From an uncultured Collinsella sp. (GTDB taxonomy: Bacteria; Actinomycetota; Coriobacteriia; Coriobacteriales; Coriobacteriaceae), in NCBI GenBank assembly GCA_934647195.1, contig CAKUFD010000008.1:61445-125444 (forward strand): a stretch of DNA of 64,000 nt, in the 5' to 3' direction. How positions within the stretch are numbered: position 1 is the first letter of the stretch; each line of letters opens with the position of its first letter. Shown here one piece after another: positions 1 through 64,000 of this stretch. The translations under genes and the position numbers were made by a program. Below the pieces are notes generated by a model. The model was not told the DNA's origin and made no database searches. It saw only the letters and a program-made list of their open reading frames with translations.

Positions 1-427
1 GTCCCATCCCGTGAGTCGCGAGATTGCGCTGACGCTTTCCGCGCGTCTGAAAAAGCCTCTGGGATCCTGCCTTTCCGTTGTGTTGCCGCCGGTGTTGTCC
101 TTGGTTTTGGAGCGTGACGCTGCGCGGCTTGCTCGGTTGGGGCGACGTGTATGGGGGCTCTCATCGTGTGGAAACGAGCTTGAAGACGCGCGAGCGGCTA
201 TCGAGTGCCTGGGTAATTATCTTGGCGCGCTGCAGCTGCCTCGCTCTTTGGCAGAGCTTGGGACAACGGGTGAGGACCTGGAGGATGCCATCGAAGGCAC
301 CGGTTTGGTGACAGAGGTTCTTGAAACGGGAAACTCGCAGGTAATTGAGCATCTTACGAGAGGGGAGGCCCATCGTCTTCTCGTTGCCCTTGCGGGCCAT
401 TCGAAGGCTGCGGAGGTCGCGGCATAA
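1..427 (+). CDS. Iron-containing alcohol dehydrogenase, C-terminal part (truncated by window edge)
   Basis: An open frame enters from the window edge (codons in phase with position 2) and stops at 425-427, so only the last ~141 residues are visible. The segment RRVWGL, followed by an AIECLGNYLGALQLPRSL-type helix region and a closing helical tail (LTRGEAHRLLVALAG), matches the C-terminal helical domain of group III butanol/NADPH-dependent iron alcohol dehydrogenases such as YqhD and BdhA. The metal-binding histidines and the Rossmann domain lie upstream, outside the window. In anaerobes such enzymes reduce aldehydes to alcohols to re-oxidise NAD(P)H. The substrate cannot be judged. The family call is fairly sure; the exact type is not. 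Confidence 0.72.
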   Translation, partial: SHPVSREIALTLSARLKKPLGSCLSVVLPPVLSLVLERDAARLARLGRRVWGLSSCGNELEDARAAIECLGNYLGALQLPRSLAELGTTGEDLEDAIEGTGLVTEVLETGNSQVIEHLTRGEAHRLLVALAGHSKAAEVAA

Positions 428-566
428 CGCTATCAAAGTCTCTGACACACGTTGCCGCACTCGGGTGTGCGTTGCATTAAAATGAAGGCATCATCTTATG
501 AGATGCGAGTGCCGTGACACCGGTTTCGCGGCAAGGGTGCAGCCCGGCTCGCAAAAGGAGGATCAT

Positions 567-2258
567 ATGCCTGTTGTTTCTGCTCCAGTCGATGCAACGC
601 AGACCCCTGAGTGGGCGGCGCTTGTCGAGCACCAAAAGGAGATTGCCGCGAACTTTACCTTGAAGAAGGCGTTCGCTGATGACCCCGATCGTGTTTCTAA
701 GTTCTCGCACGATATGGGCGAGCTGCATTTTGACTTCTCCAAGAACCTCGTTACCGAGAAAACGCTCAAGCTTCTGCTCGATTTGGCCCGTGCCGTGCAT
801 GTCGAGGAGCGTCGCGACGCGATGCTCGCTGGCGAGCACGTGAACACGACCGAGGACCGTGCGGTGCTCCATTCCGCCCTGCGCGCTCCTGAGTCCGATC
901 GCGGTTCGCTGATGGTCGATGGCCAGGATGTCGTGGGCGACGTGCATGACGTCCTCAATCGCATGTATGCCTTTGCCGACAAGGTGCGCAGCGGCGCTTG
1001 GACCGGCGTGACGGGCAAGAAGATCGAGCATGTGGTTTCCATTGGCATCGGTGGCTCCGACCTTGGCCCGGTCATGGTCTACGAAGGCCTCAAGCCCTTT
1101 GCAAATGCCGGTATCGACTGCACGTACGTGTCGAATATCGATCCCAATGACATTGCCGAGAAGCTGCGCTCCCTCGATCCTGAGACCACGCTCATGATCG
1201 TCGTCTCCAAGACCTTCACGACCCTCGAGACGCTCACCAACGCTCGTGAGGCAAAGGCGTGGATGCTCGAGGGCCTTGAGCGCAACGGTGCCATCGATGG
1301 CTCTGATGCCAGCCGTGCCGATGCTATCAAGAAGCACTTTGTCGCCGTTTCCACTGCGCTCGACCGTGTCGAGGAGTTCGGTATCGATCCCGAGAACGCC
1401 TTTGGCTTCTGGAATTGGGTCGGCGGTCGCTACTCCGTCGACTCCGCCGTTGGCCTGTCTCTTATCGTTGCCTTTGGACGCGAGGTCTTCGAAGAGTTCC
1501 TCCGTGGGTTCCACGATGTAGACGTCTACTTTAAGGAGACTCCGCTCGAGAACAACGTCCCTGTCCTCATGGGCATGATTAACGTGTGGTACTCCAACTT
1601 CTGGCATACCGAGACGCACGCCGTGCTGCCCTATAACCAGTATATGCATCGCTTCCCGGCCTATCTCCAGCAGCTCACCATGGAGTCCAATGGCAAGAGC
1701 GTCCGTTGGGACGGAAGCCCCGTTTCTTGCGATACCGGCGAGATCTTCTGGGGCGAGCCGGGCACAAACGGTCAGCACTCCTTCTATCAGTTGATTCACC
1801 AGGGTACGCGCATGATCCCTGCCGATTTCATCGCCTTTGTGAATACCACGAATCCCCTGAAGGACGGTGACCAGGATACGCACGAGCTGCTGCTGGGCAA
1901 CTTCCTCGCCCAGACTAAGGCTCTTGCATTTGGCAAGACGGCCGACGAGGTGCGCGCCGAGGGTACGCCCGAGCCAATCGTTCCCGCGCGTTGCTTTGCT
2001 GGCAACAAGCCGTCCACCTCGATTCTGGGTACGGCTTTGACGCCGCATTCGCTGGGTGCCCTCGTGGCGCTCTATGAGTACATCGTGTTCGTCGAGGGCA
2101 CGGTGTGGGGCGTCGACTCTTTCGATCAGTGGGGCGTTGAGCTTGGCAAGCAGCTCGCTCGCGAGATCACCGTCGCTTTCCACGACGACGAGGCTCTTGC
2201 CGAGCAGGATGCGAGCACTCAGGCGCTTATCGCGTTTTATCACGAGCACCGCGCTTAA
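567..2258 (+). CDS. pgi: Glucose-6-phosphate isomerase
   Basis: Interconverts glucose-6-phosphate and fructose-6-phosphate in cytosolic glycolysis and gluconeogenesis. The 563-residue protein has the long bacterial PGI form. Visible signatures are the sugar-isomerase segment around [19 protein letters not shown] (residues ~155-175), the sugar-phosphate loop [14 protein letters not shown], the [18 protein letters not shown] motif, and the C-terminal [16 protein letters not shown] signature containing the catalytic lysine region. The ATG at 567 is chosen because AAAAGGAGG lies at 553-561; an in-frame ATG at 498 would add 23 residues but has no ribosome site. A strong intrinsic terminator follows at 2276-2310, so it appears to be transcribed alone. 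Confidence 0.97.
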
Positions 2259-2275
2259 GCGGGCGCTGTGGCTGG

Positions 2276-2310
2276 GGGCTCGGGGTAAAATCCCCGGGCC
2301 CTATTTTTAT
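2276..2310 (+). terminator. Intrinsic terminator after pgi
   Basis: GGGCTCGGGG (2276-2285) pairs with CCCCGGGCCC (2292-2301) with one G-U pair and a TAAAAT loop, followed by TATTTTTAT. It sits between the pgi stop and the ribosome site of the HAD gene. Confidence 0.85.
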
Positions 2311-2324
2311 GGAAAGGATATGGC

Positions 2325-3002
2325 ATGGCGTTTGACGTGCCCTTTCGTGCCGTTATCTTCGATATGGATGGCGTGCTGTTTGACTCCGAGTGGTATTACT
2401 ATCATGAGCTCGCAGTCTTTAGCGATGCGTTCGACTTGGGCGTGACGGAGGAGGAGCGGCGCCGCATGGTGGGCAATTCGTCGCAAAACTTCTTTACGAC
2501 CATTCAGGCGTGGTGGCAACGTGCGGGGCATGGTGCGATTGATGAGGAGCGCGTGCGAAAGCTCTATTACGATTGGGCCGCGACGCGTCATATGGATTAT
2601 CGGCAACTGATGAATCCCGGGGTGCCGCAGACTCTGGATACTCTTGCGGCTTATGGAGTTCGCTGCGCGCTCGCGTCGTCTTCCCCGTTGGAGAGTATCA
2701 ATCGGGCGCTCGACGAGTGCGGGTTGCGCCGTTCGTTCGAGACAGTTGTCTCGGGCGAGCAATTCCGCGAAAGCAAGCCTAATCCCGAGATTTACCTGCA
2801 TACACTTGGCGCTTTAGGGCTGGATGCGCGAGAGTGCTGCTGCGTGGAGGATTCTCTCTATGGTATCGAGGCAGGCTGCCGAGCCGGATTGACGGTGGTT
2901 GCCAAGCGCGAGGATCGTTTTGGGTTTAGCCAGGCGGAAGCCGATGTTATTATCGACGAGATTCCCGACGTATTGAGCGTAGGCGAGCGCTTGACGCGCT
3001 AG
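2325..3002 (+). CDS. HAD-superfamily hydrolase, beta-phosphoglucomutase/phosphatase-like
   Basis: A 225-residue cytosolic haloacid-dehalogenase-fold enzyme. Motif I is FDMDGVLFDSE (residues ~11-21), with the nucleophile Asp and the +2 Asp. Motif II is the serine of ALASSSP (~110-120), motif III the lysine in ESKPNPEIY (~150), and motif IV the acidic pair in CCVEDSLYGIEAG (~170-182). A helical cap between motifs I and II marks subclass I, the group that includes beta-phosphoglucomutase and sugar-phosphate phosphatases. GGAAAGG at 2311-2317 supports the ATG at 2325. It lies directly behind the pgi terminator and is probably expressed at least partly independently. The substrate is unknown; pgi next door suggests sugar phosphates, which is inference only. 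Confidence 0.92.
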   Translation: MAFDVPFRAVIFDMDGVLFDSEWYYYHELAVFSDAFDLGVTEEERRRMVGNSSQNFFTTIQAWWQRAGHGAIDEERVRKLYYDWAATRHMDYRQLMNPGVPQTLDTLAAYGVRCALASSSPLESINRALDECGLRRSFETVVSGEQFRESKPNPEIYLHTLGALGLDARECCCVEDSLYGIEAGCRAGLTVVAKREDRFGFSQAEADVIIDEIPDVLSVGERLTR

Positions 3003-3017
3003 CAGGTGCTCGCTTGA

Positions 3018-3788
3018 TTATCGGGCGCCTGCGCTAGCAAGGAGACTCTTGCTGGTTTGGGCGATGTGCTCACCAAGTGCCTCCGCATCGGTTTTGTGCA
3101 ACTGAGCAAGCTTTTCGAGGGTTGCGCTGAGCGAAGTGCGTATCTCTGTTGCCGAGCAGGAGCGTTCTGGTTTGAGGGGGAAATCCGTTTCAAGGAGAAG
3201 GCGCTCCTCTTCTATCTGCGCGGCGTAGGCGCGCCCTCGTCGGCTTTGAAGCATGCGCTCATTGATTGAGAAATAGCAACCGAGCTTGCGTGCTCGTGTG
3301 AGGTCTTCGCCCGTGCCGGAAAACCAATGGAAAATGATATTTTCCTGCTGGCAAATATCATTGGCTTCCAAAATATCGAGCACGCTCGATGCCGACTGTA
3401 CGGCGTGAATCGAGATGAGGCGGTTCTCGATTGCGTTGGCAGAACATGTCGCTACCAGGCGTTCGAATATCTGGATCTGGTGTGTGGCACTCTGCATATG
3501 GGCATTTGAAAAGTCGAGGCCCACCTCGCCAATCAGGGGATAGTCTCGGGCGTGTTCGATAAGACGCTCGACTTCGCTGTCCTTCAGTTTGTCGGTGACC
3601 CACCAGGGGTGAAGTCCGCAGGCGACATGCACGGAGTCGTGGGATGCATAACGGCATAGCTCCGCTTCAAATTCAGAAGGGAGTACTCCGGCATCCAGAA
3701 GCGTTAGCTCGCAGGATGCTGCCTGTTGGGCCACGTTCTCCCCATTTGTCATCAATCCAAGATGACAGTGCATATCGAACAGACGCAT
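3018..3788 (-). CDS. TatD-family metal-dependent hydrolase
   Basis: A 256-residue TIM-barrel amidohydrolase of the TatD DNase family. The metal ligands are visible in order: HCH in MRLFDMHCHLG at the N-terminus, the glutamate in IGEVGLDFS (~105), histidines in SIHAVQSAS and IIFHWFSG, and the aspartate in LLLETDFPL near residue 205. TatD proteins are 3'-5' exonucleases acting on DNA or RNA ends, with some members processing D-aminoacyl-tRNA. The ATG at 3788 is used because the TatD N-terminal motif begins there; an open upstream extension is antisense to the next gene. It follows tcdA by only 5 bp on the same strand, so the two form an operon. Confidence 0.9.
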   Translation of the reverse strand: MRLFDMHCHLGLMTNGENVAQQAASCELTLLDAGVLPSEFEAELCRYASHDSVHVACGLHPWWVTDKLKDSEVERLIEHARDYPLIGEVGLDFSNAHMQSATHQIQIFERLVATCSANAIENRLISIHAVQSASSVLDILEANDICQQENIIFHWFSGTGEDLTRARKLGCYFSINERMLQSRRGRAYAAQIEEERLLLETDFPLKPERSCSATEIRTSLSATLEKLAQLHKTDAEALGEHIAQTSKSLLASAGAR

Positions 3789-3793
3789 TATCG

Positions 3794-4585
3794 CTACCCG
3801 ATGACGGCGCCGTCTGGGCGCACTCTTTCGCATCCAATGCCCGAGATGCGGCGAATGACCTCGCCAGCGATCATCTGCCCCATGATGGGAGGCATGAAGC
3901 TCGCGGTGCCAAGCTCGGAGCGCTCGTGGATGTCTGCCGTGTCGCGTGGACGCGTGCGCACCGATTCCTCGCAGCTCGAGAGCACCCAAAGCGATTTGAT
4001 GCCGCGCTTCTTGCACTCTTTGCGCATGATGCGGCTCATGGGGTCGCGGACGGTCTTGAAGATATCGGAGAAGTGCAGGCACTCGGGGTGGAGCTTGTTG
4101 CCCCCTCCCATGGAGCTAACCAGGCGCAAGTTGTGCTCTTGGGCATAGAGGGCAATCGAGAGTTTGGCCGAGATGGTGTCGATGGCATCGACTACGTAAT
4201 CGAGCGTGCCGCCCGCTTGTTCAAGCACGCTGTCAAAAAAATCCTCGGTGTTCTCGGGAAGAATGTACTCAGTGCGTTTGATAACCGTGGCTGCCGGGTT
4301 GATGTCATGAATCATCGCCTCCACAACATCGACCTTGCGGCGTCCGATGGTGCTGTGGAAGGCGATGGCCTGGCGGTTGATATTGCTGGGGGCGACGACA
4401 TCTTTATCGAGGATGATGAAGTGTCCCACGCCGCCGCGAGCGAGTGCTTCGATGCAATTGGAACCTACGCCGCCGCAGCCTAGCACGAGAACGGTGGATG
4501 CAGCGAGTTTGTCGAGTGCGGGGCGTCCCATGATGATCTCGAGTTTAGTGTCGCGAGTCTCTGTGGTCGTAGTGCTGTCTGGCAT
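3794..4585 (-). CDS. tcdA: tRNA threonylcarbamoyladenosine dehydratase
   Basis: A 263-residue E1-like (ThiF/MoeB fold) enzyme that cyclises t6A37 of ANN-decoding tRNAs to ct6A using ATP. The nucleotide-binding glycine motif VLVLGCGGVGSNCIEAL (residues ~33-49), the DKDVVAPSNINRQ adenylation segment, and the C-terminal cysteine region (GIKSLWVLSSCEESVR) are present. TcdA lacks the C-terminal ubiquitin-activating domains of true E1s and has this length. The gene starts at ATG 4585, with GGAGG-like sequence upstream (AGGAGGCTGC on the minus strand). It is first in a two-gene unit with the TatD-like hydrolase. Confidence 0.93.
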   Translation of the reverse strand: MPDSTTTTETRDTKLEIIMGRPALDKLAASTVLVLGCGGVGSNCIEALARGGVGHFIILDKDVVAPSNINRQAIAFHSTIGRRKVDVVEAMIHDINPAATVIKRTEYILPENTEDFFDSVLEQAGGTLDYVVDAIDTISAKLSIALYAQEHNLRLVSSMGGGNKLHPECLHFSDIFKTVRDPMSRIMRKECKKRGIKSLWVLSSCEESVRTRPRDTADIHERSELGTASFMPPIMGQMIAGEVIRRISGIGCERVRPDGAVIG

Positions 4586-4806
4586 GTGCAGCCTCCTGGA
4601 CGGGGAGTCGTTTCGAATTAACTACCGATATTATAGGGAAGAGCGGCTCGTCCCGCTTCCGGGCTCGTGGGTTCCAATAAGGTGACGGGGGGGGTTGTAG
4701 CGTGCGCATCGTATCGAGTATTTCTTTCGCGGGATACTGCGAAGGATTATGGTGCTGTTGTTTTTGATGCCTTTTGGCGCGCTGAATGTATACGGTATTT
4801 CGCTTT

Positions 4807-4830
4807 TGGTGGAAAAACTAAAATATGTAC
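4807..4830 (+). repeat. Copy A of an inverted 24-bp motif in the 4586-5179 gene-free gap
   Basis: The motif TGGYGGAAAAAYYAAAATATGTAC occurs here and, reverse-complemented, at 4966-4989, with 21 of 24 bases identical. The 594-bp gap holds no convincing gene. Short open frames that read the motif as GGKTKICT or GGKIKICT on the two strands are by-products of it. It may be a dispersed repeat or paired regulator sites. Confidence 0.55.
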
Positions 4831-4965
4831 TATAGAAGCTTCTCCATTTGGTCTGCATAACGTTCAAGACGGCAGATATTTCCCGGAGGTTCCTATGAAC
4901 AGCGTTCATTGAGCCCCTGGGAATTGATTTAAGGGACCATGGGGCATGGAAGAGGTGGTCGCATC

Positions 4966-4989
4966 GTACATATTTTGATTTTTCCGCCA
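4966..4989 (-). repeat. Copy B of the inverted 24-bp motif
   Basis: Reverse-complement partner of 4807-4830, ending in the same AAAATATGTAC core. The two copies face each other about 135 bp apart, upstream of both flanking minus-strand and plus-strand sequences. No other copy was noticed in this window. Confidence 0.55.
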
Positions 4990-5080
4990 TTTCTGAGTAT
5001 GAGTGCTGCAGATTGAGGCTTCCAATCTTGCAGACGCCATTTTCTATGCAAAAAGTACTGCATTTTATATATTTTTATGC

Positions 5081-5113
5081 AGCGACCCCTGGAGCATTGC
5101 TCCAGGGGTCGCT
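5081..5113. other. Perfect 16-bp inverted repeat (hairpin) downstream of the TauE-like gene
   Basis: AGCGACCCCTGGAGCA (5081-5096) and its exact reverse complement (5098-5113) are separated by one base. It lies just past the stop of the minus-strand permease, so it could end its transcript. Neither side has a clear U-tract on the relevant strand (minus reads GCATAAAAAT), so a rho-independent role is uncertain. Confidence 0.6.
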
Positions 5114-5179
5114 GACGGTTCGTTTTGCTCGGCGCTTGGGTGGCAAGCCGCACCGGTACGGCTCGATTCGTGCTCTGCG

Positions 5180-5983
5180 CTAGATGAGTAGCTTGATGAC
5201 GGCGAAGACCGAGAGTACGTAGATGAGCTTGGTAAAGACTTCCTGGCTCACGTGGCGTGCGATAGCGCGGCCAATCATCACGGTGACGATGATCAAAGGG
5301 ATGGTCCAAGCCATGGAAAGGAAGCCGGCCCATGTGATCATGCCAAGGTGAATGGAGATAGGCACCTTAATCAAGTTGACGATGAGGTAAAACCAAGCAG
5401 TTGTACCTAAGAAGCGAATGACGGGCAGATTTTCGGACAAAAAGAAGATGGCGGTAACAGGACCCGCGGCGTTGGCGACCATGGTGGTAAAGCCGGCCAG
5501 GACGCCGCAAACGATGCGTTTGAGCCATGAGAAAGCCGCGGCTTTGCCGCCGAGCTCTGCATCGGAGATGCCGCTGTCTTCTTTAGGCGTCTTATCTGGC
5601 GATGCCTCTGTATTTCCGCTCAGGCGCTTTCGGATGAGATTCAAAAAGTACATGCCCACAAATACGGCGAGAATGATGCCGATTGTGCGACGCATGGCGG
5701 TGTTGTCGGCCATATACAAAAACACGATGCCGCCGCATATACCTACGATTACAAAGGGAATCAAGCGCACGAGGGATTTAACCGAAACATTGCCGCGATA
5801 CGCCCAGATAGCGCTCCAATCGGCACAGATTGCCATCAGCAGCGTGAGCCCGGATGCCTGGTGGGCGGGCATCACTGCGGTGAGGGTTGCGACCGAGAGC
5901 AACCCTGCGCCCGAGGCAAGCGATTTATCGATACCGAACATTACGGCGGCAAAGCCGATGGCGAGATAGGTCATTGGTGTCAC
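5180..5983 (-). CDS. TauE/SafE-family (TSUP) membrane permease
   Basis: A 267-residue integral membrane protein with about eight hydrophobic segments, in the two-half arrangement of the TauE/SafE (4-toluene sulfonate uptake) family. The N-terminus has the small-residue pattern AIGFAAVMFGIDKSLASGAG, and the second half begins after a charged cytoplasmic loop (residues ~125-150, rich in S, E, D and K). Members export sulfite or sulfoacetate or move other organosulfur anions. Lying beyond the end of the suf operon and a likely terminator at 6007-6044, it may be a separate unit. A sulfur role is suggested only by family and neighbourhood. The substrate is unknown. Confidence 0.88.
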   Translation of the reverse strand: MTPMTYLAIGFAAVMFGIDKSLASGAGLLSVATLTAVMPAHQASGLTLLMAICADWSAIWAYRGNVSVKSLVRLIPFVIVGICGGIVFLYMADNTAMRRTIGIILAVFVGMYFLNLIRKRLSGNTEASPDKTPKEDSGISDAELGGKAAAFSWLKRIVCGVLAGFTTMVANAAGPVTAIFFLSENLPVIRFLGTTAWFYLIVNLIKVPISIHLGMITWAGFLSMAWTIPLIIVTVMIGRAIARHVSQEVFTKLIYVLSVFAVIKLLI

Positions 5984-6006
5984 GAGCGTTCCTTATGTTG
6001 CTCAAA

Positions 6007-6044
6007 GGGATGCCCCGACCGCGCGAAGGCAATCGGGGCATCCC
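6007..6044 (-). terminator. Likely terminator at the end of the suf operon
   Basis: GGGATGCCCCGA and TCGGGGCATCCC form a 12-bp perfect stem with a 14-nt loop. On the minus strand the stem is followed by TTTGAG, a weak U-run. It lies between sufU and the TauE-like gene, both on the minus strand. Confidence 0.65.
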
Positions 6045-6109
6045 ACGTCTTCTCTGGTTAATACGAGCGCTATTGTAGCGCTTGCGCAGCAATAGCAGGC
6101 AGCGTAGCC

Positions 6110-6535
6110 CTATTGTTTATCGAGCATGCCGTCGAGTGTGCGCCAGGCAAGTTCGGCGCACTTCACGCGCGCGGGCATATGGGAGATATCCTTGAGCTGA
6201 GCGGCTTCATCAAGGTCCTCGTAATCATCTTCGGTAAGCTCGTCGCCGCGAATCATAGAGAGGAACAGGCCGGCCAGGCGTTTTGCCTCCTCAACCGTTT
6301 CGCCGGTGATGAGGTCGGCCATGATATCTGCCGAGGCCTGACTGATGGCGCAGCCGTGACCTACGAAGGATGCCTCCTCGATCACGCCGTTCTCTACGCG
6401 CAGCTGCAGCGTGAGTTCATCACCGCAGCTGGGGTTGATACCCTCGTGAGTGTGGGTGGGGGAGTCCATCTCGTATTTATAATCCGGATGCGAGTTGTGC
6501 TCCATGAAGGTGGTCGAAGTATAGAGGTTACCCAT
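6110..6535 (-). CDS. sufU: SufU-type iron-sulfur assembly protein
   Basis: Zinc-dependent sulfurtransferase partner of SufS in Gram-positive SUF systems. It receives persulfide sulfur from SufS and passes it to SufBCD. The three conserved cysteines are visible: INPSCGDE (~38), FVGHGCAISQAS (~65) and PARVKCAELAW (~127). The 19-residue SufU-specific insertion between the second and third cysteines is present as an acidic segment (GDELTEDDYEDLDEA). I start at ATG 6535 because AAGGAG ends 10 nt upstream; an ATG at 6544 would sit one base from that ribosome site. It is the last gene of sufCBDSU. Confidence 0.93.
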   Translation of the reverse strand: MGNLYTSTTFMEHNSHPDYKYEMDSPTHTHEGINPSCGDELTLQLRVENGVIEEASFVGHGCAISQASADIMADLITGETVEEAKRLAGLFLSMIRGDELTEDDYEDLDEAAQLKDISHMPARVKCAELAWRTLDGMLDKQ

Positions 6536-6589
6536 AGGGTGCATGCTCCTTGAGTCGTGTGCGTCGTGCCGGGTGGGGTCGCTTGGGGC

Positions 6590-7843
6590 CTAGCCGTTGA
6601 ATGTGGACCAAACTTGCTTGACGCTGGCGATAAAGGCGTCGATATCTGCAGCGTCATTGTAGAATGCGACGCTTGCGCGGCAGCAGGCGAGGTTCTCTAC
6701 GCCAAGCCATGTGAGAAGCGGCTGTGCGCAGTGATGGCCCGCGCGGATGCAGACGCCAGACATGTCCATGATGCTCGCCACGTCGTGGGGGTGAATGCCT
6801 CGCACGTTGAAGCTTACGACGCCGTGGTGAAGCGCGGGGTCATCCGGGCCGATGACATCAACATAATCGAGTTCGGCAAGCTGCTGCATAAGATAGGCGA
6901 CGAGTGCCTGCTCACGCTCCTGCACCGCCTCATAGCCAACGGTGTTTGCAAGGTAATCGAGTGCCACGCCGGTTGCGTAGATGCTTGCGGCGTCTTGCGT
7001 ACCCGCCTCGAACTTCTCGGGAACGGGGGCCCAGACGGCATCCTGTTCGGTAACGGAATCGATCATTTCGCCACCGGTGAGCATGGGCGGCATCTGGTCG
7101 AGCAGTTCATGCTTACCCCAAAGGACGCCGATGCCCATGGGTCCAAGCGCCTTGTGGGCGCTGAAAGCAAAGAAGTCGGCGCCAAGCTTGCGCACATCGA
7201 CTGCCATGTGCGGTGTCGACTGCGCACCGTCCACTACTACATAGGCGCCATTGGCATGTGCTGCAGCGGCGATTTTTTCCACCGGGTTGCGCACGCCCAA
7301 GACGTTGGAGACCTCGCCGATGGCAACGATCTTGGTGGCCGGGCCGATTTTTGCGGCAATTTCATCGTCTGTGATGAGCCCCTGGTCGTTGGGGCGTAGA
7401 TAGACCAGCTTCGCCCCGGTCTGATGGCAAGCCCGCTGCCAGGGGATGAGATTGGAGTGATGCTCCATGATGCTGATGACCACCTCGTCGCCGGCTTCGA
7501 GCACCGTGGGCGCAAAGCTTTTGGCAACAAGGTTGAGCGACTCGCTCGTGTTACGTGTGAACACGATGTCGTGCGCAAGGGGCTTGCCTGCGCTATCGAC
7601 GGCGCCAATCAGGCTTGCGATCTGCGCGCGCACCTTCGCGATCGCCTCGGTTGCCTCGACGGAGAGCGAATAGAGGCCTCGCAGCGGGTTGGCGTTCATC
7701 GTCTCGTAGAAATGACGGGAGGCGTCAAGTACGCAAGCGGGGCGCTGTGCGGTGGCGGCGCTGTCTAGGAACGCGATCTCGGGATGGTTTGCCAGAAGTG
7801 GAAAATCCGGCTTATACGGGTTGGTGCGGATATCGATGGCCAT
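6590..7843 (-). CDS. sufS: Cysteine desulfurase SufS
   Basis: A 417-residue PLP enzyme (class V aminotransferase fold) that takes sulfur from cysteine to give alanine and an enzyme persulfide. Seen are the N-terminal IAFLDSAATAQRP segment, the VVDGAQSTPHMAVDV cofactor region, the PLP lysine in FFAFSAHKALGPMGIGVLWG, and the C-terminal loop with the persulfide cysteine (GVCIRAGHHCAQPLL). The length is that of group II SufS. The ATG at 7843 lies one base from the sufD stop, with AGAGGAG 10 nt upstream inside sufD, so translation is probably coupled. It works with SufU, encoded immediately downstream. Confidence 0.96.
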   Translation of the reverse strand: MAIDIRTNPYKPDFPLLANHPEIAFLDSAATAQRPACVLDASRHFYETMNANPLRGLYSLSVEATEAIAKVRAQIASLIGAVDSAGKPLAHDIVFTRNTSESLNLVAKSFAPTVLEAGDEVVISIMEHHSNLIPWQRACHQTGAKLVYLRPNDQGLITDDEIAAKIGPATKIVAIGEVSNVLGVRNPVEKIAAAAHANGAYVVVDGAQSTPHMAVDVRKLGADFFAFSAHKALGPMGIGVLWGKHELLDQMPPMLTGGEMIDSVTEQDAVWAPVPEKFEAGTQDAASIYATGVALDYLANTVGYEAVQEREQALVAYLMQQLAELDYVDVIGPDDPALHHGVVSFNVRGIHPHDVASIMDMSGVCIRAGHHCAQPLLTWLGVENLACCRASVAFYNDAADIDAFIASVKQVWSTFNG

Positions 7844-7844
7844 G

Positions 7845-9092
7845 CTAGGCGATCTCCTCTTCAAAGTTGCTAACAAGCTTGTTGCCCAGGCGTACGACGC
7901 CGGCGCGAACGCGCTCGTCGGGAGCGGTGATGGCAGCGTTCTCGAGCTTGGCGGTGATGAACAGCTGCTCCGCTTCTTCTGCCGAGATGCCGCGGCAAGC
8001 CATGTAGAACAGCTGCTCGTCGCGAACGTGTCCGATGGTGGCGCCGTGGTTGCCGGCAACGTCGTCCTCGTCGCACAGGATGACGGGGACGGTCTTGTTG
8101 TCGACGCTCTTGTTGGCTAAAAGCACGCTCTCGCGTTCGGTGCCTTCCGATCCGCGGCAGCCGTGGACAAGGTCGATCGTTCCGCGCAGAACCTTCTTGG
8201 AAGCGCCGGTGAGGACGCCGTTGGCGTCCATGTTCGACTCGGTCTTGCGGCCCAGCTGACGGATTGAGTAGTTGAAGTCGCGCGACTGCTCGCGAGCAGC
8301 GAGATAATCGGTATCGACAGAGATCTTCGAGGTGTCTCCCCACAGCTCGCCGGCGAGTCCGGTGACGCTCTTGCCGGCTCCGAGCACCGTGTGCTGCACG
8401 TGTACACGCGCGCCCTCATCGAGGAAGAAGCCCGAGGAGTCAAGCGCCGCCCATGAATCATCGAGCGTCTGCACGCAGGTGACGTTCACGCGCGCCTGCT
8501 CAGCGGCGACGACGGAGAGCAACGAGCCCACCGCACCGGTGCCGGCGGCGGGGGAGTCGAGCGCGATGATAAGGTCGAGCTCCGCATGCTCTGCAGCGAT
8601 AACCTGGATATCTGCGGCGGCGATAGCGCCGTCTACACCGTTAACGCGAACGGTGACGTGCTCCTTCTGGTAAGCCGCGAGCTTGAGCACCACGGGCACC
8701 TGGGCGGCGGACCTCAGATAGTTGGCCGCTTCGCTGCCGGTGCCGTGAGAGAACGACTCGGCGGGGCCACATTTCTCCTCGAGGTGCACGGCTCGTGTCT
8801 GATATGCGGAAAGCGCCGGGACGTCAAGCTGGTCAAGGTCGCCGGTGTCGACGCGCTCGCGGTCGGCGGCGTCGCCCGGCGCCGCTGCGCGGCGTGCGGG
8901 GAAACGACTGTCGGCGAGCTTCAGGGCTGCCTCAAAGTCGTCGGCGGAGCCCATGCAGGCGTCTGCCCCCTCGACTTCGACAGCGGCGGGGCCCGCCAGG
9001 GCAAGCTCGGGGTCGATGTCCAGGGAGGTTGAGTTCATCTTGAGCCAGCTCCAGGTCGGAGCGGGCATTGCGTTGAGATTCTCGATCTTCAT
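7845..9092 (-). CDS. sufD: Fe-S scaffold complex subunit SufD
   Basis: A 415-residue partner of SufB in the SufBC2D scaffold where clusters are built. The C-terminal half carries the conserved SUF core (DFNYSIRQLGRKTESNMDA, then VLCDEDDVAGNHGATIGH and LFYMACRGISAEEAEQLF). That histidine-containing NHGATIG block is the SufD/SufB signature. The N-terminal ~120 residues are variable, as usual for SufD. It begins at the base following the sufB stop codon, with no intergenic space, which supports coupled translation and fixed stoichiometry. Confidence 0.95.
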   Translation of the reverse strand: MKIENLNAMPAPTWSWLKMNSTSLDIDPELALAGPAAVEVEGADACMGSADDFEAALKLADSRFPARRAAAPGDAADRERVDTGDLDQLDVPALSAYQTRAVHLEEKCGPAESFSHGTGSEAANYLRSAAQVPVVLKLAAYQKEHVTVRVNGVDGAIAAADIQVIAAEHAELDLIIALDSPAAGTGAVGSLLSVVAAEQARVNVTCVQTLDDSWAALDSSGFFLDEGARVHVQHTVLGAGKSVTGLAGELWGDTSKISVDTDYLAAREQSRDFNYSIRQLGRKTESNMDANGVLTGASKKVLRGTIDLVHGCRGSEGTERESVLLANKSVDNKTVPVILCDEDDVAGNHGATIGHVRDEQLFYMACRGISAEEAEQLFITAKLENAAITAPDERVRAGVVRLGNKLVSNFEEEIA

Positions 9093-10505
9093 CTATCCGA
9101 TCGCTCCTTCCATCTCGAGCTTGATCAGGTTGTTCATCTCTACCGCGTACTCGAGCGGCAGCTCCTTGCTTACGGGATTGGCAAAACCGTTGACGATCAT
9201 CGTGCGGGCCTCTTCCTCAGAAATGCCGCGGCTCATGAGGTAGAAGATCTTGTCGTCGCCGATGCGACCGATGGTTGCCTCGTGGCCCACGTCGACGTTC
9301 TTGGCGCGGATGTCCATCGCGGGGATGGTATCCGAGCGGCTCTCGGCGTCGAGCATGAGCGACTGGCAGCTCACGGTGGCTTTGGCGCCTTCGGCGCGCG
9401 GGGTTGCCACGATGGAGCTGCGGAAAGTCTGCACGCCACCCGACTTGGAGATGCCCTTGGTCTCGACGGAGGCCGTGGTGTCGGGCGCATTGAGCACTAC
9501 CTTGCAGCCGGTGTCGAGGTTTTGACCTGCGCCGGCAAAGGTGATGCCGGTGAAGCTCGAGCGCGCGCGGGCGCCGTTGAGCACGCTCATGGGGTACAGA
9601 TAGCCCACATGGCTGCCAAACGAGCCCGAGATCCACTCGATCTCGCCGTCCTCGTCCACGCGTGCGCGCTTGGTATTGAGGTTGTACATGTTCTTCGACC
9701 AGTTCTCGATGGTCGAGTAGCGCAGGTGCGCGCGCTTGCCCACGATGAGCTCGACCGCGCCGGCGTGGAGGTTCGCCACGTTGTACTTGGGTGCCGAGCA
9801 GCCTTCGATAAAGTGAAGGTCGGCGTCGTCCTCAACGATGATCAGCGTGTGCTCGAACTGACCTGCTCCCTTGGCGTTCAGACGGAAGTAACTTTGCAGC
9901 GGGAAGTCCAGCTTGGTGCCAGCGGGCACGTAGACAAACGAGCCGCCCGACCAGACGGCGCCGTGCAGTGCCGCGAACTTGTGGTCGGTGGGCGGGATAA
10001 CCGTCATGAAGTTCTCGCGGATGATAGGCTCCCATTTAGGATCGTGCAGCGCCTCCTCGATGCCGGAGTACACGATACCCATCTTGCTCGCGGTGTCCTG
10101 CATGTTGTGGTACACGAGCTCCGAGTCGTATTGCGCGCCAACGCCCGCCAGGTAGCTGCGCTCTGCCTCGGGGATGCCCAGGCGCTCGAAGGTGTTCTTG
10201 ATGTCGTCGGGCACAGAGTCCCAGTCGTGCTTCTGGTCGGTGTTGGGCTTCACGTAGGTAACGATATTGTCCATGTCGAGACCGTCGATGCCCGGTCCCC
10301 AGGTGGGGTTGGGGAAGCGATTGAAGATGTCGAGGGACTTGAGGCGCAGCTCGAGCATCCACTCGGGCTCGTCCTTCTTGGACGAGATCTCGCGCACGAT
10401 ATCGGGGGTGATGCCGGCCTCGAGGCGCTCAAAGCCCTCTTCGCCGTAGGTAAAGTCATAGAGGCTGCGGTCGATGTCCGCTACCTCGGTGCGGTTCTTT
10501 GCCAT
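9093..10505 (-). CDS. sufB: Fe-S scaffold complex subunit SufB
   Basis: A 470-residue core scaffold of the SUF system. Family blocks visible are WMLELRLKSLDIFNRFPNP near the N-terminus, the YHNMQDTASKMGIVYSGIEEA region, FVYVPAGTKLDFPLQSYFR, VELIVGKRAHLRYSTIENW, and the C-terminal DVGHEATIGRIGDDKIFYLMSRGISEEEA motif. The length and order are those of standard SufB. It lies 12 bp after sufC and abuts sufD. All five suf genes run on the minus strand from a promoter region shared with the divergent Rrf2-type regulator. Confidence 0.97.
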   Translation of the reverse strand: MAKNRTEVADIDRSLYDFTYGEEGFERLEAGITPDIVREISSKKDEPEWMLELRLKSLDIFNRFPNPTWGPGIDGLDMDNIVTYVKPNTDQKHDWDSVPDDIKNTFERLGIPEAERSYLAGVGAQYDSELVYHNMQDTASKMGIVYSGIEEALHDPKWEPIIRENFMTVIPPTDHKFAALHGAVWSGGSFVYVPAGTKLDFPLQSYFRLNAKGAGQFEHTLIIVEDDADLHFIEGCSAPKYNVANLHAGAVELIVGKRAHLRYSTIENWSKNMYNLNTKRARVDEDGEIEWISGSFGSHVGYLYPMSVLNGARARSSFTGITFAGAGQNLDTGCKVVLNAPDTTASVETKGISKSGGVQTFRSSIVATPRAEGAKATVSCQSLMLDAESRSDTIPAMDIRAKNVDVGHEATIGRIGDDKIFYLMSRGISEEEARTMIVNGFANPVSKELPLEYAVEMNNLIKLEMEGAIG

Positions 10506-10517
10506 GCCTGGTGCTCC

Positions 10518-11294
10518 TTACTGGGCGTTCGCGGCAGCGTTCGCGGCCTCGCGCTCAAAAGATTCGAAGCCGTGCTCATCAATCCAGGGGATGAGCGAGG
10601 CGTCGTCGGTGCGCACGACATGGCCCTTGACCATCACATGGACGCGGTCGACGGAGAGGTGCTCGAGGATGCGCGTGTTGTGCGTGATGATGAGCATGGA
10701 TCCGTTGCAGGATTTGCGATAGACATCCATACCGCGGGATACCACGGAGAGCGCATCGACGTCCAAGCCGGAGTCGGTCTCGTCGAGGATGGCGAGCTTG
10801 GGCTGCAAAAGCAGCAGCTGCAGCATCTCGACCTTCTTCTTCTCGCCGCCCGAGAAGCCAACGCCAAGCTCGCGGTTGAGGTACGCGGTGTCCATGTCGA
10901 GCTCGCCGGCGAGCTCCTTCACACGGCGGCGGAACTCTTTACCTTTCATCTCCAGACCGGGGCGGCCGGCGATGCTGGCGCGCAGGAAGCTGGAGAGGGG
11001 CACGCCGGGAATCTCGACCGGAGCCTGGAAAGATAGGAACAGACCGGCGCGCGAGCGCTTGTCGGTGGTGAGGTCGGTGATGTCCTCGCCACCAAAGAAG
11101 ATACGGCCATCGTTGACGGTGTAGACGGGGTCGCCCATGACAAGGTGGCCGAGGGTGGACTTGCCGGCGCCGTTGGGGCCCATGAGCACATGCGTCTCAC
11201 CTGCCGGGACATCAAGGTTCACCTGATGAAGAATGGTCTTTTCCTCAACGGAAGCGGTCAGGTTCTCCACATGAAGAAGTGCGGTATCGGGCAT
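10518..11294 (-). CDS. sufC: Fe-S assembly ATPase SufC
   Basis: A 258-residue ABC-type ATPase that dimerises on SufBD and drives scaffold rearrangement. Walker A is MGPNGAGKSTLGHLVMG (~36-52), the Q-loop is in FLSFQAPVEIPGVP, the signature is GVGFSGGEKKKVEMLQ, Walker B is KLAILDETDSGLDVDAL, and the switch histidine is in MLIITHNTRIL. These are SufC-specific (note DETDSGLD). I start at ATG 11294: GAGAGG lies 9 nt upstream, while an in-frame ATG at 11303 would directly abut that ribosome site. It is the first gene of the suf operon. Confidence 0.96.
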   Translation of the reverse strand: MPDTALLHVENLTASVEEKTILHQVNLDVPAGETHVLMGPNGAGKSTLGHLVMGDPVYTVNDGRIFFGGEDITDLTTDKRSRAGLFLSFQAPVEIPGVPLSSFLRASIAGRPGLEMKGKEFRRRVKELAGELDMDTAYLNRELGVGFSGGEKKKVEMLQLLLLQPKLAILDETDSGLDVDALSVVSRGMDVYRKSCNGSMLIITHNTRILEHLSVDRVHVMVKGHVVRTDDASLIPWIDEHGFESFEREAANAAANAQ

Positions 11295-11350
11295 TGTGCG
11301 CATCCTCTCAATCGCGACAGGGCTTAAACCCTAGGAATTCTCTCGGAATA

Positions 11351-11378
11351 ACGATAAGATGATACCGTTTTTAGTCAA
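11351..11378 (-). promoter_or_regulatory. Candidate suf operon promoter
   Basis: On the minus strand TTGACT (11378-11373) and TATCGT (11356-11351) are separated by 16 bp, upstream of sufC. The -35 match is good and the -10 is modest. Confidence 0.45.
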
Positions 11379-11384
11379 GCGTTA

Positions 11385-11405
11385 ATCCGAGTACTTTGCT
11401 CGAAT
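11385..11405. promoter_or_regulatory. Inverted repeat, candidate Rrf2-regulator operator
   Basis: ATCCGAG and CTCGAAT flank a 7-bp spacer, with one mismatch between the arms. The site lies between the divergent suf operon and Rrf2 gene, just upstream of the candidate suf -35. This is the expected place for an Fe-S-sensing repressor. Confidence 0.4.
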
Positions 11406-11487
11406 TTAGCTCTATGTGCAAAAGTCACAGCTACGAGCGGTTTTGCGGGGCTTGCGCCCTCGCGTGTTTTTGCCGATGGGAGGACGA

Positions 11488-11946
11488 ATGCTCATATCGT
11501 CTAAGGGGCGCTATGCCCTGAGGCTCATGATCTACATTGCTGCGTTTGGCGATGAAGAAGGCAAGATCGCCCTGCGAGAGGTTGCCGAGCGCGAGAGCAT
11601 CTCCTTGAAATATCTGGAGCAGCTGGTTCGCCCCTTGATGGGGGCGGGTCTGCTTAAGAGCGTCCGCGGCAAGGGCGGCGGCTACATGCTCGCCAAGCCT
11701 GCAGAAGAGATTCGCGCCGGCGACATCCTGCGCGTGGCGGAAGGCTCTACAGGGGCGGTTGCGTGCGAAGGCCTTGACGGTTCGTGCGGTCGAGCAGGGC
11801 TTTGCTCGACAGTCAAGTTTTGGACCGGCCTCGAGGCCGCGATTGACGCCTACGTGGACGGTGTGACGCTGGCGGAGCTCTCTGCGGTGCCCGAGGTTCA
11901 TCTGGAAGTCGACCTGAGCACGCTCGAAGGGTGCAAGGGTAAATAG
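11488..11946 (+). CDS. Rrf2-family transcriptional regulator (IscR/SufR-like)
   Basis: A 152-residue DNA-binding protein, probably an iron-sulfur sensor controlling suf. The N-terminal winged helix MLISSKGRYALRLMIYIA and the recognition helix region SISLKYLEQLVRPLMGAGLL, with the wing RGKGGGYMLAKP, are typical. Three cysteines in the spacing CEGLDGSCGRAGLC (~residues 92-105) match the cluster-ligand region of IscR/SufR-type proteins. The ATG at 11488 is chosen because the domain begins there and GGGAGG lies at 11478-11483; an upstream open extension has no ribosome site. The divergent layout with sufC supports a local autoregulated switch. Confidence 0.9.
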   Translation: MLISSKGRYALRLMIYIAAFGDEEGKIALREVAERESISLKYLEQLVRPLMGAGLLKSVRGKGGGYMLAKPAEEIRAGDILRVAEGSTGAVACEGLDGSCGRAGLCSTVKFWTGLEAAIDAYVDGVTLAELSAVPEVHLEVDLSTLEGCKGK

Positions 11947-12071
11947 CGGGTCGTTTGTTCCGTTGGTCTCAAGCTTGCGGATAACGAAACGCTCATGTCT
12001 TTTACTGTGGGATAATAGCCCCATCAATGTCTTTGCAGGGCGGGTTCGTCCGTCTTGAATTGGGGGTTTCT

Positions 12072-12959
12072 ATGTCTTCGTTCATGCTTTCCTGCGAGTC
12101 GACCGCCGATCGCAGCGCGGCGTTTTTCGCCAAGCGCGATATCGCGTACGTCTGCTTTCATTACGAAGTGGACGGCAAGACCTACTCGGACGATCTGTAT
12201 CAGTCTACGACTTCCGAGCAGTTTTTTGCGAGCATCGTGGCAGGAGCCGAGCCCAAGACGTCTCAGGTGGGTACGGGCGAGTACATCGACTTTTGGGAGC
12301 CTGCGCTCAAAGAGGGAAAAGATGTGCTGCACGTCTCGCTCTCCTCGGGTATCTCGGGAACGTATAACTCTGCCTGCTTGGCTGCCGAGCAGCTGCGCGA
12401 GCGCTATCCCGAGCGTCGCATTCGCGTGATCGACTCGCTTGCGGCTTCTGCGGGATACGGCCTGCTCATGGAGTATCTGGCCGACATGCGTGACGCCGGT
12501 TTGACCTATGATGAGGTGGCGGACTGGGCCGAAGCCCACAAGCTCAACGTTCATCACTGGTTCTTCTCGAGCGATCTTACGAGCTTCATCCGCGGTGGCC
12601 GCATCTCAAAGGCGAGCGGCATTTTGGGTACTGCTCTTAAAATCTGCCCGCTGATGAACGTGGATAACACGGGCCACCTGATTCCGCGCGAGAAGATTCG
12701 AACCAAGAAACGCGCCATCGCCCAGATGGTCAAAACCTGTATGGAACATATCGACGGTGGCGAGGCCTACACCGGCAAGGTGTGCATGTCGCAGTCGGCG
12801 TGTCGCGCGGACGCCGAGGCGGTAGCCGATGCCCTGGTTGAGCACATGCCTCAGCTTGCTGGCAAGATCGATATCAATGACATCGGCACCGTAATCGGTT
12901 CCCACACCGGCCCTGGCACCGTTGCCCTGTTCTTTATGGGTGACACGCGCGTCGATTAG
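12072..12959 (+). CDS. DegV family fatty-acid-binding protein
   Basis: A 295-residue member of the DegV/FakB family, whose members bind fatty acids and, with FakA-type kinases, present them for phosphorylation to acyl-phosphate. Characteristic segments are the N-terminal SCESTADRS, the TSQVGTGEYIDFWE region, HVSLSSGISGTYNSA (lipid carboxylate loop), VIDSLAASAGYGLLM, and the C-terminal GTVIGSHTGPGTVALFFMG histidine motif. The start at ATG 12072 matches the family N-terminus, though the upstream GGGGG is only a fair ribosome site. No FakA kinase gene is in the window. A clear stem-loop terminator follows at 13006-13037. Confidence 0.92.
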   Translation: MSSFMLSCESTADRSAAFFAKRDIAYVCFHYEVDGKTYSDDLYQSTTSEQFFASIVAGAEPKTSQVGTGEYIDFWEPALKEGKDVLHVSLSSGISGTYNSACLAAEQLRERYPERRIRVIDSLAASAGYGLLMEYLADMRDAGLTYDEVADWAEAHKLNVHHWFFSSDLTSFIRGGRISKASGILGTALKICPLMNVDNTGHLIPREKIRTKKRAIAQMVKTCMEHIDGGEAYTGKVCMSQSACRADAEAVADALVEHMPQLAGKIDINDIGTVIGSHTGPGTVALFFMGDTRVD

Positions 12960-13005
12960 GCATGATGCGTTTTGCGTCTTTCGGCTGTCTGTAAGAGAGA
13001 AGCGC

Positions 13006-13037
13006 GCCGATACCGGGTTTCGGTATCGGCGGCTTTT
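13006..13037 (+). terminator. Stem-loop terminator between degV and the convergent TIM-barrel gene
   Basis: GCCGATACCG (13006-13015) and CGGTATCGGC (13021-13030) form a perfect 10-bp stem with a 5-nt loop, followed by GGCTTTTG. The position between convergent genes suits a terminator for either side; the U-run favours plus. Confidence 0.7.
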
Positions 13038-13061
13038 GTATCCATCGTGCTCTCAAGAAGA

Positions 13062-14093
13062 TTATTTACGGCGCGAGAAGAATGCGTTCCTGCGTTCACG
13101 GCGACGCTGGGACGCTTGTGCCAGATGAGCGATTACGTCGTCGGTGAACGGGATGTCGGAGCCCACGCCCTCGATGGGGTTGATATCGCCTGCAGAAATG
13201 GGGTCGATCGACGGCTCCTCGTGCAAGCCCGCGCTCTCCTGCTCACGGTAGCGAGCCATCATGTCCTGCTGCATCATCTGCGCCGAGGGCGGGGTCCAGA
13301 TGATGGCGTTGGCTCCTGCCTCGATGGTTGCCTGGATGGACTCGGGCGTTTTGCCGCCCGGTGCGATGAGCGGGAGGTTGGGATACGACCGGCGCAGTTC
13401 GCGCAGCACCTCGGGTGTATTCTTGCCTGCGGCGATGTTTAGGATCTTGGCGCCCGCGCGCACCTTGGCGTGCGCGTCGTCGGCGCGCACCACGGTTGCC
13501 ACGACGGGGATGTCCACTACGTGCACAATATGCTCGACCATCTCGGGTGAGGCGGGGGAGTTCACGATCACGCCCGCGACGCCTTGCATCTCGGATACGG
13601 CGGCGAGCTGAACCGAGCGCTTACCCGTCGTCGTGCCGCCGCCCACACCCACGAACACCGGGCACTCGGCTGCGGTGAGCAGGGCCTGTGTGATTGCGGG
13701 CTGTGCCGTGAAGGGATAGACCGCAAAGACGGCATCGGCGTTGCTGTTGCGAATGACGGCGACGTCGGTCGAGTACATGAGCGACTTGATGCGGCGCCCA
13801 AAGAGGGTGAAGCCGCTTGCATCCTCAATGGCGTCGGGTACGGAGATGGTCGCCTTGCGCAGGGCCCCCTCGATGGGCGCGGGGTCCATGGGCAAGATTC
13901 CCGCCGGGGTCACGGCGTGGGGAGGAGCGGAGAGGTCGGGATCGATGTCGACCTCGGTGAAATCGACCGTGGCGTCGATGTTCTGCTCGACTTTAGCCTT
14001 GGGCTCTTCTTCGCCAAGCGGGGTTGCTGAAACGTTTTTGCACGGTAGCGTATCGGGATTGGTGTGCAGCTTGTTCTCAGTCAGGTTATCCAT
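13062..14093 (-). CDS. Uncharacterised TIM-barrel-like protein
   Basis: A 343-residue protein with an ~95-residue variable, acidic N-terminus and a barrel-like core. The core contains ordered beta/alpha elements: DAVFAVYPFTAQPAITQAL, CPVFVGVGGGTTTGKRSVQLA, GVAGVIVNSPASPEMVEHI, IPVVATVVRADDAHAKVRAG, KILNIAAGKNTPEVLREL, LPLIAPGGKTPESIQATIEAG. The glycine loop GVGGGTTTGK and the late APGGKTPESI look like phosphate-binding loops of (beta/alpha)8 aldolase or phosphate-sugar enzymes. I do not recognise a named family with confidence. The start at ATG 14093 is supported by AAGGAG 7 nt upstream. It is monocistronic and convergent with degV. The C-terminus ends in a basic tail (RRRERRNAFFSRRK). Confidence 0.75.
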   Translation of the reverse strand: MDNLTENKLHTNPDTLPCKNVSATPLGEEEPKAKVEQNIDATVDFTEVDIDPDLSAPPHAVTPAGILPMDPAPIEGALRKATISVPDAIEDASGFTLFGRRIKSLMYSTDVAVIRNSNADAVFAVYPFTAQPAITQALLTAAECPVFVGVGGGTTTGKRSVQLAAVSEMQGVAGVIVNSPASPEMVEHIVHVVDIPVVATVVRADDAHAKVRAGAKILNIAAGKNTPEVLRELRRSYPNLPLIAPGGKTPESIQATIEAGANAIIWTPPSAQMMQQDMMARYREQESAGLHEEPSIDPISAGDINPIEGVGSDIPFTDDVIAHLAQASQRRRERRNAFFSRRK

Positions 14094-14290
14094 GGATGTG
14101 CTCCTTCCTGGCCGTGATGGATGTCCGTTTTCATACGGCATGCTTGTGTTGCATTTGCGCCCACACCGTGGTGGACTCCTGTTCTTTTGCGTGTGCTTGC
14201 GTGCCGAAGATAAGCTGTCGCTCCATTAGGAGTAATTTAATGGAGTAGTTATACCCACGCATCGCCAATGCAAACTAAACGGAGAAACAG

Positions 14291-14500
14291 ATGCAGATGA
14301 ATCTCATGGACATTATCGGTCCCGTAGTGCTATTCGTTGGCGTGATCTGCATCGCCGCCGCTCTCTATTTTGTGATTACCCTCATCAAGGGCGCATCGGC
14401 GCGTCGTCGTGAGCAGCGCGAGGCTGCTTCGGCAAGTGCTCACCGCCGGCCGAATACCCAATCTGGGTCCCATGCGAGCGACGGTAAGCATCGGCGCTAA
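14291..14500 (+). CDS. Small single-span membrane protein
   Basis: A 69-residue protein with one hydrophobic segment (residues ~8-32, IIGPVVLFVGVICIAAALYF core), then a strongly basic, Ser/Arg-rich tail (SARRREQRE, ending DGKHRR). By the positive-inside rule the tail should be cytoplasmic. GGAG lies 8 nt before the ATG. It stands alone between divergent and convergent neighbours and its end lies 5 bp from the end of the methyltransferase gene. No function is recognised. The ribosome site and one clean membrane span make it a credible gene. Confidence 0.65.
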   Translation: MQMNLMDIIGPVVLFVGVICIAAALYFVITLIKGASARRREQREAASASAHRRPNTQSGSHASDGKHRR

Positions 14501-14505
14501 CGGCG

Positions 14506-15567
14506 TTAACGCTTCTTGGTCATAAGCGCGAGGAAGAAGCCCTCGTATTCGCGTGAGGGGGCAACGGTGACGGTGCCCTCGATCTCGTTGGGCAAAACCG
14601 GGATGTCGTGCTGGGATAGCAACTCGGAAAACGGCGCGGCGACTGTGGGGTTGCCGTCGGCGTCTTCTGCCTTGTCAAGAGCGACGAGCTCGCAATCGCG
14701 ATGCTTTTTGAGCGCATGCGCAACGGCGTCCTCGTTTTCTTGGGGAAGCACCGAGCATGTCGAATACAGCAGGTAGCCACCGGGTTTAAGCACGGTGAGA
14801 CCGCGGTCCAGCAGCGCGCGTTGGGAGCGGGCGCATTTTTGCAGAAGCTGCTCGCTAAAGCCCTTAAGGGTTCGTTCGCAGCCAGCGATGAGCGTACCCG
14901 AACCCGTGCAGGGGGCATCGAGCAGAATGCGATCAAACGAGAAGAATTCGTCGAGCTCGCGCGCATCGACGCGCATGACCTGTACGTTCTTGGCACCTTG
15001 CTTTTCGAGGTTGTGCTCGAGCTTGTCTGCTCGGGGAGCATGCATTTCCGCGGCGGTCACATGGGCCTGTGGTTCGAGGGCCGAAATCTGCGTGGTCTTG
15101 CCGCCGGGTGCCGCGCACATGTCCAAAACATCCTGTCCGGGCTGCGTGGCAAGCGCCAGCGGGGGCAGCATGGACGAGAGGCTCTGCAGATAAATCTTGC
15201 CGTCGTGGATAAGATCGAGGTCCCAGACGGCGCGCTCAAACGATGCCGGGACAGCAAAGGCGTCGGCGTACCACGGAACATGCTCGAACTCGATGCCTGC
15301 GGAGCGCAGGGTGTTGGCGACTTCCTCCGCATTCGACTTCAGCGTGTTTGCGCGAAAGGTCACGGGTCGGTCTTTGGCCTGTGTGATTCCCTCCAAGATG
15401 GAGGAGGCGGCGGCGCCGTAGGCACCGGCGATGGAGTCGATGAAGAACGAAGGGAGCGCCATGTCTCCAAACGCCGCGTCGAGTTCTTCTGCCTCGGCGG
15501 TGTGTTCGAACGTGCGCAGGTCGAGTGCCTCTTTTGCCTGCTTCTTTTGTTTTTTACGGCGTGCCAT
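14506..15567 (-). CDS. RsmB/NOP2/SUN-type RNA m5C methyltransferase
   Basis: A 353-residue SAM-dependent RNA cytosine-5 methyltransferase, RsmF/RsmB-like. SAM motif I is VLDMCAAPGGKTTQI (~residues 148-162). The first catalytic cysteine is in the DAPCTGSGTL motif IV and the second in LLYSTCSVLPQENEDAV (motif VI). The N-terminus has the family FRANTLKSN segment. A basic N-terminal stretch (ARRKKQKKQAKE) may aid RNA binding. There is no C-terminal PUA-like extension, so it is closer in size to shorter Gram-positive RsmF-type enzymes. AAGGAG precedes ATG 15567. The target is probably 16S rRNA, but the position cannot be told. Confidence 0.93.
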   Translation of the reverse strand: MARRKKQKKQAKEALDLRTFEHTAEAEELDAAFGDMALPSFFIDSIAGAYGAAASSILEGITQAKDRPVTFRANTLKSNAEEVANTLRSAGIEFEHVPWYADAFAVPASFERAVWDLDLIHDGKIYLQSLSSMLPPLALATQPGQDVLDMCAAPGGKTTQISALEPQAHVTAAEMHAPRADKLEHNLEKQGAKNVQVMRVDARELDEFFSFDRILLDAPCTGSGTLIAGCERTLKGFSEQLLQKCARSQRALLDRGLTVLKPGGYLLYSTCSVLPQENEDAVAHALKKHRDCELVALDKAEDADGNPTVAAPFSELLSQHDIPVLPNEIEGTVTVAPSREYEGFFLALMTKKR

Positions 15568-15641
15568 ATGCTCTCCTTATCGCGTATCTTCCTGTTGCAT
15601 GGTAACAAGGGGAGCGCGTCTGCGCGACGGAGGAACAAAAA

Positions 15642-16388
15642 CTAAAGAAGCGCCCCTGCCACGATCAAGGCGATGCAGACGACAAACATCGCGATATCGC
15701 AGGCGGCAAAGGGATAGCGCTTGTAGCTGCTTTCGCGCGTGCGCAGGTAAAAGCCACGTTGCTCAGCGGCGAGTGCCGTTGCGTCGGTCTTGCCCACACT
15801 CGAGATAAGCAGCGGGGCGCACAGCGGCAGCATGAGCTTGAGCTTCTTGATGGGGTTTTTGGTGTCGTACTCCACGCCGCGCGCCGTCTGCGCTTCGATG
15901 ATCGCGTTCATCTCCTGGCTGAACACGGGGACAAAGCGCAGCGCTGTGGTGAAGGTGAAGGCGTAACGATAGGGGACGTGCAGCTTCTCGACGCAGGCGT
16001 TTGCGAGGTCATTGAGCTTGGTGACCATGAGCATCAAGACGAGCGGCAGCGCCACGCCCAAAAGGCGGAGGCACGCTTTGGAGCCCGTGATAAGGCCTGT
16101 GTCGGTCACAAAGGCGAAAAGCGTCTTGCCTTCTCGCATGAAAGCGGTTTGGAGCACGAGCATGATCAAGGCGATGGGGATGAGTAGACGCAGTAGCTTG
16201 AGCAGGCGATCGGCTACGCCTGCATAGGCGCCCAAGGCGAGCGTGAGCGCGAGCAGGCCGATGAGCATCGCGTAGCTTTGAGCCAAAAAGGTGGAGAGGA
16301 TGATCGCCGCGGCGAGGGCGAGCTTTGCTATGGGGTTGAGCTTGTGCAGCAGCGTTGTGCCGGGCACATAATCGATGACGTTAATCAC
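15642..16388 (-). CDS. ecfT: ECF transporter transmembrane component EcfT
   Basis: A 248-residue membrane scaffold of an energy-coupling-factor importer, linking the ATPases to the substrate-binding S component. It has four to five hydrophobic segments, the N-terminal HKLNPIAKL segment common in EcfT, and the two coupling-helix Ala-Arg-Gly type motifs expected near AQTARGVEYD and AEQRGFYLRTR. The GTG at 16388 is chosen because GAGGAG lies 10 nt upstream and the family N-terminus begins there; it overlaps the ecfA stop (16381-16383) by a few bases, implying translational coupling. It is the last gene of the operon behind the Trp attenuator. Confidence 0.9.
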   Translation of the reverse strand: MINVIDYVPGTTLLHKLNPIAKLALAAAIILSTFLAQSYAMLIGLLALTLALGAYAGVADRLLKLLRLLIPIALIMLVLQTAFMREGKTLFAFVTDTGLITGSKACLRLLGVALPLVLMLMVTKLNDLANACVEKLHVPYRYAFTFTTALRFVPVFSQEMNAIIEAQTARGVEYDTKNPIKKLKLMLPLCAPLLISSVGKTDATALAAEQRGFYLRTRESSYKRYPFAACDIAMFVVCIALIVAGALL

Positions 16389-18123
16389 GGCGGACCATCT
16401 CCTCGGTGATGCGAACGATATCCGAAACCTCGCTGACGCCCCCGAAGGCAGGCGAGATGGATTGCGAAAGGCGGCGCGAAAGCTCAATGACCTGCGGCGG
16501 TTCGATCGATGCCGCATGCATGAGCTCGGGCTGGGCAAACAGGTCGCGTGCAGGGCCCGATGCCAGGATACGCCCATCTGCCATGACGGCGATGCGCTCG
16601 GCGAAGTCGGAGACCACCTCCATGTCGTGGCAGACCATGATCACGGCACAGCCCGCCTCGGCCATCTGCTTTACCGTTTCCATTACGGTCATGCACTCGC
16701 GGTAGTCGAGTCCGCTCGTGGGCTCGTCGAGCACAATCACGCGCGGCTCCACCACAAGGACGCTCGCGAGCGCAACCATCTGCCGCTGTCCACGCGAGAG
16801 CGAAAACGGCGCTTCGTCGAGTGGAAGGCTAAATCGCTGTGCCGTCTCGCGTGCTTTTTCGTGCGCGCGGGCGGAATCCATTCCGTGAAGCTCGAGGCCA
16901 AAGGCGATCTCGTCCTCCACGGTCTCCTTGCAGATTTGACGATCGGGGTTTTGGAAGAGGGTCGCGCACGAACGGGCGATGACGCTTGTGGGGGTGGTTT
17001 TGGTGTCGTCATCCGCAACGCGTACGCTGCCTGCATCAGGCTTGAGCAGACCCGTGAGGAGCTTGGTGAACGTGGTCTTGCCTGCACCGTTTTGACCTAC
17101 AAGCCCTATGAGCTCGCCGGGGCGCACCTCGAGGGTGAGGTCGTGCACCGCGGCTCCGCCCAAGGGGTAGGCAAAATCAACATGCTCGAATGCGACTACG
17201 GGCTCTTGAGCTGTCGTGGCGCGGGGCGCATGGGGCGAGGGGGCGGCGATACCTCCCGTATCGCGAGAGACGTTTCCTACCGTACGCTTGATAAGCGCTT
17301 CGGCTTCGTCGACGGTAAGGCAGGGTGACGCCTGGGTGCAGATGTTCTTGCGTGCGAGGCTGTTTGAGATGCGAGCCACGCGAGGGCTGTCAACGCCGAT
17401 TCGCTGGAGTTCTTCGGAATATGAAAAGACCTCGTGCGGCGTTCCCTCAAGGGCGATCTTTCCGTTATCGAGTACGACGACGCGGTTGCAAAACGTGGAG
17501 AGCAGCGCCACCTTCTGCTCGATCACCACGACGGTTACGTTTTGCTCGCGGTTGATCTTTGCGAGCGTATCGAAAACGAGCAGTGAACTTGCCGGGTCAA
17601 GAGCGGCGGTGGGCTCGTCGAGCACGAGCACGCGGGGCCGCAGCGCCATGATTGCGGCGATGGCGACCTTTTGCTTCTGACCGCCCGAGAGCGTGGCGAT
17701 CTCGCGGTCGCGCAGGTCGGTAATGCCAACGGTCTGCAACGCGTCCGAGAGGCGCTGCTCGATCTTGTCGTGCGGCACGCCAAAGTTCTCCAGGCCAAAG
17801 AGCAGCTCGTCTTCTACGACGGATGCGACCATCTGGGTATCGATATCCTGCAGGACGCTTCCAACGATGCGCGAGATGTCGGTGAGCGTGACCTCGCAGG
17901 TATCCTTGCCGGCAACATGCACGGCTCCGTAGAGCGTCCCGCCAAAGTGGTGGGGAATCGCTCCGGAAAGGCATGCAGCGAGGGTTGACTTGCCTGCTCC
18001 CGAAGGGCCGATGATGCCGAGGAAGTCGCCTTCGCCTATCGCGAGCGAAATATGATTCAGTGCGGGCTCACGCGTCTCGCGATACGAGAACGAGACGTCC
18101 TCAATGTCGATAATCGGATTCAT
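16381..18123 (-). CDS. ECF transporter ATPase, fused EcfA-EcfA' double ATPase
   Basis: A 580-residue protein containing two complete ABC ATPase domains. Domain 1 (~1-240) has Walker A GIIGPSGAGKSTLAACL, signature TLSGGQKQKVAIAA and Walker B VLVLDEPTAALDPA. Domain 2 (~310-560) has GLVGQNGAGKTTFTKLL, signature SLSRGQRQMVALAS (Arg for the second Gly of LSGGQ) and VIVLDEPTSGLDYRE. It powers uptake by the adjacent EcfT plus S component. Fused ATPases occur in dedicated (group I-like) ECF systems. AAAGG precedes ATG 18123. It is encoded between the S-like proteins and ecfT. Confidence 0.95.
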   Translation of the reverse strand: MNPIIDIEDVSFSYRETREPALNHISLAIGEGDFLGIIGPSGAGKSTLAACLSGAIPHHFGGTLYGAVHVAGKDTCEVTLTDISRIVGSVLQDIDTQMVASVVEDELLFGLENFGVPHDKIEQRLSDALQTVGITDLRDREIATLSGGQKQKVAIAAIMALRPRVLVLDEPTAALDPASSLLVFDTLAKINREQNVTVVVIEQKVALLSTFCNRVVVLDNGKIALEGTPHEVFSYSEELQRIGVDSPRVARISNSLARKNICTQASPCLTVDEAEALIKRTVGNVSRDTGGIAAPSPHAPRATTAQEPVVAFEHVDFAYPLGGAAVHDLTLEVRPGELIGLVGQNGAGKTTFTKLLTGLLKPDAGSVRVADDDTKTTPTSVIARSCATLFQNPDRQICKETVEDEIAFGLELHGMDSARAHEKARETAQRFSLPLDEAPFSLSRGQRQMVALASVLVVEPRVIVLDEPTSGLDYRECMTVMETVKQMAEAGCAVIMVCHDMEVVSDFAERIAVMADGRILASGPARDLFAQPELMHAASIEPPQVIELSRRLSQSISPAFGGVSEVSDIVRITEEMVRRD

Positions 18124-18272
18124 GACGGCCTTTCAATTCAAAAGAGAGCAAACAGAGGCGATGCTTTCGCCCAGAAAGTGTGGCGCAAAGAGCGCGTTTC
18201 CCAGAAGCGCGTTGACCAAAGGGCGCGAGGGTACCCCTGGAGGCGTCCTCGCGCCGGGCAATGCGCTCTAGG

Positions 18273-18818
18273 TTATTTTTTAATTACCTTGGCAAGCGGG
18301 AAGAACAGCGCCTGAACCACGACGGCGTTGAAGGTTGCGGTGCCCAGCACCAGCGGAACCTTGGGCAGAGCCGCCTCCAGGCCAAAGCCTGCCATGAGCG
18401 TTCCTGCGATGGCGAACAAGGCGCCGGAGACAAGGGTGGTAACGAACGTCGCGATGAGCGGGTTCGCCTTGGTGCCACCGATGCCGCTTTTGACGAGGGC
18501 GGCCATCGTAAGGGCGCCGGCTGCCTCGGTCAAGAAGTTGAGGCCGGGAATAGAGGTGGTGAACTGGATTACGGCGGCGGAGACCAGGCCGTAGATGATC
18601 GCTTGGGCAAGGTTTGCGCGGGTGAGCGCAATGGCGAGGGCATAGGCAGCGATGATGAACTGGGGCTTGATGCCGGTCATGGCCAGTGCGTTACCTGCGG
18701 TCATGTTGAGGATGAAGCCTGCGGCAAGAAGGATGGCGAGCAGAACGAGGGAGGAGATGTCGACAAGACCGTGAGAAGAGGTTTCGGCAGAGATGGTACG
18801 AGCGGTGGGGTTGGACAT
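18273..18818 (-). CDS. ECF-type S component-like membrane protein 2 (candidate tryptophan/aromatic specificity)
   Basis: A 181-residue membrane protein with about six hydrophobic segments, the size and style of an ECF substrate-specificity component. Its first membrane segment, LVLLAILLAAGFILNMTAG, is almost the same as that of the preceding gene, so the two are tandem paralogues; later blocks (IATFVTTLVSG, AVIQFTTSIPGLNF) are also shared. AAAGGA lies 6 nt before ATG 18818. It is followed by the fused ATPase and EcfT. The upstream Trp-codon attenuator points to tryptophan or a precursor as substrate. This is inference; the fold call rests on size, hydrophobicity and neighbours. Confidence 0.8.
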   Translation of the reverse strand: MSNPTARTISAETSSHGLVDISSLVLLAILLAAGFILNMTAGNALAMTGIKPQFIIAAYALAIALTRANLAQAIIYGLVSAAVIQFTTSIPGLNFLTEAAGALTMAALVKSGIGGTKANPLIATFVTTLVSGALFAIAGTLMAGFGLEAALPKVPLVLGTATFNAVVVQALFFPLAKVIKK

Positions 18819-18890
18819 AGAGGGTCCTTTCGGCGATGAAGGCGATGGGATGTCGAACTGTTGGGCTGCCCGTTTGGCGGGCGCGAAGGG

Positions 18891-19457
18891 TTAGGAAAGC
18901 TTGAGGGCCTTCTTGATGGGCAGGTAGAGGGCCGCGACAAGGATGCCGTTGAAGACGGCCGTGGCGGCGACGACGGGAAGCATGGCGGCGGCGAGTTCTG
19001 CCACAAGGCCGATCATCGCCATCTTGATAACCATGAAGATGCAGCCGGAGACAAGGGTGGTCACGAATGTGGCGATGGCCGCTACGGCGGGAGAGATGCT
19101 GCCGCGGCGCGATGCGGCAGCGACGATCGCTGCCATGAGCATGGCGGCGATTCCCTCGGCGGCGAAATCAATGAACGGCGAGGTGGTGGTGATCTGGATG
19201 ACGGCAGCGGAGATGAGGCCGATGACGAGCGCCTGTCCGAGGTTGGGACGCACGATGAGAATCGTGAGGCAGAAGGCGGAGATGATGAACTCGGGGCTGA
19301 TGGCGCCGCCCGAGATGCTCGAGATCGCCTTGCCGACGGTGAAGTTGAGGATAAAGCCGGCAGCCAAGAGAACAGCCAGAAGAACAAGGGCGCGAACGTC
19401 GAGGGTGCCGTGGTCGGTGGTGGAAACGGTGCGGGGCTGGGTTGCTGCGTTGGACAT
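18891..19457 (-). CDS. ECF-type S component-like membrane protein 1 (candidate tryptophan/aromatic specificity)
   Basis: A 188-residue membrane protein with about six hydrophobic segments, first structural gene after the Trp leader and attenuator terminator (19551-19693). The block LVLLAVLLAAGFILNFTVG and the IATFVTTLVSGCIF segment match its downstream neighbour. The paralogues could form alternative or paired S components sharing one EcfT/ATPase. The start is ATG 19457, with AAAGG 9 nt upstream; a TTG nine bases further out is poorly placed. Transcription is expected only when the upstream terminator is bypassed. Confidence 0.82.
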   Translation of the reverse strand: MSNAATQPRTVSTTDHGTLDVRALVLLAVLLAAGFILNFTVGKAISSISGGAISPEFIISAFCLTILIVRPNLGQALVIGLISAAVIQITTTSPFIDFAAEGIAAMLMAAIVAAASRRGSISPAVAAIATFVTTLVSGCIFMVIKMAMIGLVAELAAAMLPVVAATAVFNGILVAALYLPIKKALKLS

Positions 19458-19550
19458 GGTGATCAACCTTTCTTGAGGTGTTTTGGAGGTTTGTCGTCGT
19501 TGGCGGGCAGATGCGATGGAGGCGCGTGATGCGTGCGGTGGGAGCCGAGG

Positions 19551-19584
19551 TAAAGAAAAAGGCCTCCGGTCGAAACCGGAGGCC
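19551..19584 (-). terminator. Attenuator terminator of the Trp-leader ECF operon
   Basis: On the minus strand GGCCTCCGGT and ACCGGAGGCC form a perfect 10-bp stem closed by a TTCG loop, followed by TTTTTCTTTA. It lies after the Trp leader stop codon and 94 bp before the first S-component gene. The segment at 19567-19573 is also complementary to 19628-19634 in the leader end, which would disrupt the stem. Confidence 0.9.
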
Positions 19585-19621
19585 TCATCATTTGCCTGGA
19601 GCTATTTTAGGCGTGAGGGAC

Positions 19622-19693
19622 TCACAGTCGACCGACCGTATACGCATCACGCCACCACCAGTTCATGACAGAGTTGTTGGAGAAGTTGGTCAT
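19622..19693 (-). CDS. Tryptophan-rich leader peptide (attenuation peptide)
   Basis: A 23-residue open frame (ATG at 19693, TGA at 19622-19624) with a strong ribosome site AAAGGAG 8 nt upstream. It contains three consecutive Trp codons (NWWWRDAY; TGG codons at 19652-19660). It is followed by a strong intrinsic terminator and then the ECF transporter genes. This is the arrangement of a ribosome-mediated tryptophan attenuator: Trp-starved ribosomes stall at the TGG run, leaving CGGTCGA (19634-19628) free to pair with TCGACCG in the terminator loop and 3' arm (19573-19567). When Trp is plentiful the ribosome covers it and the terminator forms. The coding frame is read directly; the pairing model is inference. 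Confidence 0.88.
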   Translation of the reverse strand: MTNFSNNSVMNWWWRDAYTVGRL

Positions 19694-19739
19694 TCTGGTG
19701 GCTCCTTTCGGGAAAGCGAAGTTGTTTAGGTTGCGCCGC

Positions 19740-19767
19740 ACTATAGCACAGCAAGAGGGCGGCGCAA
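19740..19767 (-). promoter_or_regulatory. Candidate promoter of the Trp-leader ECF operon
   Basis: On the minus strand TTGCGC (19767-19762) and TATAGT (19745-19740) are separated by 16 bp, giving a leader of roughly 40 nt before the leader-peptide ATG. Confidence 0.55.
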
Positions 19768-19828
19768 CAAGTATTTCGAAACTGTTTCTGCGGACGGCGG
19801 TACGGCGCGAGTCCGCGGCCGAGTTTCG

Positions 19829-20755
19829 CTAGTTGTTGTCGGGATTGAGTTTGGAGAAGTCGTCGACGATGATATCCAGGCATTTTGGCAATGCGCGTGC
19901 GCCAAAGACGCCCGAGGGATTGGGAATGAGCTCGCCGTCGTACTCCATGCCCAGCGAAGGCGAGCAGGTGATTTTTGCCTCTTTTGCCTGAAGCATCTTG
20001 AACTGCGGGCGCCCAAGCCCCTTGCCTGCAGGGTCAAAAACGCCTGCGAGTAGGGTGGGGAGCAGCTGCACCGTCGCCACCGGTTCGATGACGGCGATAT
20101 CGATGAGGCCGTCGTTCATGCGGCAATCGGGGAACAGATTGATGTCGTTTTGAATCACTGCCGTGTTGCCCACCATGCACCCGATGCCATCGAACTCATC
20201 GACTTCACCGTCGTGTTCGATTGTGAAGTGCGCTACCTGAGGGTTAGGGGTGGCAAGTGCGGAGAGCGCGTAGGCGATTTCGCCGATCTCGTTTTTGTTG
20301 GGAGCAGCCTTTTCCATAATGGCGGCATCAAAGCCAGACCCAGCGATGATGATAAAGCCGTGGCGCTGTTCGTTTCCCTCAGCATCATTCCAAAAGAGCT
20401 CGCCCATGTCGACGGGAACGGTGCGTCCACGGCGACAGGCCTTGGCGAGAGCGGCGGCCTCTGGGGCATTGCCGATGTTGTTGAAGAACAGGCATGCTGT
20501 GCCCGAAGGGAAGATGAGGGTGGGGACATGCGTGTCTCGCAAGCAGTCGAGCACGTTGGAGACGGTGCCATCGCCGCCCGAAACCACCACACGATCAAAC
20601 GCGGTGACATCGCGCGTGGCATCTTGTGGCTCCATGCCCTTACCGATAAAGCGCATGGTGATTTCGTCTCCTGCTTGAGCGAGCGCATGGGCAAAGGCGT
20701 AGATCTCGTCGGAGCGGGTGCCCGAGGCGGGATTGTGGATGATAAGGCAACGCAT
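19829..20755 (-). CDS. Diacylglycerol/lipid kinase family protein
   Basis: A 308-residue soluble lipid kinase of the DAGK/YegS/DgkB class, which phosphorylates diacylglycerol or related lipids at the membrane face. Seen are the N-terminal LIIHNPASGTRSDE nucleotide-site segment (~2-15), the family hallmark VVVSGGDGTVSNVLDCL (~65-81), the FPSGTACLFFNNIG (PxGTxND-like) loop, and the C-terminal lobe with MEYDGELIP. The loop reads GTACLFFN rather than GTGNDFAR, a noticeable variation. The start at 20755 matches the family N-terminus; an open extension further out overlaps the divergent rnd gene. It is divergent from rnd. Confidence 0.9.
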   Translation of the reverse strand: MRCLIIHNPASGTRSDEIYAFAHALAQAGDEITMRFIGKGMEPQDATRDVTAFDRVVVSGGDGTVSNVLDCLRDTHVPTLIFPSGTACLFFNNIGNAPEAAALAKACRRGRTVPVDMGELFWNDAEGNEQRHGFIIIAGSGFDAAIMEKAAPNKNEIGEIAYALSALATPNPQVAHFTIEHDGEVDEFDGIGCMVGNTAVIQNDINLFPDCRMNDGLIDIAVIEPVATVQLLPTLLAGVFDPAGKGLGRPQFKMLQAKEAKITCSPSLGMEYDGELIPNPSGVFGARALPKCLDIIVDDFSKLNPDNN

Positions 20756-20849
20756 ACGTTTAGGTTCCGTTCGTCGTAAAGCCCTGTATAGTTTACGTAG
20801 CGATATCCTACCCTGCGCACGAGTGCGCCAACCATGATTCTGGAGGAGC

Positions 20850-21983
20850 ATGTACATCTCCACATATGAGGAGCTCCTGGCATTTTGCAAGCGTGCTGCG
20901 GCCTTTGATGCCGTGGCCATCGATACCGAGTTCTTGCGCGAGCGCACATACCATGCGCGCCTGTGTTTGGTACAGGCCGCGACGCCCGAGGAGTGCGTGG
21001 TCATCGACCCCATCGTTATTAAAGACCTCTCTCCTTTGGCCGAGCTGATGGGCGATGAGGGGGTTATCAAAGTATTCCATGCCTGCTCGCAGGATATGGA
21101 GGTTCTCTATCACACGCTAGGCGTTCTCCCCACTCCCATCTTTGATACACAGGTGGCAGCTGCCTTTTTGGGCGAGCGCATGCAAATGTCTTATAACGGT
21201 CTTGTGCATGCTTTTTGTGATGTTGATTTGCCTAAATCCGAATCGCTGACCGATTGGTCTCGTCGTCCTTTGAGCGATTTGCAACTCGAGTATGCCGTGG
21301 ATGACGTGCGCTATCTCATTGTGGCGTACGGGGTCATTATGGATAGGCTCGGAGAGCTGGGCCGCGTGTCGTGGGTGACCGATGAGATGCGTCCGCTTAC
21401 GAACGTTGAGCACTATGTTGTCGACCAGCGCCTTGCGTTCAAACGCGTCAAGCGCATCAACTCCTGTACACGCCGGCAGCTTGCCATTGCCCGCGAGCTT
21501 GCGGCATGGAGGGAGCGGCGTGCAGAGCGTCGCAACGTTCCGCGCAAGTGGATCATGTCGGACGAGGTGCTTGTTGCCCTTGTTAAACGTGCGCCCAAGA
21601 CCGTTGACGATTTCCGTCGTACACGTGGAACCGAGCAGCTTTCCGAGGCAGATGTGGATGCCGCTCTTGTCGCTATCGAGCGTGGACGCAATTGTCCCTC
21701 CGACAAGCTCCCCTTTATTAGTCGCCCGCACCATGCCCCCACGCCTGAGGTCGAAAGCGTTTGCGACCTCATGTACGCGCTTATGCGCCTGGTGTCCGAG
21801 CGCTCCGGCGTGGCGACTGCCATTATCGCGAGTCGCGACGAGCTGTTCTCCTACATGGAGCATCCCGAGCGCAGCCCGCTGCGCGATGGCTGGCGCTTTG
21901 AGCTTGTGGGCACGTTGCTCGACGATCTTTTAGCTGGCAATATGGGCCTCACCGTGAAAGATGGGTCTGTCGAGATTCTTTAG
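20850..21983 (+). CDS. rnd: Ribonuclease D
   Basis: A 377-residue 3'-5' exoribonuclease for tRNA and small RNA 3'-end maturation. The DEDDy site is visible: D and E in VAIDTEFLRER (~residues 24-34), the second D in FHACSQDMEVLYH, and D plus Y in YAVDDVRYLIVAY (~150). An HRDC domain follows (RRAERRNVPRKWIMSDEVLVAL, ~215-285), and a C-terminal helical extension resembles the second HRDC-like part of bacterial RNase D. GGAGGA precedes ATG 20850. A terminator-like hairpin follows at 21995-22030. It is divergent from the lipid kinase gene. Confidence 0.95.
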   Translation: MYISTYEELLAFCKRAAAFDAVAIDTEFLRERTYHARLCLVQAATPEECVVIDPIVIKDLSPLAELMGDEGVIKVFHACSQDMEVLYHTLGVLPTPIFDTQVAAAFLGERMQMSYNGLVHAFCDVDLPKSESLTDWSRRPLSDLQLEYAVDDVRYLIVAYGVIMDRLGELGRVSWVTDEMRPLTNVEHYVVDQRLAFKRVKRINSCTRRQLAIARELAAWRERRAERRNVPRKWIMSDEVLVALVKRAPKTVDDFRRTRGTEQLSEADVDAALVAIERGRNCPSDKLPFISRPHHAPTPEVESVCDLMYALMRLVSERSGVATAIIASRDELFSYMEHPERSPLRDGWRFELVGTLLDDLLAGNMGLTVKDGSVEIL

Positions 21984-21994
21984 GTGACCTATTT

Positions 21995-22030
21995 AAGAAG
22001 GCGCGCCTCAATGGGGTGCGCCTTCTTCTT
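21995..22030 (+). terminator. Hairpin terminator after rnd
   Basis: AAGAAGGCGC (21995-22004) pairs with GCGCCTTCTT (22018-22027); the 3' side is CTTCTTCTT, a broken U-run. Confidence 0.65.
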
Positions 22031-22043
22031 CGGGTGAAATTAG

Positions 22044-22067
22044 ATAGTTAGACAAACGTCTAATTAT
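22044..22067. promoter_or_regulatory. Palindromic operator of the SdpR-like autorepressor
   Basis: ATAGTTAGAC and GTCTAATTAT flank AAAC; the 10-bp arms match at 9 positions. It lies 40 bp before the regulator start, in the promoter region, as expected for an ArsR-family autorepressor. Confidence 0.6.
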
Positions 22068-22107
22068 TGGGTATGATGCCGTTGAAAGGCTGTTGAAAGG
22101 AGGCTTT

Positions 22108-22386
22108 GTGGCAGGGGAGGGATTCAAAGCACTCGCGGACCCTACGCGGCGCCGTATCTTGGAGTTGCTGCGCGAGGGCGATCTTACGGCGGGGGAACTG
22201 GCTGAGCATTTTGATATCAGCAAGCCTTCGCTTAGCCATCACCTGGCGACGCTTAGGAATGCGGGCCTTGTGGCGGATGAGCGCCATGGGCAAAACATCG
22301 TATACAGCCTCAATACCACGGTCATGCAGGACCTGATAGGGTGGTTTATGGGGTTTGCAAACAATGAAGGTGGTAACGATGAATAA
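22108..22386 (+). CDS. ArsR-family autorepressor, SdpR-like
   Basis: A 92-residue winged-helix regulator. The core is FKALADPTRRRILELLREG, the recognition helix is DISKPSLSHHLATLRNAGLV, and the wing is ERHGQNIVYSLN. The arrangement with a downstream SdpI-like membrane protein and translational overlap (ATGAATAATG) matches SdpR/SdpI. There SdpI holds the repressor at the membrane when the SdpC toxin is bound, so immunity is induced. The start is GTG 22108, just after AAAGGAGG (22096-22103); an in-frame TTG further upstream overlaps that site. No sdpC toxin gene is present here, so it may defend against others' toxins or act as a general stress pair. Confidence 0.88.
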   Translation: MAGEGFKALADPTRRRILELLREGDLTAGELAEHFDISKPSLSHHLATLRNAGLVADERHGQNIVYSLNTTVMQDLIGWFMGFANNEGGNDE

Positions 22387-23083
22387 TGAGAATAAGGGCG
22401 TTCACGCTGCGGGTGTATCGCTGCGCGTGTGGGTCGTCCTTGCTGTTTTGTGCGTGATCAGCGTCGTGGCCCATCTTGTCGTGATGCCAAGTTTGCCCGC
22501 GCAGGTTCCAACGCATTGGGGAGCTGACGGATCCGTCAACGGTTGGGGTCCCAGCTGGATGGCCTCTGCGCTCGGTGCTCTGCCGCTGGCGTTTTTGGCG
22601 ATGTTCTATGTGGTGCCGCGTATTGACCCTAAAGGCGAGGCATATCGAACCTCAGGTAAGTTCTACCAAGGTTTCGTAATCGTATTTACGCTGCTCATGT
22701 GTGCCGTCAGCTGGTTGTGCGAGCTGACGGTATGGGGTATCGTTCCGGCTCGCGGCGTAGTGAATATAGCTGTTTCCATGGCTGTTGGCCTGTTGTTCGT
22801 GGGTATTGGCAACTACCTCCCGCGCGTTAAGCAAAACTACACGATGGGCATCAAGACGCCCTGGGCGCTCGCCGATCCCGACAACTGGCGCCGCACCCAG
22901 CGCTTTGGCGGCAGATGCTTTGTTGTCATGGGCCTCGGTATGGTTTTGCTGGGATTGGCGGCTCCTCTGTTTTCGGATGGCGTAGTTGTTGCTGGCACCA
23001 TTGCGCTGGTCACGGGTGGAGCCACGGTTATGTATGTCTACTCGTATGTTCTTTGGCGCAAGCGCATGGGAGGCACGGTGTAG
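22379..23083 (+). CDS. SdpI/DUF1648-type membrane immunity protein
   Basis: A 234-residue membrane protein with about six hydrophobic segments. The DUF1648 part has the diagnostic PAQVPTHWGADGSVNGWGPSW loop (residues ~42-62), and the SdpI part has GNYLPRVKQNYTMGIKTPW followed by DNWRRTQRFGG (~145-180). The family confers immunity to the SdpC cannibalism toxin and binds the SdpR repressor. The start codon overlaps the regulator's stop region, so translation is coupled. It is transcribed from the promoter carrying the 22044-22067 palindrome. Confidence 0.9.
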   Translation: MNNENKGVHAAGVSLRVWVVLAVLCVISVVAHLVVMPSLPAQVPTHWGADGSVNGWGPSWMASALGALPLAFLAMFYVVPRIDPKGEAYRTSGKFYQGFVIVFTLLMCAVSWLCELTVWGIVPARGVVNIAVSMAVGLLFVGIGNYLPRVKQNYTMGIKTPWALADPDNWRRTQRFGGRCFVVMGLGMVLLGLAAPLFSDGVVVAGTIALVTGGATVMYVYSYVLWRKRMGGTV

Positions 23084-23107
23084 GGGGAGATTTATCCTCT
23101 TGCGGAT

Positions 23108-23830
23108 TTATGCTCCGCACACCAGAGCCCAGAGAACCGCCACGACGACGGCGGGCAGGAGATTCGCGGTTTTGAATGTTTTGCCCCAGATGAGGTTCAC
23201 GCCCACGCAAAAGATGAGCATGGACCCTACAAGCGAGAGGTTGTCTAGCGCCTCTGCGGTCATGATGGGCTGGATAAAGCGTGCAAGCAGGGTGATTGTT
23301 CCCTGGAACACGCCTACCGGCAAGGCCGAGAAGATGGCGCCGCGTCCCATGGAGGCGGTCATGGCGCACACGATGATGCAGTCGAGTGCGCCTTTGAGGG
23401 CAAGTGTGGACCAGTCACCGAGGATGCCGTCTTGAATAGATCCCACGATGGCCATCGCACCGATGCATACGGTGAGGGATGCCGTGACGAAGGCGTCGAC
23501 AAATCCGCCTTCGGCTCCGTTCGCAAAGCGGTCGCGCAGCCATTCGCCAAGTCGCTCCATGCGTCGCTCCAGATCGAGCGCCTCGCCCATGAGTGCTCCT
23601 ACAGCAAACGAGACGATGATCATGGCCGAGCCGGTGCTCGTGGGCTTTCCGCCATCGAAGACGAGCATCTTTTCCAGTGCACCGGACAGACCTATGAACA
23701 AAACGCAGAGAGCGGATGCCTTGAGCAAGGCATCTTGCACACGAGCGGTGAAGAACCTACCGCCGAGGAGGCCTGCGCCGCCACCTGCGATAATGAGGAC
23801 GACGTTAATGAGGGTTCCCAGTCCGGGCAC
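23108..23830 (-). CDS. DUF554 family membrane protein
   Basis: A 240-residue integral membrane protein (YqgA/YdfK-like, DUF554) with about seven hydrophobic segments. It opens with the family N-terminus GLGTLINVVLIIAGGGAG and has VSFAVGALMGEALDLERRMERLG and FVTASLTVCIGAMAIVGSIQDG, all typical. GTG 23830 is chosen, with AAAGGAAG just upstream; the open frame beyond it has no family match. Function is unknown; transport has been suggested for the family. It stands alone, convergent with the sdpI-like gene. Confidence 0.9.
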   Translation of the reverse strand: MPGLGTLINVVLIIAGGGAGLLGGRFFTARVQDALLKASALCVLFIGLSGALEKMLVFDGGKPTSTGSAMIIVSFAVGALMGEALDLERRMERLGEWLRDRFANGAEGGFVDAFVTASLTVCIGAMAIVGSIQDGILGDWSTLALKGALDCIIVCAMTASMGRGAIFSALPVGVFQGTITLLARFIQPIMTAEALDNLSLVGSMLIFCVGVNLIWGKTFKTANLLPAVVVAVLWALVCGA

Positions 23831-24006
23831 GAGGGCTTCCTTTCGGCTGGCTTTGTGTGATTCGCGACAAGCCATCAGGATACTCTTGATACGGCAAGAT
23901 ATACGGTGCATGCCGATGGTTAACAAACCTATCGCAACGGTTTGGCTTCAGAGTTCGAGGGAATACTATCGCCGGTTCGACACGGCAACACATGAAGGGG
24001 CTTCAT

Positions 24007-24519
24007 ATGACGTTCGCAGACCTTGCATCCAAGCGTTATTCCTGCAAGAAGTACGGGAAAAAACAGGTTTCGCCCGAGCAGCTCACGGCGATTCTCGAGG
24101 CCGGGCGCGTGGCGCCCACGGCCAAAAATCTGCAGCCTCAACATGTTTACGTGATTCAATCACCGGAGGGGATCGCCAAGGTCGATGCGCTCACCCCGTG
24201 CCGCTATGGTGCCCCTACGGTGCTTATGGTGGCATTTAACACCAAGAATGTGTTCACGTATCCTGGCGGTAAACGCGATTCGGGCATTGAGGACGCGAGC
24301 ATCGTGGCTACGCACCTGGTTCTTGCGGCGGCAGACGCCGGTGTCGATAGCTGCTGGGTTAACTTATTTGATCCCGAGAAGGCTCACGATGCGTTTGGGC
24401 TGCCCGACGACGAGGATGTCCTGATGTTTCTCGACCTTGGTTTTGCGGCGGAAGATGCGGGGCCTTTGGCTAATCATGCTTCTCGTAAAGAGCTCTCAGA
24501 TACGGTGGCGTATCTGTAG
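24007..24519 (+). CDS. Nitroreductase-family flavoprotein
   Basis: A 170-residue FMN-dependent oxidoreductase of the short nitroreductase type. The N-terminal ASKRYSCKKYGKKQVSPEQ contains the RxSxRxF-like FMN phosphate segment (Lys for Arg), then LEAGRVAPTAKNLQPQHVYVI (the AP(S/T)xxNxQPW-like region), and a C-terminal ADAGVDSCWVNLF block. Such proteins reduce nitro compounds, quinones or other acceptors with NAD(P)H. The start is ATG 24007, six bases after AGGGG; an ATG at 23992 lies upstream of that ribosome site. It is monocistronic. The physiological substrate is unknown. Confidence 0.9.
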   Translation: MTFADLASKRYSCKKYGKKQVSPEQLTAILEAGRVAPTAKNLQPQHVYVIQSPEGIAKVDALTPCRYGAPTVLMVAFNTKNVFTYPGGKRDSGIEDASIVATHLVLAAADAGVDSCWVNLFDPEKAHDAFGLPDDEDVLMFLDLGFAAEDAGPLANHASRKELSDTVAYL

Positions 24520-24677
24520 ACGTATCTGAGAAAACTGGGGATGCGAATCCACTCTGCTGTTCCGTGCCAACCCGTGGTCTTTCGGTATGCGCGCGTGGTG
24601 CGGGCGGGGCGTTCGTGTCGGCATGCGACAATACCTGGCGTAAGAAACATAAAAACCCGAGCTAACGGAGTGTAAAA

Positions 24678-26357
<1,680 letters not shown>

Positions 26358-26389
26358 CCGTCTGGTGGCAGCAGATTGCCGTAACTGCA

Positions 26390-26428
26390 AGCGCTCCGTC
26401 TGGCATTGTGCCGGGCGGAGCGCTTTTC
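26390..26428 (+). terminator. Intrinsic terminator after ettA
   Basis: A 15-bp stem (26390-26404 with 26410-26424, two G-U pairs) with an ATTGT loop, ending in CTTTTC. It also marks the left border of the phage-tail locus. Confidence 0.85.
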
Positions 26429-26452
26429 GCGTAGGCGCGGGGAATGAAAGTG

Positions 26453-26482
26453 CCCGGGGTCGGCGATAGTGCCGATCCCGGG
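26453..26482. terminator. GC-rich hairpin at the end of the minus-strand tail-gene cluster
   Basis: CCCGGGGTCGGC (26453-26464) and GCCGATCCCGGG (26471-26482) pair over 12 bp (one G-T) with a GATAGT loop. It lies 16 bp past the Gp15 stop on the minus strand. The following minus sequence CACTTTCATT is only weakly U-rich. Confidence 0.5.
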
Positions 26483-26498
26483 CCGGTTCCAGAGCTGT

Positions 26499-27044
26499 CT
26501 AAAGTGCGCCAAAGGCCGTCTGCTGCCAAGCCAGCGTTTCCGAGTCTTCTGGCGCGGGCAATGCCCACAAGCGACGCAGCTCCAGCATGGCGTCCTCGTG
26601 CTTTCTATTGCTCTTTTGCCAAGAACGGTACGAGCGAATGCGCGAGATCATGGTCTCTTGCGGTAGTGATACCAAGAGCGCGCAGAACACATGCCAGTGC
26701 ATATCCGTTTGCAAAAGGTCGATACCGTATGCCTGCAAGAAGGACGCGTATATGTATGAGTCATCGAGTATCGGGTCGAGCGTAGGCGTCTGCAGGCCAT
26801 CGTCCGTGGCTTCCTCCATATGCGGCGTGGCATTTTTTGCCTGTAAAAACTCGAGCGCGGAGGGTATCCAGTCTGTACCGGCGGGCACGGCGTCGGCAAA
26901 GACACAATACGATGCCATATGGTCCTCGCGCAGCGAGCGGTCGAATTCCAGCCATACTCGATAGTCGGTTTGTATAGCGAGCCATCCCTCTCCCTCGCCG
27001 CACCATAGCTCGCAAGGTAGGTCCTTTCGCCTCAGGTCAATCAT
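26499..27044 (-). CDS. Bacteriophage Gp15-family tail assembly protein
   Basis: A 181-residue phage protein. The C-terminal half carries the Gp15-family hallmark: PILDDSYIYASFLQAYGID, then MHWHVFCALLVSLP and ISRIRSYRSWQ. In siphophages this gene sits between the tail chaperone and the tape measure gene and is often the longer (GT-like) chaperone partner. The start is ATG 27044, with AAGGGA 9 nt upstream. It follows the 127-residue chaperone-like gene by 100 bp on the minus strand. The tape measure gene expected next is instead at 30097 on the plus strand, so this module appears inverted. Confidence 0.88.
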   Translation of the reverse strand: MIDLRRKDLPCELWCGEGEGWLAIQTDYRVWLEFDRSLREDHMASYCVFADAVPAGTDWIPSALEFLQAKNATPHMEEATDDGLQTPTLDPILDDSYIYASFLQAYGIDLLQTDMHWHVFCALLVSLPQETMISRIRSYRSWQKSNRKHEDAMLELRRLWALPAPEDSETLAWQQTAFGAL

Positions 27045-27144
27045 GCAAAGCAGTCCCTTCACCGCGCACGCGCGGCGTAACACGACTTCATTCCGTGAAA
27101 TGAAAAGCGATTCTATTTACTTGTTTGGAGGGAGTTGCCTCGCG

Positions 27145-27528
27145 CTAGCGTACGCGCGAGAAGTGCTGACGGTTCGCGGTATTGGCGGATGCCGTCGCGT
27201 TGATGGTGCCGAGTACCTCGGCTACGGGCTTGATGTTGCCCATCTGCTCGTTGATGGCCGTCATGCGCTCGGCGATAACGGGGCGCAGATATGCGTTGAG
27301 AATGCGCGTATAGGTGACTTCGAGGGAGATGAGGTTCGCGGTTGCGACGGTGGTGCCGCCCACTTCCTCTTCTAGCAAGTCTGCGGGGATAACGGCAGAG
27401 ATAAAGTCAAACAGGGCTCTAAAGTGCTCCGATCCCTGGCTTGCTGCGATTCGCTCGGTCATCTCGTTGAGCGCCATGGTCATGGGCGGAAGCTCAACGG
27501 TAGCGCCCGATGCAAGCGTGCACTCCAT
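27145..27528 (-). CDS. Probable phage tail assembly chaperone
   Basis: A 127-residue protein located between a tail-tube-like gene and a Gp15-family gene, the usual place of the gpG-like tail chaperone that coats the tape measure during assembly. The sequence (ECTLASGATVELPPMTMALN start, then amphipathic helices to NAYLRPVIAERMTAINEQMG) is acidic and helical, as chaperones are, but I do not recognise specific motifs. Its ATG overlaps the stop of the upstream tail gene (TAATG), showing tight coupling. The call rests mostly on position. Confidence 0.7.
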   Translation of the reverse strand: MECTLASGATVELPPMTMALNEMTERIAASQGSEHFRALFDFISAVIPADLLEEEVGGTTVATANLISLEVTYTRILNAYLRPVIAERMTAINEQMGNIKPVAEVLGTINATASANTANRQHFSRVR

Positions 27529-28025
27529 TATGCTGCCGTCTCGGCGAACTTGATGGTTTCGGTACCCAGACCGGTCACGGTCCCCTGCTTATGGGTGCCG
27601 TTGAAGTTGAGCGTAAAGGTCAGCTTGCCATCGACAGTGTTGATGGTGCCCGGGCAGATGACGGCGTGCTCCCATAGGTCTGCATCGGTGGCCTCACCGG
27701 TGGTCTTATCCGGATACACGACCATGACGGGAACCTCTGCGGCAGAGCCGGTGGGCATGCCGCGCATGAAGTCGAGCATAAAGTCGTAGATGGGGTTGCC
27801 GCGCGAGATTTTGATCTCCTGCTCCATGGCCGGCTGATAGCTCTTGATCTCGGTGCTGTCGGTGTCGTTGCAGATGTAACCATAGGTTTCGGTCTGCGGG
27901 TTATAGGCCAGCTCAAAGACGGTGGAGAGGTCGATCGGCTTCCAGGTGTGGGCGCCTGCCTCGGCGCCGCGGGTGATGTCGATCAGGGGTACGAACTTGC
28001 TACGTGCGATGGTGGCGTTTGCCAT
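27528..28025 (-). CDS. Phage major tail (tube) protein-like
   Basis: A 165-residue protein with the composition of siphophage tail-tube subunits: mainly beta-strand stretches, Thr/Gly-rich, and a C-terminal strand pair (GTINTVDGKLTFTLNFNGTHKQGTV) typical of a tube fold. The middle region DTDSTEIKSYQPAMEQEIKIS resembles Gram-positive phage tube proteins. AAAAGGAG precedes ATG 28025, and an open extension upstream is spurious. It lies between the tail-completion-like gene (28040-28435) and the chaperone gene, the canonical order. It would polymerise around the tape measure to form the tube. Confidence 0.8.
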   Translation of the reverse strand: MANATIARSKFVPLIDITRGAEAGAHTWKPIDLSTVFELAYNPQTETYGYICNDTDSTEIKSYQPAMEQEIKISRGNPIYDFMLDFMRGMPTGSAAEVPVMVVYPDKTTGEATDADLWEHAVICPGTINTVDGKLTFTLNFNGTHKQGTVTGLGTETIKFAETAA

Positions 28026-28039
28026 GGTTATTCTCCTTT

Positions 28040-28435
28040 TTACTGAATGTAGTCGATGCTTGCCGCAAGAATGCAGACGGTTTCCTGCTCGTTGGATTCC
28101 GTCACGTTGACCTGTGGCGCGTTCCATATGGGTCGGATGTCGTCGATGGCCGCGTTGACCCAGGCAGGGTACGTGCAGGTCTCGGTTTGGGTTAGAATCC
28201 AATCCGCCCAGATTTCTAGTTGCTGCTGCGGGTCTGTGCTGCGACATGCGAGCTGGAACGAGTACGAGCGCAGCTCATGGCCGTCTATGTAGTCGGATAT
28301 GAGAGTGTCGGACACGATGGGGTATATCGTGACGGCCCCTGCCGTATCGACAACGCGCTCAACGAGGTTTTCTCCCACGCCGGGGCATGCTTTGGCCCAA
28401 GCTGCCACTGCCTGCTGTTTGCCTTGATAAGACAT
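28040..28435 (-). CDS. Phage minor capsid / tail-completion-like protein
   Basis: A 131-residue protein placed directly before the tail-tube gene. The start MSYQGKQQAVAAWAKACPG and the later STDPQQQLEIWADWILTQ and VNVTESNEQETVCILAASI resemble small Gram-positive phage proteins annotated as minor capsid or head-tail joining/tail terminator proteins. In a tail-only particle such a protein could cap the head-proximal end of the tube. AAAGGAGGTGAGCAG precedes the ATG. No capsid, portal or terminase gene accompanies it in this window. Confidence 0.72.
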   Translation of the reverse strand: MSYQGKQQAVAAWAKACPGVGENLVERVVDTAGAVTIYPIVSDTLISDYIDGHELRSYSFQLACRSTDPQQQLEIWADWILTQTETCTYPAWVNAAIDDIRPIWNAPQVNVTESNEQETVCILAASIDYIQ

Positions 28436-28572
28436 CTGCTCACCTCCTTTCGATTATCTCTGCGATGGTTTGCAAGAGCTCTCTTTGGCTTGTTCGCTCT
28501 TGCTGATTGCTACGATAGGTGAGGGGCCTCCGGGATCGTTAAATCGGTACCATCAAATGCGTTAGAGGGTTA

Positions 28573-29046
28573 TTAATAGATGCGGCGCTTGAGATTTATT
28601 TGAAGACGCTTGCGCTGGATAGCGCGCGGGCTACGACCTAATACCCTGGCCATTTTGTAATCGGAGTCGCCGCGTTCAAACATAATGCGCAGCGCCTGCA
28701 GCTCTTCGTAAGTCCAGTGGGCTTTTTCATTTGCTGGCCCGTCAATTGTATTCACCATGAGCTTTTCTCGGCGAATCATGTAGCGCATGCCGGAGACGTT
28801 CGAACGCGGTCGCTTAAGATGGTCGGCAACCGTCTGCAGAGGTAAGTTCATGGTTTCTGCAACGTAGTTATGTTCGCGTGCGGACCATGCTCCTCTCTTG
28901 GCGTATTGCGTACCGGAGTGCTCTGCTTCCCTGCGTTTGCGATCGTAATCGCGACGTGCCATTCTGCATTGTTCGCAGCGGCAATGGAATTGTTGATAGG
29001 CGGGCAGAGTTCCATGCTTAACGAGGGCCGTTTTGATGCTAGACAC
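28573..29046 (-). CDS. Phage-type DNA-binding protein (CxCxxC and Myb/SANT-like domains)
   Basis: A 157-residue basic protein. The N-terminal HGTLPAYQQFHCRCEQCRMA with following RRDYDRKRR is a small Cys motif common in actinobacterial phage DNA-binding proteins. The middle holds a helix-turn-helix-like stretch (NYVAETMNLPLQTVADHLKR), and the C-terminus is a Trp-led, SANT/Myb-like helix set (AHWTYEELQALRIMFERGD then VLGRSPRAIQRKRLQINLK). The start is GTG 29046, with AAAGGA 7 nt upstream. It is encoded just before the tail genes on the same strand, so it may regulate them. That role is inference. Confidence 0.75.
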   Translation of the reverse strand: MSSIKTALVKHGTLPAYQQFHCRCEQCRMARRDYDRKRREAEHSGTQYAKRGAWSAREHNYVAETMNLPLQTVADHLKRPRSNVSGMRYMIRREKLMVNTIDGPANEKAHWTYEELQALRIMFERGDSDYKMARVLGRSPRAIQRKRLQINLKRRIY

Positions 29047-29139
29047 AACTGAATCCTTTCTTCGGGGATTCCAGCGTAGCGATTGGGGTGTTATTGTTAT
29101 GAAATGGGAATGTGCAAATAAATCCTACGAGTTTATTTA

Positions 29140-29721
29140 TTGGATTCAAGCGCTATTGATTGGGGATTGTGGCCTCGATTGAAGGAGCAACATGATGGCT
29201 CAAAAAAACCGCACACAATTTATTATTTGGTGCATCTCGGTGGTATCGATGGTGTGAAGCTAAATACTTGGTGGCAACTTACCGCTGATGACGACTGTTT
29301 GCGTCTTGTCAGCACAATGCTATTTGATAAGACTGAAATATTGATTCCTTATGATCATTTAGCTATTTTGCGGCGATGGCATGATCAGCATTTTATGGGA
29401 ACGAGGGGTGGAAGAACTCGTGCTCTTGTTGGCGGAGCTTTAGGTGGAGATGCGGGAGCTCTGGCCGGCGCGCTTTCTGCACCAAAAAGGATGTCTGATC
29501 AATTAGGCCTTTGTATATATCGCGATGGCGTTGAAGTTTTCAATGAGCTTCTTGAAAAGGACGCTCTTGATCCCAGGAAAGAAGTCCAGGCTTTTTTTAG
29601 GTGGGATTATTGGAGGCCAAATGCTTTTGGGGACAAGTCCTTTTTTAAAACGGTCGTAGAAAGGTGCCCTATGCTGGAGTACTCGGGAATCGAGGAATGG
29701 CTCGACTTTAGGCCTTTGTAG
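29140..29721 (+). CDS. Hypothetical protein, low-GC; start or frame uncertain
   Basis: An open frame of up to 193 residues with clearly lower GC than its neighbours, suggesting recent acquisition. It has a Trp-rich N-terminal half, a central Gly/Ala-rich helix-like stretch (ALVGGALGGDAGALAGAL) that could insert in or contact membranes, and an acidic C-terminus ending GIEEWLDFRPL. No family recognised. The formal TTG start at 29140 has no ribosome site. A good site (AAGGAG at 29182-29187) precedes ATG codons at 29192 and 29195 in the other frame, which meet the long frame through a -1 shift at A AAA AAC (29203-29209). A terminator follows at 29772-29802. It lies inside the phage-tail locus. 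Confidence 0.6.
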   Translation: MDSSAIDWGLWPRLKEQHDGSKKPHTIYYLVHLGGIDGVKLNTWWQLTADDDCLRLVSTMLFDKTEILIPYDHLAILRRWHDQHFMGTRGGRTRALVGGALGGDAGALAGALSAPKRMSDQLGLCIYRDGVEVFNELLEKDALDPRKEVQAFFRWDYWRPNAFGDKSFFKTVVERCPMLEYSGIEEWLDFRPL

Positions 29722-29771
29722 TTTCTTGATTCATCATCGATTTATTTGAATTGTGCTGTGCGTGCGCGGTG

Positions 29772-29802
29772 GCTGGCCTGGACTGTTTAGGCCAGCTTTC
29801 TT
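29772..29802 (+). terminator. Intrinsic terminator after the low-GC hypothetical gene
   Basis: GCTGGCCT (29772-29779) pairs with AGGCCAGC (29789-29796), followed by TTTCTTAT. The rest of the 29722-30096 gap is AT-rich and holds two imperfect direct repeats. Confidence 0.7.
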
Positions 29803-29971
29803 ATCTGCAGGTATTGCCTCGTGCAGAGCGTATGTCGACTGTATTAGAAGAGAAGCGTAAATAAGAAACTGTTTACAGCAAAATATATTCTGCTATTGGG
29901 TTATGACGTACTTCGAGCTCTATCATGTCGGTTGAGTACTTTTGATGTGCTTCATACCTTGCATTTTGTTA

Positions 29972-30022
29972 TTTTTTCATGGTTGCGATTTTGGTATCCG
30001 TTTTTTGATGGTTGCCACTTGG
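29972..30022 (+). repeat. Two imperfect direct repeats upstream of the tape measure gene
   Basis: TTTTTTCATGGTTGCGATTT (from 29972) and TTTTTTGATGGTTGCCACTT (from 30001) are 29 bp apart, about three helical turns. They lie ~75-125 bp before the tape measure start in an AT-rich region, so they could be activator sites. The 375-bp gap 29722-30096 otherwise shows only the terminator at its start. Confidence 0.4.
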
Positions 30023-30096
30023 ACTCACTTCCATTTCTCCGTTGATTATTGCGGTACCGCATTGATGCGGTTTAGGCAGTAAGAGAAAGGAGAATA

Positions 30097-31983
30097 ATGA
30101 GTCAGGCAAACAGCGGCCATATGGCTAATCCTACAGATGGGATTGCTTCGCTTAAAGAAGTGTCATCTTCGGCCACCTCGCTGGGCGATGCCCTGCGCAA
30201 GATCAACGTCGCGGGCTTCTTCAAGGGCGCCCTCGAGGGCTCCGAGCGGCTCATCCAGCGGGCAGGGGAGTACCGAGCGGCCATGGACGCGCTCGCGGCC
30301 GCCGCCCAGAGGAACGGCGCCTCGGCAGGGGAGATGGACGCGGCATACCGCTCCGCCGTGGGCGTGCTGGGCAGCGCCTCGGCGAGCGCGGACGTGGTCT
30401 CCGCTGCGTTTGGGCTGGCGGGCGGCAACGCGGGACAGGCTGCGGGCATCGTCCAGGCCCTGACGGGCGTGTACGCGGTCCTCGGCGACAGTCTGCCGGT
30501 CGGTGAGCTGGCACGCGCTGCCGAGCAGACGGCCCTGACGGGAGCCGTCACGGGGTCCTTCGCGGACCTGCTCGACGGCGCGAATGTGAGCGCGGAGTCC
30601 TGGTCCGCGGCGCTCTCGGGCAATGGCGCTGCACAACAAGCCTTCAACGCCGCGGTGACCGCCGGCGCGGGCACCAGCGAGGCCTTCGGCGCGGCCCTGG
30701 CCGCGTGCAGCTCCGAGCAGGAGCGCGCACAACTCGTCACGGACGCGCTCAACGGCGCGTTCGGTGAGGCGGGCGCCCAGTTTCGCGAGAACAACGCGGA
30801 TCTTGTGGCGTACAACGAGGCGCAGGACCAGCTGAGTGCAGCGCTTGCCCAGATTGGGGAGACCCTGACGCCGGTTGTTGCGCAGATCGTTGCATTTGCG
30901 GCAGCGCTTTTGGAGCAGGCTCAGCCTGCTATCCAGTTCTTGGCAGATAATTTGCCGGTCATCCTGCCCATCATCACGGCCATCGGTGCCGCGTTCGTAA
31001 CATGGCAGGTGGCCTCGACCGTCAATGAGCTCACAAGCTCCGTCGGCGCTTTGACTGCGGCCTTGGGCCTGAGCCCCTTTGGCATGGTTGCCATGGCGGT
31101 GGCCGCACTCGTTGCCGGCATCCTGACGCTTTGGACCACCAACGAGGGCTTTCGCGACTTTATTACGGAGTGCTGGAACGGAATCATCTCTGTTCTGGGC
31201 CCGCTGCTCGAGGGCCTGGTCACGTTCTTTACCACGACCATCCCCGGCGCGCTCAACCAGATGGGCCAGAATTTCTTGACCGTCTGCACCATGATCGGCG
31301 TGTTGTTTCAGGCGGCGTATGACGCGCTTGCGGCGATCGTGGCGGGCATCTTGATGCTGTTTATCTCCATTAACAACGGCATATCCGCGATGCTTTCCTT
31401 CTTTGCCCAGATTCCTGGCGCTGTGGGTGGCTTTCTTTCTTCTGCATTCTCCGCCGTGGCGAGCTTTGCCGGGAACATGGCCTCAAAGGCACTGCAGGCT
31501 GGCCAGAGCTTTGTAAGCAATATCACGAGTGCGCTGTCTGGTCTTCCCGGCAAGATGGTCGCAATCGGTTCGAACATCGTTAGGGGCATCTGGAACGGCA
31601 TCTCCGGCGCGGCAGATTGGCTCATGAACAAGATCGCGAGCTTTGCGGGCGGTTTGCTGGGTGCAGCCGCTAAGGCGCTTGGCATCGCGTCGCCATCTAA
31701 GAAAGCGCGCGATTACATTGGCAGGAACTTTGCCAAGGGCATTCCTATCGGGTTTGAGATGGAAGATCCCATGGGCAAGATTCGAGGCAGTCTGCAGGCC
31801 TCCATCGCCGCCCTCAAGGGCATGGATTATGGCGTGCCCGGCCTGGCGCTTGCCGGGCAGGGTGCTGCTCCTGCCTACAACATCTATATCAACGGAACGA
31901 GTATCGAGACGAATGCGGGCGCTACCGAGGCGTTCGTCGCGTTCTTCGATGCGCTCGATATGCAGAATCGTTTGAGGAGGTAA
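30097..31983 (+). CDS. Phage tail tape measure protein
   Basis: A 628-residue protein setting tail length and probably delivering the pore. After a Ser/Ala-rich helical region (~1-250) come several hydrophobic segments (IVAFAAALLEQAQPAI, VILPIITAIGAAFVTWQVAS, MVAMAVAALVAGILTLWTT, LAAIVAGILMLFISI), then Gly/Ala-rich repeats and the tape-measure C-terminal block (NIVRGIWNGISGAADWLM, LGIASPSKKARDYIGRNFAKGI) shared by Gram-positive phage tape measures. GAAAGGAG precedes ATG 30097. At ~1.5 Å per residue the tail would be about 90-95 nm, an estimate. Residues ~27-230 are encoded by much more GC-rich DNA than the rest, suggesting a mosaic gene. Confidence 0.93.
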   Translation: MSQANSGHMANPTDGIASLKEVSSSATSLGDALRKINVAGFFKGALEGSERLIQRAGEYRAAMDALAAAAQRNGASAGEMDAAYRSAVGVLGSASASADVVSAAFGLAGGNAGQAAGIVQALTGVYAVLGDSLPVGELARAAEQTALTGAVTGSFADLLDGANVSAESWSAALSGNGAAQQAFNAAVTAGAGTSEAFGAALAACSSEQERAQLVTDALNGAFGEAGAQFRENNADLVAYNEAQDQLSAALAQIGETLTPVVAQIVAFAAALLEQAQPAIQFLADNLPVILPIITAIGAAFVTWQVASTVNELTSSVGALTAALGLSPFGMVAMAVAALVAGILTLWTTNEGFRDFITECWNGIISVLGPLLEGLVTFFTTTIPGALNQMGQNFLTVCTMIGVLFQAAYDALAAIVAGILMLFISINNGISAMLSFFAQIPGAVGGFLSSAFSAVASFAGNMASKALQAGQSFVSNITSALSGLPGKMVAIGSNIVRGIWNGISGAADWLMNKIASFAGGLLGAAAKALGIASPSKKARDYIGRNFAKGIPIGFEMEDPMGKIRGSLQASIAALKGMDYGVPGLALAGQGAAPAYNIYINGTSIETNAGATEAFVAFFDALDMQNRLRR

Positions 31984-31985
31984 CC

Positions 31986-34181
31986 ATGGCATCTGCTACG
32001 GGTAATACCGTTCAGCATTGGCGTGCCAAGGTCAATGCATACATCTCCGCAACTGCGGATACCCAGGTCACAATCGTGTGCGAGGCCTATTGGTGCTCCA
32101 TCGGTTGGGGCTATGACGTGGCGGCTCGCGGCGAGGCGATTGCTAACGGCAGCTCCTCTGGCATGCAGGTCTTCAACGCCTCGTCATCTACGGGTCAAAC
32201 GCGTGAGATCAAGGTCGCGACCAAGACTATCACCGTGACCAGGGGAGACGTGGACAGAAACATCACCTGTACCGCTAACGTTCAGGTGACCGGCGGCTAT
32301 CATAACGGAACATCGGCGGCAAACGTCAACCTGACGATTCCTGCCATCGCCTATCAGACGCCAAGCGCGCCTTCTAATGTTTCCGCTTCTCGAAATAGCG
32401 ACACGCAGGCGTCTGTGAGCTGGAACAATAACCCTTCTGGCACCCTAAAAAAGTATGCGGGCGTTTTTGTGGAGCGTCAGGTAGACAACGGTTCGTTTGC
32501 TCAGGTCGCGGCTCTTGATGGCGCGGCGTCTAACTACGTCGATAACGGCATCGAGGCGCATCATCGCTATGCGTACCGCGTGCGAGCCAAGAACAATGCC
32601 GGGTATTCTGCATATGCAGCGAGTGAGTACATCTACACCACGCCGGCCGAGCCCATCTCCGTTGCCGTGGTAAAACGCGGTGCGAACGTGGTCGAGGTCA
32701 AATGGGAGGCCGGTTCTGCCTATGCGGAGGCGCATGAAGTGGAGCGTTCCCGTGATGGCGTGTCATGGGATGACGTTACAACCGAGGGCTCCGGCTTGGA
32801 TGGTTCGTATGTTGATGACGGGACTCCGGCTGGTGGCGTGGTATATCGCGTTCGCGCTCGCCGCGACGGGCTGTATTCCGGGTGGGTTAAAACCGGTTGG
32901 GTGACTACTGTAGTTGCCCCGGATGCCCCGACCGTCGTTTCGCGTCCCGCTTCCGTTCTGGAGACGGGGAGTGTGGCGCATCTTGTCTGGAGTGCGAACC
33001 ATCCGGACGGCAGCGAGGTTTTCTCATCCCAGCTGGAAATCGCGGTCGATGGCGGGGCGGCACAGACCGTCATCATCGAGGGCGCTGCTACGGAATACGA
33101 CTATTCTCAAACTGAGAGCCCTGCAACGGTTTCCATCCGCATCAGGACACATGGCTTGTACGACGGCTGGGGCGCTTGGTCCGGTGCTGTGGTGTTTACG
33201 TTGGCAGACGTTCCGCAGATTCTCATCTCGCTGCCTGCTTCCGATGACGCCGTTATCGATGCCCTGCCCTGCCAAGTTGCGTGGGATATCGTTGACGCAA
33301 CGGGCGTTGCTGCGCAGTCTATCGAGCTGCTCGACCGTGCCGGAACCGTTGTATACCGGTCTGCGCTTGCATCCGATTCGCGCGAGTTCGCATTTGCTCC
33401 CAGCGTGTACATGTTGCAGAACAACGCCGAATACATGGTTCGCCTGACCGCAATCGGCGGTTCTTCGCTTTCCGGCAAAAGCGAACGCTCGTTTAGGACT
33501 GAATACGAGCAGCCTGTCGTTCCGACCGCCTCCATCTCCTATAAAGAGGAGGACGCGTCTGCCTTCGTGCAGGTATTCTTTGGCTCTGAGGAGGGCAAGC
33601 CGCAGGCGGAATATGCTTCCGTTGCCCGTATTCTGCCCAACGGGGATCGCTGGCTCGTTGCCGACCGGCTTGGGAACGGCGAGTTCGCTCGCGATCCGCT
33701 GCCGCCGCTTAACCAAGGGTTCACGTATCTCGTCACCGTGTACGCGCTCTCTGGAGCGGCTACGGCCATTGGCCTTGATGCCATGCTGGTGTTGCCCGGA
33801 GCGTTTGCGGTGAACGCCGGTGCCGATGCATCGCGTTGCGCCCTTACGCGCCGCGCAACATCGCTTTCGCGCTCTTCCAAGCTCGAGGGAACGCTTTTTA
33901 CCTTTGCCGATGGCGGAGAAAACGATGGTCTGCCGGAGTTCTATCCCTCGGGAAACAAGACGGCCTCCGTTGCTGCAACGGTTGTATGTGACCAGTTGCA
34001 GCACGATGCCCTCATGTCTGTGGTGCGATCCCAACCCGTCTGCTGGATACGCGACCCGCTCGGTAATCGAGAACGCGTTCACCTGAGCATTTCCGACGAT
34101 GTGTCCGCTGGTTACCCACCGGTTCACTCCGTGGGGCTCGAAGGCGATGTGCTGGTCTTTAGGGAGGCGAACAATGGCTGA
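31986..34181 (+). CDS. Phage tail tip protein with fibronectin type III-like domains
   Basis: A 731-residue structural protein following the tape measure by 2 bp. An N-terminal beta-rich domain (~1-120) is followed by FN3-like repeats starting near APSNVSASRNSDTQASVSW (~128), then EPISVAVVKRGANVVEVKW (~222) and further Ig-like units (~310 on). The C-terminal ~110 residues (AFAVNAGADASRCALTRR onward) look like a distal-tail-type domain. FN3 domains in tail proteins commonly bind carbohydrates or tune host contact. The stop overlaps the next gene's ATG (34174). It is likely part of the tail tip and host recognition apparatus. Confidence 0.82.
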   Translation: MASATGNTVQHWRAKVNAYISATADTQVTIVCEAYWCSIGWGYDVAARGEAIANGSSSGMQVFNASSSTGQTREIKVATKTITVTRGDVDRNITCTANVQVTGGYHNGTSAANVNLTIPAIAYQTPSAPSNVSASRNSDTQASVSWNNNPSGTLKKYAGVFVERQVDNGSFAQVAALDGAASNYVDNGIEAHHRYAYRVRAKNNAGYSAYAASEYIYTTPAEPISVAVVKRGANVVEVKWEAGSAYAEAHEVERSRDGVSWDDVTTEGSGLDGSYVDDGTPAGGVVYRVRARRDGLYSGWVKTGWVTTVVAPDAPTVVSRPASVLETGSVAHLVWSANHPDGSEVFSSQLEIAVDGGAAQTVIIEGAATEYDYSQTESPATVSIRIRTHGLYDGWGAWSGAVVFTLADVPQILISLPASDDAVIDALPCQVAWDIVDATGVAAQSIELLDRAGTVVYRSALASDSREFAFAPSVYMLQNNAEYMVRLTAIGGSSLSGKSERSFRTEYEQPVVPTASISYKEEDASAFVQVFFGSEEGKPQAEYASVARILPNGDRWLVADRLGNGEFARDPLPPLNQGFTYLVTVYALSGAATAIGLDAMLVLPGAFAVNAGADASRCALTRRATSLSRSSKLEGTLFTFADGGENDGLPEFYPSGNKTASVAATVVCDQLQHDALMSVVRSQPVCWIRDPLGNRERVHLSISDDVSAGYPPVHSVGLEGDVLVFREANNG

Positions 34182-35241
34182 TTGGACGCTTCCGTTTACA
34201 GCGCGCTACCGGTATATGCGCGTGAGCAGAACAACCGGGCTGGAATGCGAGCGCCTTACCAACATCGTGCGCGGTGGGAGCATCACGCGCAAACTGGGTA
34301 CCGATGTGTTCGAAGGTGCATCGCTTGAGTATCGCGGGTCATTCGACATCGGCACCGATCTTATTCGCGTGTATCTGGACGCAACGTTTGAAGATGGGTC
34401 GAATGAGTCGTGTGCGCTGGGAACGTTTATCGTCAACAGTCCTCAGCGCAAAGTCGGCGGCGGCGAAGACGGCGGGTCCCTTGTGCTCGACGGGCGCTTG
34501 CAGGAGCTCGCGGACACGGATTTTCTCGAGGGATTCTCGCTTCCCGCGGGCACCAACGCCGTCGAGGCGGCTTGCGATATTGTTGCCGATTGCGGTCTGC
34601 GGGTTCAATATGACCCGTGCGATTACCTGTTGGGTGGCACATTGACATTTGGCCTGGGCGATTCTGGCGGCGATGCCAAGAACAAGCTCGAGGCCGTCAG
34701 CGCGTTGCTTGCCCTCGCGGGCTATAGGAGCTGCCAGACGGATGGCATGGGTACTGTGCTCATGGTTCGCGACCGGTCTGCCGAGCGGCGCTGTGCCAAG
34801 GCCTCCTTTATCGAAGGGAAGAACGCGCGATTCGAGCGCGAGGTGCGTGAGGAGCTCGATCGCTCAAGCGTATGCAACGTGGTCAAGGTCTCGTATTCCT
34901 CACAAGGGGATACCGTTACGGGCTATGCCTACGATGATGACCCCGCATCCCCGTATTCGATTCCGTCGCTGGGGCGCGAGCGCGTGGCCAAGTATTCGTT
35001 TAACGAGTCTGGCACGCAGGAGGTTGCGGACTCAAAGGCCGCGGAGTTGCTGGCGACGCAGCGAAGCGTGCTCAGGCAGGTGACGGTCTCTCATGTTTAC
35101 CAGCCAGTTTCTTGTGGAGACGTGGTCTGCATGCGATATGCGTCGGGCGCCATCTTTGGCAATTTCGAGGTGGCGGAACAAAAGATCTCGCTGGCAGACG
35201 GCTGTCGTGCCACAAGCGTGCTACGGGCGTACGAGCGTTAA
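34174..35241 (+). CDS. Phage tail hub / tail-associated protein
   Basis: A 355-residue protein whose ATG overlaps the stop of the FN3 tail gene. The N-terminus (ADWTLPFTARYRYMRVSRTTG) and the middle (AVEAACDIVADCGLRVQYDP, TLTFGLGDSGGDAKNKLEAVS) resemble the hub-like region of siphophage tail-tip proteins (gp27-like fold), with the repeated VVKVSYSSQGDTVTGYAYDD strand pattern toward the C-terminus. No peptidase catalytic motif was seen. It is followed 10 bp later by the baseplate/fibre gene with a strong ribosome site. The general tail call is safe; the exact part is inferred. Confidence 0.75.
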   Translation: MADWTLPFTARYRYMRVSRTTGLECERLTNIVRGGSITRKLGTDVFEGASLEYRGSFDIGTDLIRVYLDATFEDGSNESCALGTFIVNSPQRKVGGGEDGGSLVLDGRLQELADTDFLEGFSLPAGTNAVEAACDIVADCGLRVQYDPCDYLLGGTLTFGLGDSGGDAKNKLEAVSALLALAGYRSCQTDGMGTVLMVRDRSAERRCAKASFIEGKNARFEREVREELDRSSVCNVVKVSYSSQGDTVTGYAYDDDPASPYSIPSLGRERVAKYSFNESGTQEVADSKAAELLATQRSVLRQVTVSHVYQPVSCGDVVCMRYASGAIFGNFEVAEQKISLADGCRATSVLRAYER

Positions 35242-35251
35242 AGGAGGAGAT

Positions 35252-35995
35252 ATGCAGAGCGATTTGGAAAGCGTGATTGGCAATGGGGCCCGAAAGCTGG
35301 CCCAGGACCTTTTGGGTCAAAAGAACTTGGGCGTCTCTGTTGCTTACGGCTACGTCTCGTGCGTCAACGATGACGGCACGATCGATGTTGAGGTCGAGGA
35401 CGACGAATTCGCATCCCTTCCCGCAACCACGGCCTGCATGGGGGCCAAACCGGGCGACAGGTGCCTTGTCCAGACATACGCCCATCAGTCGACGGTGACA
35501 GGGATTCTCTCGTTGGGAGATTTTCCTGCACGTTCCCTGGACATTGATCTTATCTACCCCGTAGGCGCGATCGTGCAGTTTTGGGATGCACGAGATCCCA
35601 ATGAGCTGTGGCCGGGCACAACCTGGACCGAGGTGACGGGCGTGTTCCTGTATGCACGGTCGACCGGGCGCACGGTGGGAAGCACGGGCGGCGAGGAGAC
35701 CCATGTGCTCTCGACCTCCGAGATGCCCGCGCATACGCATGGTGCGAGCTCCGGCTCCGCCGGCGGCCATAGCCATATGGTGGGATTCGACCTGGACGGC
35801 CAGATGGGCACCACGCGCTGCTCGCCCCATCTTGCGGGCGTATCTGGTGCCGGCAGAACCGTTACGAGCAGCAGCGCCGGCGTGCATACGCACGGAATCT
35901 CGGTGAACAGCACCGGCGTGGGCAGGCGCACAACAACCTGCCGCCGTACCGCGTCGTTTCCATGTGGAGGCGAGTTGCTTGATGACGGATTTTAA
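35252..35995 (+). CDS. Phage baseplate / tail-fibre collar protein with 3' frameshift
   Basis: A 247-residue protein as read. The N-terminus includes a small beta domain (YGYVSCVNDDGTIDVEVEDDE). The C-terminal half is the classic short-fibre tip: YPVGAIVQFWDARDPNELWP, TWTEVTGVFLYA, GGEETHVLSTSEMPAHTHGA and a second histidine cluster AGVHTHGISVNSTG. The expected ending AHNNLPPYRVVSMWRRVA is present, but in the -1 frame from ~35920, stopping at 35980-35982 and overlapping the holin ATG as TGATG. One base missing from GTGGGCAG (35918-35925) explains this. As read, the protein ends in an unrelated RRTTTCRRTASF tail. AAAGGAGG precedes ATG 35252. Confidence 0.82.
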   Translation: MQSDLESVIGNGARKLAQDLLGQKNLGVSVAYGYVSCVNDDGTIDVEVEDDEFASLPATTACMGAKPGDRCLVQTYAHQSTVTGILSLGDFPARSLDIDLIYPVGAIVQFWDARDPNELWPGTTWTEVTGVFLYARSTGRTVGSTGGEETHVLSTSEMPAHTHGASSGSAGGHSHMVGFDLDGQMGTTRCSPHLAGVSGAGRTVTSSSAGVHTHGISVNSTGVGRRTTTCRRTASFPCGGELLDDGF

Positions 35996-36221
35996 ATCAT
36001 GGATTCGGGCGGCGTTCGTCAAGGCTATCAAGGCTACGGCGCAGACCATGATTGCGGCCATTCCCGTGGGGGCCGCGTTTGGAGAGGTGTCGTGGGGCTA
36101 TTGTCTGAGCGTCGCGGGCGTGGCAGCGATTCTCTCGTTGCTTACCAGTCTGGCCACGCTGCCCGTGCTGGACGAGGACGCATCTGCTGCGACGAAAGGG
36201 GATGATGAGCATGTCGAATAG
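35982..36221 (+). CDS. Phage holin, r1t-like
   Basis: A 79-residue membrane protein with two hydrophobic segments (TMIAAIPVGAAFGEVSW and YCLSVAGVAAILSLLTSLATL) and an acidic C-terminus. The pattern SWIRAAFVKAIKATAQ followed by SWGYCLSVAGVAAILSLLTS matches r1t-type holins of Gram-positive phages. It would permeabilise the membrane to let the adjacent amidase reach the wall. The ATG overlaps the would-be stop of the intact baseplate gene (TGATG). It is followed by the amidase with overlap, forming a lysis cassette. Confidence 0.88.
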   Translation: MTDFKSWIRAAFVKAIKATAQTMIAAIPVGAAFGEVSWGYCLSVAGVAAILSLLTSLATLPVLDEDASAATKGDDEHVE

Positions 36222-37122
36222 CTCACTTGTGTCCTATACGAAGATCAGCTCCAACAGTAGCGCGAGAGCGGGCAAAATTTCCAAGATCACCCCGCATCAC
36301 ATGGCCGGCAACTTGAGTGTGGAGACATGCGGGGAGATCTTCTCGCGCCCCTCTCGTCAGGCATCCGCAAACTACGGGATCGGGAGTGACGGCCGCATCG
36401 CCCTCTATGTTGATGAGTCGCGGCGCTCCTGGGTAAGTTCTAGCGCGGCTAACGATCAGCGGGCGGTGACGATTGAGGTCGCTAACAGCTCGCGCGGCGG
36501 CGATTGGCCCGTATCCGCTGCGGCTTGGAACTCCTTGGTGACTCTTTGCGTGGACATATGCCGGCGCAACGGCATTGCACGCCTGGATTGGACGGGCGAT
36601 GCCTCTGGTTCGCTGACGACCCATGATATGTTTGCCGCGACCGCGTGTCCCGGCCCGTATCTCAAGGCGCGCATGCCGCTTTTAGCAAAAGCCGTCAATG
36701 AACGCCTAGGCGCAGGGGTTGTAGCGGCGGGCGGGGGCGCTGGTTCTTCTGCTGCCTTGGCGGACTTAGGCGATCTGGATTACTGGGGACCGCGCTTTTC
36801 CTCTGAGCTCCAGCGGCAGCTTGGCTGCGTGGTCGACGGGATTATCAGCCGTCAGCCGCAGCGGAACCGCAAATGCCTTCCCAATGCAGATACGGCGTCC
36901 TGGGAGTTTTTGCCCTCATGCTCGTTCGGCTCGCCTGTCATTCGCGCTCCTCAAGGCAAGGTGGGCGCATCGGTTGATGGCTGGTGCGGTCCCAACACGG
37001 TCAAGAGTCTCCAGTCGTGGTTATCTTGTCAAATCGTCAAGGTGGATATCGATGGGGTGCTTGGAAAACAAACTTGTCGTGCACTGGGAAAAGCGCTGCT
37101 AAGAGGTGCATTTAGGGGATAG
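36211..37122 (+). CDS. N-acetylmuramoyl-L-alanine amidase endolysin
   Basis: A ~303-residue cell-wall hydrolase of the Amidase_2/PGRP type. Zinc ligands are visible: the first His in KITPHHMAGN (~29), and His and Cys in LTTHDMFAATACPGPYL (~135-150). A Gly/Ala linker (GAGVVAAGGGAGSSAA) leads to a C-terminal peptidoglycan-binding-like region (VGASVDGWCGPNTVKSLQSWL, then VDIDGVLGKQTCRAL), which repeats the DG(x)xGxxT pattern of PGB domains. I prefer ATG 36211 for its spacing from AAAGGGG; ATG 36202 is also in frame. It overlaps the holin gene by 11 bp. It releases particles or phage by cleaving the stem-peptide amide. Confidence 0.92.
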   Translation: MSNSSLVSYTKISSNSSARAGKISKITPHHMAGNLSVETCGEIFSRPSRQASANYGIGSDGRIALYVDESRRSWVSSSAANDQRAVTIEVANSSRGGDWPVSAAAWNSLVTLCVDICRRNGIARLDWTGDASGSLTTHDMFAATACPGPYLKARMPLLAKAVNERLGAGVVAAGGGAGSSAALADLGDLDYWGPRFSSELQRQLGCVVDGIISRQPQRNRKCLPNADTASWEFLPSCSFGSPVIRAPQGKVGASVDGWCGPNTVKSLQSWLSCQIVKVDIDGVLGKQTCRALGKALLRGAFRG

Positions 37123-37339
37123 TTTTAATTGATGGGCGGCTCTGTATCGATGGTGATACCATGAGTATCACTTAGCTGGTAAATCTGTTTTACAGCATGC
37201 ATCGAAACTGGTTTACTTTTGCGAAGTGAAGCGTTGAAACCTACGGAGCATTGCGAGGCGCTCGGGACATCTTGCTATTGTCGCGGGCGCCTTCGATATT
37301 CCCGGTTTTTCGATAAGACGGCATAGCTTGGAGAGAACC

Positions 37340-39250
37340 ATGAGCAAAACCGGCAAGCTTTCGCTTGGAAACCATATCTATCTGTATCGACTGCTGCGCG
37401 ATGCGCTCGGGTGCGGCAAGCAGGCGTTTATGCCCAAGGTGGAGGAGGCGCTCGAGGCCGAGGGCATGAGTGCTGCCGACCTGGGCTTTGACGCTACGCG
37501 CGACCTGCTCGAGGAGCTGGGTGACTTTGTCGAGCTCACCGTGTTCAAGGGCGGACGCGTGTACGCGACCGTTGTGGCGCAGCCTGCATGGGACGAGGCC
37601 CTGGCTGCTCCCGAGAAGAAGGGCGGCGCCGGCGGCAAGTCCTGGAAGAAAAAGAAGGGCGACAAGACCCTCAAGGCCGTGAAGCCCCGGCGCGTCAAGC
37701 GCGAGGAGCCCGTTGTGGAGGTCGAGGCCGAGACTACAGCCGAGGAGCCGCCTGTCGAAGCTGCGGCCGCGTCTGAGCCCGCAACTACCGACATTGCCGA
37801 GGCCGCGGAGGCCGTTGAGGCTGTGGCCGAGGATGCTGCCGGGGCGGCCGTGGAGGCCGCTGAAGACTCCGATGCCGCCGCTCGGGAAGGGGTGCCGCGG
37901 TCTGCGGTCGAGCCCTCCGAGGAAGACGAGGGCCGTCCCGGCATCTCCCTCACGGTGGTCTACGACCCGGATAATGCCAACGCGGGCATCACCACGCTCG
38001 AGCTTGACCCGGAGCGCGAGCCGCAGATCGCTTCCGAGCCGCCTGCCCTGGAGGATGACGGCTCTAGCGAGGAAGGCCCCGTGCCCGCGTCTGATCCCGT
38101 GGCCGACCCTGATCCGGCTGCGGAGTTTGACGCGCCCGAGCGTCCCTCGGCACAGGCTCTGGCCGACTATCCGCATGACTTCGCTGCCGAGGTTCACTGC
38201 CCGGGCCCACAGTTGAGCCTGCTTGCCCGCATGCTGCCCTTTGGATGCGACATCATGCAACTTCTCACTGAGGACTTCCGCATCGCCCGCGGCATGGGCT
38301 CCGTCGTCGGCAAGCGCGCTTGGGCCGCGTTCCCTCTGCGTTATGTGCACGCCGAGGACAATTCTCCCGTGCTCGTGGGCATCCGCAAGAGCTCCGGCTC
38401 CGGCATGGCGTGGGCGATCGAGGACGTCGACGGCATCGATTTGGATTCCGGTGAACCCGCCATTCCCGAGCTCTCCCTCATCGACGGCGGCCCATGGTAT
38501 GCCATCGATCCCGAGCGGGATACCGAGGACGCCTATCTGCTCAATCCGCGCTCGACGTTCGCCACACTCGTTCAGTTCGAGGACCCGGATGCGGCGCTCG
38601 AAGAGATGGCCGACTTCGCCGCTCCCGAGCCCTGGACCTACCCCGAGGGCGTCTCCCTGGCTCAGAGGCTGCTGGTCTTTGACATGCTCTACGACTACTT
38701 GGCCATTCGCTTCTGCCGTGCACTTGACGAGGGGCTACTGGCCGCTGCGGGAGGCGAAGAGCCGGTGTTCATGGCCACGGGCCTGTGCACGCCCAAGATG
38801 GAGCCCATCGCAGCCGTCTTCATGCCCCAGGATTCCGATATTCCGATGAGGTACATCGGCTGCATTGTTCAAGATCCGCTCGAGTCCTACGAGCCGCTTG
38901 CCAAGATCGAACCTGCAGACGCTTCGGTTCTCGCGTCTGGCCGCACCGTCGTTGACGATGCCGGCCTCGACGAGGAAGAGCGCGCGCTGGCGCAGAAGGC
39001 GCTGCTTTTTGCCGCGCGCAACCACCGCGTGGCGACCTCCGTCTACTATCCGCCGCTGGGCCGTACCTTGCTCGCCATCCCGGGCTCTCTCGAGGATGGG
39101 GACGCGCCTACGTTCATCGTGGATGCTGAGGCCGGTGACGATGCCCTGCATATCCGTGCTCTTATCACGGCATCGTGCGCCTACGTGCTTGGGCGCGTCG
39201 TCTCGGATGAGCTACCGCATTGGCTTGTCGAGAGCTTCTTTGCGGCGTAG
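37340..39250 (+). CDS. Large DUF3825-like protein with charged linker
   Basis: A 636-residue cytosolic-looking protein. The N-terminal ~80 residues (NHIYLYRLLRDALGCGKQ through FVELTVFKGGRVYATV) form a compact alpha/beta unit reminiscent of LOTUS/winged-helix modules. A Lys-rich patch (KSWKKKKGDKTLKAVKPRR) and a ~170-residue Glu/Ala/Pro-rich linker follow. The C-terminal half resembles DUF3825: EEMADFAAPEPWTYPEG, LVFDMLYDYLAIRFCRALDE, then FMATGLCTPKMEPIAAVF. Members are of unknown function, possibly RNA-related. GAGAG precedes ATG 37340. It is monocistronic with a terminator at 39281-39318. The 37123-37339 gap upstream shows only an inverted repeat (37153-37171). Confidence 0.75.
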   Translation: MSKTGKLSLGNHIYLYRLLRDALGCGKQAFMPKVEEALEAEGMSAADLGFDATRDLLEELGDFVELTVFKGGRVYATVVAQPAWDEALAAPEKKGGAGGKSWKKKKGDKTLKAVKPRRVKREEPVVEVEAETTAEEPPVEAAAASEPATTDIAEAAEAVEAVAEDAAGAAVEAAEDSDAAAREGVPRSAVEPSEEDEGRPGISLTVVYDPDNANAGITTLELDPEREPQIASEPPALEDDGSSEEGPVPASDPVADPDPAAEFDAPERPSAQALADYPHDFAAEVHCPGPQLSLLARMLPFGCDIMQLLTEDFRIARGMGSVVGKRAWAAFPLRYVHAEDNSPVLVGIRKSSGSGMAWAIEDVDGIDLDSGEPAIPELSLIDGGPWYAIDPERDTEDAYLLNPRSTFATLVQFEDPDAALEEMADFAAPEPWTYPEGVSLAQRLLVFDMLYDYLAIRFCRALDEGLLAAAGGEEPVFMATGLCTPKMEPIAAVFMPQDSDIPMRYIGCIVQDPLESYEPLAKIEPADASVLASGRTVVDDAGLDEEERALAQKALLFAARNHRVATSVYYPPLGRTLLAIPGSLEDGDAPTFIVDAEAGDDALHIRALITASCAYVLGRVVSDELPHWLVESFFAA

Positions 39251-39280
39251 TGCTCCACGCATGGCTTGTTTTTAAATGAA

Positions 39281-39318
39281 AGCCGGGACAGTTTGAGCGT
39301 GAACCGTCCCGGCTTTTT
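39281..39318 (+). terminator. Intrinsic terminator after the DUF3825-like gene
   Basis: AGCCGGGAC (39281-39289) pairs with GTCCCGGCT (39306-39314), followed by TTTTT. Confidence 0.85.
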
Positions 39319-39366
39319 GCGTTTGGCCCGCCCTGTCCGGCCCAAGCTCACAATCAGGATCTAAGG

Positions 39367-39440
39367 GCCTCAAGTAGACAACGGTTTGCGGCCATTAAAG
39401 CCGCAGGTCAAAGGCTTTCGTTTTTTCGTCTACTTGAGGC
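39367..39440. repeat. Structured 74-bp element with 13-bp terminal inverted repeats
   Basis: GCCTCAAGTAGAC (39367-39379) and GTCTACTTGAGGC (39428-39440) are perfect inverted repeats. Inside, TGCGGC/GCCGCA form a second stem and AACG/CGTT a third. It lies between two convergent-gene terminators. It could be a MITE-like or REP-like repeat, or a structured RNA; it is too symmetrical to be chance. Confidence 0.65.
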
Positions 39441-39476
39441 ATTGCGATTCTGTTCAACATTCGCATCGATGCGCTG

Positions 39477-39518
39477 TAAAAAGGCGCCGAGCAGCTTATT
39501 TTGAGCTGCTCGGCGCCT
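39477..39518 (-). terminator. Intrinsic terminator of the minus-strand membrane-protein gene
   Basis: AGGCGCCGAGCAGCT and AGCTGCTCGGCGCCT form a perfect 15-bp stem with a 7-nt loop; on the minus strand it is followed by TTTTTAC. Confidence 0.88.
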
Positions 39519-39524
39519 CGTCTC

Positions 39525-40424
39525 TTACGCTGCGGTTGCTGATTGCGTGGCAGAATTGTTCGAATTGTTCTGTGTGTCGCCCGTGCCATCGGTTTTGCTT
39601 TGGCTGCTCGAGGTGTCTTGTGCGCCCATGCCCCCGGAAGTGGAGCTATCGCTCGATGTTCCGCCCTGGGCGGCATCGCCCGAGGTTCCGCCGCTGCTGG
39701 CGCTTGTGTCGTCGGCCTTGCCGCTGGTGTCGGTGCTCGTCGGGGCGGAATCGGACGCATCAGCGTCCTTGTTGTTATCGCTGGCCGATGCCTGCGCGCT
39801 GTTTCGCGTCGTCGTATCCTCTGGCTGCTCATTCGCGGCGGGCCAGAGGGTATCGATGCGCTGGCCCAGGCCCTGACCAGCGGTGAATAGCCAGATGGCT
39901 CCCGCGCATACGACGACGGCGAGCGCGCCGGCGAGTACGGAGAAGCCGATCACCTTGCGTTGGGTTGCCGCTCGTTCGGCCGCGGCGCGCGCCTGGAGCT
40001 TAGTGGGGGCGATGCGTGCCCCGTAGCGCGCGGGCTGACGATCGTAATAGCCTTGTGCGGCGCGCTCGCTGTAGCCATAACCCGACACATAGGCACTTGA
40101 AGGGCCGGGCCGTTGCGGCTCATGTTTGAGCTTTGCGGCGCCCGCCGAAAGAAAGTGACGATAGACCTGCGAGCTCAGCACGGTCACGATGGAGCTTACT
40201 GCTGCGCCGATCACCGAGCCCGCGATGCCGATATGCGAGGCGAGCGCGACAGAGGTCGCAGCTGCTGCGGCGCCGGCGATAACCTGAGGAATGGAAAGTC
40301 CCTCGAGCAACTTCTCTTTAGGCGCAATCGCTTGGGTTTGTCCGATAAACTGTTCTTGTTCGCGCTGGTAGACACGGGTGCGACGGGTGTCGGTGTAGCG
40401 TTCTTGTGCATTATTGAGGGCCAT
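39525..40424 (-). CDS. Membrane protein with Ser/Thr/Asp-rich extracytoplasmic tail
   Basis: A 299-residue protein of unknown function. The N-terminal ~45 residues are charged. A hydrophobic hairpin follows (PQVIAGAAAAATSVALAS and GSVIGAAVSSIVTVLSS), then a basic, Tyr-rich stretch (YVSGYGYSERAAQGYYDR) and a third membrane span (VIGFSVLAGALAVVVCAGAI, ~residue 180). The last ~90 residues are low-complexity Ser/Thr/Asp/Gly/Asn (for example SDSAPTSTDTSGKADDTSAS), probably outside the cell. GGGAGGAG upstream supports ATG 40424. A strong terminator lies 7 bp beyond the stop. No neighbour suggests a role. Confidence 0.78.
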   Translation of the reverse strand: MALNNAQERYTDTRRTRVYQREQEQFIGQTQAIAPKEKLLEGLSIPQVIAGAAAAATSVALASHIGIAGSVIGAAVSSIVTVLSSQVYRHFLSAGAAKLKHEPQRPGPSSAYVSGYGYSERAAQGYYDRQPARYGARIAPTKLQARAAAERAATQRKVIGFSVLAGALAVVVCAGAIWLFTAGQGLGQRIDTLWPAANEQPEDTTTRNSAQASASDNNKDADASDSAPTSTDTSGKADDTSASSGGTSGDAAQGGTSSDSSTSGGMGAQDTSSSQSKTDGTGDTQNNSNNSATQSATAA

Positions 40425-40644
40425 GGCGGAATTCTCCTCCCGCGGCATAGGTGGTTCGTTTAGGGCTGCGTTTCGCGGTATGCGCGTGGCGCGCACTCGA
40501 TTGTTGTACCCCGGGCCGCGTTTGTGAACGCATTTGCTTGAGTCAACAGAAAGTGCCGACACACGTTAAGAGGCTGTGTTGGTTTTGCATCGCTTCTGTG
40601 AGGGTCTGACTCTTGTGAGCGTAGACTCGAGGTGCTCACTTTGC

Positions 40645-40674
40645 GATAAAAAAGCGCCCGGTTGTCGGGCGCTT
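40645..40674 (-). terminator. Intrinsic terminator after the minus-strand glycosyltransferase
   Basis: AAGCGCCCG (40652-40660) pairs with CGGGCGCTT (40666-40674); on the minus strand it is followed by TTTTTTATC. Confidence 0.88.
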
Positions 40675-40687
40675 GATCACGTGGCTG

Positions 40688-41710
40688 CTATTCGACGGGT
40701 GGCATGGGCTTCCAGGAGGGGTCGGAGAGAATTTTTGCTCCATCTTTCCATCCGCGGCGCAGCGCGGGTACACCGGTCTTGAACGTCTTGTCCACGACGG
40801 CAAGACGGATGAGTTCCTTACAGAAGGTGGCAACGTTGCCCAAACGGAAGAGCACCGGGTTGTAATCGCCGTAGAGCTTGAGATAGCGCGCAAGGAATCC
40901 GCGGTTGCGCATGATGTAGTAGCGGTTGGTGTCGCTGGTGGAGTTGAGCTGGCGCTTGCCGGCGATGTCCCAATTCGAGACCACGCGGGCGCGCTGCAAG
41001 ATGAGGTCGGATACCACGGCGGCGGGGAAGTGCTTGCTGGCGAGATAGCCGTAGCAGGCGTCGTCTCCGTAGATGAAGAAACGCGCATCGGGATAGCCGA
41101 TCTTTTGCACCACGCGGCGGCTGAAGAGGCCGCCTTCAAAGCAGAGCTGATTCATGGGCTTGCATCCGGCCTCTCCCAGATTGGCGGGGGCAACCGGGTT
41201 GGGGATACCCAGGGGCACGATGAGCTGATACTGCCAAAAGAACGCACCGCCGTCGAAATCAAGGCGCGAACCCTGGATTACGTCGTAGCGATCGGTCCAC
41301 TTGGCCAGGCGCGAGATGGCCTGGGGGATAACGAGCACGTCGTCGTCCATGACCCAAAACCATTGGGCTCCTAGCTCGTAGGCGCGTTTGACGCCGGCCG
41401 AGAAGCCGCCAGCGCCGCCCGTGTTCTCAAGCTGCGGGGCGTAGACCACGCGGTCGAGGTTTCCCTTGGCATCCGCTTCGTCATCACGGCCCCAAAGGGT
41501 CGCGCAGCGCTCGTTGAATTCTGCCGCCATCTTTTCGGTGGCGGGAGAGTTTTCGTTATCCACGATCACGATGCGCCAGGGGGCATTGTCGAGCGCGGCG
41601 ATTGAATCGAAGAGGTTCGCGAGCATTTCTTGGCGCTTGTAGGTGACCACGACGAGCGCGAGGCGCTCGATGGGCGATGCATTGGTGCCAGCTGTTTGGA
41701 TTTCGCTCAC
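40688..41710 (-). CDS. Family 2 glycosyltransferase (galactofuranosyl/rhamnosyltransferase-like)
   Basis: A 340-residue GT-A-fold transferase. Visible are the N-terminal LALVVVTYKRQEMLANLFDS, the LENTGGAGGFSAGVKRAYEL donor-site segment, the metal-binding WFWVMDDDVLVIP motif (~residue 110-122), and FIYGDDACYGY as acceptor or general-base region. The N-T-GG-GGF block followed by a DDD-type motif is typical of GlfT/WbbL-like enzymes that build galactofuranose or rhamnose polymers in the envelope. It has its own terminator and is divergent from two further GT2 genes. The donor sugar is unknown. Confidence 0.9.
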   Translation of the reverse strand: MSEIQTAGTNASPIERLALVVVTYKRQEMLANLFDSIAALDNAPWRIVIVDNENSPATEKMAAEFNERCATLWGRDDEADAKGNLDRVVYAPQLENTGGAGGFSAGVKRAYELGAQWFWVMDDDVLVIPQAISRLAKWTDRYDVIQGSRLDFDGGAFFWQYQLIVPLGIPNPVAPANLGEAGCKPMNQLCFEGGLFSRRVVQKIGYPDARFFIYGDDACYGYLASKHFPAAVVSDLILQRARVVSNWDIAGKRQLNSTSDTNRYYIMRNRGFLARYLKLYGDYNPVLFRLGNVATFCKELIRLAVVDKTFKTGVPALRRGWKDGAKILSDPSWKPMPPVE

Positions 41711-41860
41711 GTTTGAAGACCTTTACGACGTTATTTCAGATGGATTCATTATAGAGTCCCTGCGGCGTCTTGAGAAAAATCGCGCATTCCGGTGGTGTCT
41801 GAGAGGCGAGACGCCGCGCCGGCGCGTGCTGGGGCATAGCGGGGTATTATGGAGGCAATC

Positions 41861-42985
41861 ATGTTTGGCTCGAAAGGTGGCTTTGTGGATCAACACGCTC
41901 AACCGGTGCTATCGCTTCTGGTTCCCATCTATAACGTGGAGCGCTATCTTCGACAGTGCCTCGATTCCGCTGCGGCGCAGACGCTCGAGGATATCGAGAT
42001 TATCTGCATCAATGACGGGTCTACCGATTCGAGCCCTGCAATCATTCGCGAGTATATGGAGCGCGATGCGCGCTTCGTCATGATCGACAAGGCGAATTCC
42101 GGATATGGCGACTCTATGAACCGAGGGCTCGACCAGGCCCGCGGCGAGTACATAGGCATTCTGGAATCGGACGACTTCATGGCGCCCGATGCGCTCGAGA
42201 AGCTGGTCGATGCCGCGCGCACTCACGACGCCCAGATTGCAAAAGGGAACTTCGATCTTTACTGGTCGACGCCCGAGGAGCGCCGCGAGCTCTTTGAGAT
42301 GTTCTCTCCCAGCCGTTGTGACAAGGTCGTGCGCCCCGCGGCGGATGCCTTTGCATTCCATCAGAAGCCCTCTATCTGGTCGGCCATCTATCGACGCGAT
42401 TTTCTGGAAAACGGTGGCATTCGCTTCCTTCCCACGCCGGGTGCCGCATTCCAAGATGCCTCTTTTACGTTCAAGGCGTTTGCCCTGGCGGATCGAGCGG
42501 TATGGATTCATGATTCGATCCTTTCGTATCGCCAGGACAACGAGGGCTCCTCGGTCAACGCCTCGAACAAGGTCTTTTGCGTCAACGACGAATATGCCGA
42601 GATTGAACGGTGGCTTTTATGCGAGTATGCCGGTCGCTGCGGTGAGGAAGAGGCGGCACGTCTGGCGCGTATTTGCCAGGCGGTGAAGTACGACTCCTAT
42701 ATGTGGAGCTACGTGCGTCTGGCGCCCCGGTTTCGCGTGATATTTATGGAGCGCATGGCGTCCGAGTTCGAAGCGGCGCTTGATGACCATACGTTCGAGC
42801 TTGCCGACCTTAAGCCCTGGAAGCGTGCGAATCTAGAGAGCATCTTGAAAGATCCCGCTGCGTGGGCGCGGGCAAACGAGCGCTATGCGACTGCAGGCAA
42901 GCTCGGGCGCGCGATGCATTACCTCAAGCTTGGGGGCCCGGGGCTCCTTCTTGCCTATGCGAAGAGCAGGTCAGATGATGAATAA
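41861..42985 (+). CDS. Family 2 glycosyltransferase A
   Basis: A 374-residue GT2 enzyme of the EpsJ/CpsJ type. The catalytic core has LSLLVPIYNVERYLRQCLDS, IEIICINDGSTDSSPAIIRE, then YGDSMNRGLDQARGEYIGIL and the metal-binding ESDDFM motif (~residue 105). The C-terminal half is a long helical extension (DLKPWKRANLESILKD). GGAGG lies 5 nt before ATG 41861; an ATG at 41849 overlaps that site. It overlaps the next GT2 gene, so the two probably work in sequence on a cell-surface glycan. No signal or membrane span is clear; it acts at the cytoplasmic membrane face. Confidence 0.92.
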   Translation: MFGSKGGFVDQHAQPVLSLLVPIYNVERYLRQCLDSAAAQTLEDIEIICINDGSTDSSPAIIREYMERDARFVMIDKANSGYGDSMNRGLDQARGEYIGILESDDFMAPDALEKLVDAARTHDAQIAKGNFDLYWSTPEERRELFEMFSPSRCDKVVRPAADAFAFHQKPSIWSAIYRRDFLENGGIRFLPTPGAAFQDASFTFKAFALADRAVWIHDSILSYRQDNEGSSVNASNKVFCVNDEYAEIERWLLCEYAGRCGEEEAARLARICQAVKYDSYMWSYVRLAPRFRVIFMERMASEFEAALDDHTFELADLKPWKRANLESILKDPAAWARANERYATAGKLGRAMHYLKLGGPGLLLAYAKSRSDDE

Positions 42986-44030
42986 TTCGACTGCGACACC
43001 CGTCGTTTCCCTTATCGTTCCGGTCTATAAGTCCGAGGCCACGCTCGGCGCGTGTCTGGACTCGCTTCTTGCACAGACCGAGGCTGATATCGAGATTGTC
43101 TGCGTCAACGACGGCTCGCCCGATAACTGTGCGGGCATCCTCGAGTCATACGCTGCCCGCGATGCAAGGATTCGCGTGATAGCTCAGGAAAACCAGGGGC
43201 TTTCCGCCGCACGCAATGCAGGCATGGACGTGGCACGCGGGCGCATCATCGATTTCGTTGATTCCGACGATACCGTGTCGCCCGATCTGTGCCGCCGCCT
43301 AGTGGAGGTGTTCGACACCACCGGCGCCGACGTGGTGACGTTTGGCGCGGTGTGCGAGCCCGAGGATCGTGCTTCAAAGCGCATCCAGCAGCTTCTCAGT
43401 CCCGCTGCGGCGACGTTCGATACCTTCGATGCCGCGCTGCTCTTCTCTGCAAATGCCCAGCCTTATGCGTGGCGTACCGCCATGCGTCGCACGTTTATGG
43501 AGCGCGAGCAGATTCGCTTCTCGACGCGCCTGCGTTTTGCGGAGGATGTTCCATATCAGTTCGTCGTCTATCCCTTGAGTAAGAAGACGGTGCTCATCCC
43601 CGATAAGCTCTATCGCTATCGTATGACGGAAGGGTCGCTCACCCATGTGTATAACACCGAGGCATCGCGTGCGCAGAAGGTCGAGCAACATCTCTTGATG
43701 TTCGAAGTGATCTTTGACGAATGGCGCGAGCGCGGCTTGCTTGACCTGTGCCCGGGCGAGATGGTTGCTTGGTGCTTGGACTTGACGCTGTTCGATCTGG
43801 TGCGTCTGCCGTCTTCGGAGGCGGATGTGTGCGCGCTGCATCTGTCTCGTTTGCTGCGTGACGTCTACGGAGAGAAGTGGTGCACGCTTCCGCCCAAGGG
43901 GGCACAGCGGCGCGCGGCGCTTGCGGTGGCACAGGGCGCGGGATCGGGGTTTGAGATGAGAAAGCGCGACCTGATTGCCTTTTTCGCTGCCACGCGCGGT
44001 GTGAAAACCTGCGTGGAACGCTTTATCTGA
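42975..44030 (+). CDS. Family 2 glycosyltransferase B
   Basis: A 351-residue GT2 enzyme with PVVSLIVPVYKSEATLGACL, IEIVCVNDGSPDNCAGILES, NQGLSAARNAGMDVARG and the metal site FVDSDDTVSPDL (~residue 92). The remaining helical half (KTVLIPDKLYRYRMTEGSLTH) has the Tyr-Arg segment usual in this clade. Its ATG overlaps the end of glycosyltransferase A (GATGATGAATAA), so translation is coupled. Sequence similarity in the catalytic half suggests the pair arose by duplication. It ends 36 bp before nadE. Confidence 0.92.
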   Translation: MMNNSTATPVVSLIVPVYKSEATLGACLDSLLAQTEADIEIVCVNDGSPDNCAGILESYAARDARIRVIAQENQGLSAARNAGMDVARGRIIDFVDSDDTVSPDLCRRLVEVFDTTGADVVTFGAVCEPEDRASKRIQQLLSPAAATFDTFDAALLFSANAQPYAWRTAMRRTFMEREQIRFSTRLRFAEDVPYQFVVYPLSKKTVLIPDKLYRYRMTEGSLTHVYNTEASRAQKVEQHLLMFEVIFDEWRERGLLDLCPGEMVAWCLDLTLFDLVRLPSSEADVCALHLSRLLRDVYGEKWCTLPPKGAQRRAALAVAQGAGSGFEMRKRDLIAFFAATRGVKTCVERFI

Positions 44031-44066
44031 CGCATCCGCTACACGTTCAATACGAGGGAGATTGAT

Positions 44067-46067
44067 ATGAAAGACGGGTTTGTTCGAGTTGCCGCGATGA
44101 CGCCAGCGCTGCGTGTGGCCGATGTCGATTACAACGTCGATGCATGCGTTGAGGCTGTGTGCGCGGCGAATGCTCAGGTTGTGGTGCTTCCGGAGCTCGC
44201 TATCACCTCGTATACCTGTGAGGACCTGTTCTTGCAAGAGGCACTGCTCGATGCTGCCGAGGAGGGCGTTGCCCGCTTGGCAGAAGAGACGGCGGGTGTC
44301 GATTCCCTCGTGCTTGCGGGCGTGCCCGTGCGTGTGGCGGCGAAGCTCTATAACTGCGCCGCGGTGCTGTGCCACGGTGAGCTTTTGGGTCTTGTGCCCA
44401 AGCGGAATATCCCCATGTACGGCGAGTTCTACGAAGGTCGCCGCTTCTGTCCTGGCCCCGCGTCGGTGAGTATGGTTCGTTTTGCCGGTTGCGATGAGGT
44501 TCCCTTTGGTACCGAGCAGCTTTTTGAGTGCGACACCATGCCGGGTCTCGTCGTTGCAGCCGAGGTCTGCGAGGACCTCTGGGTTCCCGATCCTCCGAGC
44601 ACCGCTGCCGTTCGCGCGGGTGCCACGCTCGTATGCAATCTCTCGGCTTCCAATGAGCTAGTGGGCAAGGCGGACTATCGTCGCAGCCTGGTTGCTTCCA
44701 CCAGCGCTCGTCTTATGTGCGCCTATGCTTACGCCAGCGCCGGATGGGGCGAGTCGACGCAGGACGTGGTCTATGGCGGCCACTGCCTGGTTGCCGAGAA
44801 CGGTCGTATGCTGCGCGAGGCCGATCCGCTCGACGACATCGAGCTCATTCGTGCGGGGGAGGGGCACGCCGCCGTGGGTGCTGCTGCTGTGGTTGACTTT
44901 GGTCTTTTGGCGGCGGAGCGTCGCCGCATGTCAACGTTCGCTGTCGAGGCGGATGCTTCGGGCTATGCCATCTCCTCGTTTGACCTTGATGTATGTGAGG
45001 TTTCGCTTGGCGGTCGTTTTGTCGACCCGCACCCGTTTGTGCCGGCAGACCCCAGTCGTCGCGCGGAGCGCTGTGAGTCGATTTTCGCTATTCAGGCGCA
45101 CGGCCTTGCCAGGCGTCTAGCGCATACGCATTCCAAGCGTGCGGTGATCGGCGTTTCCGGTGGTCTGGATTCCACGTTGGCGCTGCTGGTGTGCGCCCGT
45201 GCCTTTGACCTGCTGGGTCTTGATCGCAGCGGAATTCTCGCCATCACGATGCCGGGGTTTGGAACAACCGACCGTACACACGGCAACGCGACGGCCATGA
45301 GCCGGGCACTCGGCTGCGAGCTGCGCGAGGTCAACATCGCCGCTGCAGTGCGACAGCATTTCTTGGACATCGGACATAGTGAATCCGATCATTCCGTTAC
45401 CTACGAAAACGCGCAGGCCCGCGAGCGCACGCAAATCCTTATGGACGTGGCGAATCGCGAGGGCGGTTTGGTGGTGGGCACCGGTGACCTTTCCGAGCTA
45501 GCTTTGGGTTGGGCCACCTACAATGCCGATCATATGAGCATGTACGGGGTCAATGCGGGCGTGCCCAAAACCCTCGTTCGTCATCTGGTTCGCTATGTTG
45601 CCGACGAGGCGCAGGCTAAGGGTGACGAAGGCCTGGCGGCCGTCCTTCTCGATGTCCTTGACACACCGGTTTCTCCGGAGCTTCTTCCCGCAACGGAAGG
45701 CGGAAAGATCTCGCAAAAGACCGAGGATCTCGTTGGACCCTATGAGCTGCACGATTTCTTCCTCTACCAGGTGCTGCGTTGTGGGTTTGCGCCAAAAAAG
45801 GTGTATCGACTGGCGCTTGCCGCTTTCGATGGGCGCTATGCGGGCGGCGCCGACGCCGACGACACCCGCGCGGGTACCTATGATGCCGAGACCATCATGA
45901 AATGGCTTAAGAAGTTCTACTGGCGTTTCTTCTCGCAGCAATTCAAGCGCAGCTGTCTGCCCGATGGCCCCAAGGTGGGCTCTGTTGCCGTGAGCCCGCG
46001 CGGGGACCTGCGCATGCCGAGTGACGCTGCGGTTGCGCTGTGGCAAGCGCAGCTTGAAGCCCTGTAA
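44067..46067 (+). CDS. nadE: Glutamine-dependent NAD+ synthetase
   Basis: A 666-residue two-domain enzyme that amidates nicotinate adenine dinucleotide. The N-terminal nitrilase-like glutaminase (~1-290) shows the Glu in VVLPELAITSYTCEDLF, the Lys in LVPKRNIPMYGEFYEGR and the Cys in VVAAEVCEDLWVP. The C-terminal synthetase has the PP-loop GVSGGLDSTLALLV (~residue 365), then TMPGFGTTDRTHGNA and the VVGTGDLSELALGWATYN motif. The length matches the glutamine-dependent form. GAGGGAGATTGAT precedes the ATG. It starts 36 bp after the glycosyltransferase pair, so cotranscription is possible without a functional link. Confidence 0.96.
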   Translation: MKDGFVRVAAMTPALRVADVDYNVDACVEAVCAANAQVVVLPELAITSYTCEDLFLQEALLDAAEEGVARLAEETAGVDSLVLAGVPVRVAAKLYNCAAVLCHGELLGLVPKRNIPMYGEFYEGRRFCPGPASVSMVRFAGCDEVPFGTEQLFECDTMPGLVVAAEVCEDLWVPDPPSTAAVRAGATLVCNLSASNELVGKADYRRSLVASTSARLMCAYAYASAGWGESTQDVVYGGHCLVAENGRMLREADPLDDIELIRAGEGHAAVGAAAVVDFGLLAAERRRMSTFAVEADASGYAISSFDLDVCEVSLGGRFVDPHPFVPADPSRRAERCESIFAIQAHGLARRLAHTHSKRAVIGVSGGLDSTLALLVCARAFDLLGLDRSGILAITMPGFGTTDRTHGNATAMSRALGCELREVNIAAAVRQHFLDIGHSESDHSVTYENAQARERTQILMDVANREGGLVVGTGDLSELALGWATYNADHMSMYGVNAGVPKTLVRHLVRYVADEAQAKGDEGLAAVLLDVLDTPVSPELLPATEGGKISQKTEDLVGPYELHDFFLYQVLRCGFAPKKVYRLALAAFDGRYAGGADADDTRAGTYDAETIMKWLKKFYWRFFSQQFKRSCLPDGPKVGSVAVSPRGDLRMPSDAAVALWQAQLEAL

Positions 46068-46204
46068 GGGCTGTCGGGTATTTGCAACCCAGGCTGCTTA
46101 GTAAACGCTGCCGTGCATCTGTGCCCTTTTTCGGCGTTGCGGGTGCGCGGCGGCGTTACACTGAAAACCATCGCTTTTATCCCACATATCGAAAGGTTCG
46201 ACCT

Positions 46205-47371
46205 ATGAAGTTTTCCAGCCGGCTCGATCGCTTTGGTGACGAGGTCTTCGCCGCCCTCAACAACCGCCGTGTCGCTCTGGAGGCTGAGGGCCGAACCATC
46301 TACAACCTTTCGGTGGGAACGCCCGACTTCGAGCCGTACCCGCATGTGGTCGATGCCGTGGCTCAGACCATCCAAGATCCTCAGATGTGGAAGTACTCCC
46401 TGCGCGACCTGCCTGAGCTCAAGCAGGCCGTGTGCGACTATTACGTGCGTCGCTTTGGCGTGGAGGGCATTACGCCCGATATGGTGTGCTCCGTTAACGG
46501 AACGCAGGAGGGCGTGGGCGTGTTTGGCCTTGCCATGCTCGACGAGGGCGATACGGTGCTTGTGCCCGACCCCTGCTATCCCGTATTCGAGGCGGGCGTA
46601 AAGATCGCCGGCGGCGAGCTTGCATACTATCCGCTCAACGCCGAGCACGATTTCCTGCCGTATGCGGAGGATATCGATCCTGCGGTGGCTGACCGCGCCA
46701 AGTACATGATCGTCTCGCTTCCTGCTAATCCTGTTGGGTCGGTGGGCACGCCTGGGCTCTATGCCCAGATCATCGAGTTTGCGCGCGAGCATGACCTGCT
46801 TATCGTTCATGACAATGCGTATTCGGATATCACCTTCGATGGCCCGCGCGGCGGGAGCTTCCTACAGTATCCTGGCGCGCTGGAAGTGGGCGTGGAGTTC
46901 TTCTCGCTCTCCAAGTCGTTTAACGTCACCGGTGCGCGCATTGGCTTTTTGGTGGGTCGTTCCGATGTTGTGGCCGCTTTCTCTAAACTTCGCAGCCAGA
47001 TTGACTTTGGCATGTACCTGCCGCTGCAAAAGGCAGCCATTGCCGCGCTTACCGGTCCGCTCGATGAAGTTGAGCATCAGCGCTTGATGTATCAGGAGCG
47101 TCGCGACGCTTTGTGCGATGGTCTTGAGAAGCTCGGATGGGAGCGTCCTAATGCACACGGCTCGATGTTCGTCTGGGCAAAGCTGCCCGGTGGCCGCACC
47201 GATTCCATGGCGTTTTGCGAGGAGCTCATGGAGCAGGCCGGTGTGATCGTGACACCGGGCGCGAGCTTTGGTCCCCATGGCGAGGGATATGTGCGCATGG
47301 CGCTCGTTCTTCCTCCCGATGGTTTGCGCGCAGCTGTTGCCGCTATCGAGGCTGCGGGGATTGTTGGCTAA
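46205..47371 (+). CDS. Class I/II PLP-dependent aminotransferase (candidate N-acetyl-DAP aminotransferase or LL-DAP type)
   Basis: A 388-residue fold-type I aminotransferase. The PLP lysine lies in FFSLSKSFNVTGARIGFLVG (~residue 237); other hallmarks are NLSVGTPDFEPYPHVVDA, VPDPCYPVFEAG, SLPANPVGSVG and VHDNAYSDITFDG. The overall pattern is close to the DapL/PatA-like group active on diaminopimelate precursors or aromatic and aspartate substrates. With dapH and an M20 deacetylase at 52-57 kb, it could supply the missing aminotransferase of the acetyl-DAP route, which is inference. The ATG at 46205 follows AAAGG by 8 nt. Confidence 0.88.
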   Translation: MKFSSRLDRFGDEVFAALNNRRVALEAEGRTIYNLSVGTPDFEPYPHVVDAVAQTIQDPQMWKYSLRDLPELKQAVCDYYVRRFGVEGITPDMVCSVNGTQEGVGVFGLAMLDEGDTVLVPDPCYPVFEAGVKIAGGELAYYPLNAEHDFLPYAEDIDPAVADRAKYMIVSLPANPVGSVGTPGLYAQIIEFAREHDLLIVHDNAYSDITFDGPRGGSFLQYPGALEVGVEFFSLSKSFNVTGARIGFLVGRSDVVAAFSKLRSQIDFGMYLPLQKAAIAALTGPLDEVEHQRLMYQERRDALCDGLEKLGWERPNAHGSMFVWAKLPGGRTDSMAFCEELMEQAGVIVTPGASFGPHGEGYVRMALVLPPDGLRAAVAAIEAAGIVG

Positions 47372-47505
47372 ATAGACAATCTGCGTAATTGCATGTCTTT
47401 TCGGCAAACGGTAGATGAATAGCCGACGAGTGGTTCATAATGGAGTTGTAAATAACCTCGGTTGGACCCAGGGAGACAGCTGGGCCCATGGGAGATGGGA
47501 GTGCC

Positions 47506-48456
47506 ATGGTTAACGACAGGAAAGTCGCCATCGTCGGTTGCGGTTTTGTGGGATCTTCTTCCGCGTTCGCGTTGATGCAGAGCGGACTGTTTTCCGAGAT
47601 GGTTCTGATTGATGTCGACAAGGATCGTGCCGAGGGCGAGGCTCTCGATATCAGCCATGGTACGCCGTTCGGCAGTCCCATGAAGATCTATGCGGGCGAT
47701 TATGAGGATGCCTCCGACGCCGCCATCATCGTCGTCACCGCAGGTGCCGCTCAGAAGCCGGGCGAGACCCGTCTTGACCTTGTGAACAAGAACGTCTCTA
47801 TCTTCAAGTCCATTATTCCGCGCATTCGCGAGGTGGGCTTCGAGGGCATTTTGCTCATCGTTTCCAACCCTGTTGACGTCTTGACGTATGCTGCCATGAA
47901 GATGTCCGGCCTGCCCGAGAGCCACGTTCTGGGCTCCGGTACCGTGCTGGACTCCGCGCGCCTCAAGGAGGCTCTGGGTGCTCACCTGGATGTCGACCCG
48001 CGTAACGTCCATGCCTACATCATCGGCGAGCATGGCGACTCCGAGCTCGCTGTTTGGTCTTCTGCCAACGTCTCTGGTGTGCCCCTGAGCGATTTCTGCG
48101 AGATGCGCGGTCACTACGATCACCTGGCATCCGAGAAGAGGATCGCCGACGACGTTAAGAACGCCGCCTACAACATCATCTCCAAGAAGCACGCCACCTA
48201 CTATGGCATCGCTATGTCCGTGCGTCGCCTGTGCACGGCCATCATGCGTGACGAGAAGCATATCCTTCCCGTTTCCAGCCTCATGGTGGGTGAGTACGGC
48301 CTCGATGACATCTGCATCTCCATGCCCACCATCGTGGGCCGTAACGGTGTGGAGTGCCGCGTGCCGGTTTCCCTTTCCAACGAGGAGTACGCCGAGCTCC
48401 ATCGCTCTGCCGACGCCCTCAAGGATGTCATGTCCAACGTCGACTTCGAGGCGTAA
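47506..48456 (+). CDS. ldh: L-lactate dehydrogenase
   Basis: A 316-residue NAD-dependent enzyme reducing pyruvate to L-lactate. Seen are the Rossmann motif VAIVGCGFVGSSSAFAL, the Asp in MVLIDVDKDRAEG that favours NADH, the VSNPVDVLTY segment, the LGSGTVLDSARLKEAL motif with the substrate arginine, and the catalytic histidine in IIGEHGDSELAVWS. The substrate-specificity loop VVTAGAAQKPGETRLDL has Gln at the LDH-determining position, arguing against malate dehydrogenase. GGGAG precedes ATG 47506. A terminator and paired repeats follow (48468-48602). It is expected to work in mixed-acid fermentation. Confidence 0.95.
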   Translation: MVNDRKVAIVGCGFVGSSSAFALMQSGLFSEMVLIDVDKDRAEGEALDISHGTPFGSPMKIYAGDYEDASDAAIIVVTAGAAQKPGETRLDLVNKNVSIFKSIIPRIREVGFEGILLIVSNPVDVLTYAAMKMSGLPESHVLGSGTVLDSARLKEALGAHLDVDPRNVHAYIIGEHGDSELAVWSSANVSGVPLSDFCEMRGHYDHLASEKRIADDVKNAAYNIISKKHATYYGIAMSVRRLCTAIMRDEKHILPVSSLMVGEYGLDDICISMPTIVGRNGVECRVPVSLSNEEYAELHRSADALKDVMSNVDFEA

Positions 48457-48467
48457 AAACCCTCCCC

Positions 48468-48503
48468 GTGTGACAAAAAGTCGACAGGTTTATTTCGACA
48501 CAT
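48468..48503 (+). repeat. Copy 1 of a 36-bp repeat flanking the ldh terminator
   Basis: It starts GTGTGACAAAAAGTC and ends CGACACAT; 29 of 36 positions match copy 2 at 48567-48602. The ends are inverted relative to each other (TGTG...CACA), so each copy is itself an imperfect palindrome. Confidence 0.6.
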
Positions 48504-48509
48504 TATGTG

Positions 48510-48555
48510 AAGATGCAGGTCAAGGCCATTAACGGCTCTGGCCTGCATCTTTTGT
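48510..48555 (+). terminator. Intrinsic terminator after ldh
   Basis: AAGATGCAGG (48510-48519) pairs with CCTGCATCTT (48542-48551) around a structured loop with an inner GGCC/GGCC pairing, followed by TTG. It lies between the two 36-bp repeat copies. Confidence 0.75.
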
Positions 48556-48566
48556 TTAACCTGGCG

Positions 48567-48602
48567 ATGTGTCAAAAAGTCCTCAGGTTTAATGTGACAC
48601 AT
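48567..48602 (+). repeat. Copy 2 of the 36-bp repeat flanking the ldh terminator
   Basis: Starts ATGTGTCAAAAAGTC and ends TGACACAT, with perfect 7-bp terminal inverted repeats ATGTGTC/GACACAT. Together with copy 1 it brackets the terminator hairpin. Confidence 0.6.
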
Positions 48603-48691
48603 GCTGTCGCTCTCGCCTTGCCTCCTATCGGGATAGGGCGTATTAAGTTGTCGGTTGGGTAGGATGGGGGATGTTGAGAGAAGGGGGCCTC

Positions 48692-49942
48692 GTGGATAAT
48701 CGCAAAGAAGGCGCGCACGCTTTGGGCAACTTCCTGACCTATGCCCAAACTTGTTGGGATTCTTGGGACGAGCGACCGTTTTCATCGGTTGACAGCCTTG
48801 TTTTATCCTGGCTTGCATATTATCGGTTGCCCGCCGACTGGCGAGCCGTTGCTACCTGGGAGGGCGTTGACGTTCGCGACCTTTTGCGTTTGGAATGCCG
48901 CGAGTCTATGACGGGAGGGCTGTGGGACCCAGAAGGCAGTTGGAACTTGCTGGTTGCCGTGTGCGCGAACCCGCGCTATCGCGGCCTGCGTGTATGCGGC
49001 TATCGTACGGAGTTCGATGCGGCGGCAGAAGAGCAGTTTGCCGCTGTGACGTTTTGCCTGCCCGATGGCAACATCTACGTTGCCTATCGAGGAACCGATT
49101 CGACCATGGTGGGCTGGAAGGAAGATTTCAACATGTCCTTCCGTTGTCCCGTTCCCGCACAAACAACGGCCACTTCATATCTTGAATCGGTGACCGCCGC
49201 ACTGGATGGTCCGCTTATGTGCGGTGGTCATTCGAAGGGTGGAAACCTTGCCGTCTATGCGGCGAGCATGTGCGATCCTGCTGTGCGCGAGCGCCTTGTG
49301 CGCGTGTATTCCCATGATGGACCCGGCTTTAACGAAACCTTTTTGGGCGGCGCGGAGTATCAGGCTCTGTCTGCTACCGGCAAGATCGACAAAACGCTTC
49401 CGCGCTCTTCGATCATCGGTATGATCTTTGAGCATCAGGAGGATTATGCTGTGGTCGAAAGCTGCGATTTTGGTCTTTTGCAGCACAATCCCTTCTCATG
49501 GGTGGTGCCGCATGGGGAGGCCGATTTTGCCTATTGCGAGGGCCTCTCGGCAGGCGCGCGCTATATGGACGATGCTTTGGCTGCATGGGTCGCCGGCGTG
49601 ACGCCTGCGGAGCGCGGCCGTTTTATTGACGAGTTGTTTGAGCTGCTGAGCGTCACCGGGGCAGAGCGCTTTTCGGATATCACTGCCGATTGGCAGCAAA
49701 ATGTGCCAAAGATCCTCTCTGCGCTTGCCGAGGTCGATTCCGATACGCGAAGGTTCCTCATTGATACCCTTGCGGCCTTCGCGCGCTGCGCATTGACTCC
49801 CAAGTTGCCCGAGCTTTCCAGTTTGATCGAGACGCTTCGGGCGTCACTGTCGCTGGAGCGCTTCGATGGAATTCCTGCTTTGCGAGATAAGGTCGCTGCC
49901 GCCTTGAGCGAACGCGATTTTGGATCGAACAAGGCGCTGTAG
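48692..49942 (+). CDS. Mbeg1-like (DUF2974) alpha/beta-hydrolase-fold protein
   Basis: A 416-residue cytosolic protein of the DUF2974 family. The N-terminal half has the family NFLTYAQTCWDSWDERPF and VDSLVLSWLAYYRLP segments, an IYVAYRGTDSTMVGWKEDFN motif (~residue 140), and the nucleophile elbow LMCGGHSKGGNLAVYAA (~185) with GHSKGG, like Ser hydrolases. A plausible catalytic Asp/His pair follows (VYSHDGPGFNE; later HQEDYAVVES). The substrate is unknown; lipase or esterase activity is inferred from fold. The start is GTG 48692 next to AAGGGGG. It is upstream of the nucleoid-associated gene on the same strand. Confidence 0.85.
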   Translation: MDNRKEGAHALGNFLTYAQTCWDSWDERPFSSVDSLVLSWLAYYRLPADWRAVATWEGVDVRDLLRLECRESMTGGLWDPEGSWNLLVAVCANPRYRGLRVCGYRTEFDAAAEEQFAAVTFCLPDGNIYVAYRGTDSTMVGWKEDFNMSFRCPVPAQTTATSYLESVTAALDGPLMCGGHSKGGNLAVYAASMCDPAVRERLVRVYSHDGPGFNETFLGGAEYQALSATGKIDKTLPRSSIIGMIFEHQEDYAVVESCDFGLLQHNPFSWVVPHGEADFAYCEGLSAGARYMDDALAAWVAGVTPAERGRFIDELFELLSVTGAERFSDITADWQQNVPKILSALAEVDSDTRRFLIDTLAAFARCALTPKLPELSSLIETLRASLSLERFDGIPALRDKVAAALSERDFGSNKAL

Positions 49943-50009
49943 TTTTGGTCTGCATGCCGCCTGTGCTGGTATCATGGCAGGGTTCAATTTGCATCCGAGG
50001 AGCATATCG

Positions 50010-51017
50010 ATGAAGATCAATCACGCCATCTTGCATATTCTGGACTTTGAGTCTGCGGTCAATGTCATTAGCCAGCGCGAGCTTGACCTCGAAGACAGCC
50101 GTGCGTGCCGTCAGTTTGTAACCACTCACCTGCGTCGCGCACGAGAGAGCGGAGACAACAAGCGAGCAGCCTTTTCCGAGGAGTCCGCATTCGGCGGGGA
50201 GCTCAAGAGCTATTTCTTTGGCGAGCGCGACTTCATCGACCTTTCGCAACAGGTGGCGGATTTCATTGGCGGCGAGCTTTCGCGTGCCGATAAAGCCCAG
50301 TCCACCGACATCCTCGTTGCCGATTTTGATGATGACGACGATGTGCGCTGGTTTGCCGTGATGCTCCTTTCGAGCAAGCAAGCGTTTATGCACGAGGTGG
50401 GCACCGATGCCGGCCAGACCGTCAACGGTATCGCCCGCCATTATGCGATTCTGCCTAACCCCTCGCAGAAGCTGCAGAGCTACTGCGTGGTGCGCGCGAG
50501 CACCATGGAGATCGGCTATGTGGACAAGAAGCGCAAGATCGCGGGCGAGGACCGTATGCTGATTCCGGAGGGCCTGCTGCAGTGCGAGACGGGCGTCTCG
50601 GGCAAGGAGGCCATCGATACCGTTACGCGCGTGGTCGAAGAGGTCGCCGAGGAGCACGGCGCTAACACCGCTGTTGCGCTCGCAAAGGTCAAGGCAGCCG
50701 TGGCGGAGCGCGTGGAGGATGATGAGGAGCTGCCTCCCTGGGATATCGTCGACGAGGTCTTCGAAGACAGCCCTCAAATCAAGGAGAGCGTTAAGTCCGC
50801 CCTGCGCGAGGAAAAGCTGCCCGAACGTGTGCCTGTCGAGCGTAAGCAGGTCGAGCGTGCTGCCGTGCGCAATCATAAGATTCGCACCGACACCGGCATC
50901 GAGATCAGCTTCCCGGCCGAGATGGGCTCCAACTCCGATTACATCGAGTTCGTCAACGAGCCCAACGGCCTTATCTCCATCGAGCTCAAGAAGATCAGTA
51001 GCATCGAGAACCGATAG
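50010..51017 (+). CDS. 37-kDa nucleoid-associated protein (NdpA/YejK family)
   Basis: A 335-residue protein of the nucleoid-associated bacterial family. The N-terminus MKINHAILHILDFESAV and the middle LVADFDDDDDVRWFAVMLLS, YAILPNPSQKLQSYCVVRAS and YVDKKRKIAGEDRMLI are typical; the latter segment is part of the conserved core. The C-terminus has an acidic helix and a final beta element (GIEISFPAEMGSNSDYIEFV). YejK-type proteins associate with DNA and topoisomerases; the biological role is unclear. GAGGAG precedes ATG 50010. It ends 12 bp from the convergent YaiI-like gene. Confidence 0.87.
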   Translation: MKINHAILHILDFESAVNVISQRELDLEDSRACRQFVTTHLRRARESGDNKRAAFSEESAFGGELKSYFFGERDFIDLSQQVADFIGGELSRADKAQSTDILVADFDDDDDVRWFAVMLLSSKQAFMHEVGTDAGQTVNGIARHYAILPNPSQKLQSYCVVRASTMEIGYVDKKRKIAGEDRMLIPEGLLQCETGVSGKEAIDTVTRVVEEVAEEHGANTAVALAKVKAAVAERVEDDEELPPWDIVDEVFEDSPQIKESVKSALREEKLPERVPVERKQVERAAVRNHKIRTDTGIEISFPAEMGSNSDYIEFVNEPNGLISIELKKISSIENR

Positions 51018-51029
51018 GATAGCGACGCC

Positions 51030-52061
51030 TTATGACGCTTGGACAGCGTAGAAGGGGGTTGGCTGTCGTTCATAGTGTTCAACAGCCATAACTCCGTAGA
51101 GGCGATTCATGAACTTCGTGATGCAGTGATATTTGCCCATCTTGTTTTCAAAAAGGTCAGCGCGTGCCGCGCGCGAGCGCCTAAGACCTTGAATGTTCTT
51201 GAGATGGGGCAGGTCACCGGGCTGGTGGCTTGTTCCATGTATGTCCACTACGGTGCACCCCCTCTCAAGGCATGCGAAAGAGAGGGGGCCGTCGCAGGTC
51301 AAAACCACGTCGCCGGGTAAGCATTGTTCGAGTATCTTCAGGTCCGTTGCGTTTTCCCCGCGCCGTACGAGAATTTCTTGGATCCAAAATCCATTCATGC
51401 TTTCTTCTTCCAATCTTGGGTCCGTAAGGAGAAAGCGTTTGCTACGACTAATAAACTCATCGTGCAAGACGAGGGCAGGTATACCAAGGGTGCGCGCAAC
51501 AGGGAGGATGCGCTGAACATCTACATTGTCTGCATCGATTAAAATGCGTGCATGCTTGACGACGGTTTGAGGAATGAGGGGCGGCCTTTCGGCATGATCT
51601 CGAATTGCCTCTTCAACTCGATAGGCGTCTAAGAAAGAAATGCTCGGCTGATTAGCATCGCTATCGAAGATCCCCATAGTTCTTAGGCCCTTTTGATGCT
51701 CTGCCCACTTCAAATCAATTTCAAGGGTTTCTGGGTTAAAGGGTTTTCCGCGATAATCGATGGCCTTTGCTCCCAGCTTGATCGCGCATGCTGCAACGGC
51801 AACTTCTCCTGTGATTACGAGGTTGGCGGTTCCCGCGCATTTGTTGATGATATTGCAGATCGCGGCGCCGCTGTTGAGGCAATTGATGATTTCGAGATTC
51901 GCCCCGCTCTTCTCTAGGGCCCACAATGCTCCTATGTTTTTTGCAGTGTTATACGGATATTGCGGAGTGATTACTGCGACATCTACACCGTAAAGACGGC
52001 AGGCTTCAAGTGCTTCTGGGAGCAATTTAAAGGATCTGGAATCGATGATGACGAAGCCCAT
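51030..52061 (-). CDS. Tandem-duplicated YaiI/YqxD (DUF188) family protein
   Basis: A 343-residue protein, about twice the usual ~150 residues of the family. The C-terminal copy (~165-320) has the family's start ILIDADNVDVQRILPVART, the GENATDLKILEQCLPGDVVL block and the CDGPLSFACLERGCTVVDIHG ending. The N-terminal copy (~1-150) aligns with the same scheme (VIIDSRSFKLLPEALEACR, then LVITGEVAVAACAIKLGAKA with IDYRGKPFNPETLEIDL), but the leading IDAD is IDSR, so its putative acidic site is probably lost. The family has a PIN-like fold of unknown function. AAAGG precedes ATG 52061. It is monocistronic and slightly lower in GC. Confidence 0.82.
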   Translation of the reverse strand: MGFVIIDSRSFKLLPEALEACRLYGVDVAVITPQYPYNTAKNIGALWALEKSGANLEIINCLNSGAAICNIINKCAGTANLVITGEVAVAACAIKLGAKAIDYRGKPFNPETLEIDLKWAEHQKGLRTMGIFDSDANQPSISFLDAYRVEEAIRDHAERPPLIPQTVVKHARILIDADNVDVQRILPVARTLGIPALVLHDEFISRSKRFLLTDPRLEEESMNGFWIQEILVRRGENATDLKILEQCLPGDVVLTCDGPLSFACLERGCTVVDIHGTSHQPGDLPHLKNIQGLRRSRAARADLFENKMGKYHCITKFMNRLYGVMAVEHYERQPTPFYAVQAS

Positions 52062-52150
52062 AAGCGCCTTTCGATGGGATTTCTGGATATCGTTAGGCTA
52101 TCAGCTCGTCTGGACATGGTTGTGACTGCCTTTCTTGGCGGGCCTACCCA

Positions 52151-52194
52151 TCGGAAAAAGAAAAAGCCCGAAGAGCCATTGCTCCTCGGGCTTT
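52151..52194 (-). terminator. Intrinsic terminator after dapH (lysine operon end)
   Basis: AAAGCCCGAAGAGC (52163-52176) pairs with GCTCCTCGGGCTTT (52181-52194) with one mismatch; on the minus strand it is followed by TTCTTTTTCC. Confidence 0.85.
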
Positions 52195-52237
52195 CCTCGC
52201 TTTGTTGCTGTTATAGCGCGTTACATATTGCTCGCCG

Positions 52238-52957
52238 CTACAGCTGGCGCAGACCCTCTTCGAGACCGGTCTTGCTGTCGGTCTTCTCGTCGCGCTGCTT
52301 GATGACGCGTGCGGGAACGCCCGCCACGACGGCACCTGCGGGTACATCCTCGACGCATACGGCACCGGCGGCGACGACGGCATTCTCGCCCACATGCACG
52401 CCCTCGAGCACAACGGCGTTGGCGCCGATGAGCACGTCGTCTTCAACGATGACGGGCGTGGCGCTTGCAGGCTCGACGACGCCGGCCAAAACGGTGCCGG
52501 CACCGATGTGGCAGTTCTTGCCCACGGTGGCGCGGCCGCCCAGGATGGCGCCCATGTCGATCATGGAGCCCTCGCCAATCACGGCGCCGATGTTGATGAC
52601 GGCACCCATCATGATTACGGCGTTGTCTCCAATGGATACGCGGTCGCGGATGGTCGCGCCCGGCTCGATGCGCGCGTTGATGTCCTTCATATCCAGTAGG
52701 GGCACGGCGGAGTTGCGGCAGTCGTTCTCGATGTCAAAGTACTCGATATCGTCTGCATGGGCATCGAGAATGCCCTCGAGCTCAGACCAGTCGCCAAAGA
52801 CAACCTGTCCTGCGCTCTCGCCGTAGGTGTGAGCGGAGCCGAAGTCGACCTGCTTGCCTTCCTTAACGCGCACGTAAACCTTCACGGGCGTCTTTTTCTC
52901 GGCATTCGCGATGAAGTTAATGATCTCCTGTGCATCCATGTTGGTGTCGTTTGACAT
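52238..52957 (-). CDS. dapH: Tetrahydrodipicolinate N-acetyltransferase
   Basis: A 239-residue left-handed beta-helix acyltransferase that acetylates tetrahydrodipicolinate in the N-acetyl branch of lysine/diaminopimelate synthesis. The N-terminal DapH domain ([21 protein letters not shown]) precedes hexapeptide repeats ([80 protein letters not shown]). The N-terminal domain distinguishes it from succinyl-type DapD. GGAAG lies before ATG 52957. It is the last gene of lysA-dapA-dapB-dapH, ended by a terminator at 52151-52194. Confidence 0.94.
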
Positions 52958-53014
52958 ATGACTTCCTTTCAAAACGAGGTGCAGCATCGCTGCGTGATTC
53001 TGGCTGACGTCAAA

Positions 53015-53755
53015 TTACTCGAACATAACCTGGTCAAAGGTGTAGAAACCGGCCTCGCGCTTCACGATGTTTTGGGCGGCGGCAAGCGCACCGTTGACGA
53101 AAATCTGGCGGCTGGTGGCGCGATGGGTGAGGGAGACCTCCTCGTCGACGCCAAAGAAACTCACCGTGTGCACGCCAGCGACGGTGCCTCCGCGCAGAGA
53201 ATGCATGCCGATCTCTTTGGGGTCGCGCTTGCCGCACATGCCCTCGCGACCATATTGGGCGTGGTAGCCGCACTCAGGCTCGGCGGCAACAACCTCGTCG
53301 AGAAGCATCTTTGCCGTGCCGGAAGGAGCGTCGACCTTTTGGTTGTGGTGCATCTCGCAGATCTCGACATCAAAGCCAGGAAGCTCGCGCGTTGCCTGGG
53401 CTACCAGGTGACGCAGCGCGGCCACGCCGATGGAGTAGTTGCCGCTCCACATGACGGGGGCGTACTTGCCTAGCTGCTTGACCTGCTCGAGCTGCTCCTC
53501 CGTATAGCCCGTGGTGCCGCTGACGAGTGCCGCGCCCGTGCGCTCAACATAGGCTGCGACGGCGGGCAGGGTGCAGGCGTTGGAAAAATCGATAATCACG
53601 TCGGCAGTGGGTGCCGTGGCTAGCTCGTCGATATCAAAGCCGATCTGGGCCTTGATATCGAAGAGAGCGTCACCAGATATGTCCGTCATGGACTCGGCGG
53701 TTGTCTTGATGAGCGAGCCCATGCGGCCCGTTCCCATGATGATGGCGTTAAGCAA
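53015..53755 (-). CDS. dapB: 4-hydroxy-tetrahydrodipicolinate reductase
   Basis: A 246-residue NAD(P)H-dependent enzyme acting after DapA. The glycine motif is IIMGTGRMGSLIKTTA, and the catalytic and substrate motif is VEICEMHHNQKVDAPSGTAKM (histidines and the conserved lysine). ADVIIDFSNACTLPAV and ALVSGTTGYTEEQLEQ are also standard. The start is a TTG at 53755 inside the end of dapA, with AAGGAGG 9 nt upstream, so translation is coupled by an 8-bp overlap. The first ATG in frame lies six codons later, within the nucleotide-binding strand, too late. Confidence 0.95.
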   Translation of the reverse strand: MLNAIIMGTGRMGSLIKTTAESMTDISGDALFDIKAQIGFDIDELATAPTADVIIDFSNACTLPAVAAYVERTGAALVSGTTGYTEEQLEQVKQLGKYAPVMWSGNYSIGVAALRHLVAQATRELPGFDVEICEMHHNQKVDAPSGTAKMLLDEVVAAEPECGYHAQYGREGMCGKRDPKEIGMHSLRGGTVAGVHTVSFFGVDEEVSLTHRATSRQIFVNGALAAAQNIVKREAGFYTFDQVMFE

Positions 53756-54638
53756 TGATATCTGCCTCCTTGAGGGCCGCCGTGAGGGCGGCGCGGGTGT
53801 TGTCCGCCATAGGCATGAGCGGCATGCGGTAGTGGAGGTCGAGCAGGCCCATCTGGCTCAGGGCCTCCTTGACGGGGATGGGGTTGACTTCGCTAAAGAG
53901 GGCCTGGATGAGCGGCTGCCCGGCGATCTGGATCTCTCGCGCGCGCTCGACGTTGCCGTCCAGGTACGCGCGACACATCTCATGGACGAGTGCGGGCTGG
54001 ACATCGGCCCAGACGCTAATGGTGCCCGAGGCGCCCAGGCTCATGAGCGGCACGGTGAGGGCGTCCTCGCCCGAGTACATGCGAAAATCGTCGGAAAGCA
54101 GATGCGCGATGCTCGCTGCGAACGCGACGTTTCCGCTTGCCTCCTTGATGCCCATGACGTTGGGGTGAGCGGCCAAGCGCTCGACGTTGCGCTTGCTGAT
54201 GCCGCATCCGCAGCGGCCGGGGATGTTATAGAGGATGCACGGGATGTCGACGGCATCGGCCACGGTCTTGAAGTGCTGGTAGATGCCCTCTTCATTGGAT
54301 TTGTTGTAGTACGGCGTGATGGTGAGCAGACCGTCTGCGCCCAGGCGCTGGTAGGAGAGCGATTTATCGAGCATCGTGGCGGTCGAGTTGGATCCGGAGC
54401 CCGCGATGACGGGAATGCGTCCGGCAACCTGCTTGACCACGGCCGCAACGACGGTGTTGTCCTCCTCGTCGGTCATGGTTGCGGATTCACCCGTGGTACC
54501 CAGTACCAACATGGCATCGGTGTTGTTTTGCAGGTGGAAATCGACCAAGCGCTCAAGCGCGGCGAAGTCGACGCTGCCGTCGGCGCAAAAGGGTGTGACG
54601 AGGGCCACGATCGAGCCCTCCAGATTGCGGATATCCAT
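53748..54638 (-). CDS. dapA: 4-hydroxy-tetrahydrodipicolinate synthase
   Basis: A 296-residue (beta/alpha)8 aldolase condensing pyruvate with aspartate semialdehyde. Motifs include VLGTTGESATMTDEE (~residues 40-54), TPYYNKSNEEGIYQHF with the catalytic Tyr (~105-120), YNIPGRCGCGIS, and the Schiff-base lysine in VMGIKEASGNVAF (~165). AAGGAAGGAAC precedes ATG 54638. It lies 15 bp after lysA and overlaps dapB. Lysine feedback sites at the dimer interface cannot be judged confidently from sequence alone. Confidence 0.96.
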   Translation of the reverse strand: MDIRNLEGSIVALVTPFCADGSVDFAALERLVDFHLQNNTDAMLVLGTTGESATMTDEEDNTVVAAVVKQVAGRIPVIAGSGSNSTATMLDKSLSYQRLGADGLLTITPYYNKSNEEGIYQHFKTVADAVDIPCILYNIPGRCGCGISKRNVERLAAHPNVMGIKEASGNVAFAASIAHLLSDDFRMYSGEDALTVPLMSLGASGTISVWADVQPALVHEMCRAYLDGNVERAREIQIAGQPLIQALFSEVNPIPVKEALSQMGLLDLHYRMPLMPMADNTRAALTAALKEADIIA

Positions 54639-54653
54639 TATTCAGTTCCTTCC

Positions 54654-55961
54654 TTAGGAATTGTTCTTCAGGTTGTTGAGAAGCTGCTTGCCCGTGGGGG
54701 TGACATCGAGCGTGGCAAAGTAATCGGCGGGTGTCTCGGCGCGTCGGATGAGCTCGCAGGTGCCGTCCTCGCGCAAGAGGACCTCCGCCGAGCGCAGGCG
54801 GCCGTTGTAGTTGTAGCCCATGGAGTAGCCGTGCGCGCCGGTATCGTGGATGACCAAGAGGTCGTCGATGTCGATGTGGGGGAGTGCTCGGTCGACTGCG
54901 AACTTGTCGTTGTTCTCGCACAGATTGCCGGTTACGTCGTAGGTGTTTGTTGCCGGGGCATTGGATTTGTCCGGCCCGTTCTCCTGTCCCATCACGGTGA
55001 TGTGATGGTAGGCGCCGTACATGGCGGGGCGAATGAGGTCGACCGCGCTCGCATCGACGCCGATATAGTCCTTGTAGATCTGCTTCTCGTGCAGGGCACG
55101 CGTGACCAGGCAGCCGTAGGGGCCCATCATGAAGCGGCCCATCTCGCAAAAGATGGAGACGTCTCCCATGCCCGCGGGGACGAGCACTTCCTCAAACGCC
55201 TTGCGCACGCCTTCGCCGATAGCGTGAATGTCATTGGGTTCTTGCTCGGGGCGATAGGGGATGCCAACGCCTCCGGACAGGTTGACAAATGCTATGTGCG
55301 CGCCTGTTTCACGCTGCAGGCGCACCGCGAGGTCGAAGAGGATCCGCGCAAGGGCGGGGTAATAATCGTTGGTGACGGTGTTGCTTGCCAGGAAGGCGTG
55401 GATGCCCAGGTTTTCGGCACCGCGGCAGACAAGCATGCGGAAGGCTTCGAAAAGCTGCTCTTCGGTCATGCCGTATTTGGAATCCCCGGGGTTGTCCATG
55501 ATTCCGTTTGCCAGCTGGAAGAGCCCGCCAGGGTTAAAGCGGCAGCTTACAGTTTTGGGGATGGGTCCTGCCACGCGCTCGAAGAAGTCGATATGCGAGA
55601 TGTCGTCAAAATTGACGATGGCTCCCAGTTTGGCCGCCAGGCGAAAGTCGTCCGCAGGCGTGTCGTTCGACGAGAACATGATGTCCTGGCCCGTGATGCC
55701 CATGGCGCTCGCGAGCATGAGCTCGGTTTCGGACGAGCAGTCGCAGCCCGCTCCGTACTCGTGAAGGATGGAGATAAGGCGCGGGTTGGGGTTCGCCTTG
55801 ACGGCGAAGTATTCCTTAAAGCCTGGATTCCACGCAAACGCGTCGCGCACCGCTTCCATGTTGCGGCGAATGCCCGCCTCGTCGTACAGGTGAAACGGGG
55901 TGGGGAACTGCTTTGCTATAGCGACCAGCTGGTCTTTGGACACAAAGGGGGTCTTTGCCAT
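54654..55961 (-). CDS. lysA: Diaminopimelate decarboxylase
   Basis: A 435-residue PLP enzyme of the alanine-racemase fold converting meso-diaminopimelate to lysine. The PLP lysine is in KEYFAVKANPNPRLI (~residue 52). Other marks are GAGCDCSSETELMLA, LSGGVGIPYRPEQ, the active-site CEMGRFMMGPYGC and the C-terminal GYNYNGRLRSAEVL. AAAAGGAG lies before ATG 55961; an open upstream extension is leader sequence. The gene is first in lysA-dapA-dapB-dapH. The leader (55962 to ~56150) has two small hairpins (CTTGCGGG/CCCGCAAG and GTCTGCACAGAC) but no recognisable lysine riboswitch. Confidence 0.95.
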   Translation of the reverse strand: MAKTPFVSKDQLVAIAKQFPTPFHLYDEAGIRRNMEAVRDAFAWNPGFKEYFAVKANPNPRLISILHEYGAGCDCSSETELMLASAMGITGQDIMFSSNDTPADDFRLAAKLGAIVNFDDISHIDFFERVAGPIPKTVSCRFNPGGLFQLANGIMDNPGDSKYGMTEEQLFEAFRMLVCRGAENLGIHAFLASNTVTNDYYPALARILFDLAVRLQRETGAHIAFVNLSGGVGIPYRPEQEPNDIHAIGEGVRKAFEEVLVPAGMGDVSIFCEMGRFMMGPYGCLVTRALHEKQIYKDYIGVDASAVDLIRPAMYGAYHHITVMGQENGPDKSNAPATNTYDVTGNLCENNDKFAVDRALPHIDIDDLLVIHDTGAHGYSMGYNYNGRLRSAEVLLREDGTCELIRRAETPADYFATLDVTPTGKQLLNNLKNNS

Positions 55962-56255
55962 TGAGGCTCCTTTTCTGATAGCACTCCTGCAGAATGTCTG
56001 TGCAGACAGTCTTGCGGGTGTTTCCCGCAAGCCCACCTGGCCTTCCGTGCCCGGTCGACCAAGTTCGGCGGGGTTGCCTCGGTGCGGGGTCATTGCCTGC
56101 CGGCTCGCCCGCGCGTCATCGCGCCCGCTCCTCTATCGAGTTTTGCCACAGTACCATGAATATATTGGCGAAACAAGGCGAAAAGCAGCAACGTCATTGT
56201 TTCGTAATACTCGAGCGAAAGAGCCTCTTGCGGCATGAGGGCAAGAAGCGTGCCC

Positions 56256-56261
56256 TATAAT
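56256..56261 (+). promoter_or_regulatory. Candidate -10 element of the M20 amidohydrolase gene
   Basis: TATAAT lies 32 bp before ATG 56293. No clean -35 at 16-18 bp is seen (a TTGCGG occurs at 22 bp). Confidence 0.35.
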
Positions 56262-56292
56262 GACGGGCAATCAAACGCGTTGAAGGGCACCT

Positions 56293-57522
56293 ATGGATAC
56301 GAACGATATGCAGCGTAGCGCTGACCTCGCACGGATCGTGCACTACCGCCGAGACTTGCATCGCATTCCGGAGCTCGGCTTTGATCTGGATCAGACCGTG
56401 GCATATGTCGAGGACGTGCTTGACGGGCTTGCCTGTGAAGTGACGCGCCCGTGCGACTCGTGCGTTTGCGCGTTCTTCGACGCAGGAGCCGATGCCGGCT
56501 CTACCACGGCGATTCGTGCCGACATGGATGCGCTGCCCATTGAGGAGGCGACGGGGGCGAGCTTTTCCTCGGTCCATCCGGGCAAGATGCATGCGTGCGG
56601 ACACGATGCCCATATGGCCATGGCCCTTGCGGCGGCCGTGTATGTCGACCGCGTTTTGCGTGAGCATCCAGGGGAGCTCAAGCGCAACGTCCTGTTTGTG
56701 TTCCAGCCTGCGGAGGAGACCACGGGTGGTGCCAAGACGGTGTGCGAGAGCGGCGTTTTCGAGCATTATCACGTCGATCGCATCTTCGGCTTTCATGTAT
56801 GGCCCGATTTGCCGGCAGGTACCGTCGCGTCCTGTGCGGGCCCCATGCTTGCCCGTGCGAGCGAGACACATGTGCATATCCATGGCGAGAGCATCCACAT
56901 TGCCAAGACTCTTGGCGTATCCGATGCGGAGTCGCATGACGCCGCGCTTGCGGCGGCGCGGTTCTTGGTGGCCGAGCGCGAGCTTATGGATATGTTGGGT
57001 GCCGAGGAGCCGTGTATTTGTAAGTTCGGACTGGTCGAAGCGGGTACGGTGTGTAATGCCGTGGCGGGGGAGGCACACCTGGCCGGCAGCCTGCGTGTTT
57101 TTACCGATTCGATGCTCGATCGTGCGCGTGCGGGCATTCGGAGTGTTCTGGACGATGCATGCGCGGCTACGGGTTGCACCTACGATATCGATTTTGCCGA
57201 AGGGTACCCACCCGTAGATAACGATGCCGCTTTGTTTGACCTTGCTTGCCAGGCGGTGCCCGAGCTCGAGCTTATTGAGGAACCGCTGCTGATTGCCGAG
57301 GATTTCGCCTTCTACCAGCGTCGCCTCCCGGGCGTGTTCTTCCTGCTGGGCTGTGGCGTTCCCGTTGCGGCGGTTGATGGCTTGCCAGTCGAGAACCCGT
57401 TCGATGACCAGGGCTGTCCCGCCTTTGCCACGGCGGCGCTTCATACAGACACGATGCTTTTCTCGGAGGAGTGCTTGCTGCCGGGTCTGGATGTGTACAA
57501 GAGTCTCGTGCATATGGCATGA
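56293..57522 (+). CDS. M20D-family amidohydrolase, candidate N-acetyl-diaminopimelate deacetylase
   Basis: A 409-residue metallopeptidase-like amidohydrolase. The metal site shows MHACGHDAHMAMALA (~residue 100) and the glutamate pair in FQPAEETTGGAKTVCE (~140); IRADMDALPIEE precedes. The N-terminal YRRDLHRIPELGFDLDQTV is the hallmark of the YkuR/hippurate hydrolase clade, which includes N-acetyl-LL-DAP deacetylase. It is divergent from the lysA-dapA-dapB-dapH operon, and DapH makes the acetylated intermediate, so deacetylation of N-acetyl-DAP is a strong guess. Hippurate or IAA-amino-acid hydrolysis remain alternatives. AAGGG precedes ATG 56293. Confidence 0.88.
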   Translation: MDTNDMQRSADLARIVHYRRDLHRIPELGFDLDQTVAYVEDVLDGLACEVTRPCDSCVCAFFDAGADAGSTTAIRADMDALPIEEATGASFSSVHPGKMHACGHDAHMAMALAAAVYVDRVLREHPGELKRNVLFVFQPAEETTGGAKTVCESGVFEHYHVDRIFGFHVWPDLPAGTVASCAGPMLARASETHVHIHGESIHIAKTLGVSDAESHDAALAAARFLVAERELMDMLGAEEPCICKFGLVEAGTVCNAVAGEAHLAGSLRVFTDSMLDRARAGIRSVLDDACAATGCTYDIDFAEGYPPVDNDAALFDLACQAVPELELIEEPLLIAEDFAFYQRRLPGVFFLLGCGVPVAAVDGLPVENPFDDQGCPAFATAALHTDTMLFSEECLLPGLDVYKSLVHMA

Positions 57523-57616
57523 GGCCGCGGGGCTGCCGCGGGCCAGCGTGCTTGTGAGCCCGGGCGCCCTCGCGTCGCAGGTGGTGCACCGTGTCGTGTT
57601 CACCTTTCTTGAAGTC

Positions 57617-57684
57617 AAAACCCACGCACAAACGTTCACTTTTTGTCCTGGAGAGCAAAAAACGCACGTTTGTGCGTGGGTTTT
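57617..57684. repeat. 68-bp element with 19-bp perfect inverted repeats
   Basis: AAAACCCACGCACAAACGT (57617-57635) and its exact reverse complement (57666-57684) enclose a second stem TTTTTG/CAAAAA. The plus side ends in TTTTT, so it can act as a terminator for the M20 gene. The length and nested symmetry suggest a dispersed palindromic repeat. The 57523-57834 gap also holds the operator at 57783-57804. Confidence 0.7.
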
Positions 57685-57782
57685 TGGCGTTGTAAGAAAG
57701 CCAATTCTTTCCAATCGATTACCGCTCGGTGAACTAAGATGCCCTCTCCCCGGATAACGCTTGACCGGCTTTCTCTTCCTTC

Positions 57783-57804
57783 ATATACCTATCGGTAGGC
57801 ATAT
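57783..57804. promoter_or_regulatory. Palindromic operator upstream of the first MFS gene
   Basis: ATATACCTA and TAGGCATAT flank TCGG (8 of 9 arm positions match). TACCTA and TAGG are shared with the palindrome at 59998-60017, pointing to control by the TetR regulator encoded between them. Confidence 0.55.
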
Positions 57805-57834
57805 GATTCGCATTGCCGACAGAACGGAGTGGCT

Positions 57835-59115
57835 ATGACTCTCAGTGCACCAGCCAGAAAAGACCGCGCTCACGAGAGCGGCATGTTTGCTTGGATTGTC
57901 GTTATCGCGCTTGGCTTGATGTCCGCCGGAACAACTGGAACGTACAGCATTGTTGCTGGTTCCTTTGTTGCCCCTGTATGCGAAGACCTCGGATTCGACT
58001 ACACCTCGTTCTCCTTTTACTTCACCGCGATCCTTTTGGGTCTCGCGGTTGGTCTTCCGCTTCTGAGCCGGTTTATTCCTCGGGTGGTTGGTAAGCCTTG
58101 GCATATCGCTGTTGAGCTTGTTCTTATTGCCGCGGGCGCGGCGATGGCGTTTTATACCGAGGTGTGGATGTTCATTGCCTCCGCTGCGGTTATCGGCGTT
58201 TGCTTCTCCTTTACGACGGGTGTATGCATGTCCGATGTTATCGACCAGTGGTTCAATAAGTCATCCGGTCTTGCCATTGGACTTGCTTGGGGCGTGAATT
58301 CCCTCTGCACCTTGCTTCTCAGCCCCGTTATCACGCTGGTGATTGAGCAACAGGGCTGGCGTGCGGGGTTTATGGTGCTTGCGCTGGTCTCCGCGATTTT
58401 GATTTTGCCTGCCAGTATCTTCGTTATTCGCTTTAAGCCTTCTGACCGCAACATGCTTCCTTATGGGGCGGTGGCTGTAAACGATGCGATAGAAGGCGGG
58501 CATGATACCCAGGCGGAAGTTCTTACAGGAATGAGCCTTCGCGATGCCGTGAAGACGCCCTCTTTCATCCTCTGCATCTTGCTTCTTTGCTTGGCTCAAC
58601 TTACGTGCTGCATGAATCAGCTGTTCCCCACGTATGCAAGCGAGGTCGGTTTCAATCCGATCGTGGGAAGCCTGATGGTTTCGGCAGCCTCGCTCTCCGA
58701 TATTCTCTTAAACCCATTTGTTGGAAAGACTTGCGACAAACTCGGTGCTATCAAGGCGACGGTCGCATGGACGGCGGTAAGCATCCTGTCGTTCTTACTG
58801 CTCATCGCAAGCAGTGGAAACGAAACGATTTCAATTGTTGCTGCAGGTGTCAACGATGTTATGTTTGCCATTGTGGGAACAGCGATGCCGATGCTTCTTC
58901 TTACGCTTTTTGGGTCGCGCGACTTTGGAAGAATCTATTCGATTGTCTGCTCGGCCGGTTATGTCGTTGGCGCATTCGGCATGCCTGTAATGATGAAGGT
59001 CTACGGGCTCGCCGGATCGTTCCAAGGCGTTTTTGTCTTCTGCATTGTTTGTAACGTTTTGATTGCTGCGTTTGCCTTGGTTTCGGGTGTCTTTCTTAAG
59101 AAGCAGGCCGAGTAG
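57835..59115 (+). CDS. MFS transporter, OFA-like, paralogue 1
   Basis: A 426-residue, twelve-span major facilitator. The opening AWIVVIALGLMSAGTTGTYS and later CMNQLFPTYASEVGFNPIVG, MVSAASLSDILLNPFVGKTC and FGSRDFGRIYSIVCSAGYVV are shared almost word for word with the second MFS gene at 62553. The pattern fits the oxalate/formate-antiporter-like (OFA) clade. Placed in a deiminase/transcarbamylase island, it may exchange the guanidine substrate for its product. GGAG lies five bases before ATG 57835. Upstream is a palindrome like the TetR operator. Confidence 0.88.
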   Translation: MTLSAPARKDRAHESGMFAWIVVIALGLMSAGTTGTYSIVAGSFVAPVCEDLGFDYTSFSFYFTAILLGLAVGLPLLSRFIPRVVGKPWHIAVELVLIAAGAAMAFYTEVWMFIASAAVIGVCFSFTTGVCMSDVIDQWFNKSSGLAIGLAWGVNSLCTLLLSPVITLVIEQQGWRAGFMVLALVSAILILPASIFVIRFKPSDRNMLPYGAVAVNDAIEGGHDTQAEVLTGMSLRDAVKTPSFILCILLLCLAQLTCCMNQLFPTYASEVGFNPIVGSLMVSAASLSDILLNPFVGKTCDKLGAIKATVAWTAVSILSFLLLIASSGNETISIVAAGVNDVMFAIVGTAMPMLLLTLFGSRDFGRIYSIVCSAGYVVGAFGMPVMMKVYGLAGSFQGVFVFCIVCNVLIAAFALVSGVFLKKQAE

Positions 59116-59175
59116 TATCGGCAATGCAGAGGCATTAACTTTCTGATGGCGAGGGCTTGCTACGATGTGAAGAAA

Positions 59176-59207
59176 GGGGCTGATTTTGTATTTTCAGAAT
59201 CAGCCCC
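59176..59207. terminator. Bidirectional terminator between MFS 1 and the TetR gene
   Basis: GGGGCTGATT (59176-59185) pairs with AATCAGCCCC (59198-59207). On the minus strand it is followed by TTTCTTC (end of tetR), on the plus by CCTTGCTAT. Confidence 0.7.
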
Positions 59208-59314
59208 CTTGCTATATTCGGTCATTCAGTTGGCGGGCGGTGTATTGGCTCGTGGCTTGTGGCGGCCCTCCTGATCTCGCAGTGGGATACCAAGGAGGCC
59301 ACCGCCAATCCGCT

Positions 59315-59878
59315 CTACTTGAACATGAGCTCGACCACTTCCGACCAGACCGCTTTCTCGTCAATGCCTTCGTCTTGGGCGACGGTGTTACTGGTTCCTT
59401 CGAGTACGGTATAAAGAAGCTGCATATAGAGAGTGACATCGGTGCCTTCGGGGAAAGCGCCGATCTCTACGCCGTGAGAGAGGATGTCCTTGAGCGCATC
59501 CATTGTGCGATTCGTTGCCGTTAGCTGACGATCTCTGACGGCAGGGATTCGATTCGCTTGAATGCTGACTTCTGCCAGTACGTTTCGGCGCTTCTCGTCG
59601 CTTTTGTAGCCGCCGATTATCGAATTGCCCAGCTGGATGAGGGCATTTTTAAAACTGGACGCATCTACGATCGAAGAGTAATCATGCTGATAGTCGATCG
59701 TCGGAAACATGCTGTCCAAAAGGGCGGTGAAAATCTCTTCCTTGGAGGGGAAGTAGTAATACACCGAAGGTTTGGAGATTCCAACGCGATCGCAGATCTT
59801 TCCGATAGACGCCTTGTCGTAGCCAACCTCTGCCACGAGTTCGTACATTGCATCCAATATTTTCTCTTTTGTGCTCAC
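59315..59878 (-). CDS. TetR-family transcriptional regulator
   Basis: A 187-residue repressor. The N-terminal helix-turn-helix is TKEKILDAMYELVAEVGYDK followed by ASIGKICDRVGISKPSVYYYFPSKEEIF, the standard TetR signature. The C-terminal ligand domain is variable (NALIQLGNSIIGGYKSDEKR to VEGTSN-like helices). GTG 59878 is chosen: GAGAGG lies 6 nt upstream and the domain begins there; an in-frame ATG at 59926 has none. It is divergent from the deiminase operon and convergent-side neighbour of MFS 1. Palindromes at 59998-60017 and 57783-57804 are its likely operators, with a guanidine compound as inducer (inference). Confidence 0.92.
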   Translation of the reverse strand: MSTKEKILDAMYELVAEVGYDKASIGKICDRVGISKPSVYYYFPSKEEIFTALLDSMFPTIDYQHDYSSIVDASSFKNALIQLGNSIIGGYKSDEKRRNVLAEVSIQANRIPAVRDRQLTATNRTMDALKDILSHGVEIGAFPEGTDVTLYMQLLYTVLEGTSNTVAQDEGIDEKAVWSEVVELMFK

Positions 59879-59997
59879 GTCACGCCTCTCAATTACTAGT
59901 TTCAGCGAGGGTAAATCCTCGGTCATTCGTGTTCGGCTGAGACCACTATAGACGGTGAACGGTGCAAAAAGCTGGGCAAAAGGCAAACGCAAAAAAT

Positions 59998-60017
59998 TAC
60001 CTACCGAACGGTAGGTA
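59998..60017. promoter_or_regulatory. Perfect palindromic operator of the deiminase operon
   Basis: TACCTACCGAACGGTAGGTA is a perfect 20-bp palindrome (9-bp arms, AA centre), between the divergent tetR and deiminase genes. It is the obvious TetR site. Confidence 0.8.
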
Positions 60018-60031
60018 TAGTAGTACTATAC
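60015..60031. promoter_or_regulatory. Second palindrome overlapping the TetR operator
   Basis: GTATAGTAGTACTATAC is a perfect palindrome with 8-bp arms. It overlaps the end of the TACCTACCG site by 3 bases and contains TATAGT- and TACTAT-like -10 sequences on both strands. Confidence 0.6.
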
Positions 60032-60080
60032 GAGTTAAGCACCCGCTGGCGTCGCGGCCGGACGGCAAGGCGGGCAAAAG

Positions 60081-60112
60081 ACGGAAGGACCAACCAACGG
60101 AAGGACCAACCA
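60081..60112 (+). repeat. Tandem duplication of the ribosome binding site of the deiminase gene
   Basis: ACGGAAGGACCAACCA occurs twice in perfect tandem (60081-60096, 60097-60112); the second copy's last base is the A of the start codon. Each copy contains GGAAGGA, so the start has two stacked ribosome sites. Confidence 0.85.
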
Positions 60113-61350
60113 TGTACGAGAACTATCGTATGCCGGGCGAATTCGAGAAGCGTTCCAACGTCTACGTGACATGGCTTCCCGACTACATTCGCGCAGAGGG
60201 CTTTGATAACCGTCAGCCCTGCGTCGATGTGATCAAGGCCCTGCTTGAGTACGGCGACGTCACCGTCAACCTTAATTGCGGTACTCCGGGCTCTTATGAA
60301 GAGGCTTGCACGCGCCTCAAGGCAGAGGGCGTTGATCTTGATCGTATCGAAATCACCCAGTTCGAGGATTCCAACTTCTATGTCCGTGACAACGGTCCCA
60401 GCATTATGGTCGATGACCAGGGTCATTCCTATATGGTCAACCCTGCTTGGACGTATTACGGCGTGTGGGATAAGGATTCTCTGGAGTGCCAGTCTGCGCG
60501 CAGGGCTGCCGTGCACATGGCTGTTGCGCTTGGTTGCTTTGACATCGTGAATTCCGAGATGGTTTCCGAGGGCGGTGACCGCGAGTTTGACGGTCACGGG
60601 ACTCTGGTCACCATCGAGGACACGGAGTGCCGCAAGCGCAATCCCGAGTTCACCAAGGAGGAAGTCGAGGCTGAGTACAAGCGCATCTACAACCTCAACA
60701 AGGTTATCTGGCTGCCGCAGCCGATGCTCGAGGACGACGACTACAGGCTCGGCATTCTGGATGAGAAGGAAGACGGCACTCCCGTGTTTGGCATGAGCTT
60801 TGCTGCTCATATCGATGAGATGTGCCGCTTCATTACCCCGAACAAGATTCTTCTTGCCGAGGTATCCGACGAAGAAGCCGCTTCCAGCAAGGCTGGCGCC
60901 GAGTCGCGCCGCCGTATCGACGCCGCTTATGAGATCTTGAGTGCGGAGACCGACTGGGAGGGCAAGCCCTTCGAGATCGTTCGTATGCCGACGGCTGAGC
61001 CCATTGAGGTCGTCATCGCTCCTGGTGACGAGGATTACGAGCTGTACAAGGGCTTCATCGATGATATGGGCGGCAAATTCATGGACGGCACGCCTTGGCC
61101 CGAAGGCCCCGTTCACTTCTATGCAGCTGCAAGCTATTGCAACTTCCTGATCTGCAACGGTGTCGTTCTCGGCCAGCGTTACTACCATGAGGGCATGAGC
61201 GAGGTCGTGAAGCAGAAGGATGAGCAGGCTCAGGCTGTTTTGGAGAGCTGCTTCCCTGATCGCAAAGTCATCATGATCGATTCTCTTGCGCTCAACCTTT
61301 CCGGCGGCGGTGTCCACTGCTGGACTAAGGACGTTGCTGCCAGCTGCTAA
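60112..61350 (+). CDS. Agmatine deiminase-family protein
   Basis: A 412-residue guanidino-modifying enzyme (agmatine deiminase/PPAD fold). Seen are MPGEFEKRSNVYVTWLPDY at the N-terminus, the substrate-site FYVRDNGPSIMV (~residue 90), SEGGDREFDGHGTLVTIED with the catalytic Glu/Asp region, a His in FAAHIDEMCRF (~225), and the nucleophilic Cys in LSGGGVHCWTKDV near the C-terminus. It would turn agmatine (or a similar guanidine) into a carbamoyl-amine plus ammonia. Relative to standard AguA, the His motif is AAHIDE instead of GHVDN, so the substrate may differ. It is first in deiminase-transcarbamylase-MFS. Confidence 0.9.
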   Translation: MYENYRMPGEFEKRSNVYVTWLPDYIRAEGFDNRQPCVDVIKALLEYGDVTVNLNCGTPGSYEEACTRLKAEGVDLDRIEITQFEDSNFYVRDNGPSIMVDDQGHSYMVNPAWTYYGVWDKDSLECQSARRAAVHMAVALGCFDIVNSEMVSEGGDREFDGHGTLVTIEDTECRKRNPEFTKEEVEAEYKRIYNLNKVIWLPQPMLEDDDYRLGILDEKEDGTPVFGMSFAAHIDEMCRFITPNKILLAEVSDEEAASSKAGAESRRRIDAAYEILSAETDWEGKPFEIVRMPTAEPIEVVIAPGDEDYELYKGFIDDMGGKFMDGTPWPEGPVHFYAAASYCNFLICNGVVLGQRYYHEGMSEVVKQKDEQAQAVLESCFPDRKVIMIDSLALNLSGGGVHCWTKDVAASC

Positions 61351-61402
61351 GGGGATTCCCAGAAATCCACACTGGCTAACCAATGAACTAAGTAAAAAAC
61401 CG

Positions 61403-61435
61403 CTCGAAGGGGCGTGGCGACACGTCCCTCTCGAG
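61403..61435 (+). other. Intercistronic stem-loop between deiminase and transcarbamylase
   Basis: CTCGAAGGGGCGTG and CACGTCCCTCTCGAG pair with a GCGA loop and one bulge; no U-tract follows. It may stabilise or separate the transcript parts in the 126-bp gap. Confidence 0.45.
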
Positions 61436-61476
61436 AGGTGTGTTTAAAAACCAAAAGAAACGAAAGGGATATAGGC

Positions 61477-62541
61477 ATGAACAACAGCCTCCGCGGTCGC
61501 GACTACCTCAACATTCACGATCTTTCCTCCGAGGATTTCCGCTACCTCATCGACCTTGCTTGGAACCTCAAGGCTCAGAAGAAGTCCGGTGTCGACCAGC
61601 ACTATTTCCCCGGCAAGAACGTGCTTGCAAACTTCGAGTGGGGCTCCACTCGTACCCGCTGCGCCTTTGAGACGTCCTGCAACGACCTTGGCATGGGCTT
61701 CACCTACCTGACCAATTCCCATATGGGTGACTGTGAGACTGTCAAGGACGCCATGCGCGTTTTCAACGGTATGTATGACCTCATCGTTTACCGCGCTCAG
61801 AAGGACGAGCAGTTCCTCTACGACGTTGCCGAGCTCGTTGACATCCCGGTCATCAACGCTCTTACCCTTGGTGACCACCCGACGCAGATGCTCGCCGACG
61901 CTCTTACGATGGAAGAGCAGTGGGGCGGCCTGCGCACCAGCCGCGGTAAGAAGATGGCTTTCGTGGGCAACTGCGCCGGCGCTCCGGTATGGTATGGCCG
62001 TCTGTGCGCTATGCTCGACATGGACTTCCTCGCCATCGGTCCCGACGATCGTCGTCACCAGATGTGCCAGAGCATGATCGACGAGGTCGAGGCGTGCTAC
62101 GCTAAGTACGCTCCCAACAGGACTTTCACCATCACTTCCGATCTTGATGCCCTGGATGGCGTTGACGTTATCGTTACCGAGGAGTGGCGCTACATCAATC
62201 CCGAGTGCGGCGATGAGGTCCTGGACCCCGACGACTACGACTCTTGGCTGGGCGATGCCGAGTCCCTGTACCCCTATCGTGTTACCAGCGAGCTGTGCAA
62301 GCGCACCAACAACCCCAATATCTTCTGCATGCACGAGCTTCCCTCCGTCCACAATGCCGATCACCGCGTTGGCAAGATGCTTCTTGAGCAGTGCAAGAAC
62401 GACCTGCACCGCGAGATCATCACCGAGGGCTTTGAGATTGCCGACGAGTGCTTCGAGGCAAACGCTTCCGTTATCTTCCGCGAGGCGGAGAACCGTCAGC
62501 ACACCATCAAGGCCGTCATGTGCGCTCTCCTGGGTCTCTAG
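61477..62541 (+). CDS. Aspartate/ornithine carbamoyltransferase-family protein (putative carbamoylputrescine-type transcarbamylase)
   Basis: A 354-residue transcarbamylase. The carbamoyl-phosphate loop is intact (STRTRCAFETS, ~residue 55-65), with LGDHPTQMLADALTM (~130-145) and the second-domain FVGNCAGAPVWYGRL. The amine-binding motif normally HCLP is MHELPSVHNADHRVGKM here, with Glu replacing the Cys, so the amine substrate is probably not ornithine. By context it should phosphorolyse the deiminase product to an amine and carbamoyl phosphate for carbamate kinase. ACGAAAGGG precedes ATG 61477. The family is certain; the substrate is inferred. Confidence 0.88.
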   Translation: MNNSLRGRDYLNIHDLSSEDFRYLIDLAWNLKAQKKSGVDQHYFPGKNVLANFEWGSTRTRCAFETSCNDLGMGFTYLTNSHMGDCETVKDAMRVFNGMYDLIVYRAQKDEQFLYDVAELVDIPVINALTLGDHPTQMLADALTMEEQWGGLRTSRGKKMAFVGNCAGAPVWYGRLCAMLDMDFLAIGPDDRRHQMCQSMIDEVEACYAKYAPNRTFTITSDLDALDGVDVIVTEEWRYINPECGDEVLDPDDYDSWLGDAESLYPYRVTSELCKRTNNPNIFCMHELPSVHNADHRVGKMLLEQCKNDLHREIITEGFEIADECFEANASVIFREAENRQHTIKAVMCALLGL

Positions 62542-62552
62542 GAGCGATGGCG

Positions 62553-63818
62553 ATGGAAAACACCAAACTGAAGAGCAGCAAGGTTTACGCTTGGGTTCTC
62601 GTTATTGCCCTCGGTCTTATGTCTGCCGGTACGACCGGATCCTACAGCGTAATCGCCGGTTCCTTCGTCGCGCCCGTCTGCGAGGAATTCGGATTCGACT
62701 ACTCCCTGTTCTCCTACTATTTCACCGCTACGCTCATCGGTCTCGCAGTAGCTCTCCCGTTTGTGGGAAAGCTTATCCCGAAGGTTGTGGGCAAGGTCTG
62801 GCTGCCTGTCGTTGAGATTATTCTTCTTGCTGCAGGTGCTGGCATGGCCTTCTACACCCAGGTCTGGATGTTTATCGCCGCTGGCGCTCTCATCGGCGTG
62901 TGCTTTGCTTTCACTACGGGTGTCGCTATGTCCGACGTTATCGATCAGTGGTTCAAGAAGTCGGGTGGTCTGGCCATAGGTCTCGCTTGGGCTGTGAACT
63001 CGATTTACATGCTGATCATGAGCCCTGTTATCACTTCGGTGATCGAGTTTGCTGGCTGGAGGACTGGTTATTTGGTTCTTGCTGGCGTGTCCGCCCTGCT
63101 CGTGCTGCCCGCATCTATTCTGATCATCCGCTATAAGCCTCAGGATAAGGGTATGCTGCCGTACGGTTATGTCGAGGGTGAAACGACGGATTCTGTCGAG
63201 GAGACCCCTGTTGAAGACAACCGTGGCGTGAGCTATGCCCGTGCCATCAAGTCCCCTGCGTTCTTCTTCTGCATCGGCTTCCTGTGCCTCGTTCAGCTTA
63301 CGTGCTGCATGAATCAGCTGTTCCCCACGTATGCTTCCGAGATCGGTTTCGATCCCATGGTGGGCGGCTTTATGGTTTCTGCCGCTTCGCTTTTCGACCT
63401 GTTCCTCAACCCGATTGTTGGATCTACCTGTGATAAGTTTGGCAGCACAAAGGCCATCCTGTCTTGGCTCGCCGTTTCGATCCTCTCGTTTGTCATGCTC
63501 ATCATGAGCAGCGGTAATTCGACCCTCAGCATTTTGGCTGCGGGCGTGAATGATGTTATGTACGTCATTGCTGGTACCGCTTTGACCGTTCTGGTTATGG
63601 ACGTCTTTGGCTCTCGTGACTTCGGGCGCATCTTCGCGCTCATTTGCTCCGTGGGCTATATCGTTGGTGCCTTTGGCATGCCGGTCATGATGAAGGTCTA
63701 TGCACTGGCCGGTTCTTTCCAGGGTGTATTTATCTTCTGCATCGTATGCAACGTTGTGATTGGCCTGTTCCTTCTGCTCGCCAAGAAGACGGGCAAGAGC
63801 CTTTCGTGGGACGAGTAA
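62553..63818 (+). CDS. MFS transporter, OFA-like, paralogue 2
   Basis: A 421-residue, twelve-span major facilitator. WVLVIALGLMSAGTTGSYS, FVAPVCEEFGFDYSLFSYYF, CMNQLFPTYASEIGFDPMVG and FGSRDFGRIFALICSVGYIV match paralogue 1 at 57835. TAGGAG lies 7 nt before ATG 62553 (an ATG at 62547 is too close). It starts 11 bp after the transcarbamylase stop, so it belongs to the deiminase operon. It is a likely importer or exchanger for the guanidine substrate or amine product. A strong terminator follows before carbamate kinase. Confidence 0.9.
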   Translation: MENTKLKSSKVYAWVLVIALGLMSAGTTGSYSVIAGSFVAPVCEEFGFDYSLFSYYFTATLIGLAVALPFVGKLIPKVVGKVWLPVVEIILLAAGAGMAFYTQVWMFIAAGALIGVCFAFTTGVAMSDVIDQWFKKSGGLAIGLAWAVNSIYMLIMSPVITSVIEFAGWRTGYLVLAGVSALLVLPASILIIRYKPQDKGMLPYGYVEGETTDSVEETPVEDNRGVSYARAIKSPAFFFCIGFLCLVQLTCCMNQLFPTYASEIGFDPMVGGFMVSAASLFDLFLNPIVGSTCDKFGSTKAILSWLAVSILSFVMLIMSSGNSTLSILAAGVNDVMYVIAGTALTVLVMDVFGSRDFGRIFALICSVGYIVGAFGMPVMMKVYALAGSFQGVFIFCIVCNVVIGLFLLLAKKTGKSLSWDE

Positions 63819-63840
63819 TTCCATTCGTCTTGTGATTTAG

Positions 63841-63875
63841 AGCGCGGAGGGCAATGTCTCTCCGCGCTTTTTCTT
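63841..63875 (+). terminator. Intrinsic terminator between MFS 2 and carbamate kinase
   Basis: AGCGCGGAG (63841-63849) pairs with CTCCGCGCT (63860-63868), followed by TTTTCTTT. It leaves only ~33 bp before the carbamate kinase start. Confidence 0.85.
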
Positions 63876-63908
63876 TACAGCTTGATTTGTTTTAGAGAGG
63901 AATATTTG

Positions 63909-64000
63909 ATGCCTAAATATAACGGCAAGCCCGACCGCATCGTCGTCGCCCTCGGCGGCAACGCCCTCGGCAACACCCCGGCCGAGCAGATCGAGGCCGT
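63909..64000 (+). CDS. arcC: Carbamate kinase, N-terminal part (truncated by window edge)
   Basis: Only ~30 residues are visible: after a short lead, RIVVALGGNALG is the glycine-rich N-terminal strand and loop of carbamate kinases. The enzyme transfers the phosphate of carbamoyl phosphate to ADP, giving ATP, CO2 and ammonia. It completes the deiminase-transcarbamylase-kinase path encoded just upstream. AGAGG lies 8 nt before ATG 63909. It is separated from the upstream operon by a strong terminator, so expression needs read-through or a very short promoter. Confidence 0.85.
   Translation, partial: MPKYNGKPDRIVVALGGNALGNTPAEQIEA

Follow-up and report, generated by a model that had tools for sequence, protein, structure and literature searches.

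A putative tryptophan-codon attenuator upstream of an ECF transporter operon in Collinsella and its relatives among Coriobacteriia

On the minus strand of the window (the whole 64,000-nt stretch of Collinsella DNA that was analysed), a YegS-like lipid kinase gene (19829-20755) is followed by a leader region and by an ECF operon with the gene order S1-S2-EcfAA'-EcfT. The leader region contains a very short gene with three consecutive Trp codons, which raises the question of whether a tryptophan sensor controls the transporter and what the transporter imports. The first-pass annotation had read the locus as a tryptophan attenuator acting on an uptake system, and this reading was supported by our sequence comparisons. 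We consider it highly likely that the locus is a classical Trp-codon attenuator which controls an ECF-type tryptophan importer by antitermination under starvation. This assignment is based on anatomy, conservation, compensated changes and gene context; ribosome stalling and read-through are our inference, as is the choice of tryptophan over a close analogue or precursor as the substrate.

Direct reading of the minus strand confirmed the coordinates of the 72-nt gene, its ribosome site and its tandem Trp codons, and a TTCG-capped terminator with a U-tract was found before the ECF genes, as had been claimed. The features, in the order of transcription, are as follows:

19770-19762 and 19748-19740, minus strand: putative promoter, with a weak -35-like TTGTTG/TTGCGC and an extended -10 TGcTATAGT, respectively (direct reading)
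19708-19702, minus strand: Shine-Dalgarno sequence of the leader peptide, AAAGGAG, with 8 nt between it and the ATG
19693-19622, minus strand: predicted leader peptide gene, MTNFSNNSVMNWWWRDAYTVGRL-stop, from ATG 19693 to TGA 19622 (72 nt, 23 codons)
19660-19652, minus strand: Trp codons TGG TGG TGG of the leader (direct reading)
19653-19647, minus strand: region 1, GGCGUGA, predicted 5' arm of a protector stem, overlapping the third Trp codon
19637-19609, minus strand: predicted antiterminator 5' strand, covering the final codons of the leader (GGUCGGUCGA) with its stop codon, and region 2 (folding)
19616-19610, minus strand: region 2, UCACGCC, predicted to serve both as 3' arm of the protector stem and as the inner segment of the 5' strand of the antiterminator (folding, swap test)
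19597-19568, minus strand: predicted antiterminator 3' strand, comprising the spacer, the terminator 5' arm and the loop through GACC (folding, swap tests)
19586-19559, minus strand: intrinsic terminator hairpin with a UUCG loop, 12 bp; U-tract at 19560-19552
18891-19457, minus strand: S1, ECF S component of 188 aa (Pfam TrpP), ATG at 19457
18273-18818, minus strand: S2, second S component of 181 aa, a paralogue of S1 (46% identity)
16381-18123, minus strand: EcfAA', fused ATPase of 580 aa (TIGR04520, 455 bits)
15642-16388, minus strand: EcfT, transmembrane component (PF02361 CbiQ, 94 bits with query 15642-16385; TIGR02454 below its cut-off)

The terminator reads GGCCUCCGGU-UUCG-ACCGGAGGCC (19584-19561; 12 bp when the outer A-U and G-U pairs are counted), followed by UUUUUCUUU. 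The kinase gene, which lies on the same strand, ends at 19829, so the terminator could belong to that gene and the small ORF be incidental, a reading that we regard as hardly credible: the -10-like TATAGT lies between the kinase gene and the leader and recurs no more than 165 nt 5' of the Trp run in 28 of the 38 leaders examined, and the ORF, the stem and the terminator are conserved as a unit, which is found before other genes too. An inverted repeat (GTTGCGCCGC...GCGGCGCAAC, 19767-19732, minus strand) flanks the -10 and is not conserved in the relatives compared. Purine-rich strings like AAAGGAG were seen by eye before most leader start codons. Adjoining the ribosome site of the leader, a GCCACCAG-like sequence (19701-19694, minus strand) pairs with the Trp-codon run (19662-19651) in the MFE fold, and this pairing may mask the leader start when the RNA is untranslated; a GCGCCA/UGGCGC pairing looks possible in Olsenella-type leaders.

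Loss of the Trp codons or of the stems from homologous loci had been named beforehand as the outcome that would speak against an attenuator. The relatives examined have kept the run of Trp codons, the terminator and the pairing that had been claimed, and most of them also the stem between regions 1 and 2 (1:2 stem). A search of genome contigs with S1 gave 82 loci, the best 80 of which were taken; 78 of these 80 have a Trp-run ORF no more than 600 nt upstream of their S1 match. The two others were L068, with 54 bp of upstream DNA only, and L077, a truncated S1 match with no leader within the 600 nt upstream examined. Together with that of the window, 79 leaders were parsed; every one has a terminator, and in every one GGUC stands precisely 12 nt before the point where the stop codon of the leader ends (79/79 each). 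The leader RNA of the window folded better than 200 of 200 dinucleotide shuffles (z -3.3). An Rfam scan at the locus returned no family, Trp_leader included, at gathering score.

A covariance model built from 26 dereplicated leaders had matches in 143 of the 396 genomes sampled from the same class. Fourteen genomes were removed, seven in which the listed matches span just the 3' half of the model and seven with weak matches (E 3e-4 to 1e-3); the 129 leader genomes referred to below are the matches kept, part of which were read individually. Four of the removed genomes (L153-L156) and a second partial match in G311 (L152) showed no Trp leader on inspection. In a phylum-wide draw, 20 of 296 genomes matched the model; G531, the sole new full-length match (a weak one), contained no Trp run, and five other new phylum genomes were partial matches.

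When diverged leaders were added, the set comprised 115 elements (94 distinct). WWW was present in 112 of the 115, with WW or WAW in the other three, and GGUC followed the first Trp codon at 27 nt in 106, while the leader peptide was variable outside WWWR. The codons GGT and CGA made up 9.4% of Gly codons and 5.9% of Arg codons, respectively, in 94 long ORFs beside the 26 representative leaders, yet all 79 parsed leaders carry GGUC at the end of the peptide gene. In five of seven NSS-type leaders (see below) the stop codon lay 9 nt before GGUC, yet GGUC was still 27 nt from the first Trp codon; a stop position that shifts under a fixed GGUC spacing suggests that the RNA, not the peptide, is conserved. 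The conserved GR/GQ end of the peptide is likely caused by the antiterminator 5' strand, which runs through the last leader codons.

These data bear on the alternative of a TnaC-like arrest peptide, in which free tryptophan would stall the ribosome through exit-tunnel contacts and would induce the operon. A short Trp-containing leader before a transporter does resemble the E. coli tnaC-tnaAB arrangement, where a leader peptide also controls a tryptophan permease. However, the peptide varies outside WWWR, its GR/GQ end is explained by the RNA, and tandem Trp codons, an intrinsic terminator and competing pairings are present, whereas TnaC has a single Trp, depends on Rho and answers to free tryptophan through arrest of the peptide. 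We therefore judge an arrest peptide very unlikely.

The alternative RNA structures were then evaluated by folding. The earlier claim that 19634-19628 (CGGUCGA) is complementary to 19573-19567 (UCGACCG) was accurate, the two being exact reverse complements; the 7-bp antiterminator proposed from it stood as a pairing, but it forms just the closing segment of a longer predicted antiterminator. When the stretch that would stay uncovered by a ribosome halted at WWW was folded as far as the GACC of the terminator loop (19644-19568), it gave one long hairpin of -24.2 kcal/mol that pairs 19637-19609 with 19597-19568; CGGUCGA:UCGACCG closes this helix, and a tandem GGUCGGUC gives two possible registers in the window. 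The protector 1:2 hairpin (GGCGUGA:UCACGCC) had -18.9 kcal/mol in the window fold and the terminator -23.3 kcal/mol (fold of 19586-19553). At equilibrium, the full stalled-state RNA was still predicted to favour the terminator, so antitermination would have to be kinetic, as in known attenuators. A kissing loop between GGUC and the terminator loop was dropped as a candidate, since these bases already make up the helix that closes the nested antiterminator.

In the proposed mechanism, a ribosome supplied with ample Trp-tRNA would pass WWW, reach the stop codon (19624-19622) and cover the antiterminator 5' strand; the 12-bp terminator would then form and transcription would end before S1. With scarce Trp-tRNA, the ribosome would halt on WWW, covering region 1 and leaving GGUCGGUCGACUGUGAGUCCCUCACGCC free to pair with the emerging spacer, the terminator 5' arm and the loop to GACC, which would block the terminator and allow S1-S2-AA'-T to be transcribed. 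The stop codon lies inside the antiterminator 5' strand, and thus a ribosome at the stop would hide this strand and one stalled on WWW would not. If the leader were not translated at all, the 1:2 protector stem would form and termination would be the default.

In folds that extended as far as the terminator loop, GACC (or GGCC) paired into the leader end in 26 of 26 representatives, while the interior of the antiterminator varied and its inner part was different in several (e.g., L003, L048, L064). RNAalifold on MAFFT alignments recovered just five antiterminator pairs, and each leader was therefore tested individually for its pairings. Among the 26 closer leaders, the two strands of the antiterminator paired far better than after shuffling (mean -18.6 compared to -12.5), but the swap test, in which partner strands were permuted, was not significant (752 of 5000 permutations were as good; with the coding part alone, 1639 of 5000). 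From the wider set, 37 leaders of less than 80% identity were subjected to the same test; the true partners were matched by 0 of 10,000 permutations for the apical pairing, 3 of 10,000 for the wide antiterminator and 0 of 10,000 for the 1:2 stem, values that ignore the relatedness of the leaders. For the apical pairing alone, 17 of the 37 beat 95% of their own shuffles, and the 1:2 stem was weaker than -5.5 kcal/mol in five (L056, L118, L123, L135, L146). Fourteen of the 94 distinct elements depart from GGUC/GACC, of which 12 still pair at the changed sites, many via G-U. Pairing was kept by changes on both strands in L140, L141 and L142 (GGGUUA:UAAUCC; GGAC:GUCC); L134b still pairs, in another register and with one A bulged out, and L132 has a mismatch. 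The predicted mutually exclusive antiterminator thus appears to be conserved by compensation in the wider set, the effect not being significant in the closer set. With tandem codons, a terminator, an exclusive antiterminator and a protector stem, the leader is very probably a classical amino-acid leader-peptide attenuator.

Judged from its genes, the operon appears complete as an ECF transporter, with an S component, two ABC ATPase domains and a T component. S1 matched the tryptophan transporter family TrpP of Pfam (PF17099) with 30.4 bits over residues 21-185 of 188 (cut-off 27.2), while S2 reached 20.6 bits, below the cut-off. The S components, which had been called otherwise unassigned, are therefore not wholly so, and for S1 an assignment to TrpP by homology already existed. 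Overall, 18 of the 27 members of alignment A3 (26 S1 sequences including that of the window, plus S2) matched TrpP with E up to 1e-3. S1 is like TrpP in that it matches over nearly the whole length, and unlike its members in that the similarity is weak (30 bits) and the operon is shared with ECF ATPase and T components. The C. glutamicum 'TrpP' was set aside as a precedent, since it is described as an SdpI-family protein in the available text of PMC11995493.

An AlphaFold2 model of S1 (pLDDT 82.7) was compared to the PDB with Foldseek, and the 12 best matches were ECF S components (probability 0.95-1.00, TM 0.45-0.60) with weak E values of about 0.04-0.4 (best 0.037). One of the matches, 4huq_S, is an S component. 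A sequence search of the PDB with S1 found no relative (best E 0.17). As in ECF transporters with matching folds (RibU, ThiT), S1 has the S fold and an AxxxA in helix 1, and EcfAA' and EcfT are encoded in the operon; unlike in usual ECF transporters, whose substrates are a vitamin or a metal, two S components are adjacent and the substrate is probably an amino acid. The AxxxA is formed by the invariant A28 and A32 and corresponds to a motif described for S components in the part of PMC11109136 available to us. The two paralogous S components (18273-19457, minus strand) share one EcfAA'T module, and many diverged relatives have a single S match.

Related leaders were also found before other genes. 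Forty covariance-model matches, mostly divergent, were fetched; apart from the leaderless L152-L156, the other 35 loci carried 36 leaders (L134 has two). Of the 36, 26 precede an ECF operon or an S1 homologue, seven the gene of an NSS-family transporter (L121, L125, L128, L129, L131, L145, L134a) and three that of a TrpB-like PLP enzyme (L140, L141, L142). One NSS protein (PF00209, 168 bits) and one TrpB-like protein (NF009057, 572 bits) were assigned by family search and the others from their aligned beginnings. The closest solved relative of the NSS protein was chain 4us3_A. This chain is the tryptophan-binding MhsT. In L140, the TrpB-like gene is followed by an S-ATPase fusion ORF with 34-41% identity to S1 or S2 (~155 residues) and 53% to EcfA. 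An S1 match was also present in 122 of the 129 leader genomes, the other seven being six NSS cases and G306, whose leader lies at a contig end. Genome G079 carries two Trp leaders about 1.65 kb apart (L134), one on an NSS transporter and one on a diverged ECF operon.

The distribution of tryptophan synthesis was assessed through indole-glycerol-phosphate synthase (IGPS; PF00218), which was found in 130 of the 396 genomes, the control search being positive in 14 of 14 known genomes. IGPS was present in 9 of the 129 leader genomes vs 121 of the 267 others (Fisher p 4e-16, a value that ignores relatedness and genome completeness), and in 23 of the 202 genomes with an S1 match. That carriers of the leader mostly lack the enzyme fits tryptophan as the probable cargo of the importer. 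In the nine genomes with both, leader and IGPS were on different contigs in seven and more than 120 kb apart in two (G230, G302). No trp operon under this leader was seen in these nine genomes, a search in which the ECF-leader-based model could miss one.

Could the attenuator be real and sense Trp-tRNA while the ECF cargo is a tryptophan-related compound, such as indole, anthranilate or an aromatic vitamin precursor? Regulation by tryptophan status leaves the substrate unfixed, the two S components may differ in specificity, and the S-ATPase fusion of L140 follows a TrpB-like gene; TrpB-like enzymes can use indole. Against this, S1 lies above the Pfam TrpP cut-off, six genomes that lack an S1 match have the leader in front of an NSS-family transporter, and the 120 of 129 leader genomes without IGPS would need tryptophan itself unless they salvage indole. 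Considering both sides, we find a related compound improbable as the cargo and retain tryptophan.

A second kind of tryptophan sensor was found on diverged ECF operons. S1 matches occurred in 202 of the 396 class genomes, although weak ones may be other S components. Eighty of the 202 had no leader match, and nine such loci were inspected: seven had a T-box-like leader and two had neither sensor, the 71 genomes outside these nine loci including many with weak S1 matches. In the seven loci (L157-L163), S is 40-47% identical, EcfA-EcfA'-T matches follow downstream (in L158 as far as the contig reaches), and GGUGGCACCGCAGG with a terminator is located upstream of S. The T-box family RF00230 scored 73.8 bits in L160 (E 4e-16) and 58.3 bits in L157 (E 5e-12), both below the gathering score of 93, and a gathering-threshold Rfam scan of these loci gave no T-box. 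The specifier of the seven ECF leaders, placed by comparison with other T-boxes of these genomes, reads AAUGG(U/A)UC, i.e. UGG for Trp. At the same place, the T-box of a trpE-like gene has AAAUGGACC and those of three pheS-like genes have GAUUC (both gene names were given on inspection of the proteins); this comparison draws on 11 T-box matches in three genomes, all below cut-off, eight of which were used, with L169, L174 and L175 outside the pattern. Within the T-box of L159 lies an ORF with two non-adjacent Trp codons, which we attribute to chance. In the window region, no T-box sequence or stem I was matched, T-box-like leaders being seen in diverged relatives only.

The remaining two loci, L164 (G181) and L165 (G173), showed no Trp leader or T-box, and L164 had no Rfam match. 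Their S1 homologues, 48% identical, are located downstream of a ribosomal-protein-L27-like gene (by eye), with a GACC-containing terminator just upstream; both genomes carry IGPS.

Overall, the link of the transporter to tryptophan, which the first-pass annotation had drawn from the Trp codons, was strengthened by the TrpP similarity, by the leaders on NSS and TrpB-like genes and by the UGG specifier of the T-box-like leaders. We think it probable that many Coriobacteriia without IGPS share a tryptophan uptake and salvage regulon (ECF-TrpP, NSS-family transporter, TrpB-like enzyme) under one previously undescribed leader-peptide attenuator, with the ECF system as tryptophan importer. Some lineages would have replaced the sensor by a T-box specific for tryptophan, and others the transporter by an unrelated one. 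If so, an ECF system would import a proteinogenic amino acid, tryptophan, and a directly testable substrate would be at hand for an ECF transporter with S1 matches in about half of the class genomes (202/396, weak ones maybe other S components). Sensors (leader peptide, T-box) would swap on one target, and targets (ECF, NSS transporters) under one sensor. The group includes common gut bacteria, and competition for tryptophan in the gut is of wide interest, with 120 of the 129 leader genomes lacking IGPS.

T-boxes bind tRNA directly; unlike tryptophan T-boxes, the window has a predicted translated leader. A T-box on a tryptophan uptake system has been described for S. suis trpX (PMC9382623, available text), and on the seven diverged ECF operons T-box-like leaders with UGG take the place of the leader seen in the window. 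Trp-codon attenuators were reported on trp operons and a trpS in Actinobacteria by Seliverstov et al. 2005 (PMC1262725). According to the available part of that paper, the Corynebacterium and Streptomyces trp attenuators have, like the window, a short leader, two or three UGG, a GC-rich terminator with a U-tract and a competing antiterminator. In contrast to those systems, which control biosynthesis operons and trpS, the target here would be uptake, and the predicted antiterminator 5' strand includes the last codons and the stop of the leader. Coriobacteriia are absent from the genome list in the available part of PMC1262725, and the text available from PMC9413887, on histidine leaders, holds nothing on this locus. 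Among the matches listed for open-licence PMC text, none described a tryptophan leader-peptide attenuator or T-box on an ECF transporter. As no prior description was found, the lineage, the uptake regulon as target and the antiterminator using the leader's last codons and stop look new, while the mechanism is classical.

Elsewhere in the window, a lysine riboswitch (RF00168, 70.6 bits) at 55971-56143 (minus strand) heads a run of lysA-, dapA- and dapB-like genes, named from reading the proteins, which is an ordinary arrangement.
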